Assembly (NCBI GenBank): GCA_943357915.1
Contig: CALRGQ010000005.1
Span: forward strand, 1 to 45,640
Reading direction: 5' to 3'
Source of the DNA: Candidatus Peribacteria bacterium
Lineage (GTDB): Bacteria; Patescibacteriota; Gracilibacteria; Peribacterales; Peribacteraceae
Length of the DNA: 45,640 nucleotides
The position numbers and the translations under genes are program-made. Positions 1 through 45,640 of the stretch are shown here, piece by piece. Numbering within the stretch: position 1 is the first letter of the stretch; each line of letters opens with the position of its first letter. The notes under the pieces were generated by a model. It was not told where the DNA came from and did no database searches. It worked only from the letters and a program-made list of their open reading frames with translations.

Positions 1-2
1 GG

Positions 3-116
3 ATTGATGTGCCATACGAGTTCACTATTGATGTCGGACGTAATGTTGTTTCTGAGATTTTGCGTGATGGAAAAAAATTGCCAAACACCGTGCCGGTCGA
101 CGTGTTTTTTCAATAA
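3..116 (+). CDS. C-terminal end of a protein truncated by the window edge
   Basis: Open frame IDVPYEFTIDVGRNVVSEILRDGKKLPNTVPVDVFFQ* followed by a terminator-like hairpin. Confidence 0.5.
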   Translation: MDVPYEFTIDVGRNVVSEILRDGKKLPNTVPVDVFFQ

Positions 117-146
117 AAAAAGACCCCATTTCTGGAGTCTTTTCTT
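116..146. terminator. Bidirectional terminator-like hairpin
   Basis: AAAGACCCCA-TTTC-TGGAGTCTTTTCTT between convergent ORFs. Confidence 0.6.
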
Positions 147-157
147 GAATATACCAA

Positions 158-415
158 TTACATTGGCTTTTTGCTGTCGCAGCAGCCACCTGATCCACAG
201 CCTTTGCTGCAGGAGGCTACCTTGTAGACTCCGGCAAGTCCGACGAGGATGTATACAATTGCTTCAACTTGCATCCATGAACCAACGAGCTTGTGCACGA
301 CGTTCCAGTCAGCACCGCCACCAACAAGCCATCCGAGACCAACAAGGCCCCAGTTCAGAGCGCCGACAGTCACGAGTACGCAGGCAACCATGCCTAAAGG
401 ATTTTTCTGACACAT
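158..415 (-). CDS. DUF378-family small membrane protein
   Basis: 85 aa, 'GALNWGLVGL' motif and two hydrophobic segments typical of DUF378; Cys-rich tail. Confidence 0.75.
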   Translation of the reverse strand: MCQKNPLGMVACVLVTVGALNWGLVGLGWLVGGGADWNVVHKLVGSWMQVEAIVYILVGLAGVYKVASCSKGCGSGGCCDSKKPM

Positions 416-640
416 AACAGAAGTAGGGAAGGAATAAGAGCACTCTTGTTATAGAATTCTGGCAGGTTCACTGCAACTTTTTCCCTTGTACAAGCAGAAA
501 GATTTATGCCGAAATCATTTTTGTATACATTTGTTGAACAGAGAAGCTGCTTTCTGAACTACGGGAGGTGTATGAGGTGGCGAAAGGCGAGGGATTTTGA
601 GGAGACTGTTAATGCTAGTGCATTGATATAGTATGTCGAC

Positions 641-1951
641 ATGCTACTGCCCCTCTTCCTCGCAATTATTTTCATTCCCATTGCCCATGCGGAATTTAGC
701 GATGTACCGGGACATCATGCCTTCCATACTTCTATTGAGTACCTTAGAAATAAGGCGGTGATCGAAGGATATGACGATGGAACGTTTAAAGCGCACGAAA
801 AAGTATCACGTGCAGAAATGGCCACTATCCTTCTCCGAGGATTCTCAAAGAGGCGATGCGCATTTACGAAGCAAGCTTTCTCCGATGTACAACCCGATAA
901 CCATGATTGGTTCGAGCCGTACGTGTGTGCGGCAACTGAGATGAAGATTATCAATGGGTATCCTGACGGAACGTTCAGGCCGAATGATGCTGTAACACTG
1001 GCCGAAGCTGCAACGATGATGGACCGAGGATTCTTACTCGAAGGACAGGCCAGATCAAGCGGGCCATTTTGGTACAAAGAAGGAGTCGCAGACTTACTAC
1101 GTCGAGGTGCTATACCCAATAGCGTCACGAATATTCATCAAAAATTGAATCGTGGGGAGGTCATGGAAATTTTGTACAGGATTTTTCATACAGACCGATC
1201 AATTGTCGAAGGATATCCGGATATTCCGCTCGAAAAATCATACGATTATTTTCCTACCTACGATGATCATTCTCATCCGTGGCGATTTAAAGACAACACA
1301 TCCCCTTACTACGAGGACATCATGCCAATCAAGGAACACTTGGCGATAGAGCATCCTCTGGGAAGTCGTAACTTTGTGCGCATTCTCTCAACAGTAAAAG
1401 AAAGAGATGCGGCCAATAGCATTGCACGGAAGAATCGTGCATGGGTTTTGCCTACAAGTTTGACCGAGAACCTCACGCCGAATTTATACGCGGTCGTGAA
1501 GGGCCCCTTCGCTATGATCGACGCAGAAGAGAGCCTCGATCACAACTCGTATCAGTCGGGATACTATTCGTCGTATCCAAAAGACAGTTACATAAAAGAC
1601 GTCGGAGCATTCCTGTGGCCGGATACCTATCCATTCGATCAGAAAGATTATCCTCCGGGGCTACTGCAAGCTATCGCGGGTCTTGTCGGAGAGGCCTCTC
1701 TGCAGAGCCTGAAATCTGACCAAATTTACTGGAGCGAAAACATGATCAATTGGCTCTGCGGTCCCACTGGTCCTGCGTACACATTCAGCTTCACATCAGA
1801 GACTCCTGTTACTTTTGCGCTATTACAAGATAGCCCCATAGGTCACTTCCAACCTCCGCATGTTGAAGAGGTAGAAAGGAATAGCTTTTACCTGAGCGTT
1901 GTCGATGCTGGACTCATTCTACAGACCATGGACTGGTCATGTTGGGACTAA
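641..1951 (+). CDS. Exported protein with N-terminal S-layer homology (SLH) repeats
   Basis: Signal peptide, then FSDVPGHHAFHTSIEYLRNKAVIEGYDDGTFKAHEKVSRAEMATILLR and a second FSDV..YPDGTFRPNDAVTLAEAATMM repeat. Confidence 0.85.
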   Translation: MLLPLFLAIIFIPIAHAEFSDVPGHHAFHTSIEYLRNKAVIEGYDDGTFKAHEKVSRAEMATILLRGFSKRRCAFTKQAFSDVQPDNHDWFEPYVCAATEMKIINGYPDGTFRPNDAVTLAEAATMMDRGFLLEGQARSSGPFWYKEGVADLLRRGAIPNSVTNIHQKLNRGEVMEILYRIFHTDRSIVEGYPDIPLEKSYDYFPTYDDHSHPWRFKDNTSPYYEDIMPIKEHLAIEHPLGSRNFVRILSTVKERDAANSIARKNRAWVLPTSLTENLTPNLYAVVKGPFAMIDAEESLDHNSYQSGYYSSYPKDSYIKDVGAFLWPDTYPFDQKDYPPGLLQAIAGLVGEASLQSLKSDQIYWSENMINWLCGPTGPAYTFSFTSETPVTFALLQDSPIGHFQPPHVEEVERNSFYLSVVDAGLILQTMDWSCWD

Positions 1952-1961
1952 TATTTGTAAT

Positions 1962-2038
1962 TGGTGGGCGATTCAGGACTTGAACCTGAGACCTCGACAT
2001 TATCAGTGTCGCGCTCTAACCAGCTGAGCTAATCGCCC
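1962..2038 (-). tRNA. tRNA-Ile (GAT), CCA encoded
   Basis: Cloverleaf GGGCGATTAGCTCAGCTGGTTAGAGC...CTGATAA...GGTTCAAGTCC...ATCGCCCACCA on the minus strand. Confidence 0.95.
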
Positions 2039-2069
2039 ACGTGAGTGGTGAAATATATGATTGTGGGGA

Positions 2070-2125
2070 AACTAGCTGCTTGTCTCGGCGTAGTCCTCAG
2101 ACGAAGACGGAAGCTAATCGCCCAC
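2070..2125 (-). pseudogene. tRNA-Ile 5' fragment interrupted by the palindromic element
   Basis: AACTAGCTG-[33 nt]-AGCTAATCGCCCAC against intact AACCAGCTG-AGCTAATCGCCCAC (2018-2040). Confidence 0.75.
2079..2111. repeat. 33-nt imperfect palindromic element, same family
   Basis: CTTGTCTCGGCGTAGTCCTCAGACGAAGACGGA inside a tRNA-Ile fragment. Confidence 0.8.
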
Positions 2126-2291
2126 AGTAATACCGGCGATGAAAGAAAGAACAGCGAATTGTGATAGGCGAGTTGCCCGTAGCCCGCTAAGGGTACGAAC
2201 TCGCGGGACATCGGTCAATACGAAAGCGTGAAGCTGTCATAAATCAGGTCTCCGCACGTCATTGTACTATCTGCTCATTCCTCCAATCCTC

Positions 2292-2588
2292 ATGCAACCA
2301 TACGATACCTACCCGCCGATGATGAATGGTTTTTTCACGACACAGACAGCTGCGGCGATGCTTCCGGTTCTGTTTCTCATTGTTGCGCTCGAACTTATCT
2401 TCAAGAGCTTCGCACTGTGGCGTGCGGCGCGCATGGGCATGACGGGATGGTTCGCCGCTTTGCTGGTTATCAATTCAGCGGGCATCTTCCCACTGCTGTT
2501 TTTGGTATTCACGAATGCGCAATACGAAGCATTTAATGTTTTTCCTCCACGGAGCATCGTCAAAAAGAAGCGCAGTACGAAAGCGTGA
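2292..2588 (+). CDS. DUF5652-like small membrane protein
   Basis: 'ELIFKSFALWRAARMGMTGWFAALLVINSAGIFPLLFL' pattern; likely ATG at 2292. Confidence 0.65.
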   Translation: MQPYDTYPPMMNGFFTTQTAAAMLPVLFLIVALELIFKSFALWRAARMGMTGWFAALLVINSAGIFPLLFLVFTNAQYEAFNVFPPRSIVKKKRSTKA

Positions 2589-2666
2589 GTAACTGTTTGA
2601 AGAAATTTGCCCTTGAATAGTCCATTGTTTTTCTATATAATTCCTATAGTTTTCCACTATATAGTT

Positions 2667-2888
2667 ATGCAAACCTCCATTGCTATTGATCAAGTCACGA
2701 GAGATCGAGCGGCTAAGCGCGCTAAAATTGAGCGTTTGCCATTAGCTGCTGTTGTGCGACTACTCTTGAACGATTACGCCGATGGTCATCTGAGTATCGG
2801 AGTTCGTACTCTCGCTGAGCCTCTCGATGTCGATGCAAAAACCCAGAAAAAAATGGATGCAGTTGTGGAAAAATGGCGTGCGAAGTAG
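2667..2888 (+). CDS. RelB/DinJ-like antitoxin-type protein (orphan)
   Basis: MQTSIAIDQVTRDRAAKRAKIERLPLAAVVRLLLNDYADG; RHH-like N-terminus; TTGAAT-17-TATATT promoter at 2614-2642; no toxin recognised next to it. Confidence 0.5.
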   Translation: MQTSIAIDQVTRDRAAKRAKIERLPLAAVVRLLLNDYADGHLSIGVRTLAEPLDVDAKTQKKMDAVVEKWRAK

Positions 2889-3028
2889 AAGCAAGAATGA
2901 TGCCATCGGGAAGAACATCAGCATCAAAAATCCAGCATTCAAGAAGTGCTTGCTCCGCTATCTTGATCTACTCAGTGAAGATATTTCGTTCCAACGATGC
3001 ACATCATATGACACGAAAGCGTGAGTAC

Positions 3029-3958
3029 CTACTGTGTGTAGATCTCGGTAACGCTGGTGCCACTTTCTACATGCCGAATCACTTCCGCCAGCATTGGAGC
3101 AATTGCGAGTACGGTGAGACCTGAGAATGCACCAGCTTTCACAGGCATGCTATCCGTGACGACGACTTCTTTAAATGCGGCTTTGGTGAGGTTTTCATGA
3201 GCTTTGCCGGAAAATACCGGATGCGTCACTGCGGCGTAGACATCGGCGAGTGCACCGCGTTTTAGGAGTGCCTGCTTAGCCGGGATCATCGAGGAACCGG
3301 TATCGATCATGTCATCAAAGATGATGCAGGTCTTGCCCTCGATCTCGCCGACAACTTCTACTATTTCAGCTTCATGATGTGCAGTGCGATTTTTGTGCAT
3401 GATCGCTAAATCAGCACCCAGTAGATCAGCAAATTTCTTTGCGCGTTTGGCGCCGCCGGCGTCCGGAGCGACCACGACGGTGTTTTTGAGATTCTTCTTG
3501 CGGAAATAATCAGCAAAGATCATTCGTGCGTCCAGTGCATCGACAGGCACACTGAAGAATCCTTGGATTTGATCCGAATGGAGATCCAGCGTGATCACGT
3601 GATCAGCACCTGCGCTTTCTAGGAGCTGCGCCACCAGTTTGGCAGAAATAGGCTCACGTGGCTGCGCTACACGATCCTGACGAGCGTAGGGAAAATGCGG
3701 GATGATGACGTGGACAGCACTTGCGAAGCTAAGCTTGGCGGCTTGGCACATCAAATACAGTTCCATGAGATCTTCATTCGGATTCAGTGTGCCAGTTTGC
3801 AAAATATAGACGTCTTTGCCGCGGAGAGTCTCTCCGTACTTCACATATCGCTCACCGCAGCTAAATGCTTTCAGAGAAACTTTGCCAAGCTGAGCCCCCA
3901 GTTCTTTCGCAAGAGCTGTTGCGAGTAGGGGATGCGATGATCCGGCGAAGAGGTGCAT
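3029..3958 (-). CDS. prs: Ribose-phosphate pyrophosphokinase
   Basis: MHLFAGSSHPLLATALAKELG..., PPi/ribose-P loop 'CIIFDDMIDTGSSM', 'ITLDLHSDQIQGFF'; start moved to 3958. Confidence 0.95.
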   Translation of the reverse strand: MHLFAGSSHPLLATALAKELGAQLGKVSLKAFSCGERYVKYGETLRGKDVYILQTGTLNPNEDLMELYLMCQAAKLSFASAVHVIIPHFPYARQDRVAQPREPISAKLVAQLLESAGADHVITLDLHSDQIQGFFSVPVDALDARMIFADYFRKKNLKNTVVVAPDAGGAKRAKKFADLLGADLAIMHKNRTAHHEAEIVEVVGEIEGKTCIIFDDMIDTGSSMIPAKQALLKRGALADVYAAVTHPVFSGKAHENLTKAAFKEVVVTDSMPVKAGAFSGLTVLAIAPMLAEVIRHVESGTSVTEIYTQ

Positions 3959-4024
3959 CAGCTCTATTATACCATAGAATCGTTCGTTAGTTTTTGGTGA
4001 ATTTCTGCAGGTATACTCTCGTTC

Positions 4025-4519
4025 GTGCACCGCCAAACGTCGCCCATCAGTCCCCAGCGAATACTTCTTGATGCCATTCTCATCGGATGGGTGATTATCA
4101 CCATTGGTGGCGTCTACAGGACGTTTACCCATCAGACACCACCGATACTCGCTGGACTGACTTTTTTTAGTTACGGCATGCTGGCGCCGTATCAGAAGGA
4201 TAGTGATATCAATACAGAGCCAGTCGTGATCGCATGGGATGCATCTGGTGCAAGCACACTTTTGCGGATCGAGAAATATTTTCCCGGTGTCCGTGGCGAA
4301 CGTAATTCACGGATGAGACTCGAAAAAATGAAGCAAGATTTACCAAGTATGCAGAGTCAGTACAAACCGATCCTCACGCAGATTTTGCAGCATGAACGCG
4401 CGGCTGGGCATGAGTATGTCCGTTTGGATTTGGTCTGGGAAACGTGGCCGCGGTCGCCACTGGGTTATGACGCGCTCCGTATGCAATCAGAACGTTATTT
4501 CATTACGCAGATCCCATGA
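4025..4519 (+). CDS. Hypothetical protein
   Basis: 164 aa ORF with GTG start, overlaps the next gene by 4 nt. Confidence 0.65.
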   Translation: MHRQTSPISPQRILLDAILIGWVIITIGGVYRTFTHQTPPILAGLTFFSYGMLAPYQKDSDINTEPVVIAWDASGASTLLRIEKYFPGVRGERNSRMRLEKMKQDLPSMQSQYKPILTQILQHERAAGHEYVRLDLVWETWPRSPLGYDALRMQSERYFITQIP

Positions 4520-5421
4520 TTTCTACGTTCACGCATCGTTACGACCATTTCTTTCACCAGGAGACTTCACCGCATTTGCTTGCCATTGTTCGTATCGCGC
4601 TTGGACTTTTCGTTATGCTCTACTGGTATACGCAATGGTCGTTCGCACGCCTTTTTTCGACGGATGGCATATTTTTTCCGCTCGTGCAGATGTCAGATCC
4701 CATCAGTTTTTTTCTGCTTCATCCGCCGTTGTGGTTTATGCACAGCTTCTTTGCTTTGGTATTTTTGTTTCTGACGTTCTTTACGGTCGGGTTCCGTACT
4801 CGCACCAGTGCCTTCGTCATCCTTATGGCGTTCGCGTACTTTCATTTTTTGTCGCAGTGGCAGATGATGACATCTTTTTATCGGCTGTTCTGTTTTTCGT
4901 TTGTCGTCTTTCTTATACCTGGTGGTGACCGTGCGTTTTCAGTGGCGATGTGGCAAAAGCACGGATCATTGTTTGCATGGGAACCGGTCTCGATTTTTTC
5001 TCAACGGTTGCTGTCATTTCAGGTCACCGCCACGTACTTCTGTGTCAGTTGGCAGAAGCTGCTTATTCCTGAGTGGTTCAGTGGAGGAATGTTGCTACAG
5101 GGTTTTACCGGCCGCTGGGCGACGCCCGTTGGGTTTTGGCTAGCTCGGACGTTATCTCCTCGCGTGATCGATGCCATGCTGCTTGTGAGTATATTTGGTG
5201 AGTGTCTTATGCCGTTTATGTTTTGGATTAGACGACTACAGCCTTTTGCCTTCATCTTTGGTTTTCTGTTTCATACGATGATCACGTTCACGCTGAATAT
5301 TTGGGAATTCCAGTTTTTGGTGCCGCTCTATATCGTATTCTTACGTCCGGATGAGATCTTTGAGTTCTGCCGAAGACGGAGCAGGGGACGAATCAGCGTG
5401 CATCCGGCGATGCCCGCTTGA
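4516..5421 (+). CDS. HTTM-domain (vitamin K-dependent gamma-carboxylase-like) membrane protein
   Basis: 'LLAIVRIALGLFVMLYWYTQWSFARLFSTDGIFFP' start and repeated TM helices typical of HTTM proteins. Confidence 0.75.
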   Translation: MISTFTHRYDHFFHQETSPHLLAIVRIALGLFVMLYWYTQWSFARLFSTDGIFFPLVQMSDPISFFLLHPPLWFMHSFFALVFLFLTFFTVGFRTRTSAFVILMAFAYFHFLSQWQMMTSFYRLFCFSFVVFLIPGGDRAFSVAMWQKHGSLFAWEPVSIFSQRLLSFQVTATYFCVSWQKLLIPEWFSGGMLLQGFTGRWATPVGFWLARTLSPRVIDAMLLVSIFGECLMPFMFWIRRLQPFAFIFGFLFHTMITFTLNIWEFQFLVPLYIVFLRPDEIFEFCRRRSRGRISVHPAMPA

Positions 5422-5438
5422 GGTATAGTGAGGCACAC

Positions 5439-6002
5439 ATGCATCTTCGTTCTTCTCAGATTCGCGGAATACCGGTCATCGATGATGGTTCGCAGCAGAT
5501 TGCAGGGTTTCTCAATGCTCCGTTTATCGATCCTGATACCGGACGCATTTTTGGTTTTTTCGTGTTTTCTGCCATGATTGGCGTTAGCGATCTTTTTCTG
5601 CAGACACCAGACATAGTCGCATGGGGCACACGAGTCCATGTCCGCAGTGCAGACTGCCTTTCGCCGCCGGAGGAACTGATTCGTTTGAGGAGTTTTTTTG
5701 AAGATCCTCGTCGTGTCATCGGTCAAACTATTCGGACCAAAGAGACGAATCGGAAGCTTGGTATCTGTAGTGACGTGCAGTTCAATACGCGTCATTTCAT
5801 GACTGAATGGATTTTCCCTCGCAAGTTCTTTATTGCCCGGCAGCCTCTCCCAATGACCGACGTTCTTGAGGTAACGCCGGAGGCGATCTGGGTGAAAGAT
5901 CCTCTTAGGCCTCAAAAAATAGAAGTGCCAGCAGAAGAATCCGTGATGAGCGCAGTTCTGCCGGATGTATTGCCTGCCGTTCAAACGAGACGAAAGTCTT
6001 GA
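5439..6002 (+). CDS. PRC-barrel-like domain protein
   Basis: 'LRSSQIRGIPVIDDGSQQIAGFLNAPFIDPDTGRIFGFFV' PRC-barrel pattern. Confidence 0.65.
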   Translation: MHLRSSQIRGIPVIDDGSQQIAGFLNAPFIDPDTGRIFGFFVFSAMIGVSDLFLQTPDIVAWGTRVHVRSADCLSPPEELIRLRSFFEDPRRVIGQTIRTKETNRKLGICSDVQFNTRHFMTEWIFPRKFFIARQPLPMTDVLEVTPEAIWVKDPLRPQKIEVPAEESVMSAVLPDVLPAVQTRRKS

Positions 6003-6009
6003 AACAAAA

Positions 6010-6033
6010 AAACCCTCCGCGAGGGGAGGGTTT
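6010..6033. terminator. Intrinsic terminator-like hairpin
   Basis: AAACCCTCC-GCGAGG-GGAGGGTTT just after the 6002 stop. Confidence 0.7.
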
Positions 6034-6062
6034 GAATTCTTATGTACGTAGTCTCTTTGCGC

Positions 6063-6416
6063 TTAGGCTCCGAAGAGGTTATTGACCAAGCTGACGATGA
6101 CGCGAGCGAAGAGAATCACGATAATACCGATCACAACGTAAATGATCGTTTGCTTGGCCTTGTCCTTCTGAGCTTCATCTCCGCCTGAGATGATGAGTCT
6201 GATGCCGGCGACGATAACGAAGATAACGGCAATCAAGAGAATAAAGTTAAGAACAACTCCCACGACCTCAATAATGATCGACATGATGTCATCGACAGTT
6301 GTTCCTTCTTGGAGACCCTGAATCGTTCCCGGATCAGGGAGAGCGGCGAACGCTTTACCAACAGCAAACTGCGTGGCGGCGAATGCACCGGTTACTTGAG
6401 CGAGAAATTTTTTCAT
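6063..6416 (-). CDS. TrbC/VirB2-like or pilin-like small two-TM protein
   Basis: Signal peptide plus two long TM helices, 'GIRLIISGGDEAQKDKAKQTIIYVVIGIIVILFARVIVSLV'. Confidence 0.65.
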   Translation of the reverse strand: MKKFLAQVTGAFAATQFAVGKAFAALPDPGTIQGLQEGTTVDDIMSIIIEVVGVVLNFILLIAVIFVIVAGIRLIISGGDEAQKDKAKQTIIYVVIGIIVILFARVIVSLVNNLFGA

Positions 6417-6492
6417 AGAGAGGTTTGGTGAGAGGAAACGTTGGTCATTATCTAGGGCTGAGCGTTACTCCGCAAGTGCATTTGTCCTAGTT

Positions 6493-7038
6493 TTACTCTT
6501 TATGCAAAAAGGCGAGAATGATGATGAGCAGTGCGGGTAGTGCAAACCAGAGTTCTTGATAGACAATCATCAACTGCATCAGCGTGGAACTGGCAGGGGA
6601 TGCGTTTGCTATCAATCCAGCATCCAATATTCCGCTACCGGCGGCGTAACTCAGGATCGTGGAGACAATCAGTCCAGCTGCGGCGAAGCCAAAGAGTCCG
6701 GTATAAACTAGCGTGAGGATAGAACCGGCTTCTTTATCGTACGATACAAATATCCCGGACTTAATCATGAAGATGATGATGCAGAGTGCGAAGAGAATGA
6801 TCTTTGCGAGTGCGATCATCGTGGCATCAAGCGGAATTCCCATCGATGCCATTGTGACGCCAGAACTTTCTAGTATCTGCGCTAGTAGGTGCCTAAGGCC
6901 TTCTACTGTGATTGATGCAATATAGGTACCAAGAATGATCATCATTGATTTCGGTTTTCCTATGATGAAAATATAGCTCATCACGATGGCGAAACAGGCA
7001 ACGATGAACAGATCCAAGCTCAGTGATATCTGGGGCAT
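6493..7038 (-). CDS. Polytopic membrane protein, hypothetical
   Basis: 181 aa, multiple hydrophobic helices. Confidence 0.6.
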   Translation of the reverse strand: MPQISLSLDLFIVACFAIVMSYIFIIGKPKSMMIILGTYIASITVEGLRHLLAQILESSGVTMASMGIPLDATMIALAKIILFALCIIIFMIKSGIFVSYDKEAGSILTLVYTGLFGFAAAGLIVSTILSYAAGSGILDAGLIANASPASSTLMQLMIVYQELWFALPALLIIILAFLHKE

Positions 7039-7195
7039 GGGTGTTAGTGTAGCGGAACAGATTTATGAAGAGTGAAGAGTGAAAAGTAAAAAAATGGACG
7101 ATTATAAAGCGTAATACTGCTACTATCAGATCGTATCTACTCTTCTTTGCTACTGTTATTTTTCACTTTTCATTTTTAGTTCTTCACTTCTATTT

Positions 7196-8065
7196 GTGCG
7201 TCACGGATTCCTCCTTATCGATAAACCACGCGGACCCACCAGTCACGACGTGGTTGCTATTGTGCGCAGATCTTTCGGTGAGAAAAAAATCGGACATCTA
7301 GGAACGTTAGATCCACTGGCTGATGGCTTGATGGTGCTTGCGGTTGGTAGTAAAGCGCTCAAAGTCGTCGAGCTGTTTGGTAAACTTTCAAAAACGTATA
7401 TTGCGGAGATGACACTGGGCGCCAGGAGTACGACGTATGATGCTGAAGGAATGATCTCGCAGACGAAATTGAAAGCCGGATGGCTGCCTCCGGATGACGC
7501 CTCACGCATTCAGGCGCTGATCGACGATCGGTTTCTTGGGAAAATTCAGCAAGTACCGCCGGCGTTTTCGGCTGTGCACGTTGGTGGAGAACGTGCGTAT
7601 AAGAAAGCGATGCGAGGCGAAAATGTAGAGATGCAAGCACGTGAAACGACGATCAGCGAATGCAAAGTGACGGAGTATGCGTATCCGGTCCTGAAGCTTT
7701 CCGTGAACTGTAGTTCAGGAACCTATATTCGTTCACTCGCGCATGACTTAGGCGAGAGCATGGGCTGCGGCGCGTATCTTGCAGCTCTTCGACGCACAAA
7801 AGTAGGGGAGTGGAACGTGAAGAACGCCAGAACTCCCGGTGAAGCCATGTGGGCTGACGTCATGCCGCTCAAAGATATTCTTGCCGGTTTTGCGGGTCGT
7901 GAACTCACTGATGATGAAATGAAAGAGATTAGCCACGGCCGCATGATTTCCGGAACAATGGATCCTGCACTGCCATTTTTCGCCTGGCATGGAGGTCTCC
8001 CGGTAGCGCTCCTAGAGCGCGCTCGTCATGATGAGGGGAAATTGAAGCCGAGGAAGGTGTTGTAA
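7196..8065 (+). CDS. truB: tRNA pseudouridine(55) synthase
   Basis: GFLLIDKPRGPTSHDVV...KIGHLGTLDPLADGLMVLAVG...; GTG start. Confidence 0.95.
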   Translation: MRHGFLLIDKPRGPTSHDVVAIVRRSFGEKKIGHLGTLDPLADGLMVLAVGSKALKVVELFGKLSKTYIAEMTLGARSTTYDAEGMISQTKLKAGWLPPDDASRIQALIDDRFLGKIQQVPPAFSAVHVGGERAYKKAMRGENVEMQARETTISECKVTEYAYPVLKLSVNCSSGTYIRSLAHDLGESMGCGAYLAALRRTKVGEWNVKNARTPGEAMWADVMPLKDILAGFAGRELTDDEMKEISHGRMISGTMDPALPFFAWHGGLPVALLERARHDEGKLKPRKVL

Positions 8066-8097
8066 AGATGAGAATGAAAGCAGGATTCTTTGATGTT

Positions 8098-8502
8098 CTA
8101 TAAATCCTTATCATCTACTTTAAATTTTCGTTTCGCATATCGAAATTGAATTTCGCCTACTTCAAAAAATCCTTCTTGACCTAAAATTGCCTTAAATTGG
8201 TCGGACATATTGGGCAGAAATACCACATTGGTTTTAATCGCACTGCCACAAAATTCTATGACTACATCATGACGATATCCTTTTTTAACTGCACCTCCCA
8301 CTCCTTCAATGGAGATTTCTATTCCATTTTCTTTGATGTCATCAATCCCCACAATTGCCGCATATTCTTCATCAATAAGATTGAGAGATGATCCAGAATC
8401 TACTAATGCTTCCATCGCAACATAATTATTCCCATTTCTTAAAACTATTGGGAGCATTGGCCACAAAGAACTTTCGATTTGTATATAGGGGAATTCCATC
8501 AC
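8098..8502 (-). CDS. Retropepsin-like aspartic protease domain protein
   Basis: 'VAMEALVDSGSSLNLIDEEYAAIVGI' D-S/T-G motif and 'ILGQEGFF' near the C-terminus. Confidence 0.65.
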   Translation of the reverse strand: MMEFPYIQIESSLWPMLPIVLRNGNNYVAMEALVDSGSSLNLIDEEYAAIVGIDDIKENGIEISIEGVGGAVKKGYRHDVVIEFCGSAIKTNVVFLPNMSDQFKAILGQEGFFEVGEIQFRYAKRKFKVDDKDL

Positions 8503-8503
8503 A

Positions 8504-8704
8504 TTAAAGAATTTTTCCGCAAAAATGCCTAATCAGATTTGGGAAATGTGTAATGATCGGGTTTTTCATACCTTTTCCCTTCGCAGATTCAAAAACACCT
8601 TTAGCTGAGTTGCCAGATACTACAACCGTTTTACGATCAGATCTGAGGGCTACCCACTTCCCTTTGTATTTTTGAGCCATTGCTGTGCGATTGAGAGTAG
8701 TCAT
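8504..8704 (-). CDS. DUF5678-like small protein
   Basis: 'YKGKWVALRSDRKTVVVSGNSAKGVFESAKGKGMKNPIITHFP' pattern; two nt upstream of the protease-like gene. Confidence 0.6.
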   Translation of the reverse strand: MTTLNRTAMAQKYKGKWVALRSDRKTVVVSGNSAKGVFESAKGKGMKNPIITHFPNLIRHFCGKIL

Positions 8705-8762
8705 AGTGGATAATTGTATCACAATTGAAAGACCCCTCATATTTTATCATCAGACTCAATTT

Positions 8763-9287
8763 CTAGACAATGAATCTCTTTTCCATAATGTACTGCTTGC
8801 CTTCGCTGTGTATGCGTTGTGGCGCAATAACTTCTCGCACGATCTTGAATCCTGCTTTCTCATACGTTCGAATCACTCTTGAGTGAACGGTGTCAACGGT
8901 AAGCCAGACTCTACTAACTCCATATTCCTTCGATACATGTTCAGAAAGTACTGACATAACCTCGGATCCATAGCCTTTGTCCCAAGTTGTTTTATCGCCA
9001 ATCATGATGCCAATACTGATACCTTCTTCGTTTCGGTGAGATGGATCTGTTGCTACGAAATGTATTCCACAGGTACCGATCGGCTTCAGGTTTTCATCAC
9101 AAATGATTAAAACTTTTTGATCCTTTCTTTGTAGCACTTCTTCTAGCCATTTTTTCTCCTCCTCGGCTGTTTTTGTTTCTTGGATCACATGATGCATAAC
9201 CTCAGCATCCGCTGCCCACTTCGTGCATATCTCAAGATCGTCCATGGTAATAGGCCGCAGAGTGATTCTTTGACCTCGTATTTCCAT
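8763..9287 (-). CDS. GNAT-family N-acetyltransferase
   Basis: 'ITLRPITMDDLE...PIGTCGIHFV...ISIGIMIGDKTTWDKGYGSEVMSVLSEHVSKEYGVSRVWLTVDTVHSRVIRTYEKAGFKIV'. Confidence 0.9.
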   Translation of the reverse strand: MEIRGQRITLRPITMDDLEICTKWAADAEVMHHVIQETKTAEEEKKWLEEVLQRKDQKVLIICDENLKPIGTCGIHFVATDPSHRNEEGISIGIMIGDKTTWDKGYGSEVMSVLSEHVSKEYGVSRVWLTVDTVHSRVIRTYEKAGFKIVREVIAPQRIHSEGKQYIMEKRFIV

Positions 9288-9417
9288 AGGCAAATATTCT
9301 GCTTTTGATGTTAAAAACACAATGTTGGATAGGACGGTTCTGTTTTTCACATGGCAAGGTTCTATACAATGATCATGTTGATGATGCCGAGTGCCTCACG
9401 TAGTATGGCGACGGTCT

Positions 9418-9493
9418 GGATCGGTAGCTCAGTTGGTAGAGCAGGAGACTCTTAATCTCTTGGTCGTGGGTTCAAGTCCCACCCGATCCACCA
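9418..9493 (+). tRNA. tRNA-Lys (CTT), CCA encoded
   Basis: GGATCGGTAGCTCAGTTGGTAGAGC...CTCTTAA...GGTTCAAGTCCCACCCGATCCACCA. Confidence 0.95.
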
Positions 9494-9495
9494 AG

Positions 9496-9523
9496 TTGAC
9501 ATAACTGGACAAATATATATAAT
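9496..9523 (+). promoter_or_regulatory. Sigma70-type promoter
   Basis: TTGACA-16-TATAAT; predicted TSS one nt before ATG 9531. Confidence 0.7.
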
Positions 9524-9530
9524 ACATATT

Positions 9531-10178
9531 ATGAATGTGAGCCCAGAATCTATTGTTCGCAATATACTTCATACGGGTACTAGCTGGAATGTCAGCTACG
9601 TCTGTGCGGCATATGGGGATATGACAGTCCGCCAGTTGCTTGCTGCAATTCAAAAGATTGAACCCGTTTATTGCAATACTGAACACGAACTGAGTAATAC
9701 CTCCTATCTTGATTGTCCTTTTCGTCCATACAATAGCCTATGCAACCATCAATGTGAGGATTCAGATATCAAGCACCCAATAACGGGAGAAATAGCAGTT
9801 CCCAAAGAACGTCAAATTCATGTGACGGGTCTGCTTCGTGCAGGACTGTACGTACTACATGCAGCAGGCAAGGCTCCAATTCTCCCGACGGGAAAGCCGC
9901 TGACACAGTTCGTGCTTGATATGAATGCAGAAGGATTGGAATCCTCGGATAACCCTGCTTTTCTCGAATACGATCGCTTCCGTAAACATAGCCTTCTAGC
10001 GGTAGGTAGTCCGCCACTTGAAGAGAGAATGGCAGATCGCTTGCCTCAGTTCGTGGAAACTAGCTCACTCGTTCAGCTGAAAACTGCTATCAATACAGAG
10101 AAGAGAAAATGGCAGGATCCAACAGATGCCGTAAAGAATGCAGTACAGTCTGCTCTTGAACAGCTGTTGGCTTTGTAG
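9531..10178 (+). CDS. Hypothetical protein
   Basis: 215 aa ORF with near-consensus promoter; family not recognised. Confidence 0.65.
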   Translation: MNVSPESIVRNILHTGTSWNVSYVCAAYGDMTVRQLLAAIQKIEPVYCNTEHELSNTSYLDCPFRPYNSLCNHQCEDSDIKHPITGEIAVPKERQIHVTGLLRAGLYVLHAAGKAPILPTGKPLTQFVLDMNAEGLESSDNPAFLEYDRFRKHSLLAVGSPPLEERMADRLPQFVETSSLVQLKTAINTEKRKWQDPTDAVKNAVQSALEQLLAL

Positions 10179-10376
10179 TGTGTTCCACTCTCATCTCGTA
10201 GCAACAGCTGCAGTAGTCCTAGAAGGTTCCAATCGGTACCTTTCCAGTCCATCCGCTTTCTCCTGTCCAGCCTGCGCCAATTCCGCAATGTAAGGGGGTA
10301 AGGTGTTCCAACTGGATCTAATCTGACCCACCAAGTAATACAAAAAGACAATCTCCACATTGGAACAAATTCAATT

Positions 10377-10883
10377 TCAAAAAATCAAGTTATCCTTCAA
10401 GAACTGCATTTCGATGATGAGATACGACAGAATATTCATAACGATCACAGGGCGAAGCTGTCGCCAATCGTACTTCCAAATTACTTTGATAATCCCTATT
10501 TCGATTCCAATAGTAAGAATAAGCATGATAAGCAAGCTGCCATGCCACGTTCCGAATACCGCATTTGCAATAGGAGATGTAAGAACAGAAGTCTGACCAT
10601 ACACTCCTCCCAAGTACCCGATCCCGATACCTCCCAAGAGGATTCCAACAATGAGGGAAGTAATATTGGCAACGAGTGATATATGCAATGCCTTGCCAAG
10701 GCTTATCTGCAATGAATGCCACAATACCGCTGCCTCGACCAGAATTGAAGCGATGCCGATATACCACATAATGATAGGCGAGACGGCAATGAGAAGGGTC
10801 GGCCATCCCGCGTCTGCAAAGGCGGAAGCTGGTAAGACAAGAATGAGCGCAACGGCCAAAATTGTGGAGACATGTTTCTTCAT
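10377..10883 (-). CDS. Membrane protein, hypothetical
   Basis: Signal peptide MKKHVSTILAVALILVLPASAFA plus several TM helices; TACAAT -10 upstream. Confidence 0.65.
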   Translation of the reverse strand: MKKHVSTILAVALILVLPASAFADAGWPTLLIAVSPIIMWYIGIASILVEAAVLWHSLQISLGKALHISLVANITSLIVGILLGGIGIGYLGGVYGQTSVLTSPIANAVFGTWHGSLLIMLILTIGIEIGIIKVIWKYDWRQLRPVIVMNILSYLIIEMQFLKDNLIF

Positions 10884-11001
10884 GCAAAGAATTGTATCAA
10901 AGTGGTACATGAATGTAATCAATTGTTGAAAGGGCCATGCTTTTCCTGATCGATAAGGTAACGATGCCTGGGTAGGAGACCCGTAAGGCTATACTTCCCC
11001 C

Positions 11002-11304
11002 GTGCCTCACTATTTCTACCTCGCACGGTGCTCTGATGATTCGTTATACGCTGGAACGTGCGTTGATCTTACGGCGCGAGAGGAAACACATAATCAAGGT
11101 AGGGGAGCGAAGTACACCCGAAGTCGGCTCCCGATACAGTTTGTCTATCATGAAAAATTTACGACACTTGGCGAGGCCAGACGCCGTGAGGCGAGTGTGA
11201 AAACTCTCTCAAAAAAATCAAAGGAAAAACTGATCTTGAGTCGTGTGAAACCGAGATCTAGAAAGCCTTCGCAGCTTTTGCAGCCGCCGTTAGACGCTCG
11301 TTGA
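11002..11304 (+). CDS. GIY-YIG nuclease-superfamily protein
   Basis: 'HYFYLARCSDDSLYAGTCVDLTAREETHNQGRGAKYTRSRLPIQFVYHE' GIY-YIG-like motif; GTG start. Confidence 0.85.
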   Translation: MPHYFYLARCSDDSLYAGTCVDLTAREETHNQGRGAKYTRSRLPIQFVYHEKFTTLGEARRREASVKTLSKKSKEKLILSRVKPRSRKPSQLLQPPLDAR

Positions 11305-12004
11305 TCGCTTTCTTTAAGTCTTCGGCAATCTGTTTCACTTCTTTTATTTGCTCTGGAGTCAGGTCACTCTCGATCTGTGTTATCACTGCTGAGGCCTTAT
11401 CATTGCCAAAGGAACGTGCTGCCTCAAACCATGCATAGGCCTGACTGACGTCTATCGTCGTGCCTTCACCTTTGGCATACATCACACCCAGGTTGTACTG
11501 CGCCTCAGCAGAACCCATGCTGCCGGATTTGATGAAATAGTCGTATGCCTTCTCAAGATCTTGTTTCATACCTTCTCCTCTGTAGTACATGACACCAAGA
11601 TTAAATTGCGCCCGAGTATTGCCTTGGTCAGCTGCTTTCAGAAACCAGTCTTTGGCTACTGCATAATCTTGCGGTACGTCTTCGGCGGTGTAATACATCA
11701 CCCCCAGATTGAACTGAGCTCGGGGGTCATTTTGCTCTGCAGCTTTCAAGAACCACTCACGAGCCTTCGCTAAGTCCTTCTCTGCACCTTGTCCGTCATG
11801 ATAGATGGCACCAAGTTCAAACTCGGCATCGACATTACCGGCTTTGGCTTTGGCTTCGACGCTTTCAAAAGTTTCCAGCGCCGGGGTAGATGACGACGTT
11901 GTGTTATTCGTAGCGGGAGGAGTTCCCGTAGCTGGTTTTTGGCCACAGGCTGACATGAGGGAGACGCAACCCAGAATAACCGTGAGTGAGAGAAATCGTT
12001 TCAT
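11258..12004 (-). CDS. Sel1-like (SLR/TPR) repeat lipoprotein
   Basis: Lipobox-like LMSAC; repeated 'A.FNLGVMYY.GEG...D...A..WF.KAA..G...AQ'. Confidence 0.9.
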   Translation of the reverse strand: MKRFLSLTVILGCVSLMSACGQKPATGTPPATNNTTSSSTPALETFESVEAKAKAGNVDAEFELGAIYHDGQGAEKDLAKAREWFLKAAEQNDPRAQFNLGVMYYTAEDVPQDYAVAKDWFLKAADQGNTRAQFNLGVMYYRGEGMKQDLEKAYDYFIKSGSMGSAEAQYNLGVMYAKGEGTTIDVSQAYAWFEAARSFGNDKASAVITQIESDLTPEQIKEVKQIAEDLKKAINERLTAAAKAAKAF

Positions 12005-12147
12005 AGGGGTCGGCAGAGTACATCAGATGAAGCAGTCTTCAAGGTATTTCAGTGGACGTACGTGGTACACAGGTCTCAAATTGCCTTGCACACAGTTCGG
12101 TTCTGACTATACTCCGCCACGAATCATCTTTTCTCCTTCTCCTCTGT

Positions 12148-12342
12148 ATGTTGGATCTGCTTCTCACTGTTCAATCCCAATTCGGTGGTGACGATGATGA
12201 CGATGATGATGTTCATGATGTGAAAGATGATGACTCTGAAGACGAAGAATCTGACAATGAAGATGAGAGCGTGTCAGGTGACGATGATGACAATGAAGAC
12301 GCCCTGCAGAACTTGGGCGACGATGACGATGACAATTTCTAG
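12148..12342 (+). CDS. Short extremely acidic Asp/Glu-rich protein
   Basis: MLDLLLTVQSQFGGDDDDDDDVHDVKDDDSEDEESDNEDESVSGDDDDNEDALQNLGDDDDDNF; followed by a hairpin. Confidence 0.5.
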   Translation: MLDLLLTVQSQFGGDDDDDDDVHDVKDDDSEDEESDNEDESVSGDDDDNEDALQNLGDDDDDNF

Positions 12343-12358
12343 GTACGCAAAAAGGCGT

Positions 12359-12383
12359 AGAGACGAGCCGAGCGCACGTCTCT
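12359..12383. terminator. Terminator-like hairpin
   Basis: AGAGACG...CGTCTCT after the acidic ORF. Confidence 0.4.
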
Positions 12384-12419
12384 GTTCCGAAAATTCTGCG
12401 CGAGTATCTGCTAGAAAGG

Positions 12420-13052
12420 CTATGCAACTGTTGCAGCCGTCCTGCGGTCAATGCTTTCAATCGCGTGACGCTGAATGGTGCGCCAATCGTACGGGAATTT
12501 GAACGTCTCAAGTGCACGGACAAGTGCGCCGAAGCAGAGCCACGGATTTGCGGAGTCGTATACAAAGGCATTGCCACTCTCTTGTACCGGATTGTAATTA
12601 TCGATGATCGCTCTCTGGAGTGATATGGGGACAGTTCCGTAACGCAGACAGTTTTCGAGCATCTCATCGTCATCATGATCTGTCAGGAACAACGAGATGT
12701 CGGATCCGGCGAGCATTTTTCGGACACTCGTTTCATCATCGGGGACGATGCTAATGCGGTGTGCAGCGCTGGAGCTTAGTTTCGTAAACAGTTCACCGTA
12801 TTTCTTAGAGCCTCGTCCGCGGATAATGATGGAGATTGGTAGTTCCATGAGTCCAGGGAGCACCTGCTCAAGCAAGGCGCCACCCAGAGCATCCGTGATG
12901 CCGGTCGGCAAACAGATGACTGGTTGCTTCGGTTCTGCGATCCAGCCCAATTCCTCCTGAAACACAGTCTTATTTTCCGCCTTATGTTCGATCGTGCGAG
13001 CAGAATACTTGCGTGCGATTTTATTGTCGTACGCTGGCGAGAAAATAGGCAT
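12420..13052 (-). CDS. Starch/glycogen synthase-like C-terminal domain protein (truncated GT-B)
   Basis: 'KTVFQEELGW', 'IIIRGRGSKKYGELFTKL', 'DDDEMLENCLRYGTVPI' align by eye to the GT5 C-terminal half. Confidence 0.55.
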   Translation of the reverse strand: MPIFSPAYDNKIARKYSARTIEHKAENKTVFQEELGWIAEPKQPVICLPTGITDALGGALLEQVLPGLMELPISIIIRGRGSKKYGELFTKLSSSAAHRISIVPDDETSVRKMLAGSDISLFLTDHDDDEMLENCLRYGTVPISLQRAIIDNYNPVQESGNAFVYDSANPWLCFGALVRALETFKFPYDWRTIQRHAIESIDRRTAATVA

Positions 13053-13180
13053 GAGGGTTTTTGTGTGAAGTGATCAAATCATTATAGCCTTTTTTAGCTT
13101 TTTGATCACGTCTGATGGATTGCGAAAATAATAGATTGTTACATAGTTGTATGAAGATATTTCACAATGTGAAAAGTACT

Positions 13181-13216
13181 GTGAGTATCGTGAGTAAGGT
13201 GGGTATAGTGGGTGAG
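13181..13216 (+). repeat. Four tandem 9-mers abutting a start codon
   Basis: GTGAGTATC GTGAGTAAG GTGGGTATA GTGGGTGAG. Confidence 0.75.
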
Positions 13217-13217
13217 C

Positions 13218-14225
13218 ATGAAAAAACACCTCGTCATCGTTGACGGTCACCACCTTATGTACCGTGCGTACTGGGCCATTCCGCGGACGATGAAGAATGC
13301 AAAAGGGGAACAGACAAATACGCCGTTTGGCGTTGCATCAATGTTGCTGATGATCCTCAAGACAGAACAGCCGGACAATCTACTATTTTGTTTTGATGCC
13401 GACGAGGATACGTTCCGTCACAAAGAGTACGCCGAATACAAAGCCGGAAGGTCAGCCACACCGGATGATTTTTATGTGCAGATTCCAAAGACACTCTCGA
13501 TGATTGATTCGTTTGGGATCAAGAGTGTTTCTGGCAGCGGGTTTGAAGCAGATGATTTTGCCTGCGCATACGCCAAAGCAGCCGAGCAAGATGGCCAGCG
13601 TGTGACGATTATTTCTGGGGATCGGGATCTTCTGCAGTTGTGTACGGAGAACGTGCGTGTTGCCATTCCGCATAAGGGTTACCAAGCAGCTGAATATTTG
13701 GGTCCGGCGGAGGTACGGAAAAAGTATGGCGTGACTCCCGAGCAAATTCCTTCTTATAAGGGACTCGTTGGTGACAACTCAGATAACTTGCCGGGCGTTC
13801 ACGGTATTGGCCCGAAGGCAGCAGAGTCGATGCTGCAGCAATTTGGTTCAATCGATAATTTGTATAAGCATCTTGCAGACGTTAAACCAGCGTGGAGGGA
13901 GAAACTGGAGAAGGATAGGGAGCAGGCGTTCTTCTGTGAGCGTATGGCGACACTCATCAGCGATATTCCACTGTCCGTTACACTTAAGGATCTGGCTTTT
14001 ACGGGCATTGATCCAAAACCGATTGTCGATAATTTTTCTGAGCTCGGATTCACACTGGTGATGCGTCGTTTTTTATCGATGCTCGAGACACCGTATGGAT
14101 CAGAACATTTTTTGCCTTTATCAGATGATGCAATGTTTTTGCTGAGCCCGTCTTTGAGCGGAAAAAAAGTCTCACAGGTTGTACCGAAAACAGTAGAGCC
14201 ACAAAGCCAAATGACATTGCTCTAG
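13218..14225 (+). CDS. 5'-3' exonuclease (PolA N-terminal / FEN-like), stand-alone
   Basis: 'VIVDGHHLMYRAYWA', 'FCFDADEDTFRHKEYAEYKAGR', 'SGFEADDFACAYAK', 'GDRDLLQL', 'GDNSDNLPGVHGIGPKAA'; no polymerase domain follows. Confidence 0.92.
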   Translation: MKKHLVIVDGHHLMYRAYWAIPRTMKNAKGEQTNTPFGVASMLLMILKTEQPDNLLFCFDADEDTFRHKEYAEYKAGRSATPDDFYVQIPKTLSMIDSFGIKSVSGSGFEADDFACAYAKAAEQDGQRVTIISGDRDLLQLCTENVRVAIPHKGYQAAEYLGPAEVRKKYGVTPEQIPSYKGLVGDNSDNLPGVHGIGPKAAESMLQQFGSIDNLYKHLADVKPAWREKLEKDREQAFFCERMATLISDIPLSVTLKDLAFTGIDPKPIVDNFSELGFTLVMRRFLSMLETPYGSEHFLPLSDDAMFLLSPSLSGKKVSQVVPKTVEPQSQMTLL

Positions 14226-14632
14226 CGGGGCGCCACATTCTAGACACGGGCGAGTACACATTCGATAATCTCAGTGCAGGCGCCACGCTCTGTATCTAAA
14301 ACGTGAACGCAACATTTTACATGCGGCCGCGTATGCCACGCTCTGTATTCAGCATACAAAGCGCCCCGTTCTCGGGCGCGGGTAGCCAAGAGATCGTATA
14401 CTATTTGTGAACATTACTTTTTTGATGAACACAAAATTTGTAATGAGGATTTTTTTTCGTTATGTCTCTCACGTCTGTAATTTTACTTTCCATAGGTATT
14501 TTTGACCTTCTTGTATACCTAACGTAGTCAACAAGCGGTTGCGGCACAACAGAGTGCTTCTCTAGACTGCGTTCTGTTTTACACATCGTCCGGTTTAGGT
14601 CGATTGTCCCCAATTCATCACCACCTACTCTT

Positions 14633-15877
14633 ATGGCCAAGGAACGCGTTATCTCAAGTCTCGATATTGGAAGTTCGAAAATCAGAGTCGTGGTGGCCGT
14701 CGTGGATAAAGCAGAAGGAGGAAATGTTCCAAGCATCATCGGTGTCGGACTCTCGCCGTCACTCGGCATGCGTAAGGGGCATGTCATCGATATCGAAGAA
14801 GCTATTCATAATATCATTTCCGCTCTGGAGGACGCCGAGCGCATGGCAGGCTTACCGATCAACCATGTGTTTGTCGGTATGAGTGGATCACACATCGAAG
14901 CATTTGATAGCCGCGGCGTCATCGCTATCTCTGGCTCAGAAATTACGGTCGAAGACGTTGCGCGCGTGCTTGAGGCTGCACAGGCTGTCAGTATTCCCAG
15001 CAATCGCCGGATCCTGCACATCGAGCCGAAGAGCTACGCGGTGGATGAGCAACGCGGTATCAAGAATCCGGTCGGCATGACTGGTATTCGTCTCGAAGTC
15101 GAGGCTCACATCATCACTGGTCAAATTCAGCATGTGAAAAATCTGGAGAGGTGTGTGGATCAAGCAGGTGTCGATATTGATTCACTGGTTCCTGCGACGA
15201 TCGCAATTTCTGAAGCAGTGCTGACGAAGAGACAGAAAGAGCTTGGCGTCGTCACCATCGATATCGGTGCTGGCTCAACCTCGGTATCCGTGTTTGAAGA
15301 GGGGACTATTCTGCATTCGGTCTCTCTGCCTGTTGGTGGCGACAATGTGACGAATGATATTGCGATTGGACTTCGTACGAGTATTGATACGGCGGAGAAG
15401 ATCAAAATCGAATTTGGATCCGTTCTTCCGGCTGAAATTCAGGAACGTGAGATGATCGACCTTTCGACCGTCAGCAAAATGGATACGCAGACCGTCAGCA
15501 AGAAGTACATGGCTGAGATCATGCAGGCTCGTTATTACGAAATCTTCTCTTTGGTCAAAGAAGAACTGAAGCGTGTGGGACGTGATGGACTGTTACCAGC
15601 CGGAGCTCTGTTGACTGGTGCAGCGGTAAAGGCACCAGGAGTCCTCGATATTGCGCGTGAAGTTCTGGGTCTTCCGGTTCAAATGGGCTTTCCGGTCGAG
15701 ATTGGAGGCGTTATCGAGAAGGTTGATGATCCGGCATACGCAACGGCGCTTGGCACGCTCCTGTGGGGTATTCGAGAGGGTTCACATCGCAGTGGCTTCT
15801 CGTTTTCTATGGGCAATTTCGATATGAAACGTACCGCCACACAGGTTGGTTCGTGGTTCAAAAATCTTCTTCCTTAA
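14633..15877 (+). CDS. ftsA: Cell division protein FtsA
   Basis: 'SSLDIGSSKIRVVVA', 'VFVGMSGSHIEAFDSRGVIAIS', 'VVTIDIGAGSTSVSVF', 'LPVGGDNVTNDIAIGLRTS'. Confidence 0.96.
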   Translation: MAKERVISSLDIGSSKIRVVVAVVDKAEGGNVPSIIGVGLSPSLGMRKGHVIDIEEAIHNIISALEDAERMAGLPINHVFVGMSGSHIEAFDSRGVIAISGSEITVEDVARVLEAAQAVSIPSNRRILHIEPKSYAVDEQRGIKNPVGMTGIRLEVEAHIITGQIQHVKNLERCVDQAGVDIDSLVPATIAISEAVLTKRQKELGVVTIDIGAGSTSVSVFEEGTILHSVSLPVGGDNVTNDIAIGLRTSIDTAEKIKIEFGSVLPAEIQEREMIDLSTVSKMDTQTVSKKYMAEIMQARYYEIFSLVKEELKRVGRDGLLPAGALLTGAAVKAPGVLDIAREVLGLPVQMGFPVEIGGVIEKVDDPAYATALGTLLWGIREGSHRSGFSFSMGNFDMKRTATQVGSWFKNLLP

Positions 15878-15934
15878 TATTTTTCATTTTTCATTTTTAA
15901 TTTTTCACTTCCACTCGCTCATCCCCCCTTTCCC

Positions 15935-17203
15935 ATGTCAGACACACTTCGCTCACTCTTCTCCGGTTCTAAGAACTCCAACGGTTCCGGTGGAACATTT
16001 GGTTCCAAACCACCATCACCTCAAGGTGGATTTGGTGACGATGCGGCTGCTCCTACCTCCGGATATCAGGAAGTCCGTCCTGATATTTCCCTCAATGCTG
16101 TTATCCGAGTGATCGGTGTGGGTGGCGGCGGCGGTAATGCCGTGGCGCGTATGATGTCCAGCAAAGTGGGTGGTGTTGAATTCGTTGCCGTCAATACTGA
16201 TGCCCAGGCATTGTTCCATAACCCAGCTCCGACGAAACTGAACATAGGTCGTGGTACGACGAAAGGCCTCGGCGCCGGTGCTAATCCGGACATCGGTATG
16301 CAGTCGGCCAAAGAGAGTTCCGAGGAGCTTAAGAAGCTGATCGAAGGAGCTGATTTAATTTTCATCACTGCTGGACTTGGTGGTGGCACTGGTTCCGGAG
16401 GCGCGCCGTACATTGCTGAACTTGCTCGTAGCATGGGTGTGCTCACGGTAGGTGTCGTGACGAAGCCTTTTAGTTTTGAGGGTCTTAGCCGCCGCAAGAA
16501 GGCAGATGAGGCTTTGGATGCGCTGCGCGGTAAGGTTGATACGCTCATTACGATTCCGAATGACAAGATTTTGTCGTTGATCGACAAAACGACTCCGCTG
16601 ACTGAAGCTTTCCAGATCGTCGATGAAATTCTCCGTCATGGTATCGAGGGTATCGCGAGTTTGATCACGGTTCATGGTCTCGTGAACGTGGACTTTGCTG
16701 ACGTCCGATCAATCATGCAAGATGCCGGTAGCGCACTCATGGGTATCGGTTACGGTACGGGTGATAGTCGTGCAGCTGAGGCTGCACGTGCTGCCGTTGA
16801 CTCTCCTCTTCTCGAGCTTTCGATCAGTGGTGCCAAGGGCATTCTGTTCAACATCACCGGTGGTAACGATATGAGCATGTTCGAAGTTGATGAAGCTGCA
16901 CGCATTGTGACTGAAGCTGCCGATCCAGAAGCCAACATCATCTTTGGTGCTGTCATTGATGACGCCTACACCGGACAAGTGAAGTGTACGGTGATCGCAA
17001 CTGGTTTTGATGAGAAGAAAGAGACGACGAATATGTCACAGTCATCTCCGGCACTCCGCTCACTTCCGAATTTTAAAAAGCAGGACAGCTTGCCTCGTCA
17101 GGAACGTCAGGATGACTCCTCGGTTATGAAACTTGCTGGAACACAGCTTAACGAAGAAGAATTAGAGGTTCCGACGTTTATGAGAAAGAAAATCGGGAAA
17201 TAA
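15935..17203 (+). CDS. ftsZ: Cell division protein FtsZ
   Basis: 'IRVIGVGGGGGNAVARM', 'FITAGLGGGTGSGGAPYIAELARSMG', conserved C-terminal 'LEVPTFMRKK'. Confidence 0.98.
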   Translation: MSDTLRSLFSGSKNSNGSGGTFGSKPPSPQGGFGDDAAAPTSGYQEVRPDISLNAVIRVIGVGGGGGNAVARMMSSKVGGVEFVAVNTDAQALFHNPAPTKLNIGRGTTKGLGAGANPDIGMQSAKESSEELKKLIEGADLIFITAGLGGGTGSGGAPYIAELARSMGVLTVGVVTKPFSFEGLSRRKKADEALDALRGKVDTLITIPNDKILSLIDKTTPLTEAFQIVDEILRHGIEGIASLITVHGLVNVDFADVRSIMQDAGSALMGIGYGTGDSRAAEAARAAVDSPLLELSISGAKGILFNITGGNDMSMFEVDEAARIVTEAADPEANIIFGAVIDDAYTGQVKCTVIATGFDEKKETTNMSQSSPALRSLPNFKKQDSLPRQERQDDSSVMKLAGTQLNEEELEVPTFMRKKIGK

Positions 17204-17220
17204 TAGCTAGTTACCCTTCG

Positions 17221-17312
17221 AGATGCCGCTTTGTGTCAGGCTGAGGAGCGAGCACAGCAGTGCGAAGCGTCTCGAAGCCGACTATACGCGGCTCCTCAGG
17301 GTGACAGTTCAC
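17221..17312. repeat. Dispersed inverted-repeat element (CTTCGAGA / CTGAGGAGC family)
   Basis: Arms CTTCGAGATGCCGCTTTGTG and TGCGAAGCGTCTCGAAG, and TGTCAGGCTGAGGAGC and GGCTCCTCAGGGTGACA. Confidence 0.6.
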
Positions 17313-17328
17313 GTACCATGCATATCGT

Positions 17329-17757
17329 ATGAACGTCTCCATCCAACGCATCGATCCAACTCTGCCGCTTCCGCAGTATCACACCGCAGGTGCCGCCGCA
17401 TTTGATCTGGTCACGCGTGAAACGACAGTCATTGCTCCGCATGCGATTGGCTTAGTGCCCGGTAATGTCATTGTGAAGGTTCCAGAAGGCTTTGCACTGC
17501 TTATACTGCCGCGTTCTTCGTTGCCACGTAAAAAAGCGTTGGTCTGTCCGCATTCGCTGGGGCTGATCGATCAAGATTATCATGGACCAAAAGATGAGAT
17601 CTTCGTACAGGTGCAGAACATCTCAGACGCTCCGGTGACTGTCGAAAGAGGGGAGCGGATCGCGCAGGGGTTATTCGTCAAAATCGAGCGGGCAACGTTT
17701 ACAGAGGTCGATTCGCATGGGGTAGAGTCGCGGGGTGGGTTTGGGAGTACGGGGTGA
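17329..17757 (+). CDS. dut: dUTP diphosphatase
   Basis: 'AGAAAFDLVTRE' region, 'LPRSSLPRKKAL', 'GLIDQDYHGPKDEI', 'ERGERIAQGLFV', C-terminal 'SRGGFGSTG' motif V. Confidence 0.95.
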   Translation: MNVSIQRIDPTLPLPQYHTAGAAAFDLVTRETTVIAPHAIGLVPGNVIVKVPEGFALLILPRSSLPRKKALVCPHSLGLIDQDYHGPKDEIFVQVQNISDAPVTVERGERIAQGLFVKIERATFTEVDSHGVESRGGFGSTG

Positions 17758-17770
17758 GGTGCATTTTTTG

Positions 17771-17805
17771 TTGCGCGATCACAAGTATGTACGTTATAAT
17801 GTACA
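17771..17805 (+). promoter_or_regulatory. TA-module promoter with YefM-type paired operator
   Basis: TTGCGC-18-TATAAT (17795-17800); TGTACG 17788-17793 and TGTACA 17800-17805, centres 12 bp apart. Confidence 0.65.
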
Positions 17806-17826
17806 TATCTCCTTTCCCGTACCTCT

Positions 17827-18099
17827 ATGACCAAGACGATTACTGCAACACAAGCACGCAAAGATTTTTTTAAGCTTCTGAAGCAGGCAAAAACACCGGG
17901 GCACTTCGTGACTATTACGATGGAAGGCTTCCCATCAGTTACCATGATGTCCACTGATGAATGGGAGGGATGGCAAGAGACAATGGAGATTATGGCCGAC
18001 CGGAAGTTGGTAAAGCGTCTGCGGGAGGCTCAAGCTGATATCGATGATCCTTCAAAGTGGATTCCATGGGAGCAGGTGAAACGCGAACTGGATCTATGA
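17827..18099 (+). CDS. Phd/YefM-family antitoxin
   Basis: 'KTITATQARKDFFKLLKQA...HFVTITMEGFPSVTMMSTDEWEGWQET'. Confidence 0.88.
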   Translation: MTKTITATQARKDFFKLLKQAKTPGHFVTITMEGFPSVTMMSTDEWEGWQETMEIMADRKLVKRLREAQADIDDPSKWIPWEQVKRELDL

Positions 18100-18350
18100 T
18101 GCTCTCATTAGTCATCCATCGAACGGCTAAAAAATCTCTAGAGCGTTTGCCGAGGAAACACCAGCAACATGTGATAGCGGCAATTGATCTACTTCTGATG
18201 AATCCGTTTCTCGGAAAAAAACTTGAAGGTGTTCATGAGGGAAAGTATACCTTACGAGTTTGGCCTTACCGCATCATCTACAAGTTTGAAAAGAAGCAGC
18301 TGACGATTTACGTCCTTGATATTGGTCACAGACAAGGAGTCTACAAGTAA
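18096..18350 (+). CDS. RelE/YoeB-superfamily toxin
   Basis: 'IHRTAKKSLERLPRKHQQHVIAAI...LEGVHEGKYTLRVWPYRIIYKFEKKQLTIYVLDIGHRQGVY'; ATGA overlap with the antitoxin. Confidence 0.9.
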   Translation: MMLSLVIHRTAKKSLERLPRKHQQHVIAAIDLLLMNPFLGKKLEGVHEGKYTLRVWPYRIIYKFEKKQLTIYVLDIGHRQGVYK

Positions 18351-18353
18351 CTA

Positions 18354-18485
18354 GATCACGCAGACGTTATTCGCTTGCCCGGCGTAGCCCGAAGGCGAAG
18401 TCGGGTCAAAATCGAGCGCGCGACGTTTACCGAAGTAGACGCTCATGGTGTGGATTCGAGAGGTGGATTTGGGAGTACGGGGTGA
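18354..18485 (+). pseudogene. 3' tail of a second, diverged dut copy, interrupted by a 32-nt palindrome
   Basis: Aligns to dut 17658-17757; 14 of 81 nt differ in the last 27 codons but only 2 aa; insert at 18374-18405. Confidence 0.9.
18374..18405. repeat. 32-nt imperfect palindromic element
   Basis: CTTGCCCGGCGTAGCCCGAAGGCGAAGTCGGG, absent at the matching point of intact dut. Confidence 0.85.
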
Positions 18486-18500
18486 CGATTCGCAGCGCTC

Positions 18501-21500
18501 TCAGTGTGCAGCGGGTGTTGTGGCATGATGGGTCTCGCTATCACCGTTGTCCCAGAATTGCCGCACGTTTTCGATATTGAAATTGTCTGCCTCGGGGATA
18601 AACGATTCTTGACTTGAGCGTAGTACTTCTACCAGCTTTGCATGATTTTTAGGAATCGACATCTTTTGTCGAAGCTGGGTCACAAAATCCTGCGGACCGG
18701 CTTCGATAAGCTTGTAGATTTCTTCATCTTTTATTCCTGGGCGTGCTGCTCGTAGTGCTGCCATCGTGTCGGGGTTTTGACGATCAATACCGATATAGAG
18801 GTTAATTGGTATGCCATTGACTTGGGTAATGTCTAATTCTTGACAGAGTTTCATGGTAAAATTATTCATCGCATCGCGATATTCTTTCGTCATCCGGGTG
18901 CTAACAACAGGGCTCTTGTCATTGATCTGTTCCCAGCTCAGGAAAGGTCTTGCGCTTGCTGCTGCACCAATTGAGTTACGCGTGATGAGGTTATCCCACA
19001 TGCTGTAGGCACCTAGCGTTGAGGCCAATTTGGTGACGTCACGGTCAGTGATGGGCGGATGGCCGATGGTTGCTTTCATCCCAAAGTACTTGAGGAAGGA
19101 GTTGTAACCGACATATCCGTTCTGCATACTTTGGGCGGAGACTTTGGCTTGGCTTCCGGAGGTAAAGTTGACGAGTTGGTTCACACCAGAAAAGTCCATT
19201 TGTGTGAGTAGCAGTGGAATGTCTTCATGATCGATATTTTCTCCTCGTTTCAAGGCCTTACCGACACGTTCGGAGACGTTTTTATCAAAGGCTACTTCCT
19301 CCATGAGGAATTTTGTCATGCGGGCACCCGGCTTGAACGGGTCAACACCAACGCCCTGTTCCGTGATTTTGATTGAGATTTTCTTGATTTCATGTTTGCT
19401 ACAGTTCTGGCCGGTCGAGAAGTAATCAATGAATGGAAAGCCGTTCAGAATGCCGAAAGCTTCCCCTGAAAATGCACGTAAGCGGTCGACAGACAGCAAG
19501 CCTTCATCGACGCCTTTGACGAGATAGAAGAACTTTTCTTCCATCGACATTTTTCCATTGCGCATGGCGTAATAAATAATGCCTTCGTACAAGTGAGGGT
19601 TCACCTCTTCTTCTTTGGCAAGTTTTTCGCCATTTTTCGCTCGTGTGAAATTGTACAAAAGTCTGCGGAGTTCGGTACGCAGATGGTTTGTGGCTGCTAG
19701 TTCTTCCACATAGGTGTCGAGATGTTTGCGGCCACTATCGATGGCGCCGTCATTTTCGGCTTTCCAGTGCTCGAAAATGTCTTTATCACGCCAGATGTCA
19801 GCCGCCATCTTCTGGAGCCACTGGTTCCGAAGATCAGAATTCCGCAAGCATGCGGTACGTGGCATTTGGTAACCGGAAAAGTATTCCAACTTGTCCCACA
19901 GGTGTTGGTCATCCCAGTCCAAACGACCTTTCTTCGTGACGAGATTGATAATGGCTTTTAGCTGCTCAATGGTTTTCACGCGTGGTACCATTTCGTGCAT
20001 GAGGTCGTGTGGGTCGATTTTTTCCAGACCTTTTTCCCACACGCTGACTTCTGCCTCTTCTGACTCTCGGTCACGGCGTTCAAATTCATGTTTGAGGCGG
20101 CCAAGGTACGGTATGTCATCACTAATCATTTCCGTGATTCCTTTTCCGAGCCGATTTCTGGCAGCTTCACCTCTGCGCTTCCACATACGCTGAATATCTT
20201 CGCCTGCATCTTTAAACATTGTCATAACATCGCCGATACTCACCCAGTTGACGTCTTCGGTGATGACTCTCCAGATCGACCGTGTACCTGTTTTCGTTTC
20301 ATGAGTCAGGTCTGACTTTGCGAGATCAACCACCAGCATCACATCTTTCTTGATAGAGTCCAGAACGGTGTTCGCTGCCTTCAGATATTTCAAAAATCGC
20401 TCTCGATCCGCGAGGTAATGACCGCTTTTGAAGTCGTCGCGCGCTTTTTTTACAAGCGCTTTGACATCAAGGTACTCATACACATCACGAAGCAGATCGG
20501 TATATTCTGGATACGCCACGAGAAAAGCATCAGTATTCAAAATCTTATTCTCAGCGTTTCCAAGGAGGTTCTCTTCGTAGACTTTTTCCGGCTCAATATT
20601 TACAACTTCCGCATTCGGATCTTCGGCACCATCTTGCAACGCCTGCGCAAGTGGATTTGCATTTAAATTTGAGCCACCGGTCAGGTGCACTAGTTTGTTT
20701 TGCTCTTTCAACTTCGTTGGTGAACAGAGGCTAAAGAGCTCACGTTCCTGTCGGCTCGGTCTTTCGGGTCCAATGTTTTCTTTCCACAGACTGTAACGAT
20801 TGACGAGTTCGTCCATCATCTTCCAATTCTCTTCCGCGGTGGGAGATGCCGGATTGCCAACCTCGATGCCCCACACGGGCGCTTGACGAACGAGCAGAGA
20901 CTCGAATGTTTCACCAGAGGCTGTGGTTTCGTACTTGAGCTTCTCATGCAAGCTGAGCATGATGTTTGGAAATACGCCTGACCTGCGGAATGTATCGATG
21001 ATGGCATGTCCCATTTCGTGCTCGAGGACTTCTGCTGTACTTCGCTTTTCACTGTGTATACGTTGAGTGTTCAGATACATCCTCCCGTTTTCGTAACTGT
21101 AAAACCCAAGCGAGTCACTACCGGTCGTTTCGTTGTACTCTTTCCGGTTGAGCGGAATAATGATATCGGGATCTTTGGTGGCGATGAGTGTGAGCATCTG
21201 CTGGCAGCGCTTCAGACGTTCCATTTTTTGTTGGGCTTTTCCAGCTTCAATCCGAGCCCGTCTCAGCATGGCTCGTGTAGCGTCTGGAGCTCGCATACTC
21301 TCGACTATTTTGAGATCGGCCAGAATATCTTTCCCCACATCCGTGATCTCTGCTCCGATATTCAAATACCGAGCGATGGGATGGTCAATTGTTGAAAGCA
21401 AACCATCCATGACTGATTCGATATTGTCGCGGGTCGTATCAATGATCGTAGAAACCTCATCTTCCGGTACGGTGCGATCCAAATTTTGTAGTTCTTCCTC

Positions 21501-22961
21501 TGTGAACATCCGAGGATTCTCTTCGATGCGCCGAATCGTTTCGCTGATGTTACGCATCATCTCGGTATCGGCTTGACGTATATCAATCAGCTCACGAGGT
21601 GTGGCTGTGTGCCCGCTCATGAATGGCTGAAAATATCGCATGAATTCTCCTAACTGCTTGGCCGCGAAGGGGTTAATATCGCCAATCTTTTTTCGGTCCA
21701 TCCTGCTGAGACGAGCTCCGATGTCATTGGCCCAGCGGATGGCGGCACTCTCTTTACGCTCTAAGGCTTCTATGAGATTCGGTCGGTTATTGCCTGGTGC
21801 ATCGTCCAGTTCGGTGCTGATGCGTTCCAACGTCTCTAGGGCTTTTTTGGCTCCGATAAGACCATTTTTATGGTAGATACCATCACGAACGTCGCCTTCA
21901 ATGCTGCGTCGGATTTTTTTGAGAGACACGACAGTATCGACCAAGACAGTCTCCACGCCCTCCACGGACACGTCATGACTTGTCAGAGTTTCTCCGTTGG
22001 ATTCCGTGGCTAGTCGTATATTGAGCGTATCGACACGTCTCAAAAGTTTTCCAGCGTTCGCATTGATCTTTGTATCCAGATACTTGAGTAAGATTTCGGT
22101 GTTGTCTTGCACCTGCGTGAAAAATTCAGTTTTTCTTTTCTGCCTGACTTCTTCCGTGCCCGTGATGATGTCGCTGGTTGGCTGGCCGAAAGATTTCTTG
22201 ATACTGATAGCACGAGCAACATCCCGCACTACTTCAAAGATTTGTTGCCGATACTCTGTCGTATATGGTCGTAAGTTGCCTTTCGTGTCTGTTAGTGGCA
22301 CGCCTATTTTTTCAATGATGTTTGCAGGCGTGATACCGCCGATGTTTTTTGCGTCCGGACTCTGTAGTTCTAGGTCGTACTGCGCCATGTCATAGATCGT
22401 CTTTTCCAGCGTGAGAGGATCTTTCGTATTCTTGATCAGTATTTTCATGTGTTTCTCAGTTCTGAGCATGAGCTCCTTATGTCTTTCAAACTCTGCGTTC
22501 GTAGCTGCAATAATTCGGATGATCTGCTGTTCATCACTACCTTCCAGCACGCGTTCCACCAATAATTCGCGCTTCTCTGGTCCTTCTGCCAAAAGCTGAT
22601 CGATCGGATCGGGATCGAATTCGTTCTTTTTCGTGTAGCCAAGGTCTTTCAGGACAGAGTCAACTTGTTCACTCACTGCTCCACTAGTGAGCAAGAGTTC
22701 CAGCATGTTCGGGCGATATTTGATCTCTTGATGCAGAATCATGTCGGGTGCAATCTCTGCAATATCTGCAGCAGTACGGGTACGAAGTTTATCCACGATG
22801 CCCGGCTCTGGATTTTCAGCGAGAGGATCTGACCTCTCAGGTGCTTGTTCAGACCCATCTGGGTTTAGTTCGTCTGGATCTTTCGCCACGTAAAGAACCC
22901 GCTGCTCCTTTTCAGGAGAGTGGTTGAAGGCAAAGCGCACAATGTGGACTCTGTGCAGCAT
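18501..22961 (-). CDS. Giant uncharacterised protein with HExxH zincin-like motif
   Basis: 1486 aa ORF; 'AEVLEHEMGHAIIDTFRR' (HEMGH at 21006-21020); ATG directly follows the stop of the upstream gene. Confidence 0.85.
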   Translation of the reverse strand: MLHRVHIVRFAFNHSPEKEQRVLYVAKDPDELNPDGSEQAPERSDPLAENPEPGIVDKLRTRTAADIAEIAPDMILHQEIKYRPNMLELLLTSGAVSEQVDSVLKDLGYTKKNEFDPDPIDQLLAEGPEKRELLVERVLEGSDEQQIIRIIAATNAEFERHKELMLRTEKHMKILIKNTKDPLTLEKTIYDMAQYDLELQSPDAKNIGGITPANIIEKIGVPLTDTKGNLRPYTTEYRQQIFEVVRDVARAISIKKSFGQPTSDIITGTEEVRQKRKTEFFTQVQDNTEILLKYLDTKINANAGKLLRRVDTLNIRLATESNGETLTSHDVSVEGVETVLVDTVVSLKKIRRSIEGDVRDGIYHKNGLIGAKKALETLERISTELDDAPGNNRPNLIEALERKESAAIRWANDIGARLSRMDRKKIGDINPFAAKQLGEFMRYFQPFMSGHTATPRELIDIRQADTEMMRNISETIRRIEENPRMFTEEELQNLDRTVPEDEVSTIIDTTRDNIESVMDGLLSTIDHPIARYLNIGAEITDVGKDILADLKIVESMRAPDATRAMLRRARIEAGKAQQKMERLKRCQQMLTLIATKDPDIIIPLNRKEYNETTGSDSLGFYSYENGRMYLNTQRIHSEKRSTAEVLEHEMGHAIIDTFRRSGVFPNIMLSLHEKLKYETTASGETFESLLVRQAPVWGIEVGNPASPTAEENWKMMDELVNRYSLWKENIGPERPSRQERELFSLCSPTKLKEQNKLVHLTGGSNLNANPLAQALQDGAEDPNAEVVNIEPEKVYEENLLGNAENKILNTDAFLVAYPEYTDLLRDVYEYLDVKALVKKARDDFKSGHYLADRERFLKYLKAANTVLDSIKKDVMLVVDLAKSDLTHETKTGTRSIWRVITEDVNWVSIGDVMTMFKDAGEDIQRMWKRRGEAARNRLGKGITEMISDDIPYLGRLKHEFERRDRESEEAEVSVWEKGLEKIDPHDLMHEMVPRVKTIEQLKAIINLVTKKGRLDWDDQHLWDKLEYFSGYQMPRTACLRNSDLRNQWLQKMAADIWRDKDIFEHWKAENDGAIDSGRKHLDTYVEELAATNHLRTELRRLLYNFTRAKNGEKLAKEEEVNPHLYEGIIYYAMRNGKMSMEEKFFYLVKGVDEGLLSVDRLRAFSGEAFGILNGFPFIDYFSTGQNCSKHEIKKISIKITEQGVGVDPFKPGARMTKFLMEEVAFDKNVSERVGKALKRGENIDHEDIPLLLTQMDFSGVNQLVNFTSGSQAKVSAQSMQNGYVGYNSFLKYFGMKATIGHPPITDRDVTKLASTLGAYSMWDNLITRNSIGAAASARPFLSWEQINDKSPVVSTRMTKEYRDAMNNFTMKLCQELDITQVNGIPINLYIGIDRQNPDTMAALRAARPGIKDEEIYKLIEAGPQDFVTQLRQKMSIPKNHAKLVEVLRSSQESFIPEADNFNIENVRQFWDNGDSETHHATTPAAH

Positions 22962-23435
22962 CTATAGTTTACAGAAACGGATAATGGCGTCAAGTAGTCT
23001 TTCTTTTCGGTGATCAACTTGCGGTAGGAATTTCCCGAGCGTGTCGCGGAGCTGATACGGATCGATATCACCGGTCAGGATCACAATGTCGCTCTTGATT
23101 TGTTTGTTGGGTGCGACGTGTAGTTCGTGATAACCGGTTCCCTCCAGAATCCAAAATTCTTTCAGCTCACCCCAGCCAGTGAGTTTTCCATCAATCTCGA
23201 TGCCAAGTTCTCGGATCCGAATCTGCCGTTGTTTGTGCCCTTGATTACGAAGCACGAAGTACAGAGCTGGGATGACAGCAAAAATAAAGCTCAGTGCCCA
23301 CGCACTGGTTAGGATTCCGTAGCCAATCATCAGGATGCACAAGGTGCCCGCGATGACGTACCACTTTTCGCTGCGGTCATAGTCCGGACGCGCAGCAGCC
23401 TGCCATTCGAGGAGGGTGTTTGTGTTTGTTTCCAT
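22962..23435 (-). CDS. Membrane protein, hypothetical, coupled to the giant ORF
   Basis: METNTNTLLEWQAAARPDYDRSEKWYVIAG... with two TM helices; TAG immediately before the downstream ATG. Confidence 0.75.
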   Translation of the reverse strand: METNTNTLLEWQAAARPDYDRSEKWYVIAGTLCILMIGYGILTSAWALSFIFAVIPALYFVLRNQGHKQRQIRIRELGIEIDGKLTGWGELKEFWILEGTGYHELHVAPNKQIKSDIVILTGDIDPYQLRDTLGKFLPQVDHRKERLLDAIIRFCKL

Positions 23436-23540
23436 AAATCTGAATATTGTACCATAAAACCGGCTTTTTAGCTCTGAGCATATCTTGACCATTCACAAGA
23501 TTATGATGATCAAATTTTGCTTCTGCAGCCCTCTCCGCCT

Positions 23541-23622
23541 GTATTGTCACGGTGAGGAGCTCCTCAGATGAGCCTGCCCTGAGTCGAATCGAAGGGTCTC
23601 GAACCGTTTCACCCCACTGCCG
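23541..23622. repeat. Second copy of the CTGAGGAGC / TCTCGAA dispersed repeat family
   Basis: GTGAGGAGCTCCTCAGATGAGCCTGCCCTGAGTCGAATCGAAGGGTCTCGAACCG; contains perfect GAGGAGCTCCTC. Confidence 0.55.
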
Positions 23623-24268
23623 CCACAAGACCCGACACGTGTCGTACCCCAGCGTTTTTTAGCATTTTTGCACATTCTTCCAATGTCGCTCCCGTGGTGC
23701 TTAGGTCATCGACGAGTACTATCCACTCGGGTATACGAGCTTTTGGCTTGACTGCAAACGCACCAACAAGAGCGACAAGGCGCTCTGGTCTATTTCTGTG
23801 TGCCTGATGACCGGTGCGCCTGGTCCGGAACAGGATTTCGTCCATCGGCCAGCTCAGTGACTGAGAAATACGCTGCGCCAGTTGTTCGGCTTGGTTAAAC
23901 CCGCGTTCATTTCTGCGCACCCAGTGCAGCGGTACAGGGCACAGGACGGGTTCACTGTGGTTCATCAATTCTGGTAACAGAAAACTCCGCGCTGCGTCGG
24001 TCATTCTTTTTGCAAGATCATCAGCGAATGCCGGAACGGATTTGTATTTGTAGGTCAGGATCATTTTCTTGAGTGCATCAGATTCGTCGTAATGTCCGGC
24101 AGCGACGATCGTATCCAGAAAACGGAGTCCGCGTTTCTGTAGTGTCTTTTTGACGAGTAGCAGGGGAGTGAGACGTAGCTGCATGCGTTCGGTTTCCGTC
24201 ACAAAGCTACCTTCCGTTCCGGAGAGTGATTGACGGGGAAACAGGAGATCAAGAAGCAGGTCGAACAT
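23609..24268 (-). CDS. comF: ComF-family phosphoribosyltransferase-like protein
   Basis: 'VLCPVPLHWVRRNERGFNQAEQLAQRIS', 'HQAHRNRPERLVALVGAFAV', 'WIVLVDDLSTTGATLEEC'. Confidence 0.88.
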   Translation of the reverse strand: MFDLLLDLLFPRQSLSGTEGSFVTETERMQLRLTPLLLVKKTLQKRGLRFLDTIVAAGHYDESDALKKMILTYKYKSVPAFADDLAKRMTDAARSFLLPELMNHSEPVLCPVPLHWVRRNERGFNQAEQLAQRISQSLSWPMDEILFRTRRTGHQAHRNRPERLVALVGAFAVKPKARIPEWIVLVDDLSTTGATLEECAKMLKNAGVRHVSGLVAAVG

Positions 24269-24461
24269 GCTATCAGCGTAAGCATCTTCTGTACTGACGT
24301 CTTTCGTATTTTGAACTGAGATCAACTCATCGACGAAATTTGCTCTAACAAATGCGCTGAAGTAGGTTCTAGTTGACAGAAGAACGCAGGGTAGCCGGTT
24401 GATTTTGCACTCTCTTCGCCGTAGGCTTGTGCGGCTTACTTCTTGATTCATTCACATCATC

Positions 24462-24493
24462 GGGCAATTATCCGCCAAGGCGGATGGTTAGAG
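24462..24493 (+). pseudogene. tRNA-Val 5' fragment with palindrome in place of the D-stem
   Basis: GGGCAATTA-[TCCGCCAAGGCGGA]-TGGTTAGAG against intact GGGCAATTA-GCTCAGC-TGGTTAGAG (24501-24525). Confidence 0.7.
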
Positions 24494-24500
24494 TCTGTAA

Positions 24501-24577
24501 GGGCAATTAGCTCAGCTGGTTAGAGCGCCACATTGACATTGTGGAGGTCACAAGTTCGAATCTTGTATTGCCCACCA
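24501..24577 (+). tRNA. tRNA-Val (GAC), CCA encoded
   Basis: GGGCAATTAGCTCAGCTGGTTAGAGC...TTGACAT...AGTTCGAATCTTGTATTGCCCACCA. Confidence 0.95.
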
Positions 24578-24734
24578 TTCGACTCGCTTCAAATCAAAAA
24601 ACTTTAACACTTCAGCATTGCCTACTTCTTTGCAGCCCGACGCAACATGAAGTGGGTGTGGAAAACTTCTTTACTATCCACACCTCTGGTACTTTCAGTC
24701 TGAGCTCTCCTCGGAGCTTTTCCCCCATGGCTCC

Positions 24735-25847
24735 ATGACTTTTCTGATCTCCGCATTCGCTTTTGTTCTACTACTCACGCTCCTGATCATCATTCATGAA
24801 CTGGGGCACTTCACGCTTGCGAAGATTTTCAAAGTAGAAGTGGAAGAATTTGGATTCGGACTACCGCCACATGCGCTCACGCTTTTCAAAAAAGCAGGGA
24901 CAGTTTTCAGTCTGAACTGGATACCGTTTGGAGGATATGTGCGGCTCAAGGGAGAAAACGAGATCAATGTTGAGAAACGTTTTGATAAAGGCAGCTTTGC
25001 CTCAGCGCCGATTTACGCACGTCTCCTGATTCTCTCGGGTGGCGTTATGATGAATTTTATCCTGGCATTCGTTTTGTTGACCATTGGCTTTTCGGTGGGG
25101 CGATGGGTGCCAAATTTCTATACGTCTATTGATGAATTGCAAGCTGCGGCCGCACGAGGGGAGATCTCGCTGGAGACGGGCGTGTACATCACAGACGTAC
25201 TTCCCGGTAGTCCGGCGGCCAAGGCAGGGATTGTCAAAGACAGTGCGATTCAAAGTATTGATGGCGTTATCGTCGATACTCCTGAGGACGTCATTGCATT
25301 CCAGAAAGACAAAACAAAAGTTACGTATGAGCTCATGGAAGGCAAAGACAAGACAGTGCGCAGTGTCGAGGTGCAGCTCACGGATGGGAAATCCGGCGTT
25401 GCCATCTCACCGTTTGCAGCCAAATTGTCCGCGCCTAAGCGTTCCGTTGGTCAGGCTATAAAGCTTGCGGGTAAGGAAACAGTATTCATGACAGAGCAGA
25501 CCGTGAAAGGTATTTTTACTCTTTTTAAGTCACTTGCAACCACGGGCCACGTTCCCGAGGGCATCACGGGCATCGTTGGCATTGCAGTCCTTACGTATAG
25601 TTCTGTGCAAGAGGGTCTGATGACATACTTGCGGCTTGTGGCGCTCTTGAGCCTCAGTCTCGCGATTCTGAACGTCTTGCCGCTACCAGCACTTGATGGT
25701 GGCCGGCTGCTCTTCGTGCTTGTCGAAATGGTGATAAGGCGTCCACTGAACCAACGGTTTGAACTCATGACAAATGCGATTGGTTTCTTCCTACTTATTG
25801 GATTGATTATTCTGATTACATTTAATGATGTGATTCAACTTTTCTAA
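24735..25847 (+). CDS. rseP: Site-2 protease family (M50) RseP-like with PDZ
   Basis: 'LIIIHELGHFTLAKIF', PDZ region 'VLPGSPAAKAGIVKDSAIQSIDG', 'NVLPLPALDGGRLLFV'. Confidence 0.95.
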   Translation: MTFLISAFAFVLLLTLLIIIHELGHFTLAKIFKVEVEEFGFGLPPHALTLFKKAGTVFSLNWIPFGGYVRLKGENEINVEKRFDKGSFASAPIYARLLILSGGVMMNFILAFVLLTIGFSVGRWVPNFYTSIDELQAAAARGEISLETGVYITDVLPGSPAAKAGIVKDSAIQSIDGVIVDTPEDVIAFQKDKTKVTYELMEGKDKTVRSVEVQLTDGKSGVAISPFAAKLSAPKRSVGQAIKLAGKETVFMTEQTVKGIFTLFKSLATTGHVPEGITGIVGIAVLTYSSVQEGLMTYLRLVALLSLSLAILNVLPLPALDGGRLLFVLVEMVIRRPLNQRFELMTNAIGFFLLIGLIILITFNDVIQLF

Positions 25848-27281
25848 ATGACTTCCTCCGTTGATCTCGATCTCTGGCTCAAAATTCTCACGGCACTTGA
25901 GGACAAGTTGCCGCGTGGGCAGTTTATTACGTGGTTCAAAGATACGGCGATTTTGGGTCGTGAAAACAATAACATCATCATCGGTCTGCCACTTCCGATG
26001 TTCTTAAACTGGCATTTGGAACATTACCGGACGATGACCATCGAAGCGCTGAAAGCGATTGATCCGACAATTGATCAGATTGTGTATCAGGTAGATGTGG
26101 GCTTGAAAGATGATGCATCGCGCACGCTGCGGCTTCTTGAGCATTTTCCGGAAAAAAAGAAGGGCCGCAAAGTTGCCGGTCGCGCAGAAATCAAGATTGC
26201 CGAAGGCATCTTCAGCAAAATCCTGAATCCGCGTTACACACTGGAAAACTTCATCGTTGGTTCTGATAATCGTTTGTCGCATGCTGCATGTTGTTCTGTC
26301 GCCGCACAGCCCGGAGGCAAGTACAACCCGCTTTTCATCTACGGCGGCATCGGTCTTGGCAAAACACATCTTCTGCAGGCCACCGGCAATGCCATTCTCC
26401 GCACAATGCCGAATGCCACTATTTTGTATACGACCACCGAGGATTTTACGAATCAGGTGATCGAGGCTATTCAGCACCAAAAGATGGAACAGTTTCGGCG
26501 TAAGTATCGTGACTTGGATGTGTTCATCATTGATGACGTGCAGTTTCTTGCTAACAAAGAGCGCACGCAGGAAGAACTGTTTCACACGCTCAATGCGCTC
26601 ACCGAGGAGCGCAAGCAGGTCATCATCAGTTCGGACCGTTCGCCGAGAGATTTAAGCATTCTCCAGGACCGTTTAGTCTCGCGTTTTGAACGCGGGATGA
26701 TCGCGGATGTTGGCGTGCCAGACTATGAAACGCGCCATGCGATCCTCTCCGAAAAAACCAGAGAGTTTGGTTTGTTACTCGATGACAAAGTTCTTGGTTA
26801 CATCGCAGAACATGCGACGAAAAGCGTTCGTCAGCTGGAAGGAATTCTGATGCAAGCCGTTGCCCAGTATGAACTGGAGCACTGTGTTCCGACCGTCAAA
26901 GGAATTGCGGACATCATGCGCAAACTGTGTGAGCCTTTGAATCCACAGAAAGACGAGGAAATCGGTTTCAAGAGTGCTCCCAAGCAAGCAGTGTCGTTTC
27001 AGGATTTACTGGAAGGTGTCAGTCGTTATTACTCGGTATCAGTAGGGGATATGCTCGGCGCGTCTCGGGTTCGTGAGATTTTGATCCCGCGTCACATTGC
27101 GATGTACATCGGCAAGAAGCACCTCAGGATGAGCTTTGTGCGGCTTGGTGAATCATTCAGTAATCGTGATCACACGACCGTCATGCACGCGGTTGGCAAA
27201 ATAGAAAAGAAGATTTTGGAAGATTCTCAGATGCTCAGAGAGATCCGGACGATAGAAAGAGAGGTAGGATTTACGGCTTGA
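25848..27281 (+). CDS. dnaA: Chromosomal replication initiator DnaA
   Basis: 'NPLFIYGGIGLGKTHLLQATGN', 'DVFIIDDVQFLANKERTQEELFHTLNAL', 'DRLVSRFERGM', 'SNRDHTTVMHAVGKIE'. Confidence 0.97.
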   Translation: MTSSVDLDLWLKILTALEDKLPRGQFITWFKDTAILGRENNNIIIGLPLPMFLNWHLEHYRTMTIEALKAIDPTIDQIVYQVDVGLKDDASRTLRLLEHFPEKKKGRKVAGRAEIKIAEGIFSKILNPRYTLENFIVGSDNRLSHAACCSVAAQPGGKYNPLFIYGGIGLGKTHLLQATGNAILRTMPNATILYTTTEDFTNQVIEAIQHQKMEQFRRKYRDLDVFIIDDVQFLANKERTQEELFHTLNALTEERKQVIISSDRSPRDLSILQDRLVSRFERGMIADVGVPDYETRHAILSEKTREFGLLLDDKVLGYIAEHATKSVRQLEGILMQAVAQYELEHCVPTVKGIADIMRKLCEPLNPQKDEEIGFKSAPKQAVSFQDLLEGVSRYYSVSVGDMLGASRVREILIPRHIAMYIGKKHLRMSFVRLGESFSNRDHTTVMHAVGKIEKKILEDSQMLREIRTIEREVGFTA

Positions 27282-27287
27282 GAGCCG

Positions 27288-27367
27288 AGTGAAAAGTGGA
27301 AAGTGAAAAGTGAAAAATAAACATCGGGAATTATTATTCACTTTTCATTCTTCATTCTGCATTTCTC
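27288..27367. repeat. TGAAAAGTGAA / TTCACTTTTCA intergenic inverted repeat
   Basis: GTGAAAAGTGGAAAGTGAAAAGTGAAAAAT ... TTATTCACTTTTCATTCTTCATTCT. Confidence 0.7.
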
Positions 27368-27382
27368 TGATACTCTTTTCGC

Positions 27383-29182
27383 ATGCCTGAAGCTCAAGTC
27401 GATCCGCTCTACAAACTCCGTCACTCACTTGCACACGTTTTGGCGCAGGCGGTGACCAAGTTGTGGCCGGGAACGTTGATCACGATTGGGCCACCTATAG
27501 AAACTGGTTGCTATTACGATTTTCTCTTTCCTCAGCCAATTTCAGATGCTGACTTTGGTGCGATCGAAAAAGAGATGCGCAAGATTATTAACCAAGGCCA
27601 GACGTTTCGCAGAGATGAACTATCGGTGACTGATGCCAAAAAGTTCTGGCGCGAACGGCATCAGAAATTCAAAGTCGAACTGATTGAAGATTTAGAGAAA
27701 AACGAAAAAGTAGAAACAGTCACGCACTACGCCAATATTGGTCCCAAAGGTGACGAGACATTTGTGGACTTGTGCCGAGGCGGACATGTCGAAAGCTTTA
27801 AAGAGATCCCGGCTGACTGTTTTAAAGTCATGAGTTTGGCTGGTGCGTACTGGAGAGGGGATGAGAAGCGTGAGCAGCTGATGCGCGTGTATCTTGCGGC
27901 ATTTCCGAGCAAGCAGGAGCTGGATGCGCATTTGAATATGCTCGAGGAAGCCAAGCGGCGGGATCACCGTAAGGTTGGTAAAGAACTTGATCTGTTTACG
28001 TTTAGCGATCTTGTCGGTTCAGGCTTACCGCTCTGGACGCCACGTGGAACGATTCTCAGGAATCAGTTAGACGCGTTTGTATGGTCATTGCGGGAAGCAA
28101 AAGGTTATATGAAAGTGACTATTCCGCATATCACCAAAAAAGAACTGTACGAGACCAGCGGTCATTGGCAGAAATTTAGTAACGAGCTTTTCAGGATCAC
28201 AACTCGGGAAGGCCACGAGTTTGCGATGAAGCCGATGAACTGTCCGCATCACACACAGATTTATGCATGTCAGAAGCGCAGCTACAGGGACTTGCCGCAA
28301 CGCTACGCCGAAACAACGACATGTTACCGGGATGAGCAGACCGGTGAGCTGCACGGACTTTCTCGCGTGCGTGGATTTACGCAGGATGACGCACACGTTT
28401 TCTGTCGTCAGATTCATGTAAAACAGGAAATCCTGAATATCTGGGAAATCGTCGATACGTTTTATAACGCAGTTGGTTTTGGTGCACTCAAAGTTCGTTT
28501 ATCGCTGAGTGACCCGAAAGCTCCTGAAAAATATTTGGGAACGCCCGAGATGTGGAATCGTGCGGAGGGCGCGCTTCGCGAAATCGCCCTGGAAAGAAAG
28601 GCTGATTTCTTTGAATCTCCCGGTGAAGCTGCGTTTTATGGACCAAAAGTCGACTTTATTACCAAGGACAGTATTGGACGTGAATGGCAGGTGGCGACTA
28701 TCCAGCTGGATATCAATATGCCGGAAAGATTTGATCTTTCGTGCGTCAATGAAGAGGGCAAGGACGAGCGCATCGTCATGATCCACGCTGCCATTATGGG
28801 TTCACTAGAACGCTTCTTGTCGATCTATATCGAGCACACGTTTGGTCTGTTTCCGCTGTGGATGGCACCAACGCAGATTGGGCTCGTGCCAATTGCAGAT
28901 ACGCATGCGGCTTATGCACAAAAGCTTGAGGCTGATCTCAAGGCTCAGGGCTTGAGAACACAGTACTTCTCTCATGACGAATCACTCGGCAAGCGCATTC
29001 GTGATGGCGAAAAACAGAAGATTCCATATTTGCTTGTGATGGGGGATAAAGAGATCGAAGCTGCATCAGTGACTGTTCGTAACGTAAAGACCAAAAAACA
29101 GGTGACGGTTCCGGTTTCAGAATTCATTGAGAAAACGCTGAGTGATGTCGAGACCAGAAAGTTAGAGCTATCGATAGGATAA
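27383..29182 (+). CDS. thrS: Threonyl-tRNA synthetase lacking the N-terminal TGS domain
   Basis: Editing-domain 'RHSLAHVLAQAVTKLWP', 'CRGGHVESFKEI', class II motifs 'KPMNCPHH', 'YRDEQTGELHGLSRVRGFTQDDAHVFC'. Confidence 0.96.
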   Translation: MPEAQVDPLYKLRHSLAHVLAQAVTKLWPGTLITIGPPIETGCYYDFLFPQPISDADFGAIEKEMRKIINQGQTFRRDELSVTDAKKFWRERHQKFKVELIEDLEKNEKVETVTHYANIGPKGDETFVDLCRGGHVESFKEIPADCFKVMSLAGAYWRGDEKREQLMRVYLAAFPSKQELDAHLNMLEEAKRRDHRKVGKELDLFTFSDLVGSGLPLWTPRGTILRNQLDAFVWSLREAKGYMKVTIPHITKKELYETSGHWQKFSNELFRITTREGHEFAMKPMNCPHHTQIYACQKRSYRDLPQRYAETTTCYRDEQTGELHGLSRVRGFTQDDAHVFCRQIHVKQEILNIWEIVDTFYNAVGFGALKVRLSLSDPKAPEKYLGTPEMWNRAEGALREIALERKADFFESPGEAAFYGPKVDFITKDSIGREWQVATIQLDINMPERFDLSCVNEEGKDERIVMIHAAIMGSLERFLSIYIEHTFGLFPLWMAPTQIGLVPIADTHAAYAQKLEADLKAQGLRTQYFSHDESLGKRIRDGEKQKIPYLLVMGDKEIEAASVTVRNVKTKKQVTVPVSEFIEKTLSDVETRKLELSIG

Positions 29183-29227
29183 TTCTCTATCTGGTTTGCC
29201 ATCTCATACTGCATACTACGTTCCGAT

Positions 29228-30151
29228 ATGTTTGAAGCATTTCAGTTTGGCCCGATGATCATTTGGCTTCGGCTTGCCTGTCTTCTGATTGGTACGTGGT
29301 TGGCTGCGGAATTTTTGTTTCGTCTTGCTGCGTCGGCAAATCTGAGTCTGCAAAGCCTCAGGGATGACGCAAAGTGGCACCTGATAGCTTTTATTCTGGG
29401 TGGCAGGATTCTCGCCATTATAGGTCAGTATCAGTCATACATTAAGCACCCACTTCGTGTCTTTGTCGTGTGGGACGGTAGCTTCAGTTTCCTCGGTGCT
29501 GCACTCGGCATTGCACTCGTGCTTTTTTGGTCATCACGTAATCAACGCGTGACGTTTCTGCAGTGGCTAGATGTTCTTCTCCCTGCGACGACTTTTGGTC
29601 TGGCATTTGACTGGTTTGGGATGTTTCTTTCAGCGCAAGCGTATGGAAAGCCGACTAACGTGCCATGGGGTGTGGTCATGGATACGTTCAGTGTGCGCTA
29701 CACCGTCCCTATTCATCCCGTTCAGCTCTACTACGCCTTTTTCTATTTCACTCTGACGTTTGCCTTGCTTCTTATCCGTCGTTATTCCAGACGTGCCGGC
29801 GCCGAGACATTGCTTGGCATTGTCGTGGCGTCGATCACCGTTTTTTTCTTTGAATTTCTGCGAGGAGATTTTAGTATTCCGGTATTTGCAAAGCTCACAG
29901 ATTTTATTTTCTTAGGATGTTTATTTGGCAGCCTCGGCGTTCTTGCTCTCCTAGAACAAAAACTGTCCGATCGTGCCAACGCTTTCTACGGGGGAGTGGT
30001 CGCTGTTCTGACGATTACATACGTTGTCGGTCGTTCATGGCTTGAGCTTCCGCAGTATCAACTTCGGTTTAGCCAAGTACTCTCTATTCTTGCGCTGCTT
30101 GGGACGGTCGTATACGTTGTAGTCCATCGTCGGAAATATCCGCATCTCTAG
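29228..30151 (+). CDS. lgt: Prolipoprotein diacylglyceryl transferase-like
   Basis: Seven-TM pattern, 'GGRILAIIGQY', 'VWDGSFSFLGAALG', 'HPVQLYYAFFYF'. Confidence 0.75.
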   Translation: MFEAFQFGPMIIWLRLACLLIGTWLAAEFLFRLAASANLSLQSLRDDAKWHLIAFILGGRILAIIGQYQSYIKHPLRVFVVWDGSFSFLGAALGIALVLFWSSRNQRVTFLQWLDVLLPATTFGLAFDWFGMFLSAQAYGKPTNVPWGVVMDTFSVRYTVPIHPVQLYYAFFYFTLTFALLLIRRYSRRAGAETLLGIVVASITVFFFEFLRGDFSIPVFAKLTDFIFLGCLFGSLGVLALLEQKLSDRANAFYGGVVAVLTITYVVGRSWLELPQYQLRFSQVLSILALLGTVVYVVVHRRKYPHL

Positions 30152-30169
30152 TTTTTTCCCCGTTCTATC

Positions 30170-30523
30170 GTGAACTTTTTTTCACCCATATTTGAGACTG
30201 TTTCGGTTTTTTTCGCCTCTGATCCTGCCGTACTTACTGTTCAAATCTTGATGTCGGCATGCGCTTTTTTTGTCGTGTTTCTCGTGCTGTTTACCACGCG
30301 GGATATTCTGCTCCGCACCAATTCTTTTCTGCTGCAGGCATGTAGTATTCTACTTGTCGCTGTCCTTCCGATCGTAGGATTTTTTATCTATGTGCTCATC
30401 CGTCCGTCACGCACGCTTGCTGAGCGCGCCATGCATCGGGATATCATTGTACTTCTGTCCAAGCTGAATCCCACGAAGAAGCCTGACCAGCCAAAGCATG
30501 AGAAACATGTTCATAAGAAATAG
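30170..30523 (+). CDS. Small membrane protein (PLDc_N-like)
   Basis: Two TM helices; 'LPIVGFFIYVLIRPSRTLAERAMHRDI'. Confidence 0.5.
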   Translation: MNFFSPIFETVSVFFASDPAVLTVQILMSACAFFVVFLVLFTTRDILLRTNSFLLQACSILLVAVLPIVGFFIYVLIRPSRTLAERAMHRDIIVLLSKLNPTKKPDQPKHEKHVHKK

Positions 30524-30527
30524 AGTT

Positions 30528-30556
30528 TTGACACTCTTCTCTTCGCCGTCTATTCT
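30528..30556 (+). promoter_or_regulatory. Sigma70-type promoter, predicted leaderless start
   Basis: TTGACA-17-TATTCT-6-ATG (30563). Confidence 0.7.
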
Positions 30557-30562
30557 TCGCGT

Positions 30563-30964
30563 ATGATGAAACTTTTTGTCTATCTCTTCTGGCCGAATCC
30601 CTCTGGATGGCATTATACCGATTCTCGAGTACAGATAGTGCTCGGTGTCTGTTTCTTTCTGATTGTCTTCTCATTTGCTATCAGTTATTGGAGGCGCACA
30701 CTCAAAAATCCGATCACGAAAAACCTGACGAAGAGCTGGTCCTCTGCAGCTTTCTGGTTCGGTATTGTCGGTGCTGTATTGATTGCCAGTCGCGTCGAGA
30801 TGATTCAATTTATGGCAATGCGAGCTGTGCTGGTTCTGTGGTTTCTGTGCATCCTTCTATATATCGGATTTCAGTTCATCCAGTTCCGTCGCAGGCATTA
30901 CACGGTGATGCAGCGTACGCAGGTCATTGATGAGCGGGATAAGTATTTGCCGAGGGGACGGTAA
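30563..30964 (+). CDS. Membrane protein, hypothetical
   Basis: 133 aa, TM helices, good promoter. Confidence 0.65.
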   Translation: MMKLFVYLFWPNPSGWHYTDSRVQIVLGVCFFLIVFSFAISYWRRTLKNPITKNLTKSWSSAAFWFGIVGAVLIASRVEMIQFMAMRAVLVLWFLCILLYIGFQFIQFRRRHYTVMQRTQVIDERDKYLPRGR

Positions 30965-31071
30965 GGTTAAGAAAAGGTAGGAGTGGTAGGAAAGGTAGGG
31001 GGTTGCTTTTATTAAAAAATGTATTTTCCTACCTATCTTACCTTTTCTTACCAACCCTACCTCTCCTACAG
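30965..31071. repeat. Purine-rich/pyrimidine-rich intergenic inverted repeat (GGTAGGA / TCCTACC)
   Basis: AAGGTAGGAGTGGTAGGAAAGGTAGGGGG ... TCCTACCTATCTTACCTTTTCTTACCAACCCTACCTCTCCTAC. Confidence 0.7.
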
Positions 31072-31123
31072 CCCTTTTCTTTCTATTGACACAAATATAC
31101 TTCTACAGGAGAATCACCTTCCT

Positions 31124-31936
31124 GTGCCCCTAAAACACTCGACAGAGACGGCGTATCTGCTCTTCCTTGGCCTTGCGATCTGTATCGCAGGTGTTGCGGC
31201 AGCGCTGCTTCCGCCTATTCCGGCTGGTACCACGTACTGGGCAATCCTACTCGCGATCTCTGTTCTGTATCCGCTCGTGCTCTCGCGTACGTTCAAGTCG
31301 AATCGTGCTGATTACGAGTTTCGGGTCTTGCATTGGTTTCCAGCGGGTATTTTCATCCTGTGGTTCGTTCTCCAGCTGCTGAGTCCGCGCATTGATATGA
31401 TCCGTATCTTCGCGCTTGGCTTCTTTTTTCTATGGTCACTGCCACTGGTGGCGCTCGGTATCGCGTTTATCATCATCTTCGCTATCCACGTGCTCCGGCG
31501 TAGTCGTGTCCGTGTTACGAGCCTACTGGTATTTTTGGTACTGTTTACCGCAGGTGCTCTGTATGCAGAAGCCGCGGGCGTGAATCCGCGTTTGCAGGCC
31601 GCACTCTTTCCAAAGAATGCTCCGACGTTTGCATCTGTACGTACTACTTTTGCTAACCTCCGCGCGTCACTTGGTTTCTGGGTAGATTCTTCCGGTGTAC
31701 TCGTCGCTACCAACACGAGCTCGTCTTCCAGCATGAGTGTGTCCTCTAAGGTGAGTTCTTCGATAGCAAGCATATCGTCCAGTCGTCCTCCTGTTGCAGT
31801 GTTGCCACCCGTGATCGGTGACAAAAATCCGGGTCATCTCGCACAGTCTGGGCCAGAGTCCATGGCAGTGCTCGGCGCAACGCTGTTTGCCGCATACTTT
31901 GGGCTTCTGCATGCGCGTGCAAAGCAAAGGGTGTAG
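31124..31936 (+). CDS. Polytopic membrane protein with Ser-rich segment
   Basis: GTG start after AGGAG; four or more TM helices; low-complexity NTSSSSSMSVSSKVSSSIASISSS. Confidence 0.65.
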   Translation: MPLKHSTETAYLLFLGLAICIAGVAAALLPPIPAGTTYWAILLAISVLYPLVLSRTFKSNRADYEFRVLHWFPAGIFILWFVLQLLSPRIDMIRIFALGFFFLWSLPLVALGIAFIIIFAIHVLRRSRVRVTSLLVFLVLFTAGALYAEAAGVNPRLQAALFPKNAPTFASVRTTFANLRASLGFWVDSSGVLVATNTSSSSSMSVSSKVSSSIASISSSRPPVAVLPPVIGDKNPGHLAQSGPESMAVLGATLFAAYFGLLHARAKQRV

Positions 31937-31939
31937 ACT

Positions 31940-32761
31940 GTGCTTCTTATGAACAAGCGTGTCATTCTCATAGCAGCAGTAGCAGTGATAGTTCTTGGTG
32001 GAGTGACTCTTCCTCGTGTCATCAAATACGTAGAGCGTCAGAGGATCATTGCTGAACAGAACAATATCGTGCTGCCGCCGCCCGAACTGCCGGTTTCATC
32101 GTCATCATCAAGTCCAGTCATTGCGTCTTCTGCTTCTGCTTCGTCTGTTGCTTCGGTGCCCACTTCAGTGCCTACACAATCTGTTCGTGCAGCTGTGAAT
32201 TGGGACGTACCGTTTACATCACAAGCGCCACTGGCGAACTGGAATGAATTGCATCAAGAAGCATGTGAAGAAGCGAGTGTGCTCATGGTCATGCGTTATT
32301 TTCAAGGCAAGCCGATCGGTTCTCCTGAACAAGCGAATACTGATATCGAGAAACTTGTTGCCGATAACGAAGCGTTAGGCTTTCCGGTGGATGACACAGC
32401 TGCTGAAATTATTGTGTTACTGAGGGATCAAGATCCATCGCTCACAGCAACGCTGCTAAAAAATCCGACTGAAGATAGTCTGAAAAAAGTTCTGTCCGAG
32501 GGCAAACTAGTGATCGTCCCTGCGGCCGGCCAACAACTGGGAAACCCGTACTTTACTGCTCCTGGACCGCGTTACCACATGCTTATGCTTAGGGGTTATA
32601 CCGATAGTGGTTATGTTATTACCAATGACCCTGGTACCAAGCGTGGCGAAGGATATGTGTACCGTTGGGACGTTCTTCTGAATGCGATTCATGATTGGAA
32701 TGGGGGAGAAGTAGAAAGTGGGGAGAAAGTTGTGGTGGTAGTTAGCGGACGCAATGAATAA
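31940..32761 (+). CDS. C39-like (Peptidase_C39_2) exported cysteine peptidase-like protein
   Basis: N-terminal TM, Ser-rich linker, 'WDVPFTSQAPLANWNELHQEACEEASVLMVMRYF', 'YHMLMLRGYTDSGYVITNDPGTKRGEGYVY'. Confidence 0.85.
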   Translation: MLLMNKRVILIAAVAVIVLGGVTLPRVIKYVERQRIIAEQNNIVLPPPELPVSSSSSSPVIASSASASSVASVPTSVPTQSVRAAVNWDVPFTSQAPLANWNELHQEACEEASVLMVMRYFQGKPIGSPEQANTDIEKLVADNEALGFPVDDTAAEIIVLLRDQDPSLTATLLKNPTEDSLKKVLSEGKLVIVPAAGQQLGNPYFTAPGPRYHMLMLRGYTDSGYVITNDPGTKRGEGYVYRWDVLLNAIHDWNGGEVESGEKVVVVVSGRNE

Positions 32762-32888
32762 TGAAATGTGAAAAGTGAAGAATAAAAGATAAGGATTGTT
32801 GAATGAAAAGTGGAAAATATGCAGGCATTAGCCTAATGTGTTCGTAGATTTATTTTTCACTTTTCATTTTACACTTTTCATTCTTTTC

Positions 32889-34160
32889 ATGCCTTCCATC
32901 TCCTCCCTCCACGCTCGTCAGATTCTTGATTCTCGGGGCAACCCGACACTCGAAGCAGAGTGTGTTCTTTCGGATGGTTCGTTTGGCCGTGCTGCGGTTC
33001 CTTCCGGAGCTTCGACTGGTACGCACGAAGCACTGGAACTACGGGATGGAGATAAAAATATCTACCAGGGGAAGTCAGTCATGAAAGCGGTTTCACATGT
33101 GAACGGTCCGATTGCAAAAGCTCTCAAGGGAATGGACGTGAGTGATCAACAAAAAGTAGACCATGCAATGCTGAAGCTTGATGGTACACCAAATAAGTCA
33201 GTGCTTGGTGCGAACGCTATTCTTGGCGTTTCTATGGCTGTTGCGCGTGCGCGCGCCGTGTCTGAGAAGAAGCCACTCTGGCAGTCTCTTGCTGAGCAGT
33301 TTGGCGTGAAGAATCCGGTCAGTCTTCCGGTTCCCATGATGAACGTCATCAATGGCGGCGCACATGCTGACTCTGGTTTAAGTTTTCAGGAATGCATGAT
33401 CGTTCCTACAGATTTTCCGTCGTTTTCAGAAGCGTTGCGTGCCGGTGCTGAGATTTTTCATACCCTCAAAAAAATCCTCAAAGATCTTGGCCACGTCACG
33501 GCTGTCGGTGATGAAGGTGGCTTCGCGCCGCACGTGAAGTCCTCGGACGAGGCTTTGTCTGTTTTGATGCAAGCCATTGAACAGGCTGGATACAAAGGCA
33601 AGGTGCAATTAGCTTTGGACTGCGCTGCATCTGAATTTTGTAAAGGCGGTATGTACACCGTGGATGGCAAACTGATGAACTCAGGTGAACTTGTAGATTT
33701 CTACGGCTTGCTGCTCGCCAAGTTTCCGATCGTCAGTATTGAGGATAGTCACAGTGAAGATGACTGGACTGGCTTTGCAGCGATGCAGGCAAAATACGGT
33801 TCACGAGTGCAGCTCGTCGGTGATGATCTGTTTGTGACAAATACCGAGCGTGTGAAGAAGGGGATTGCCGAGAAGTCTGCCAATGCTGTGCTTATCAAGC
33901 TAAATCAGATCGGTTCACTCACGGAAACAGTCGAAACAATCCAGATGTGTCAGGCAACGGGCTGGAACTCTATTGCGAGTCACCGCAGCGGCGAAACCGA
34001 AGACAGCTTCATCGCCGATCTTGCCGTTGGTCTTCAGACGGGTCAGATCAAAACTGGTTCACTCTCGCGGACGGATCGTGTGTGTAAGTACAACCAGCTT
34101 TTGCGCATTGAGGAGGAACTGGGTGCGAAGGCGGTGTATACGTCGCCTTTCAAAGACTAA
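32889..34160 (+). CDS. eno: Enolase
   Basis: '[22 protein letters not shown]', 'VGDEGGFAP', '[11 protein letters not shown]', '[18 protein letters not shown]', '[18 protein letters not shown]'. Confidence 0.98.
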
Positions 34161-34296
34161 ATCCACATCGTGTGACCTGAAATTTCGTTATCTAATAGCG
34201 ATCTTTCAGTGTATGTGTCACTTCGATGTCATTTGCCCTGTCTCCGATGTGAGAGCGGCAATATTCTGGCGACACTTAATTTTTCTCGCTCAATAT

Positions 34297-34491
34297 ATGG
34301 AAAAGCAAAATACTACCGAAGAAATAGTCACTCCTGGTGCAGCTACACCGATTGATCGTAGTTCACTGATTCGAATAAGGGATTCTTTGCATTCAGCCGT
34401 TTCAAACGCGAATACACCTGCATGGCTTAGGACAACTTTTGTTCCAGCTCTAGAAAAGGTCCGAGCAGATTTGGCAAATCTGACGCAGTAA
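34297..34491 (+). CDS. Small hypothetical protein
   Basis: 64 aa ORF MEKQNTTEEIVTPGAATPIDRSSLIRIRDSLHSAVSNAN... Confidence 0.4.
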   Translation: MEKQNTTEEIVTPGAATPIDRSSLIRIRDSLHSAVSNANTPAWLRTTFVPALEKVRADLANLTQ

Positions 34492-34626
34492 CCAGCGGTC
34501 GTCAACTAATGCTTTCAATCGCAATTCCACGACCCAAACGAGAGCAGCCTTGGTACAGATGATCTGAAGCATTCTCTCAAGAACCTCCATGGGAATGCTG
34601 AAGCCTCAATGCTATTCTGCAAGAGT

Positions 34627-35703
34627 ATGGTTGTTACGCAGAGTCAGCTTGTGGTCGTAAAAATTGGCACGAATGTCATCACGAAAGATGATGGCTTACT
34701 GAATAAGCCAGTGCTTAGGCATATTGTGGAACAGGTGTGCGCATTGAAAAAGGGCGGAACGAATGTCATTCTTGTTTCCTCTGGTGCTATGGCAGCTGGC
34801 CGTTCTCTGCTTACTCCTTCTGTAAAAACTGGAAATGTTGTGAAAAGACAAATGCTTGCAGCAGTCGGGCAGGCATCTCTCATGCATGAATACCTTGATG
34901 CATTCAATGGACATGATTACCTCTGTGCTCAGGTGCTGACGACCAAAGAAGATTTTCGGACGCGTCATCATTATCTCAACATGAAGAATTGCTTTTCGGC
35001 TTTGCTCAAAGACAATGTTGTTCCGATTGTGAATGAGAACGATGTGATTTCTGTCGAGGAACTCATGTTCACGGACAATGACGAGCTTGCTGGCCTTATC
35101 ACGTCTATGGCGAATGCAGATGCTCTCGTCATTTTGACAAGTGTCGATGGTGTGTACGATGGCACTCCAAACGAGGGAGGCGCAGTAATACCCGTGATTG
35201 AACCAGAATCGACAGCATGGAAAAATCACATTCAGTCTGGCACGTCACAATTCGGCAAAGGAGGGATGCTGACAAAATGTTCGATCGCCCAAAAACTCGC
35301 GATAACAGGCATTGCAGTTTACATCGTCAATGGACGCTCTAAGGACATAGTTCTGGATGTGCTCAAAGGAAAGAAGATCGGCACGTATTTTCGCCCCCAT
35401 AAAAAAGCATCGAATGTGAAGAGATGGATTGCACACGCAGAAGGCATGGAACGAGGAAAAGTAGTCGTCAATAAGTGCGCGGTAGACATTCTTAGGTCCC
35501 CAGAAACGGTAAGCCTACTTCCTGTTGGCATCGTGAACGTGGAAGGAGAATTTGAGAAAGGCGACATCGTGCAGATTTGCCAAGAAAACGGCGAAAAACT
35601 TGGTCTTGGCAAAGCGCAGTACAATGCAGAGCGTGTTCGGTCATTGATGGGTGAAAAAGGACAGAAGCCCTTTATTCATTATGATTTTCTCTTTGTCACG
35701 TGA
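34627..35703 (+). CDS. proB: Glutamate 5-kinase with PUA domain
   Basis: 'VVKIGTNVIT', 'VILVSSGAMAAGRSLL', 'NENDVIS', 'FGKGGMLTKCSIAQKLAITGIAVYIVNG', C-terminal PUA. Confidence 0.95.
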   Translation: MVVTQSQLVVVKIGTNVITKDDGLLNKPVLRHIVEQVCALKKGGTNVILVSSGAMAAGRSLLTPSVKTGNVVKRQMLAAVGQASLMHEYLDAFNGHDYLCAQVLTTKEDFRTRHHYLNMKNCFSALLKDNVVPIVNENDVISVEELMFTDNDELAGLITSMANADALVILTSVDGVYDGTPNEGGAVIPVIEPESTAWKNHIQSGTSQFGKGGMLTKCSIAQKLAITGIAVYIVNGRSKDIVLDVLKGKKIGTYFRPHKKASNVKRWIAHAEGMERGKVVVNKCAVDILRSPETVSLLPVGIVNVEGEFEKGDIVQICQENGEKLGLGKAQYNAERVRSLMGEKGQKPFIHYDFLFVT

Positions 35704-36488
35704 AAAACACGATCGCTATCATCGGCGCAGGAAACATGGGAACAGCGCTGTGTAAAGGACTTCTGGAATCCTTGCCTGAACTTTCTGTGGCTATAACGGA
35801 CCGACATGCAGAGAGGTTGAAGCAATTTTCTGCCATTCGTACATCGACTGATCCAAAAGAGATCGTAGAGAACGCAGATCATGTTCTTATTGCCGTAAAG
35901 CCACAGTCTTTCGATGCAATCTGTGAGGAACTGCATGATCTTCTCAGGGGCAAACTCGTCATTTCCATTATGGCCGGAAAGACTCTGAAAACTCTATCGG
36001 AGAAGACGGGCTCTCGCCGAGTCGTGCGCACGATGCCGAATCTTGGTGCTCAGGTAAAAAAAGGCATGACAGCATGGATAGCCTCATCCGACGTTACTGC
36101 AAGCGAGAAAGAGAGCGTACGTATGATATTCCAAGCCGTGGGTAGGGAAATTCAGATGAAGGACGAGAGTGACATTGAACGATTCTCTGTGATCGTCGGA
36201 TGTGGTCCTGCATACTTCTTCCGACTCTGCAGTGTCCTTGCTCAGGAAGCTCAGGAGCTTGGATTTTCGTTTGCAGAATCAAAACGTATGGCCGAAGAAA
36301 CATTGATCGCAAGTGGCAGGCTACTGGAACTTGGTTCGAAAACTTCTGATGAATGGGTACAAGCCGTTGCCTCAAAGGGTGGCGTTACGGAAGCTGCTTT
36401 GCAGTATCTGGCTGAGAGTGACACGGATGTTGTGATGAAACAGGCAATCCAGAAATCCTTACTGCGTTCACGGGAACTGAATAGCTAG
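35700..36488 (+). CDS. proC: Pyrroline-5-carboxylate reductase
   Basis: 'IAIIGAGNMGTALCKGLL', 'RTMPNLGAQVKKGMTAW', 'VQAVASKGGVTEAALQYL'; GTGA overlap with proB. Confidence 0.95.
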   Translation: MKNTIAIIGAGNMGTALCKGLLESLPELSVAITDRHAERLKQFSAIRTSTDPKEIVENADHVLIAVKPQSFDAICEELHDLLRGKLVISIMAGKTLKTLSEKTGSRRVVRTMPNLGAQVKKGMTAWIASSDVTASEKESVRMIFQAVGREIQMKDESDIERFSVIVGCGPAYFFRLCSVLAQEAQELGFSFAESKRMAEETLIASGRLLELGSKTSDEWVQAVASKGGVTEAALQYLAESDTDVVMKQAIQKSLLRSRELNS

Positions 36489-36526
36489 CGCTTGCAGAAT
36501 TGCTCATACATCGTGAGAATAGCGGC

Positions 36527-37582
36527 ATGATCAACGTTGGTATTTTTGGAGCGTCTGGCTACATGGGTGGTGAAGCACTCCGCGTGCTCAATGAACATCC
36601 TGAGGTCAACATTGCGTGGGCTACCAGCCGCAGTGGTAAGCCCGTTGAGGAATTTCATCGCAATCTCTTAGGGTCGGACATCACTTTGGTTCCACCGGAG
36701 AACCTGTCACCCTGTGATGCCGTATTTGTTGCCGCTCCCTCCGGAGTAGCTATGGACGTTACAAAAAAGTTCCTCGAAGAGGGAGCAAAAGTCATAGACC
36801 TGGGGTCGGATTTCCGTCTGCATGACAAGGCAATGTGGGAAAGTGTGTACGAGAAAAAACACACGCATTGGGACCTGGCGCAGGAAGCAGTTTATGGCAT
36901 ACCGGAGCTTCATAGAGATACAATCAAAAAAGCTCGTCTGATTGCGAATCCTGGCTGTTTTTCTTCCTCTGTCATTTTCGGTTTGGCACCTCTGCTGAAA
37001 GAAGGAATTGTAGAGACCGAGCATATTGTCGTTGATGGTATGTCAGGAACCGCTGGAGCAGGAGCAGACCTGGACATCACCATGCATCATCCTGAGATTG
37101 GCAATAACGTCGTTGCTTATAATGTTGTGGATCACCGTCATACATACGAAATGGAACAAGAGCTGGGAGCACTGACGACTGACAAAGTGTCCGTACACTT
37201 CACTCCTTGCTATATACCCATCACTCGAGGCATTTTCTCTGTGTGTCATTGCTTTCCAAAGAAGCCAACGAATCGTCAGAAACTTCTTGAGCTTTACAGG
37301 GAATTTTACGCTGATGAGTTTTTCATAAAAATCTTCGATCTCCCCAAAGACCCTGGTGCTTCTTGGCAGTTCAAGCCGTATCCGTGGGTTTCAGCAACGT
37401 CAGGAACAAATTTCTGTCACATTGGGCTAGATATTGATGAGAAGAGGGGCAGGATTGTTGTTTTCAGCGCGCTTGATAGTATCGGAAAGGGGGGAGCACA
37501 CGCGGGGGTACAGAATATGAATCTACTGTTTGGTTTGGATGAGAAGATGGGGTTAGAAAGATACGGTATGCATCCGTACTGA
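36527..37582 (+). CDS. argC: N-acetyl-gamma-glutamyl-phosphate reductase family (ArgC/LysY-like)
   Basis: 'VGIFGASGYMGGEALRVLNEHPEV', 'VIDLGSDFRL', 'YGIPELHR', 'LIANPGCFSSSVIFGLAPLL', 'HRHTYEMEQEL'. Confidence 0.9.
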   Translation: MINVGIFGASGYMGGEALRVLNEHPEVNIAWATSRSGKPVEEFHRNLLGSDITLVPPENLSPCDAVFVAAPSGVAMDVTKKFLEEGAKVIDLGSDFRLHDKAMWESVYEKKHTHWDLAQEAVYGIPELHRDTIKKARLIANPGCFSSSVIFGLAPLLKEGIVETEHIVVDGMSGTAGAGADLDITMHHPEIGNNVVAYNVVDHRHTYEMEQELGALTTDKVSVHFTPCYIPITRGIFSVCHCFPKKPTNRQKLLELYREFYADEFFIKIFDLPKDPGASWQFKPYPWVSATSGTNFCHIGLDIDEKRGRIVVFSALDSIGKGGAHAGVQNMNLLFGLDEKMGLERYGMHPY

Positions 37583-37651
37583 TACCTCAGAGAGAATATT
37601 CTTTGAGCCCGTAGATCGCGAACGTGGCTTGCCATGAGGCCCTCAGGCCGA

Positions 37652-37828
37652 ATGGTCGTGCTTGGGCAGCTCAACTCGAACGGATGGCGGGAACGGCTCA
37701 GTGAACACACGAATCTGGGTAGGCGGTGTATGGAGATAATACGGGAGTTCAGGCCTGATTACGTGCTGATGAATGAGAAAGAACTGGCAGAAGCCAGCCA
37801 TTCTCTTCCTGCGCTGTCTATAAGCTGA
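37652..37828 (+). repeat. First copy of a duplicated short coding segment
   Basis: ...RERLSEHTNLGRRCMEIIREFRPDYVLMNEKELAEASHSLPALSIS*; homologous to 38544-38726. Confidence 0.7.
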
Positions 37829-37889
37829 GTAGTACTCGCACTATCTAAAGGGTGAGCTTACAGCCAAGTGAAGGACGTTACTGAAACAA

Positions 37890-38480
37890 TTAACTAAGAA
37901 ACTTTACCTCTCGTAAGCTAGCCCTAAAGGCTTCAGCATCTTGCTTGTATATTTGATTTGCTAAGAAAAATACCAAATAGTGCTTATTGCTGTCAGGCTC
38001 GATCTTCAAATCTATCTTTGAATCATGTAGCACTTTGTCTCTAAAGTAAGTTAGCAGATGAAAGAACACATCTGTTTCTTGTGTTTTGTAGTCGCTGTGC
38101 TCCATTCTTTTTACCACAGCTTCATTATATTCTTTCATCTCCTCGTGGAATGCTATTAATCGTTTCTCGGCTAAATCTTTTGAAAGCCCATTGTCCTGCA
38201 AGCAAAGAGAAACAGCGATGGATAGCATGAATCCAATCTCTTCAGAGGAATATTCTTTTTTACCAAAAGATGCATGCTTAACTAAAAGCCAAGCTAGAAT
38301 CATAAGTCGTAATTGTAGAGTCTGATCGTTGAATCTATTAATTTCTTCTGACGACATCTCACCTGATACACTTGCATCCAGTTTATCAGTACTAGTCTCA
38401 ATGATTCTACAGCATAACATTCTTATGAACGCTTCAAGATGCACGGGAGTCTTTGGCCGAAAATAATTTAAAAAACTCAT
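37890..38480 (-). CDS. Hypothetical protein, AT-rich
   Basis: 196 aa ORF, helical, visibly more AT-rich than its neighbours. Confidence 0.65.
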   Translation of the reverse strand: MSFLNYFRPKTPVHLEAFIRMLCCRIIETSTDKLDASVSGEMSSEEINRFNDQTLQLRLMILAWLLVKHASFGKKEYSSEEIGFMLSIAVSLCLQDNGLSKDLAEKRLIAFHEEMKEYNEAVVKRMEHSDYKTQETDVFFHLLTYFRDKVLHDSKIDLKIEPDSNKHYLVFFLANQIYKQDAEAFRASLREVKFLS

Positions 38481-38543
38481 TGCAGATCAATTCTATAGGC
38501 TAGAACGGCGAAAGAAAATCTTACTCGATAAAAAAAGGGCGAA

Positions 38544-38726
38544 ATGTGGTGGGTACTTGTAGAACAACGCAATTCGAACACATGACGAGAAAGGCTTAGT
38601 GAAAACACAAGTCTCGGTCGGCGCTGTCTCGAAATCATCCACGAGTTCAACCCAACATTCACCCTGATGGGCGACCGACATCTGGCAGAAGAAAGCCAAT
38701 CTCTGCTTCCCGTTTCTATAACCTGA
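38544..38726 (+). pseudogene. Second, interrupted copy of the duplicated coding segment
   Basis: ...NSNT*RERLSENTSLGRRCLEIIHEFNPTFTLMGDRHLAEESQSLLPVSIT*; 28 of 46 aa identical by eye to copy 1. Confidence 0.7.
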
Positions 38727-38743
38727 CACCCTCTCGCACCATT

Positions 38744-39400
38744 TCAGTCCTTTTCTACCCGCTGATGTTCTTCGGCCTGTCTTATCAGACGAGAATGTAG
38801 CTTTTCGTTGTGACTAATCGTTTCAAGTGCCTTGATCATCGCAGTCGTATCCTTGACCAAATCTCGCTGCCCAACACCCGTGACATAGGTCATCGCCGAC
38901 GGCATTACGCGATGAGTCCATAGCTTGGCATCGTTGGCGATGTTGAAAATGTTGCTCAACTTGTCCACGACACCGTAAACCTCGCCCCATGTAACACCAT
39001 CGAGACATTCATCAGGGTCTTGCTTGTTTGCGGCATGAGCGATCGTTTCGTGCCGAATGTTTTTGATCGCCTTCAACTCCTTAGATCGGCGTAGCTTGTC
39101 GTACTCTTGTTGTGCCTCGATCAGCTTTGCGGTTTTCACGTTTGACGGCGGAGTTTGACGGGCAGTAGCCAAAACGATTCCGAAGTGCAGACAATCTTTT
39201 CGTCGATCAGTAATCCTGCTGATTCCCATGATCAGTGCTTCGATAAGCGCCCACCTGTTTTGAGTGAAAAACATGATGTAGCGGTCAAAGGGGCAGGGGC
39301 AGCGCGTCGCGTTTTCATTCAACATGCGAAGCGTTGCTACGATTTCCTGCATACGATGCAGCTCGCCCCAGATACGTTCTCCTGATTGTGAGTAGTCCAT
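38744..39400 (-). CDS. HEPN/AbiU2-like protein
   Basis: All-helical 218 aa; 'KAIKNIRHETIAHAANK' matches the HEPN R-X(4-6)-H motif. Confidence 0.6.
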   Translation of the reverse strand: MDYSQSGERIWGELHRMQEIVATLRMLNENATRCPCPFDRYIMFFTQNRWALIEALIMGISRITDRRKDCLHFGIVLATARQTPPSNVKTAKLIEAQQEYDKLRRSKELKAIKNIRHETIAHAANKQDPDECLDGVTWGEVYGVVDKLSNIFNIANDAKLWTHRVMPSAMTYVTGVGQRDLVKDTTAMIKALETISHNEKLHSRLIRQAEEHQRVEKD

Positions 39401-39409
39401 AACCGTATT

Positions 39410-40186
39410 TTATCGTGCTTCCTGTAAAACCGCAGCAGCGGGTATCTCGACCGAGTGTGCGAGAAGTTCGTGCATGAGGATCGCAATGCCCGCGAATGAC
39501 AAACACATCATCAGCGCTGTTGTGCCAACCCGCACATATTCGATCCATTCTGACGGGGCGGCGACATATTTCATCAGTTTCATGTGGTACTTGTCGGCTT
39601 TGATTCGTACTTTCAGCCATGCGATTTCATCCTCGTTGGTTTCCTGATCAAGCTTCGCCTGATTTTCGGCAATGGCTTCTCGACAGTCCATTCTGTGGCA
39701 CTCGATAAGATTGATTCTCGGATCACGTTTTTTCACTGCTGGAAGCGAGAACATAACACGGGCATCTACGATCCGTTTTTCGATGAAGATCGTTGCGAAA
39801 ATGGCGATGATCCCGACCACGATCGACGTTCCGATCAGGCCGAAGGCCGTGTAGACCATCCCGAGGTCAGGCACTACCCTCGTCCATTTCGCGCTGATCA
39901 ACACGGTGAAGAACCCCGTGATCGTCGTCATAATCAGAATGTACTTGTGCAGGTAATCCCGCCACTCTTTGAAGTTCTCACGGATCAGGGCATCTGATTC
40001 CTCGGCTCTCTTGGAGAACTCGCTTGGTCGGCGCAGGTCTTCGAGATTGCGCTGGAACTCGATCTGGCGGGTAAGCGCGTCGATGGACATTTTGGTCAAC
40101 CCGATTTCAAGGGCGATGCGATTGAGCGCATTGCTGATGAGCATGTCATTCAAACCGTTCATAATTCGCATTGTAGCATCATCCAT
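39410..40186 (-). CDS. Four-TM protein with coiled-coil-like cytoplasmic regions
   Basis: Two pairs of TM helices flanking charged helical segments; 9 nt upstream of the HEPN-like gene. Confidence 0.65.
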   Translation of the reverse strand: MDDATMRIMNGLNDMLISNALNRIALEIGLTKMSIDALTRQIEFQRNLEDLRRPSEFSKRAEESDALIRENFKEWRDYLHKYILIMTTITGFFTVLISAKWTRVVPDLGMVYTAFGLIGTSIVVGIIAIFATIFIEKRIVDARVMFSLPAVKKRDPRINLIECHRMDCREAIAENQAKLDQETNEDEIAWLKVRIKADKYHMKLMKYVAAPSEWIEYVRVGTTALMMCLSFAGIAILMHELLAHSVEIPAAAVLQEAR

Positions 40187-40257
40187 AGAGCTTGCAGGTC
40201 GTGGTGCAGCCCGAGGACAGGCTGACGGTGGCAAGTTCTGCGATGGTATCGAACCGA

Positions 40258-41271
40258 CTATTTATAAACTTCCAGCGATTGTGAAAAGGCCGTTACTTCT
40301 GCGACTTTTTCATTTGAGTGAGCATCTCGTACCTCGAAGTGGCCGTAGCCAGTGACTGCTTTTTTGAGCATGGCTGTCTTAGCAAGAAAATCTTTCTTGA
40401 ATGCGACTGTCTGTGCGTACCAAACAGAGCTGACGTAGACAACGCTTGCCTTGTCAGAAAATTCATAAGACTCTACTAAGTTCGCTTTGATACCCAAGTC
40501 CATGACTTCTTTGAGTTCCTTTTCTGCGTTGTCCTTCTTTGCTACGTCATTCTGCTTTTGCAGATCGTCTTCTTGTTGAGCAACAGCGGCAGCCATAACC
40601 TGCACTCCCGTGTACGAAGAAGGATCGTTAAGTACTTGAATAAACTCAATCTTATATCTCGCATCACCTTCAGTAAGATTCGCTCTGTCCATGAGCCGTG
40701 TGGTGTCTTGCGTTGCACCCGATGGATCACCAGAAGAAAGGAAGAAGTCTTTCACTATGTTCGATCCGTAATCGAAACTCACCATCAAGTCCTGTCCGTC
40801 TCGCGTGTACAGAATATACGCATCATGGTCGTCAGCATTGATCCGCTTAGAAGTCTCTGTGGGCTTTCCGAGCGCGGTCTTCACCTCGCTCACGGTCATG
40901 CCGACGAGCGATGGCACGTCAAAGATCATCGGGGTGCGAACACGCGGTGCAGAGGAAGTCTGCTGGGCTACGACGGGCTGTTGCTGTTCTAGTTGTAGCT
41001 TCGTATTTTGCAACTCTCCAATAAGCCTCATGGACGTTGACAACGCTATAACGACTACAAGAATACGTACCCATCTACGCGATAGGACAGAGATCTTCTT
41101 TTGAAGCCTCCGTGAGCTCGGTGGCAATGTCACTGCTGCAGCGACTAGAAGGAGCAATGATGCACGGAACGATGATGCGAGGAACAAGACTGCCATGAGC
41201 GCGAAAAACACGCCGAATATCCACGCAGCGAAGCGGCGCTTGCCTGACGCAACTGGTATTGCTGATGCCAT
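40258..41271 (-). CDS. Membrane-anchored protein with a short PASTA-like segment
   Basis: N-terminal TM helices; 'VPSLVGMTVSEVKTALGKPTETS'. Confidence 0.6.
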   Translation of the reverse strand: MASAIPVASGKRRFAAWIFGVFFALMAVLFLASSFRASLLLLVAAAVTLPPSSRRLQKKISVLSRRWVRILVVVIALSTSMRLIGELQNTKLQLEQQQPVVAQQTSSAPRVRTPMIFDVPSLVGMTVSEVKTALGKPTETSKRINADDHDAYILYTRDGQDLMVSFDYGSNIVKDFFLSSGDPSGATQDTTRLMDRANLTEGDARYKIEFIQVLNDPSSYTGVQVMAAAVAQQEDDLQKQNDVAKKDNAEKELKEVMDLGIKANLVESYEFSDKASVVYVSSVWYAQTVAFKKDFLAKTAMLKKAVTGYGHFEVRDAHSNEKVAEVTAFSQSLEVYK

Positions 41272-41351
41272 ATAGAACAGGGGGAAGGGAGGAAGTGAGT
41301 CACAACCCCTCTCTGTTCGAGCTTGATGCTCAAAAGGGACGCGCTGTGCTC

Positions 41352-41473
41352 TGTGCCCAGCTATTCCGTCGGGACGAGTCCCTAGAAATGCTGACAGAGT
41401 CAGCCGCGCCCCTTACGGGGCACTTACTAGGGACAATCCAAAAATGGATCGTCTGCGATGGAATAACTGGGCA
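41352..41473. other. Multi-branched inverted-repeat element (structured RNA or DNA)
   Basis: Nested stems GTGCCCAGCTATTCC/GGAATAACTGGGCAC, GACGA/TCGTC, GTCCCTAG/CTAGGGAC, hairpins GCTGAC-AGA-GTCAGC and GCCCC-TTAC-GGGGC. Confidence 0.7.
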
Positions 41474-41554
41474 CGGCCAGTATGCTCGCCGTGTCGCTTT
41501 GGAACAACACCTGATCGTCGTAGCGAAGGGATTGCTGTATTCTTGTAGTTGTTT

Positions 41555-42100
41555 ATGTCCGCCACCTCTCCCGCCAAAATCACAGCGAATAAGCGCAATG
41601 CCAAACTCGGTGGCGTGAAGACCGAGAACGGCAAAGCTGTCGTCCGCTGGAACGCGAAAAAGCACGGCATCCTTGGCGCTCTGCGTACCGACTACGAGGA
41701 CAACGTGTACGACAGTTACTTGCGGCAACTATACGACGAGCATCAGCCCGTCGGCTTCATCGAACGTCTGTTGGTGGAGCGCATCGGTATGTGTTGCCTC
41801 ATGCTACGCCGCGCGACCAAGGCCGAGCGGGAGTTCATGTTGTCGCGCTTGAAGCGTCCTATCCGCGACCGATTATCCTTCATCGACTACGACGAGAACA
41901 GCTACAAGCCCGTCATGGAATACGAAGACGTGGAACATCTTTCGTCGGTGTACCTGCGCTACCAGACCTCCATCGAAAATCGCCTCTACAAAGCGATGCA
42001 CGAGCTGGAACGGTTACAACGCATGAGGAGGGGCGAGACAGTGCCAAGCCCCGTCAGCGTGGACGTGACACACGACGGTGGGTTTGTTTCGCAGAACTGA
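41555..42100 (+). CDS. Mobile-element-associated 'NKRNAKLGGVKTENGKA...NAKKHGI' family protein
   Basis: N-terminal ANKRNAKLGGVKTENGKAVVRWNAKKHGILG motif of a widespread uncharacterised family. Confidence 0.65.
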   Translation: MSATSPAKITANKRNAKLGGVKTENGKAVVRWNAKKHGILGALRTDYEDNVYDSYLRQLYDEHQPVGFIERLLVERIGMCCLMLRRATKAEREFMLSRLKRPIRDRLSFIDYDENSYKPVMEYEDVEHLSSVYLRYQTSIENRLYKAMHELERLQRMRRGETVPSPVSVDVTHDGGFVSQN

Positions 42101-42102
42101 CC

Positions 42103-42408
42103 ATGAATAAAAAGACCATTGAGAAGTTGAAGTTGGCATTTTGGAACGGCTACGCGGTTCCCGAAGCGTGTGTCTACGCTGGCGTCACGCAGGAGGACTA
42201 CGAGAAGGCCGTAGCGTCGAGTACAGTCTTTGAGCGTCGTATGAACAAGGCGCAGCTCTACCCGACTGTGAAGGCCAAGGTTGAGTTGGCGAGGGCGATC
42301 AGAGGCGGCAACGTGCGACTTGCGATGAAATACCTCGAAGCGCGTGAACCTGAGCGCTACAACTTGGCGTACATTGCTCGATTCGGGAAGGCAGCAGACG
42401 AATGGTAG
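42103..42408 (+). CDS. Terminase small subunit-like HTH protein
   Basis: 'KLKLAFWNGYAVPEACVYAGVTQEDYEKAVASSTVFERRMNKAQ'. Confidence 0.5.
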   Translation: MNKKTIEKLKLAFWNGYAVPEACVYAGVTQEDYEKAVASSTVFERRMNKAQLYPTVKAKVELARAIRGGNVRLAMKYLEAREPERYNLAYIARFGKAADEW

Positions 42409-42417
42409 AGTGGAGCA

Positions 42418-43254
42418 ATGCGTCTGCTCTCGATCCTATCCGAATGTAAGGAATGCCATTTCACCGTCGGTGAGGAGCTTTTTCTGACACCCGAGGCACG
42501 TCTATACTTTCCGAGTCTCCCTCGCACCCTACCAAAACTGCGGGAGTATGACGGCTTCAATAAGTTTGATCTGTTCTTCGTCGAATGCCTCATGCGTCGC
42601 GAGGTATTTCAGGAAGCTTTCTACGTTCGCATGATCGAACTCGCGAAAGACCTGCAAACCATCTACAACGATGTTCATCAGGAGATCAGCTGGGACTGCG
42701 ATCGGGAGGATCTACGCCGCCGAGAAGTTATCGAGAAAAATCCCAACATGAAAGACGATGTTCACCCGATGACCCTGCCCGAGCGACGCGAGATGTTCGA
42801 CATGCAGAATGAGAAAATGCTGCGCCCGAGACTGCGCCTTCTGACTGCCAAGGCCGAGGACGTTGCGGAGATGCGCTTGGAACTCTACGAACGCATTATG
42901 AAGTACGACAACTACGCGAAAGCACGGCGCATTCTCTTCAAGCTCTCTGCCGACGATCGTGCCGATCTCGCCGCAAACGCCACTGGCGAAACGCGCTATG
43001 CGCACATCCTCTATGCCATCGACGCATACCTTGTACAGTATTTGAGCTTCGTTCTCAAAAAGCCCGTGAGCGGCATACTGTCGGGCGATCCACTCGGCTT
43101 GCCGTCTCGATATAGCCTGTGTCCGCACTGTGGCGATCGTATGGTCGATGTGGGCAGGCAACGGCGCAAATGCTGTGACAAGCCCGAGTGCCACAAGAAA
43201 TACGAGCGGATGCGGAAGCAGGAGCAGCGAAAAAAGAAACGCATGTCCCAGTGA
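42418..43254 (+). CDS. Protein with C-terminal Zn-ribbon/knuckle
   Basis: 'CPHCGDRMVDVGRQRRKCCDKPECHKKYERMRKQEQRKKKR'. Confidence 0.6.
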   Translation: MRLLSILSECKECHFTVGEELFLTPEARLYFPSLPRTLPKLREYDGFNKFDLFFVECLMRREVFQEAFYVRMIELAKDLQTIYNDVHQEISWDCDREDLRRREVIEKNPNMKDDVHPMTLPERREMFDMQNEKMLRPRLRLLTAKAEDVAEMRLELYERIMKYDNYAKARRILFKLSADDRADLAANATGETRYAHILYAIDAYLVQYLSFVLKKPVSGILSGDPLGLPSRYSLCPHCGDRMVDVGRQRRKCCDKPECHKKYERMRKQEQRKKKRMSQ

Positions 43255-43311
43255 GCACTTGATTGTGTCCCAGCCGATGAGGAGCAGTATGAAAGGTCAT
43301 AAGGTTGCAAG

Positions 43312-43488
43312 GTGCATAGCGCGAAGAAGCCCACAGGCAGACGTACCACTTGCCCCTATGATTTCGAAATCAAAGATGGTCACATGTTCATTGAGGGCGA
43401 GGACTTTGGGGATGCAATTGAATTTTTTGAGAAGGGTAGGAAGTTACGCGGCTTCCTACGCGTTTGCCATGAAGTCGCAATAGCGTAA
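43312..43488 (+). CDS. Small 58-aa protein not in the supplied ORF track
   Basis: GTG start: MHSAKKPTGRRTTCPYDFEIKDGHMFIEGEDFGDAIEFFEKGRKLRGFLRVCHEVAIA. Confidence 0.4.
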   Translation: MHSAKKPTGRRTTCPYDFEIKDGHMFIEGEDFGDAIEFFEKGRKLRGFLRVCHEVAIA

Positions 43489-43518
43489 CTGCGCCGCAGC
43501 TTTGAAGGTACAATCCCT

Positions 43519-45291
43519 TTGATGTTGTTTCTTGACGAGGTACCCGACATTGGCGAAGTACGATTTTCCTTCGGCAGAAGAAATGTTGAAACCAAGGCGA
43601 AGAATTACGTTATCTACTGCCGAGAGTCCGATGAGCGTCATGATAGTGCCAAGAGTATCCCCGCACAGCTAGAACAATGTCAGCAACTAGCGGAAAAAGA
43701 CGGTCTACATGTTTTACATATTGTGAAGGAGAAAATGAGTGCCAGAAACTATGATCGTCCCCGCTTCAATAATCTCGTGAAGGCTATTAAAGGCATTGAA
43801 GAGCTTCAGGAGCTGCCAAAGAGCAAGCGCAAGCTTGGAAGACCTGATGGCATCATTGCATGGCACCCAGATCGCTTGGCACGAAATATGAGAGATGCAG
43901 GTGAAATCATTGAAATGCTCGATGATGAGCAAATCAGTGACATGGAATTCGTCATGTATTCATTCCACAATGATTCTTCTGGCAAGGAACATTTGGCGAT
44001 GGAGTTTGCTCGTGCAAAAGGGTATTCGGATCATTTGCAGGATAACGTCATGCGTGGACTCATTGAGCAGGAAATGAAGGGAAAGGGCACAAAACCGTTG
44101 TCGCCTGCCTTCGAGGTGATTCGTAAAGGAAAAGGTGAGGAGTCTCACCCTGATCATCTAAAAATCATTCCTTCAAAGCTGCATAGCTATTGGCGTAATG
44201 TGTACGTATGGAAGCTGGAAGGGAAGACAAATGAGGAGATTGCAAAGCTGCTTGTAGATGATGGCTACTTGCATAGGAAGTTTGTTCGCGAGCAAAACGA
44301 AAAAGGAAGGTGGTATACGGTGAAAATTGATAAGAATTATATCGGTCTGCATATCAAGAATCCTATTCATTGTGGCTGGCTCATACCAAAGAAGACCAAG
44401 GAGCCACGCAAGGCTGATCTGACGAAGATTTATCCATTGCAGTACGGTGAAGATTTCCCGATTGTTGTAACAGTTGAGGAATTCAAGCGGGTGAATCCGA
44501 ATATGTTCAAGGAGACTGCAAAGCAGCCACAGGGCGGCAGTCGTCGTAGTCAATATCCGCTAGCCTCCAATAAAGTATTTTGTTCTGTCAGACAAAAACA
44601 GAAGCTTCTCGCTTCAATGACTCCAAATAAGCCCACAGGTGGTTCAAAGAAGCCATCGCCACGCTTCACTTGTCAGAACTGCAAACCGCAACACAGTATT
44701 TTCATGGAGACGGTCTTCGATGCTATTGGAGAAAAACTGAAAGATGTGAAGCTCACCGAGCGGGAACATAAGATTCTTGTCGTGACTGAATGGCATCATT
44801 ACAAGCAAGAGAGGCTACAGGCGGAGGCAACTGAACGTCAGCTATCGGCACTGAAGGCCACGAACAAAGCAGAAATTCAGGAATGTGAGGAGAGACTGAA
44901 TGCCATGAAGTATTCAAAGCCCGTCGCAACTGAAGGCGAAGTGCAGGCTGAGGAGCGCAGGTTGAAACGATTACGAGAGGAAAAGAAGTCTCTTCTAAAG
45001 AGAGAAGGTAATCTGGATGATGAAGGCATGAAACGGTACGAGGAGCTGGATGCGTTTCTCGAACTTTCTAAGAATGGCTCTGCTTGGTGGAAAAAGGCGA
45101 CAGATGATCAAAAGCGCAAGATTGCTGATCTTGTCGTCTCGAACGTAGTAATTGATGGTGGAGAAGTGGCTTCTGTAAGCCTTTCTGAACCATTCCTGAG
45201 CTGGTCTTTGGACAACAAGACTTCCATGGTCGGGATGCAGGGACTCGAACCCTGGGTCTCCAGACCCCCAGCCTGGCGCTTTACCAACTAA
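43519..45291 (+). CDS. Large serine recombinase
   Basis: 'YVIYCRESDERHDSAKSIPAQLEQCQQLAEKDG', 'IIAWHPDRLARNMRDAGEIIEML', recombinase domain, long C-terminal coiled coil; last ~20 aa are antisense of tRNA-Pro; ORF start uncertain. Confidence 0.9.
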   Translation: MMLFLDEVPDIGEVRFSFGRRNVETKAKNYVIYCRESDERHDSAKSIPAQLEQCQQLAEKDGLHVLHIVKEKMSARNYDRPRFNNLVKAIKGIEELQELPKSKRKLGRPDGIIAWHPDRLARNMRDAGEIIEMLDDEQISDMEFVMYSFHNDSSGKEHLAMEFARAKGYSDHLQDNVMRGLIEQEMKGKGTKPLSPAFEVIRKGKGEESHPDHLKIIPSKLHSYWRNVYVWKLEGKTNEEIAKLLVDDGYLHRKFVREQNEKGRWYTVKIDKNYIGLHIKNPIHCGWLIPKKTKEPRKADLTKIYPLQYGEDFPIVVTVEEFKRVNPNMFKETAKQPQGGSRRSQYPLASNKVFCSVRQKQKLLASMTPNKPTGGSKKPSPRFTCQNCKPQHSIFMETVFDAIGEKLKDVKLTEREHKILVVTEWHHYKQERLQAEATERQLSALKATNKAEIQECEERLNAMKYSKPVATEGEVQAEERRLKRLREEKKSLLKREGNLDDEGMKRYEELDAFLELSKNGSAWWKKATDDQKRKIADLVVSNVVIDGGEVASVSLSEPFLSWSLDNKTSMVGMQGLEPWVSRPPAWRFTN

Positions 45292-45302
45292 GCTACATCC
45301 CG
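45227..45302 (-). tRNA. tRNA-Pro (GGG), CCA encoded
   Basis: CGGGATGTAGCTTAGTTGGTAAAGC...CTGGGGG...GGTTCGAGTCCCTGCATCCCGACCA on the minus strand. Confidence 0.93.
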
Positions 45303-45367
45303 ATGTGTTCTGATTATAGATGATCTGACATGCGCCAGTGGCCTTTTTTTGCTTGCAGCAGGCTTGG

Positions 45368-45388
45368 ACCAACTAAGCTACATCCCGA
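45368..45388 (-). repeat. 21-nt exact duplicate of the tRNA-Pro 5' end
   Basis: ACCAACTAAGCTACATCCCGA, identical to 45283-45303. Confidence 0.85.
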
Positions 45389-45498
45389 ACGAAAAGATTT
45401 TAGCTGGTTCACCGAAGCCTCTCCAGTCTCTATGCAATTAGTGTTGGTTGCGAGATGACTTGCAAACATTCCAATGAACGAATAACAATAAATATATA

Positions 45499-45527
45499 TT
45501 GACAAACGATAAGAGCATAAATACGAT
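45499..45527 (+). promoter_or_regulatory. Sigma70-type promoter, predicted leaderless start
   Basis: TTGACA-17-TACGAT-6-ATG (45534). Confidence 0.65.
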
Positions 45528-45533
45528 AAGGCT

Positions 45534-45640
45534 ATGACTTTCACGCATCAGGAGTCACGCGGATTCATCGGAAGCGTCATAATTCTCTGCGTTTCGGCCG
45601 TTCTTGCAGTTTGTTTTGATTATCTGGTCATTGATAAGCC
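45534..45640 (+). CDS. N-terminus of a membrane/exported protein, truncated by the window end
   Basis: MTFTHQESRGFIGSVIILCVSAVLAVCFDYLVIDK. Confidence 0.55.
   Translation, partial: MTFTHQESRGFIGSVIILCVSAVLAVCFDYLVIDK

Follow-up and report, generated by a model that had tools for sequence, protein, structure and literature searches.

The window analysed here, a stretch of 45,640 nucleotides, is contig C5 in the draft genome (1.39 Mb) of Candidatus Peribacteria bacterium. It carries, all on the forward strand and in this order, an intact dut gene (dUTPase, 17329-17757; Pfam dUTPase 1.2e-22, NCBIfam dut), a YefM/Phd-like antitoxin gene (17827-18099; PF02604, 2.3e-11), its ParE/RelE-like toxin partner (18057-18350; PF05016, 5.3e-11), and a second piece of dut (18354-18485). 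The first-pass annotation had read this second piece as a copy of the gene; it is a displaced 3' tail behind the YefM/ParE-like pair rather than a complete gene. Within the tail lies a 32-nt hairpin element of the CTTG subtype, CTTGCCCGGCGTAGCCCGAAGGCGAAGTCGGG (18374-18405, forward strand; covariance model match 40.5 bits), which consists of the stem CCCGGC/GTCGGG, a 3x3 internal loop GTA/GAA, an inner stem GCC/GGC and a CGAA loop, with a predicted folding energy of -15.3 kcal/mol (z = -2.1).

The hairpin is bounded by dut homology on both sides. On the left, 18354-18373 is identical at 17/20 nt to 17658-17677 of the intact gene (the next best 20-mer anywhere in the window reaches ≤14/20); on the right, 18406-18485, which holds the displaced 3' end and stop codon, is identical at 66/80 nt to 17678-17757 and is also recognized at the protein level (E = 1.4e-9). 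The empty site in the intact gene thus falls between 17677 and 17678. When the hairpin is removed in silico, the displaced tail reads in an unbroken dut frame, ITQTLFVKIERATFTEVDAHGVDSRGGFGSTG up to the stop codon, and the same codon site is uninterrupted in the intact window gene and in 24 dut genes of relatives, none of which (0/24) has the insert. Because dut matches on both sides, the frame is unbroken without the hairpin, and the other dut genes are uninterrupted, the 32-nt hairpin is a discrete insertion, as had been proposed from the letters of the window. No target duplication was found around the hairpin at 18374-18405, and its edge, in contrast to the tRNA-docked units described below, has no CCA.

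The displaced tail has diverged mostly synonymously, and the YefM/ParE-like pair (17827-18350) fills the exact gap between it and the intact gene, as if the pair had come with a replacement dut 3' end. We set aside the idea that the toxin-antitoxin pair is cargo of a dut-targeting unit, since dut homology extends to the left of the hairpin. A dut gene from the same genus (L229, genome G002) is intact except for a different in-frame insertion of 36 nt (protein ...DSH-PSTGSGPILGIG-GVES...), apparently another palindromic repeat, and is followed by the same YefM/RelE-like pair.

A second hairpin of the same family lies at 2079-2111 (forward strand; 41.4 bits). It had been described as a near-identical 33-mer: the copy is real and shares the architecture and the CTTG start, but its sequence has diverged. 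Since an exact pattern of the element matched the window copies only, it was replaced by looser patterns and then by a covariance model (R1: 9 hand-picked seeds, 35 positions, 10 pairs; E-values are rough). With this model the host genome yields 16 matches at E<1e-4 (27 when the limit is E<1), so that copies in the genome are not few, and copies are present in 34 of the 59 genomes searched, nearly all of the 34 belonging to the host family (Peribacteraceae, membership judged from named relatives) and rarely elsewhere. Within that family most genomes have copies. Named records that match family members are Candidatus Peribacteraceae / Peregrinibacteria, which places the host in this CPR group. 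The family plan is NNN-(bulge)-CGGC-GTA-GCC-loop-GGC-GAA-GNCG-NNN. Compensatory changes occur in both stems: 94% of cells pair, compared with 20-40% when the partners are slid by 1-3 columns, and the 3x3 internal loop between the co-varying stems stays nearly constant (GTA/GAA, or TTC/TAC when read from the opposite strand). Elements end in CTTG...CGGG or ATCC...GGAT and occur singly or as inverted pairs, in the manner of REP doublets. Among 288 genomes of the class, 12, all of them in the host family, carry the exact dut subtype, CTTG[C/T]CCGGCG...CGAAG-CGGG, in a total of 17 copies; these copies differ in their inner stems, and the reversed pattern gave 0 matches. A search of Rfam matched only tRNAs and no family for the hairpins.

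Several CTTG solos adjoin partial copies of the 5' end of a gene. At der-like (L373, L374) and typA-like (L372/L129) loci, provisionally named from their translated starts, a solo CTTG hairpin separates the intact start of the gene from a partial, diverged duplicate of its 5' end, a situation similar to that of the dut tail and of the tRNA-Ile fragment at 2079.

Short palindromes are usually attributed to RAYT transposases, and to our knowledge many palindrome families have no known mover. The first-pass annotation called the element a REP/MITE-like mobile palindrome, recognised no RAYT transposase in the window and proposed a search for one; we also find a discrete mobile palindrome of very small size that has an empty site and forms inverted pairs, but the REP/RAYT frame is not supported, and the docking at tRNA 3' ends and the linked nuclease gene described below had been overlooked. 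If the hairpins were REP sequences moved in trans by a RAYT/IS200-type Y1 (HUH) transposase encoded elsewhere in the genome, the 10 Y1_Tnp genes of the host would offer candidates, the clean dut insertion without target duplication is what Y1 transposition would give, and the GTAG within the hairpin and the inverted doublets recall REPINs and BIMEs. However, none of 38 Y1 loci has a confident hairpin copy nearby (best E=0.37), so a Y1 gene as cis partner is rejected; six surveyed genomes of the family have copies yet no Y1 gene; direct repeats, which are not a product of IS200/IS605-type transposition, flank many other copies; and the GTAG is internal rather than at the foot, with neither a GTAG nor a CGTC tag at an end. 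We consider this explanation unlikely. One candidate for a RAYT between hairpins (G005:C28) proved to hold a transporter-like ORF.

The hairpins have a precise relationship to tRNA genes. In a sample of 125 family matches from 81 sequence sources, where loci were chosen from the best-scoring entries and most genomes are drafts, 28 copies share exactly three bases with the CCA end of a tRNA gene, in a single register and all 28 in the same orientation, at tRNAs of nine amino-acid types (Gly, Thr, Leu, Ser, Ile, Gln, Glu, Arg and Pro). A further 23 co-directional matches lie ≤150 nt from a tRNA, mostly as the second hairpin of an inverted pair that starts at the CCA. The docking sites are polymorphic: the tRNA-Leu(taa) gene of the host (G000, C31) is docked, while the syntenic locus in both congeners (G001 and G002; synteny from ~1.4 kb of upstream sequence, 71-72% identical) is bare behind the CCA, and more distant relatives carry other palindromes or none at this position. 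Filled and empty sites were found at dut (24 relatives and the intact window copy) and at tRNA-Leu (G000 versus G001 and G002). The empty syntenic tRNA-Leu site, together with the flanking direct repeats described below, shows insertion.

This bears on the possibility that the hairpins belong to the host's RNA metabolism, as tRNA 3' trailers, processing signals or terminators, with stray copies being relics of duplicated tRNA ends. The fixed position and orientation behind the CCA would suit such a role, as would the pairing of some stems with the CCA itself, but many orthologous tRNAs have no hairpin, including the syntenic tRNA-Leu in the two congeners; copies lie inside dut and other genes; and the hairpins have neither a T-run nor an Rfam family. 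The empty sites already contradict this reading, and we regard it as very improbable.

A second large palindrome family, in which CCA is followed by CGTAAA...TTTACGTG, also docks at tRNA CCA ends (L213, L216, L217, L225, L333, L348, L354, L356). Its hairpin plan is unlike that of the window family, and several of its members precede another lineage of the nuclease gene described next; at L213, L216 and L217, TATAAT-like boxes lie only ~8-10 nt before the start codon of that gene, which suggests leaderless transcripts.

Downstream of several docked pairs lies an ORF of ~79 codons (~80 aa) that encodes a GIY-YIG domain (PF01541, 2.5e-14) with the catalytic residues Tyr, Tyr, Gly, Arg, His and Glu invariant. 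Its nearest solved structures are UPF0213 proteins and SLX1; it is a bare catalytic domain, in which a DNA-binding part is not evident, and it encodes no joining activity. The closest homologues in the host family (59 genomes searched) lie mostly right beside hairpin pairs, and in the host genome two of these genes (G000:C52 and C36) adjoin related hairpins. A co-directional tRNA lies 42-481 nt upstream of the gene at 20 of 30 GIY-YIG loci, and at most of the tRNA-linked loci a palindrome starts at the tRNA CCA, even where its sequence is quite different; the same upstream tRNA arrangement was found at 0 of 38 control Y1-transposase loci, and none of 25 control dut loci has a tRNA. A wider scan of 85,462 species genomes, made with a narrower alignment because the first was too diverse, gave 80 named GIY-YIG loci, from Peregrinibacteria, Alphaproteobacteria, Rickettsiales, Legionella and others, and 59 of these 80 genes lie <350 nt behind a co-directional tRNA. 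In the hairpin nearest the tRNA (H1), the internal loop recurs: TTC or TCC stands opposite TAC, TTC or TAT in 26 of the 28 H1 hairpins whose stems are perfect, while the stems vary (CGGC, CGCC, CGCT, CCTGC, CACGC, CAGGC) and some include the tRNA's own CCA as pairing partner. Across GIY-YIG-linked H1 hairpins, shape is conserved rather than sequence.

The gene is missing beside most hairpins. Only 6 of the ~28 docked copies in the host family have an adjoining GIY-YIG gene, the correlation between element copy number and GIY-YIG number per genome is weak (rho 0.41, p 0.012, 36 genomes), and 7 copies come from a single genome in which neither GIY-YIG nor Y1 genes were matched. These observations, and the pedigree of GIY-YIG proteins as classic homing endonucleases (PMC1564403), would fit a gene that is a passenger, or a homing gene spreading by homologous repair at tRNA genes, next to hairpins that are separate repeats with another mover. 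Such an arrangement would not explain why units bounded by repeats of their target hold hairpins and gene together, nor why separate GIY-YIG lineages share one plan although their stems differ. The GIY-YIG protein could be a passenger rather than the mover; we give the separate-mover explanation a modest chance, well below that of a joint element.

The repeats that bound these units match their own targets. Behind the GIY-YIG gene there is often a second copy of the 3' end of the unit's own tRNA, from the T-loop to the CCA: 19 nt for tRNA-Ala (L277) and tRNA-His (L274, L283), 20 nt for tRNA-Cys (L309, where another hairpin comes next), and 19 nt, one of them mismatched, for tRNA-Ser (L293). 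In a control of 576 mismatched pairs, nearly all values were ≤11, with two at 15 and 18. Gene-less hairpin pairs behave in the same way, with repeats of 19 nt at tRNA-Glu (L152), 18 nt at tRNA-Ile (L164) and 15 nt at tRNA-Ser (L189), and, outside tRNAs, of 14 nt at L192 and of 17 nt, one of them mismatched, at L188; the maximum among 810 mismatched control pairs was 10. When longer flanks were compared, 16 of 93 clusters exceeded the 99th percentile of the control, and non-tRNA sites had repeats of 14-26 nt. These tests were designed after examples had been seen, though with controls, and whole tRNA copies (L275, L270) were left out of the evidence. In the window, the copy at 2079-2111 is accompanied by a 14-nt direct repeat, AGCTAATCGCCCAC, just above the control 99th percentile: the left copy (2027-2040, forward strand) lies within the 5' end of a tRNA-Ile gene (1962-2038, minus strand), and the right copy (2112-2125, forward strand) abuts the hairpin. 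Target duplications had been proposed as something to look for; direct repeats of 14-20 nt flank many other copies, and none was found at dut.

Repeat-delimited units are mostly 394-436 nt long and are filled by hairpins, the GIY-YIG gene and short flanks. A complete unit (~0.4 kb) has the order tRNA ending in CCA, H1, a second hairpin (H2), the ~80-aa GIY-YIG gene, in some cases a right-end hairpin, and the tRNA 3'-end repeat; shorter units without the gene, either inverted pairs or single hairpins, occur at tRNA ends and elsewhere. At L208 a right-end hairpin of the CTTG type stands directly before its repeat, and the CTTG solos match the right-end hairpins of GIY-YIG units by resemblance only. 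At L203 (G005:C79), tRNA-Ser is followed by tandem copies of the docked hairpin unit and then by the GIY-YIG gene, as if insertion had been repeated. At L275, L270 and L306 the units are followed by additional tRNA copies, whole or nearly so, and such insertions may accompany duplication of the tRNA gene.

Repeats running from the T-loop to the CCA are also what integrases leave, this being a known sub-location for them in tRNA genes, and together with the exact docking at tRNA ends they could point to satellites, short elements with attachment sites that are moved in trans by a tyrosine recombinase, an enzyme that often uses tRNA 3' ends. But the repeat at each tRNA (Ala, His, Cys, Ser, Ile, Glu) is that tRNA's own sequence and so looks target-derived, non-tRNA sites also bear repeats of 14-26 nt, the hairpins abut the repeats, and the linked gene encodes a nuclease; no integrase gene was found inside the repeat-delimited 394-436 nt units. 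We judge integrase satellites to be distinctly unlikely. Because each repeat follows its own target, we read the flanking repeats as probable target duplications in preference to attachment sites that the element brings along.

We therefore favor, with some confidence, the interpretation that the hairpins are non-autonomous members of an element of ~0.4 kb that encodes a nuclease and is directed to tRNA 3' ends, with the nuclease as the putative mover. The compensated stems, the register of CCA docking, the GIY-YIG linkage, the empty tRNA-Leu site, the target repeats and the unit size count for this model; the many docked copies without an adjoining GIY-YIG gene, the genome with 7 copies and no GIY-YIG match, the weak genome-level correlation, the bare catalytic domain with no joining activity, and the dut copy without duplication or CCA count against it. 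In the proposed mechanism, the GIY-YIG nuclease would recognize the folded hairpins and make staggered nicks in the tRNA gene, at the T-loop on one strand and behind the CCA on the other, ~15-20 nt apart; repair would then insert the element and duplicate 14-20 nt, leaving the tRNA intact. Gene-less hairpins, including the dut copy, would be moved in trans by such a nuclease or would be solo remnants, and the dut hairpin would be a solo, non-autonomous member of the mobile family. It resembles the right-end hairpins but has no duplication, so its mobilisation by a GIY-YIG nuclease is putative, and CTTG solos may instead be moved by a Y1 transposase or in some other way.

The broader claim is more tentative. 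The units may represent a new class of bacterial transposable element, although we hold this at somewhat less than even confidence: a ~0.4-kb unit whose sole protein is a bare GIY-YIG nuclease that would recognize folded hairpins with a fixed 3x3 loop, inserting at tRNA CCA ends with target duplications of 15-20 nt, its gene-less hairpins spreading as MITEs, in Patescibacteria, Alphaproteobacteria and others. If this is true, movement by a GIY-YIG nuclease would give palindromes a second and independent means of mobility, and it would explain the frequent small GIY-YIG genes after tRNA genes in CPR bacteria and Alphaproteobacteria. The element would be a selfish one of minimal size, using tRNA genes as landing pads that are kept functional, and with components of ~80 aa and 100 nt the idea is directly testable. 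We regard its novelty as provisional: no literature joining GIY-YIG, tRNA 3' ends and palindromes was found, in a search whose scope excluded preprints and most subscription journals.

It is instructive to compare the proposed element with known systems. With REP/REPIN sequences and their RAYT (TnpA-REP) it shares short imperfect palindromes in many copies, as singles and inverted doublets, and gene-less copies whose presumed mover is a trans-acting enzyme encoded next to palindromes; it differs in having a GIY-YIG nuclease instead of a Y1 transposase, docking at the tRNA CCA, flanking direct repeats, no GTAG foot, and a fixed internal loop with variable stems. Like MITE-like palindromes and the Rickettsia palindromic elements, RPE-like families of tiny non-autonomous palindromes that also land in genes, its solos can fall within genes; the text consulted on those elements (PMC3733652) describes neither tRNA docking nor a nuclease gene, and they have another sequence and do not follow the same internal-loop rule. 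Free-standing GIY-YIG homing endonuclease genes are likewise small selfish genes with this catalytic domain, but classic homing addresses one allelic site, whereas here the gene travels with hairpins into many tRNAs with target duplication. Tyrosine-integrase elements at tRNA 3' ends also produce T-loop-to-end repeats and restore the tRNA; the units described here are ~0.4 kb, have no integrase, and have a repeat derived from each target. Finally, Penelope-like retroelements combine a GIY-YIG endonuclease with target duplications, while the present unit, which has no reverse transcriptase, is bacterial and ends in hairpins.

Follow-up and report, generated by a model that had tools for sequence, protein, structure and literature searches.

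The window that we analyzed (45,640 nucleotides) is an entire contig from an ultra-small bacterium, a Candidatus Peribacteria member whose genome assembly is 1.39 Mb in size and 97% complete. Six features follow one another on its plus strand, in the order that an earlier note on this DNA had given: a structured element (about 41297-41523), a gene encoding a 181-aa NAKKHG-family protein with an ATG start (41555-42100), a gene encoding a 101-aa HTH protein resembling the small subunit of terminase (TerS; 42103-42408), a gene encoding a 278-aa protein with a C-terminal CxxC...C motif similar to a Zn knuckle (42418-43254), a 58-aa open reading frame that matches no family in Pfam or PHROG (43312-43488), and a gene encoding a 590-aa large serine recombinase, or integrase (43519-45291). 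An intact tRNA-Pro(GGG) gene with an encoded CCA end lies on the minus strand (45227-45302; ARAGORN; Rfam RF00005, 68.4 bits), and a 21-nt exact copy of its 5′ end is found on the same strand at 45368-45388. The four genes next to the structured element on its left are on the minus strand, and the element itself occupies the divergent gap. These genes encode a 337-aa membrane protein with a BamE/OsmE-like domain, probably on the cargo side (40258-41271); a membrane protein without a family that is probable cargo (39410-40234; 274 aa from a TTG start or 250 aa from an ATG at 40162); a HEPN AbiU2-like protein that is probable anti-phage cargo (38744-39400; Pfam AbiU2, E = 1.8e−12); and a 196-aa protein with no firm family that is possible cargo (37890-38480). 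Of 36 genomes, G009 and G001 are the only ones with relatives of the BamE/OsmE-like protein, and PADLOC returned no match for the window cargo, the AbiU2-like protein included. A proB-proC-argC-like operon on the plus strand (34609-37582; Pfam, synteny), possibly a part of the island, lies between the element and the enolase gene. In the interval from 37.9 to 45.3 kb, the genes covered by our scans (Pfam, NCBIfam, PHROG) include no capsid, portal, large terminase, relaxase or conjugation, or DDE transposase gene, in agreement with the absences listed in the earlier note.

The recombinase has a Pfam Resolvase domain (E = 7.2e−15) followed by a Pfam Recombinase domain (E = 1.7e−4), matches a PHROG integrase family (E = 4.7e−34), and shows a Ser nucleophile (YCRES) and a DRLAR motif. 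The order of the two domains, a length of more than 400 aa and the catalytic Ser place it among the large serine recombinases; a Zn-ribbon domain was not detected in it, and its long branch in the recombinase tree marks it as divergent. Exactly the last 65 nt of its frame run antisense into tRNA-Pro, as the estimate of about 65 nt had it. This geometry is recurrent: 23 of the 33 large serine recombinases that we inspected reach antisense into a tRNA or tmRNA gene at its 3′ end, while the other 10 include 3 cut by contig ends and 6 that form a separate clade, 4 of which adjoin large-terminase genes. Of 7 pairs of sister recombinases, 3 consist of members that target tRNAs for the same amino acid (Glu, Gln, or Val).

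An empty tRNA-Pro site, which relatives were expected to hold if the element is mobile, is present in G006: the enolase gene, one 133-aa open reading frame, tRNA-Pro, and the DHH and IF-2 genes are contiguous there, and the whole stretch is missing. The proB-proC-argC-like operon is also absent from this place in G006, as judged by synteny. Direct repeats of a tRNA 3′ end were found in two other relatives. At tRNA-Asp of G018, a 21-bp repeat bounds about 5.4 kb that include a Pycsar cyclase gene, and at tRNA-Glu of G025, a 14-bp repeat lies at the far end. The window itself has no far-boundary direct repeat of the tRNA-Pro end, and the tRNA-Pro 3′ half, which the earlier note had proposed to seek in the left flank, has no second copy in the window. 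A 14/15-bp repeat at 41183-41197 was considered as a far att site and rejected, since 7 of 100 shuffled sequences reached the same match and it falls inside conserved coding sequence.

Homologues of the NAKKHG protein (57-66% identical) adjoin tRNA-overlapping recombinases. Apart from the window, seven loci combine a NAKKHG-family gene with a nearby integrase whose frame overlaps a tRNA or tmRNA, and an eighth, in G004, is cut off by the contig end shortly past the integrase. For NAKKHG, related recombinases are thus not dissociated from the gene set; such a dissociation is what the earlier note would have counted against an integrative element. NAKKHG, TerS, and recombinase genes occur together again at tRNA-Ile and tRNA-Thr, and in G181, NAKKHG is fused to TerS. 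The AF2 model of the NAKKHG protein is helical and of low confidence (pLDDT 64.5), and a structure search with it (AlphaFold/Foldseek) gave no match; nor were homologues found among INPHARED phages or in IMG/VR, and a comparison with plasmids gave two weak matches. The description of the HTH protein as similar to TerS holds weakly for the window copy (PHROG 4102, E = 0.0036) and more firmly for homologues (E = 1.2e−3 and 7.4e−6, and 1.4e−12 for the NAKKHG-HTH fusion). TerS proteins of Sf6 and phBC6A51 are among its Foldseek ranks without reaching significance, and PDB sequences gave no meaningful match. The Zn-knuckle protein has one weak relative, in G007 (32% identity, E = 1.5e−4). Primase, AAA, or O-like replication genes are carried by related islands (L075, L077, L145, L204, L218, and L229), and no primase or similar replication gene is present in the window element. 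We consider a putative integrative element at the tRNA-Pro 3′ end, as first put forward, well supported by the empty site, the recurrent overlap of integrases with tRNA genes, the 3′-end repeats in relatives, and the association of NAKKHG genes with integrases.

The predicted fold of the structured element has an energy of −90.2 kcal/mol (z = −7.7), and a comparison of five genomes shows covariation, with both partners changed in 26 of 54 pairs. Of the 353 genomes of the class, 5 gave covariance-model matches, and the individual folds add support; a more sensitive model, R2, revealed no additional copies among the loci examined. All five copies lie in a divergent gap 0.9 to 3.7 kb from a large serine recombinase (four of these recombinases overlap a tRNA gene and one is cut by a contig end), and the genes beyond them include type II restriction-modification, OLD/GajA-like, AAA, HEPN, and AbiU2 genes. 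No Rfam family matches the element at the gathering score or at E values up to 5, its exact motif is absent from IMG/VR and from phage records, and no consensus promoters or terminators surround it. Judged from its alignment, the element is a covarying structured RNA that had not been listed before. A role as DNA, perhaps single-stranded, such as a replication origin or a packaging or recombination hairpin, seems somewhat unlikely to us. Its central place between modules and its occurrence in both orientations relative to the integrase would fit an origin, and the replication genes of related islands are in keeping with one, but the conservation is strand specific (260 versus 13 bits) and the alignment holds 17 G-U cells among 241 standard pairs, which suggests RNA. 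More tentatively, at somewhat less than even odds, we hypothesize that the element founds a new class of structured RNAs, one that marks and controls tRNA-targeting, defense-carrying phage satellites with serine integrases in Patescibacteria. Because the structured element is internal in related loci, with cargo beyond it, the left limit of 41300 in the earlier note is not supported, and the island probably extends farther to the left.

We propose that the locus is a defense-carrying island of the phage-satellite type (probability of roughly 0.68), whose own large serine integrase placed it at the 3′ end of the tRNA-Pro(GGG) gene, with the enolase gene on one side and the DHH-phosphoesterase/IF-2 genes on the other. 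Of the classes suggested before, "phage satellite or recombinase island" remains the best. The crossover would take place near the tRNA 3′ end, which the element would restore; because of this restoration, the integrase gene finishes in antisense tRNA sequence, the geometry seen in the window. Counted from the tRNA, the integrase gene is followed by the 58-aa frame and the Zn-knuckle, TerS-like HTH, and NAKKHG genes, which may form a packaging and regulatory module (an assignment made, like those of the other modules, from gene families), then by the RNA in the divergent control gap, and then by the oppositely transcribed putative cargo, including the AbiU2-like HEPN gene. Given that TerS of SaPIs and PICIs directs the large terminase of a helper phage to satellite DNA, the TerS-like protein may similarly steer a helper's large terminase to island DNA. 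The RNA could act as a leader or a small RNA at a switch between the mobility module and the cargo. The proposal draws on the G006 site, the 23 tRNA or tmRNA overlaps and the sister pairs with a common target, the repeats in G018 and G025, the recurring combination of NAKKHG, TerS, and recombinase, the replication genes of relatives, the RNA near recombinases in all five cases with defense-type cargo across it, and the 3′-end exchange of rumA elements discussed below. Against it count the missing far tRNA-Pro att repeat, the missing replication gene in the window copy, the weak TerS match, the failure to see a helper phage or an excised form, the divergent recombinase, and a NAKKHG protein unmatched in phage records and IMG/VR.

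Some of these same points would fit a fossil: a formerly mobile island at tRNA-Pro, now without its far att site and its replication gene, would persist as a stable chromosomal part kept for its cargo. Decayed copies in relatives (a NAKKHG gene with a frame break in G017 and recombinase pieces at tRNA-Pro(TGG) in G019) also favor such a history, but the open recombinase, NAKKHG, and TerS-like frames, the retained integrase motifs, and the intact tRNA junction speak against it, and we give it perhaps one chance in five. Much less probable is an origin from a complete prophage by deletion of its capsid, tail, and large terminase genes: although the TerS-like gene and the phage-type integrase family are compatible with it, independent genomes repeat this compact layout at different tRNAs, again lacking structural genes, and the recombinases linked to the large terminase (TerL) form the separate clade and are not at tRNAs.

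Least probable, in our view, is the 4-kb element in its original limits (41300-45390), for which the tRNA-Pro 5′ fragment would be an outer att relic. Its coordinates do match the block from NAKKHG to recombinase, and the 14/15-bp repeat lies close to its left end, but that repeat is within chance and the structured element is internal in relatives. The fragment, reported before as a sign of integration, is indeed present; its interpretation does not stand. Partial copies of a tRNA gene's own 5′ end, or shadows, are found upstream of 28 of the 124 tRNA genes surveyed, most of them without a recombinase. Beside tRNA-Pro of the sister genome G001, both the fragment and the spacer are found again (91% identity over 166 bp), and the contig, which continues for 0.76 kb past the tRNA gene, holds no recombinase there. 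By this comparison, the copy at 45368-45388 is one of many tRNA shadows and not the att site of the window recombinase, and such copies, being common in these genomes, should not be taken for att relics. An antisense tRNA segment within the shadows is clear in a few cases only.

If the satellite-island reading is correct, this family, which combines serine integrases directed at the 3′ ends of tRNA genes with packaging-like genes, anti-phage genes, and a covarying RNA, would define a satellite system in the phylum and would supply natural pairs of integrases and tRNA targets as well as a new RNA class open to direct functional testing. Mobile elements of Patescibacteria are, to our knowledge, hardly described, and our literature search found no direct description of satellites or serine-recombinase tRNA islands in them. 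The closest counterparts are the PICI/SaPI satellites, which likewise combine an integrase and a TerS-like gene (a weak match in the window copy) with anti-phage-type cargo and lack capsid and large terminase genes; relatives of the window island also resemble them in having direct repeats and replication genes. However, the integrase of PICIs and SaPIs is usually of the tyrosine type, whereas the islands described here have a serine integrase, a NAKKHG protein, a structured RNA, and patescibacterial hosts, a helper is known for none of them, and a replication gene is missing from the window copy. For the integrase end, the streptococcal ICEs at rumA offer a precedent (PMC4701971): their integrase gene lies at the end of the element, shares target sequence at its 3′ end, and exchanges that end reciprocally with the target gene, but our islands target the 3′ ends of tRNA and tmRNA genes and carry no conjugation genes. 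Islands of the Islander/TIGER type (PMC12884075) are similarly inserted at a tRNA or tmRNA gene that is restored, while here diverse large serine integrases of one lineage use many tRNAs. Finally, the recombinases of the same lineage that are linked to TerS and TerL (L080 of G001 and its relatives) belong to the same class and are likewise found near terminase genes, but they form a separate clade, located away from tRNAs and accompanied by a large terminase gene and sometimes by ParB or methylase genes.

All the genes listed in the earlier note, which had proposed an integrative element ending at tRNA-Pro, are present and lie on the forward strand: a structured element (41297-41523), a NAKKHG-family gene (41555-42100), a terminase-small (TerS)-like HTH gene (42103-42408), a Zn-knuckle gene (42418-43254), a 58-aa ORF (43312-43488), and a large serine recombinase gene (43519-45291). 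The window spans an entire contig of a 1.39-Mb genome that is 97% complete. The recombinase has a Resolvase and a Recombinase domain (Pfam) and matches a PHROG integrase family (4.7e-34). As the earlier note had described, its frame crosses into tRNA-Pro(GGG) (45227-45302, reverse strand) via the 3′ side, where 65 nt are read antisense. The tRNA gene is intact and encodes CCA.

In relatives, the gene order is enolase, a variable stretch, tRNA-Pro(GGG), DHH phosphoesterase, and IF-2. An empty site was found in one of them (G006), in which the variable stretch contains a 133-aa ORF alone; in the window, 11 kb separate the end of enolase (34160) from tRNA-Pro. In the same-genus genome G002, the tRNA contig starts at the tRNA 3′ end and the enolase contig ends ~570 bp past enolase, and the enolase contig of G001, also of the same genus, likewise stops shortly past that gene. 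These contig breaks are compatible with a variable spot but do not prove one. Near tRNA-Pro lies a proB-proC-argC-like operon (34609-37582) with no proA seen adjoining it; we speculate that its ArgC-like protein could substitute for ProA.

The gene set recurs at other tRNA genes. The closest named NAKKHG homologues belong to Candidatus Peribacteria or Peregrinibacteria of the Patescibacteria, which would put the host in this group as well. Proteins with 57 to 66% identity to that of the window adjoin recombinases ending in tRNA-Thr (G018), tRNA-Ile (G023), and tmRNA (G007), and further NAKKHG genes are located at tRNA-Arg and tRNA-Asn. In G018, ~7 kb that include a primase gene separate the NAKKHG gene from the recombinase. 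One bacterium instead pairs NAKKHG with a tyrosine integrase located at tRNA-Gln, and in G181 a single protein (locus L166, 7354-7827), encoded 4 kb away from a recombinase whose frame ends in tRNA-Met, joins a NAKKHG N-terminus to a TerS HTH domain. Several relatives also carry a TOPRIM primase, an O-like replication protein, or an AAA protein. Because no integrase was found in the examined stretch around some NAKKHG relatives (in G026, Chloroflexi, Verrucomicrobia, and Planctomycetota), the protein family is broader than the element. NAKKHG and recombinase relatives also occur in G124 and G088 (L164, L165), genomes in which reading frames hold many TGA codons, which suggests TGA recoding.

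With a folding energy of -90 kcal/mol, the structured element is 7.7 standard deviations more stable than shuffles, and it has no match in Rfam, even at E = 5. With a first covariance model, built from an 82%-identical copy in G025, a search of 353 genomes of the class returned three more copies (E = 9.8e-24, 4.4e-21, and 9.8e-13). In the five-sequence alignment, 92.7% of cells are paired, and both partners have changed in 26 of 54 pairs, compared to 11.4 in shuffles (none of 500 as high) and to 3 to 8 when partners were shifted by 1 to 3 columns. Because the first model guided this alignment, the pair counts are biased toward it; free of this bias, all five copies, folded singly, adopt a long stem that is interrupted and has two or three hairpins inside it. 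Every copy lies in a divergent intergenic gap, 0.9 to 3.7 kb from where a large serine recombinase begins; four of these recombinases run into a tRNA at their end (Pro, Glu, Leu, and Asn), and the fifth is truncated by a contig end. The association is not circular, because three of the five copies were found irrespective of position. The mixed orientation (two copies in the direction of the recombinase, three opposite to it) argues against the element being simply the leader of the integrase operon. Both strand-specific scoring and the G-U pairs favor the interpretation that the element would act as RNA rather than as DNA.

On the far side of this RNA from the recombinase, relatives carry an EcoRI-type methylase and restriction enzyme (G281), an OLD/GajA-like nuclease (G031), an AAA ATPase (G275), and a HEPN protein (G025); the 5.4-kb island of G018 encodes a Pycsar cyclase. 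In the window, an AbiU2-type HEPN gene and three other reverse-strand genes occupy the same side. By analogy, the island probably reaches left to at least ~37.9 kb, and the left edge earlier placed at 41300 is probably wrong. G281 also has a defense-associated-type reverse transcriptase (PADLOC RT_VI, 1.2e-61; L229, 13772-14677) 5.7 kb past its structured RNA.

The first 21 nt of tRNA-Pro recur 85 bp upstream of the tRNA (45368-45388, reverse strand), and this 5′ fragment had been read as consistent with integration. Such "shadows" (a copy, within 150 nt upstream, of at least 11 of the first 12 nt) occur at 28 of the lineage's 124 distinct tRNA genes for which flanking sequence was available; they lie in the window and in L111-L140, L173-L202, L075, L078, and L082. 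These tRNA genes are a non-random sample, from loci fetched for this study and skewed to the family studied here. An earlier count over 120 tRNA genes gave 21 exact 12/12 matches, whereas the controls (reverse complement, downstream, and swapped) gave none. Moreover, both the tRNA-Pro fragment and its spacer are present in G001 (91% identity), where the remaining 0.76 kb of contig beyond the tRNA holds no recombinase. The fragment is therefore older than, or independent of, the window integrase, and it does not mark integration. Shadows lie mostly 74 to 125 nt upstream, a hairpin usually follows or interrupts the copy, and at two of the genes (G009 tRNA-Asn, G018 tRNA-Trp) the duplication takes in the promoter region as well, exactly over 22 nt. 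The simplest description is a tandem duplication of promoter and tRNA 5′ end on either side of an inserted hairpin. At both tRNA-Val and tRNA-Ile of G017 (L078), the shadow and hairpin are followed by 16 nt that copy tRNA positions 13 to 28 in antisense.

Far repeats of tRNA 3′ ends occur in two relatives. At tRNA-Asp of G018, a 21-bp direct repeat (20 nt of the tRNA 3′ end plus one base) bounds the 5.4-kb island, and at tRNA-Glu of G025, a 14-bp piece of the 3′ end is found again 9.2 kb upstream of where the recombinase begins. Across all loci together, 8 repeats of at least 11 bp were observed versus ~2.7 expected, and short repeats consequently carry little meaning. The window was searched for a far repeat of tRNA-Pro and for a TOPRIM primase, O-like, or AAA replication gene; because neither was found there, we regard the island as satellite-like, short of a confirmed phage satellite. 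The core idea of the earlier note was correct, and understated in that the island belongs to a family with a common RNA; its 5′ fragment and, probably, its left edge are the parts that fell. We propose that the recombinase would act at the tRNA-Pro 3′ end, that the TerS-like protein may redirect a helper's packaging, that the structured RNA may play a regulatory role, and that the cargo may serve defense.

To judge whether the overlap between recombinase and tRNA carries meaning, large serine recombinases of the lineage were gathered and the end of each reading frame was located. Among 33 recombinases (including those of the window, G281, and G031), 23 terminate antisense inside or beyond a tRNA or tmRNA 3′ end, with targets that include Thr, tmRNA, Ile, Arg, Asn, Met, Glu, Asp, Gln, Tyr, Lys, Val, Ser, Leu, and Pro. 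Three others are truncated by contig ends, and six form a separate clade, four of which adjoin genes for TerS and the large terminase (TerL). The members of this clade at L080, L211, L219, and L221 lie downstream of TerS-TerL, away from tRNAs, accompanied in some cases by genes for ParB-like proteins and DNA methylases. C-terminal recombinase remnants upstream of intact recombinases at L207 (~5430, tRNA-Glu) and L204 (722-904, tRNA-Asp) suggest successive elements reusing one tRNA. Targets are known for seven sister pairs in the recombinase tree; in three of them (Glu/Glu, Gln/Gln, and Val/Val) both members have the same target amino acid, versus ~0.4 expected, as estimated from label frequencies. 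A direct precedent is the rumA family of streptococcal ICEs, in which the 3′ end of the integrase gene is swapped with the target gene (PMC4701971).
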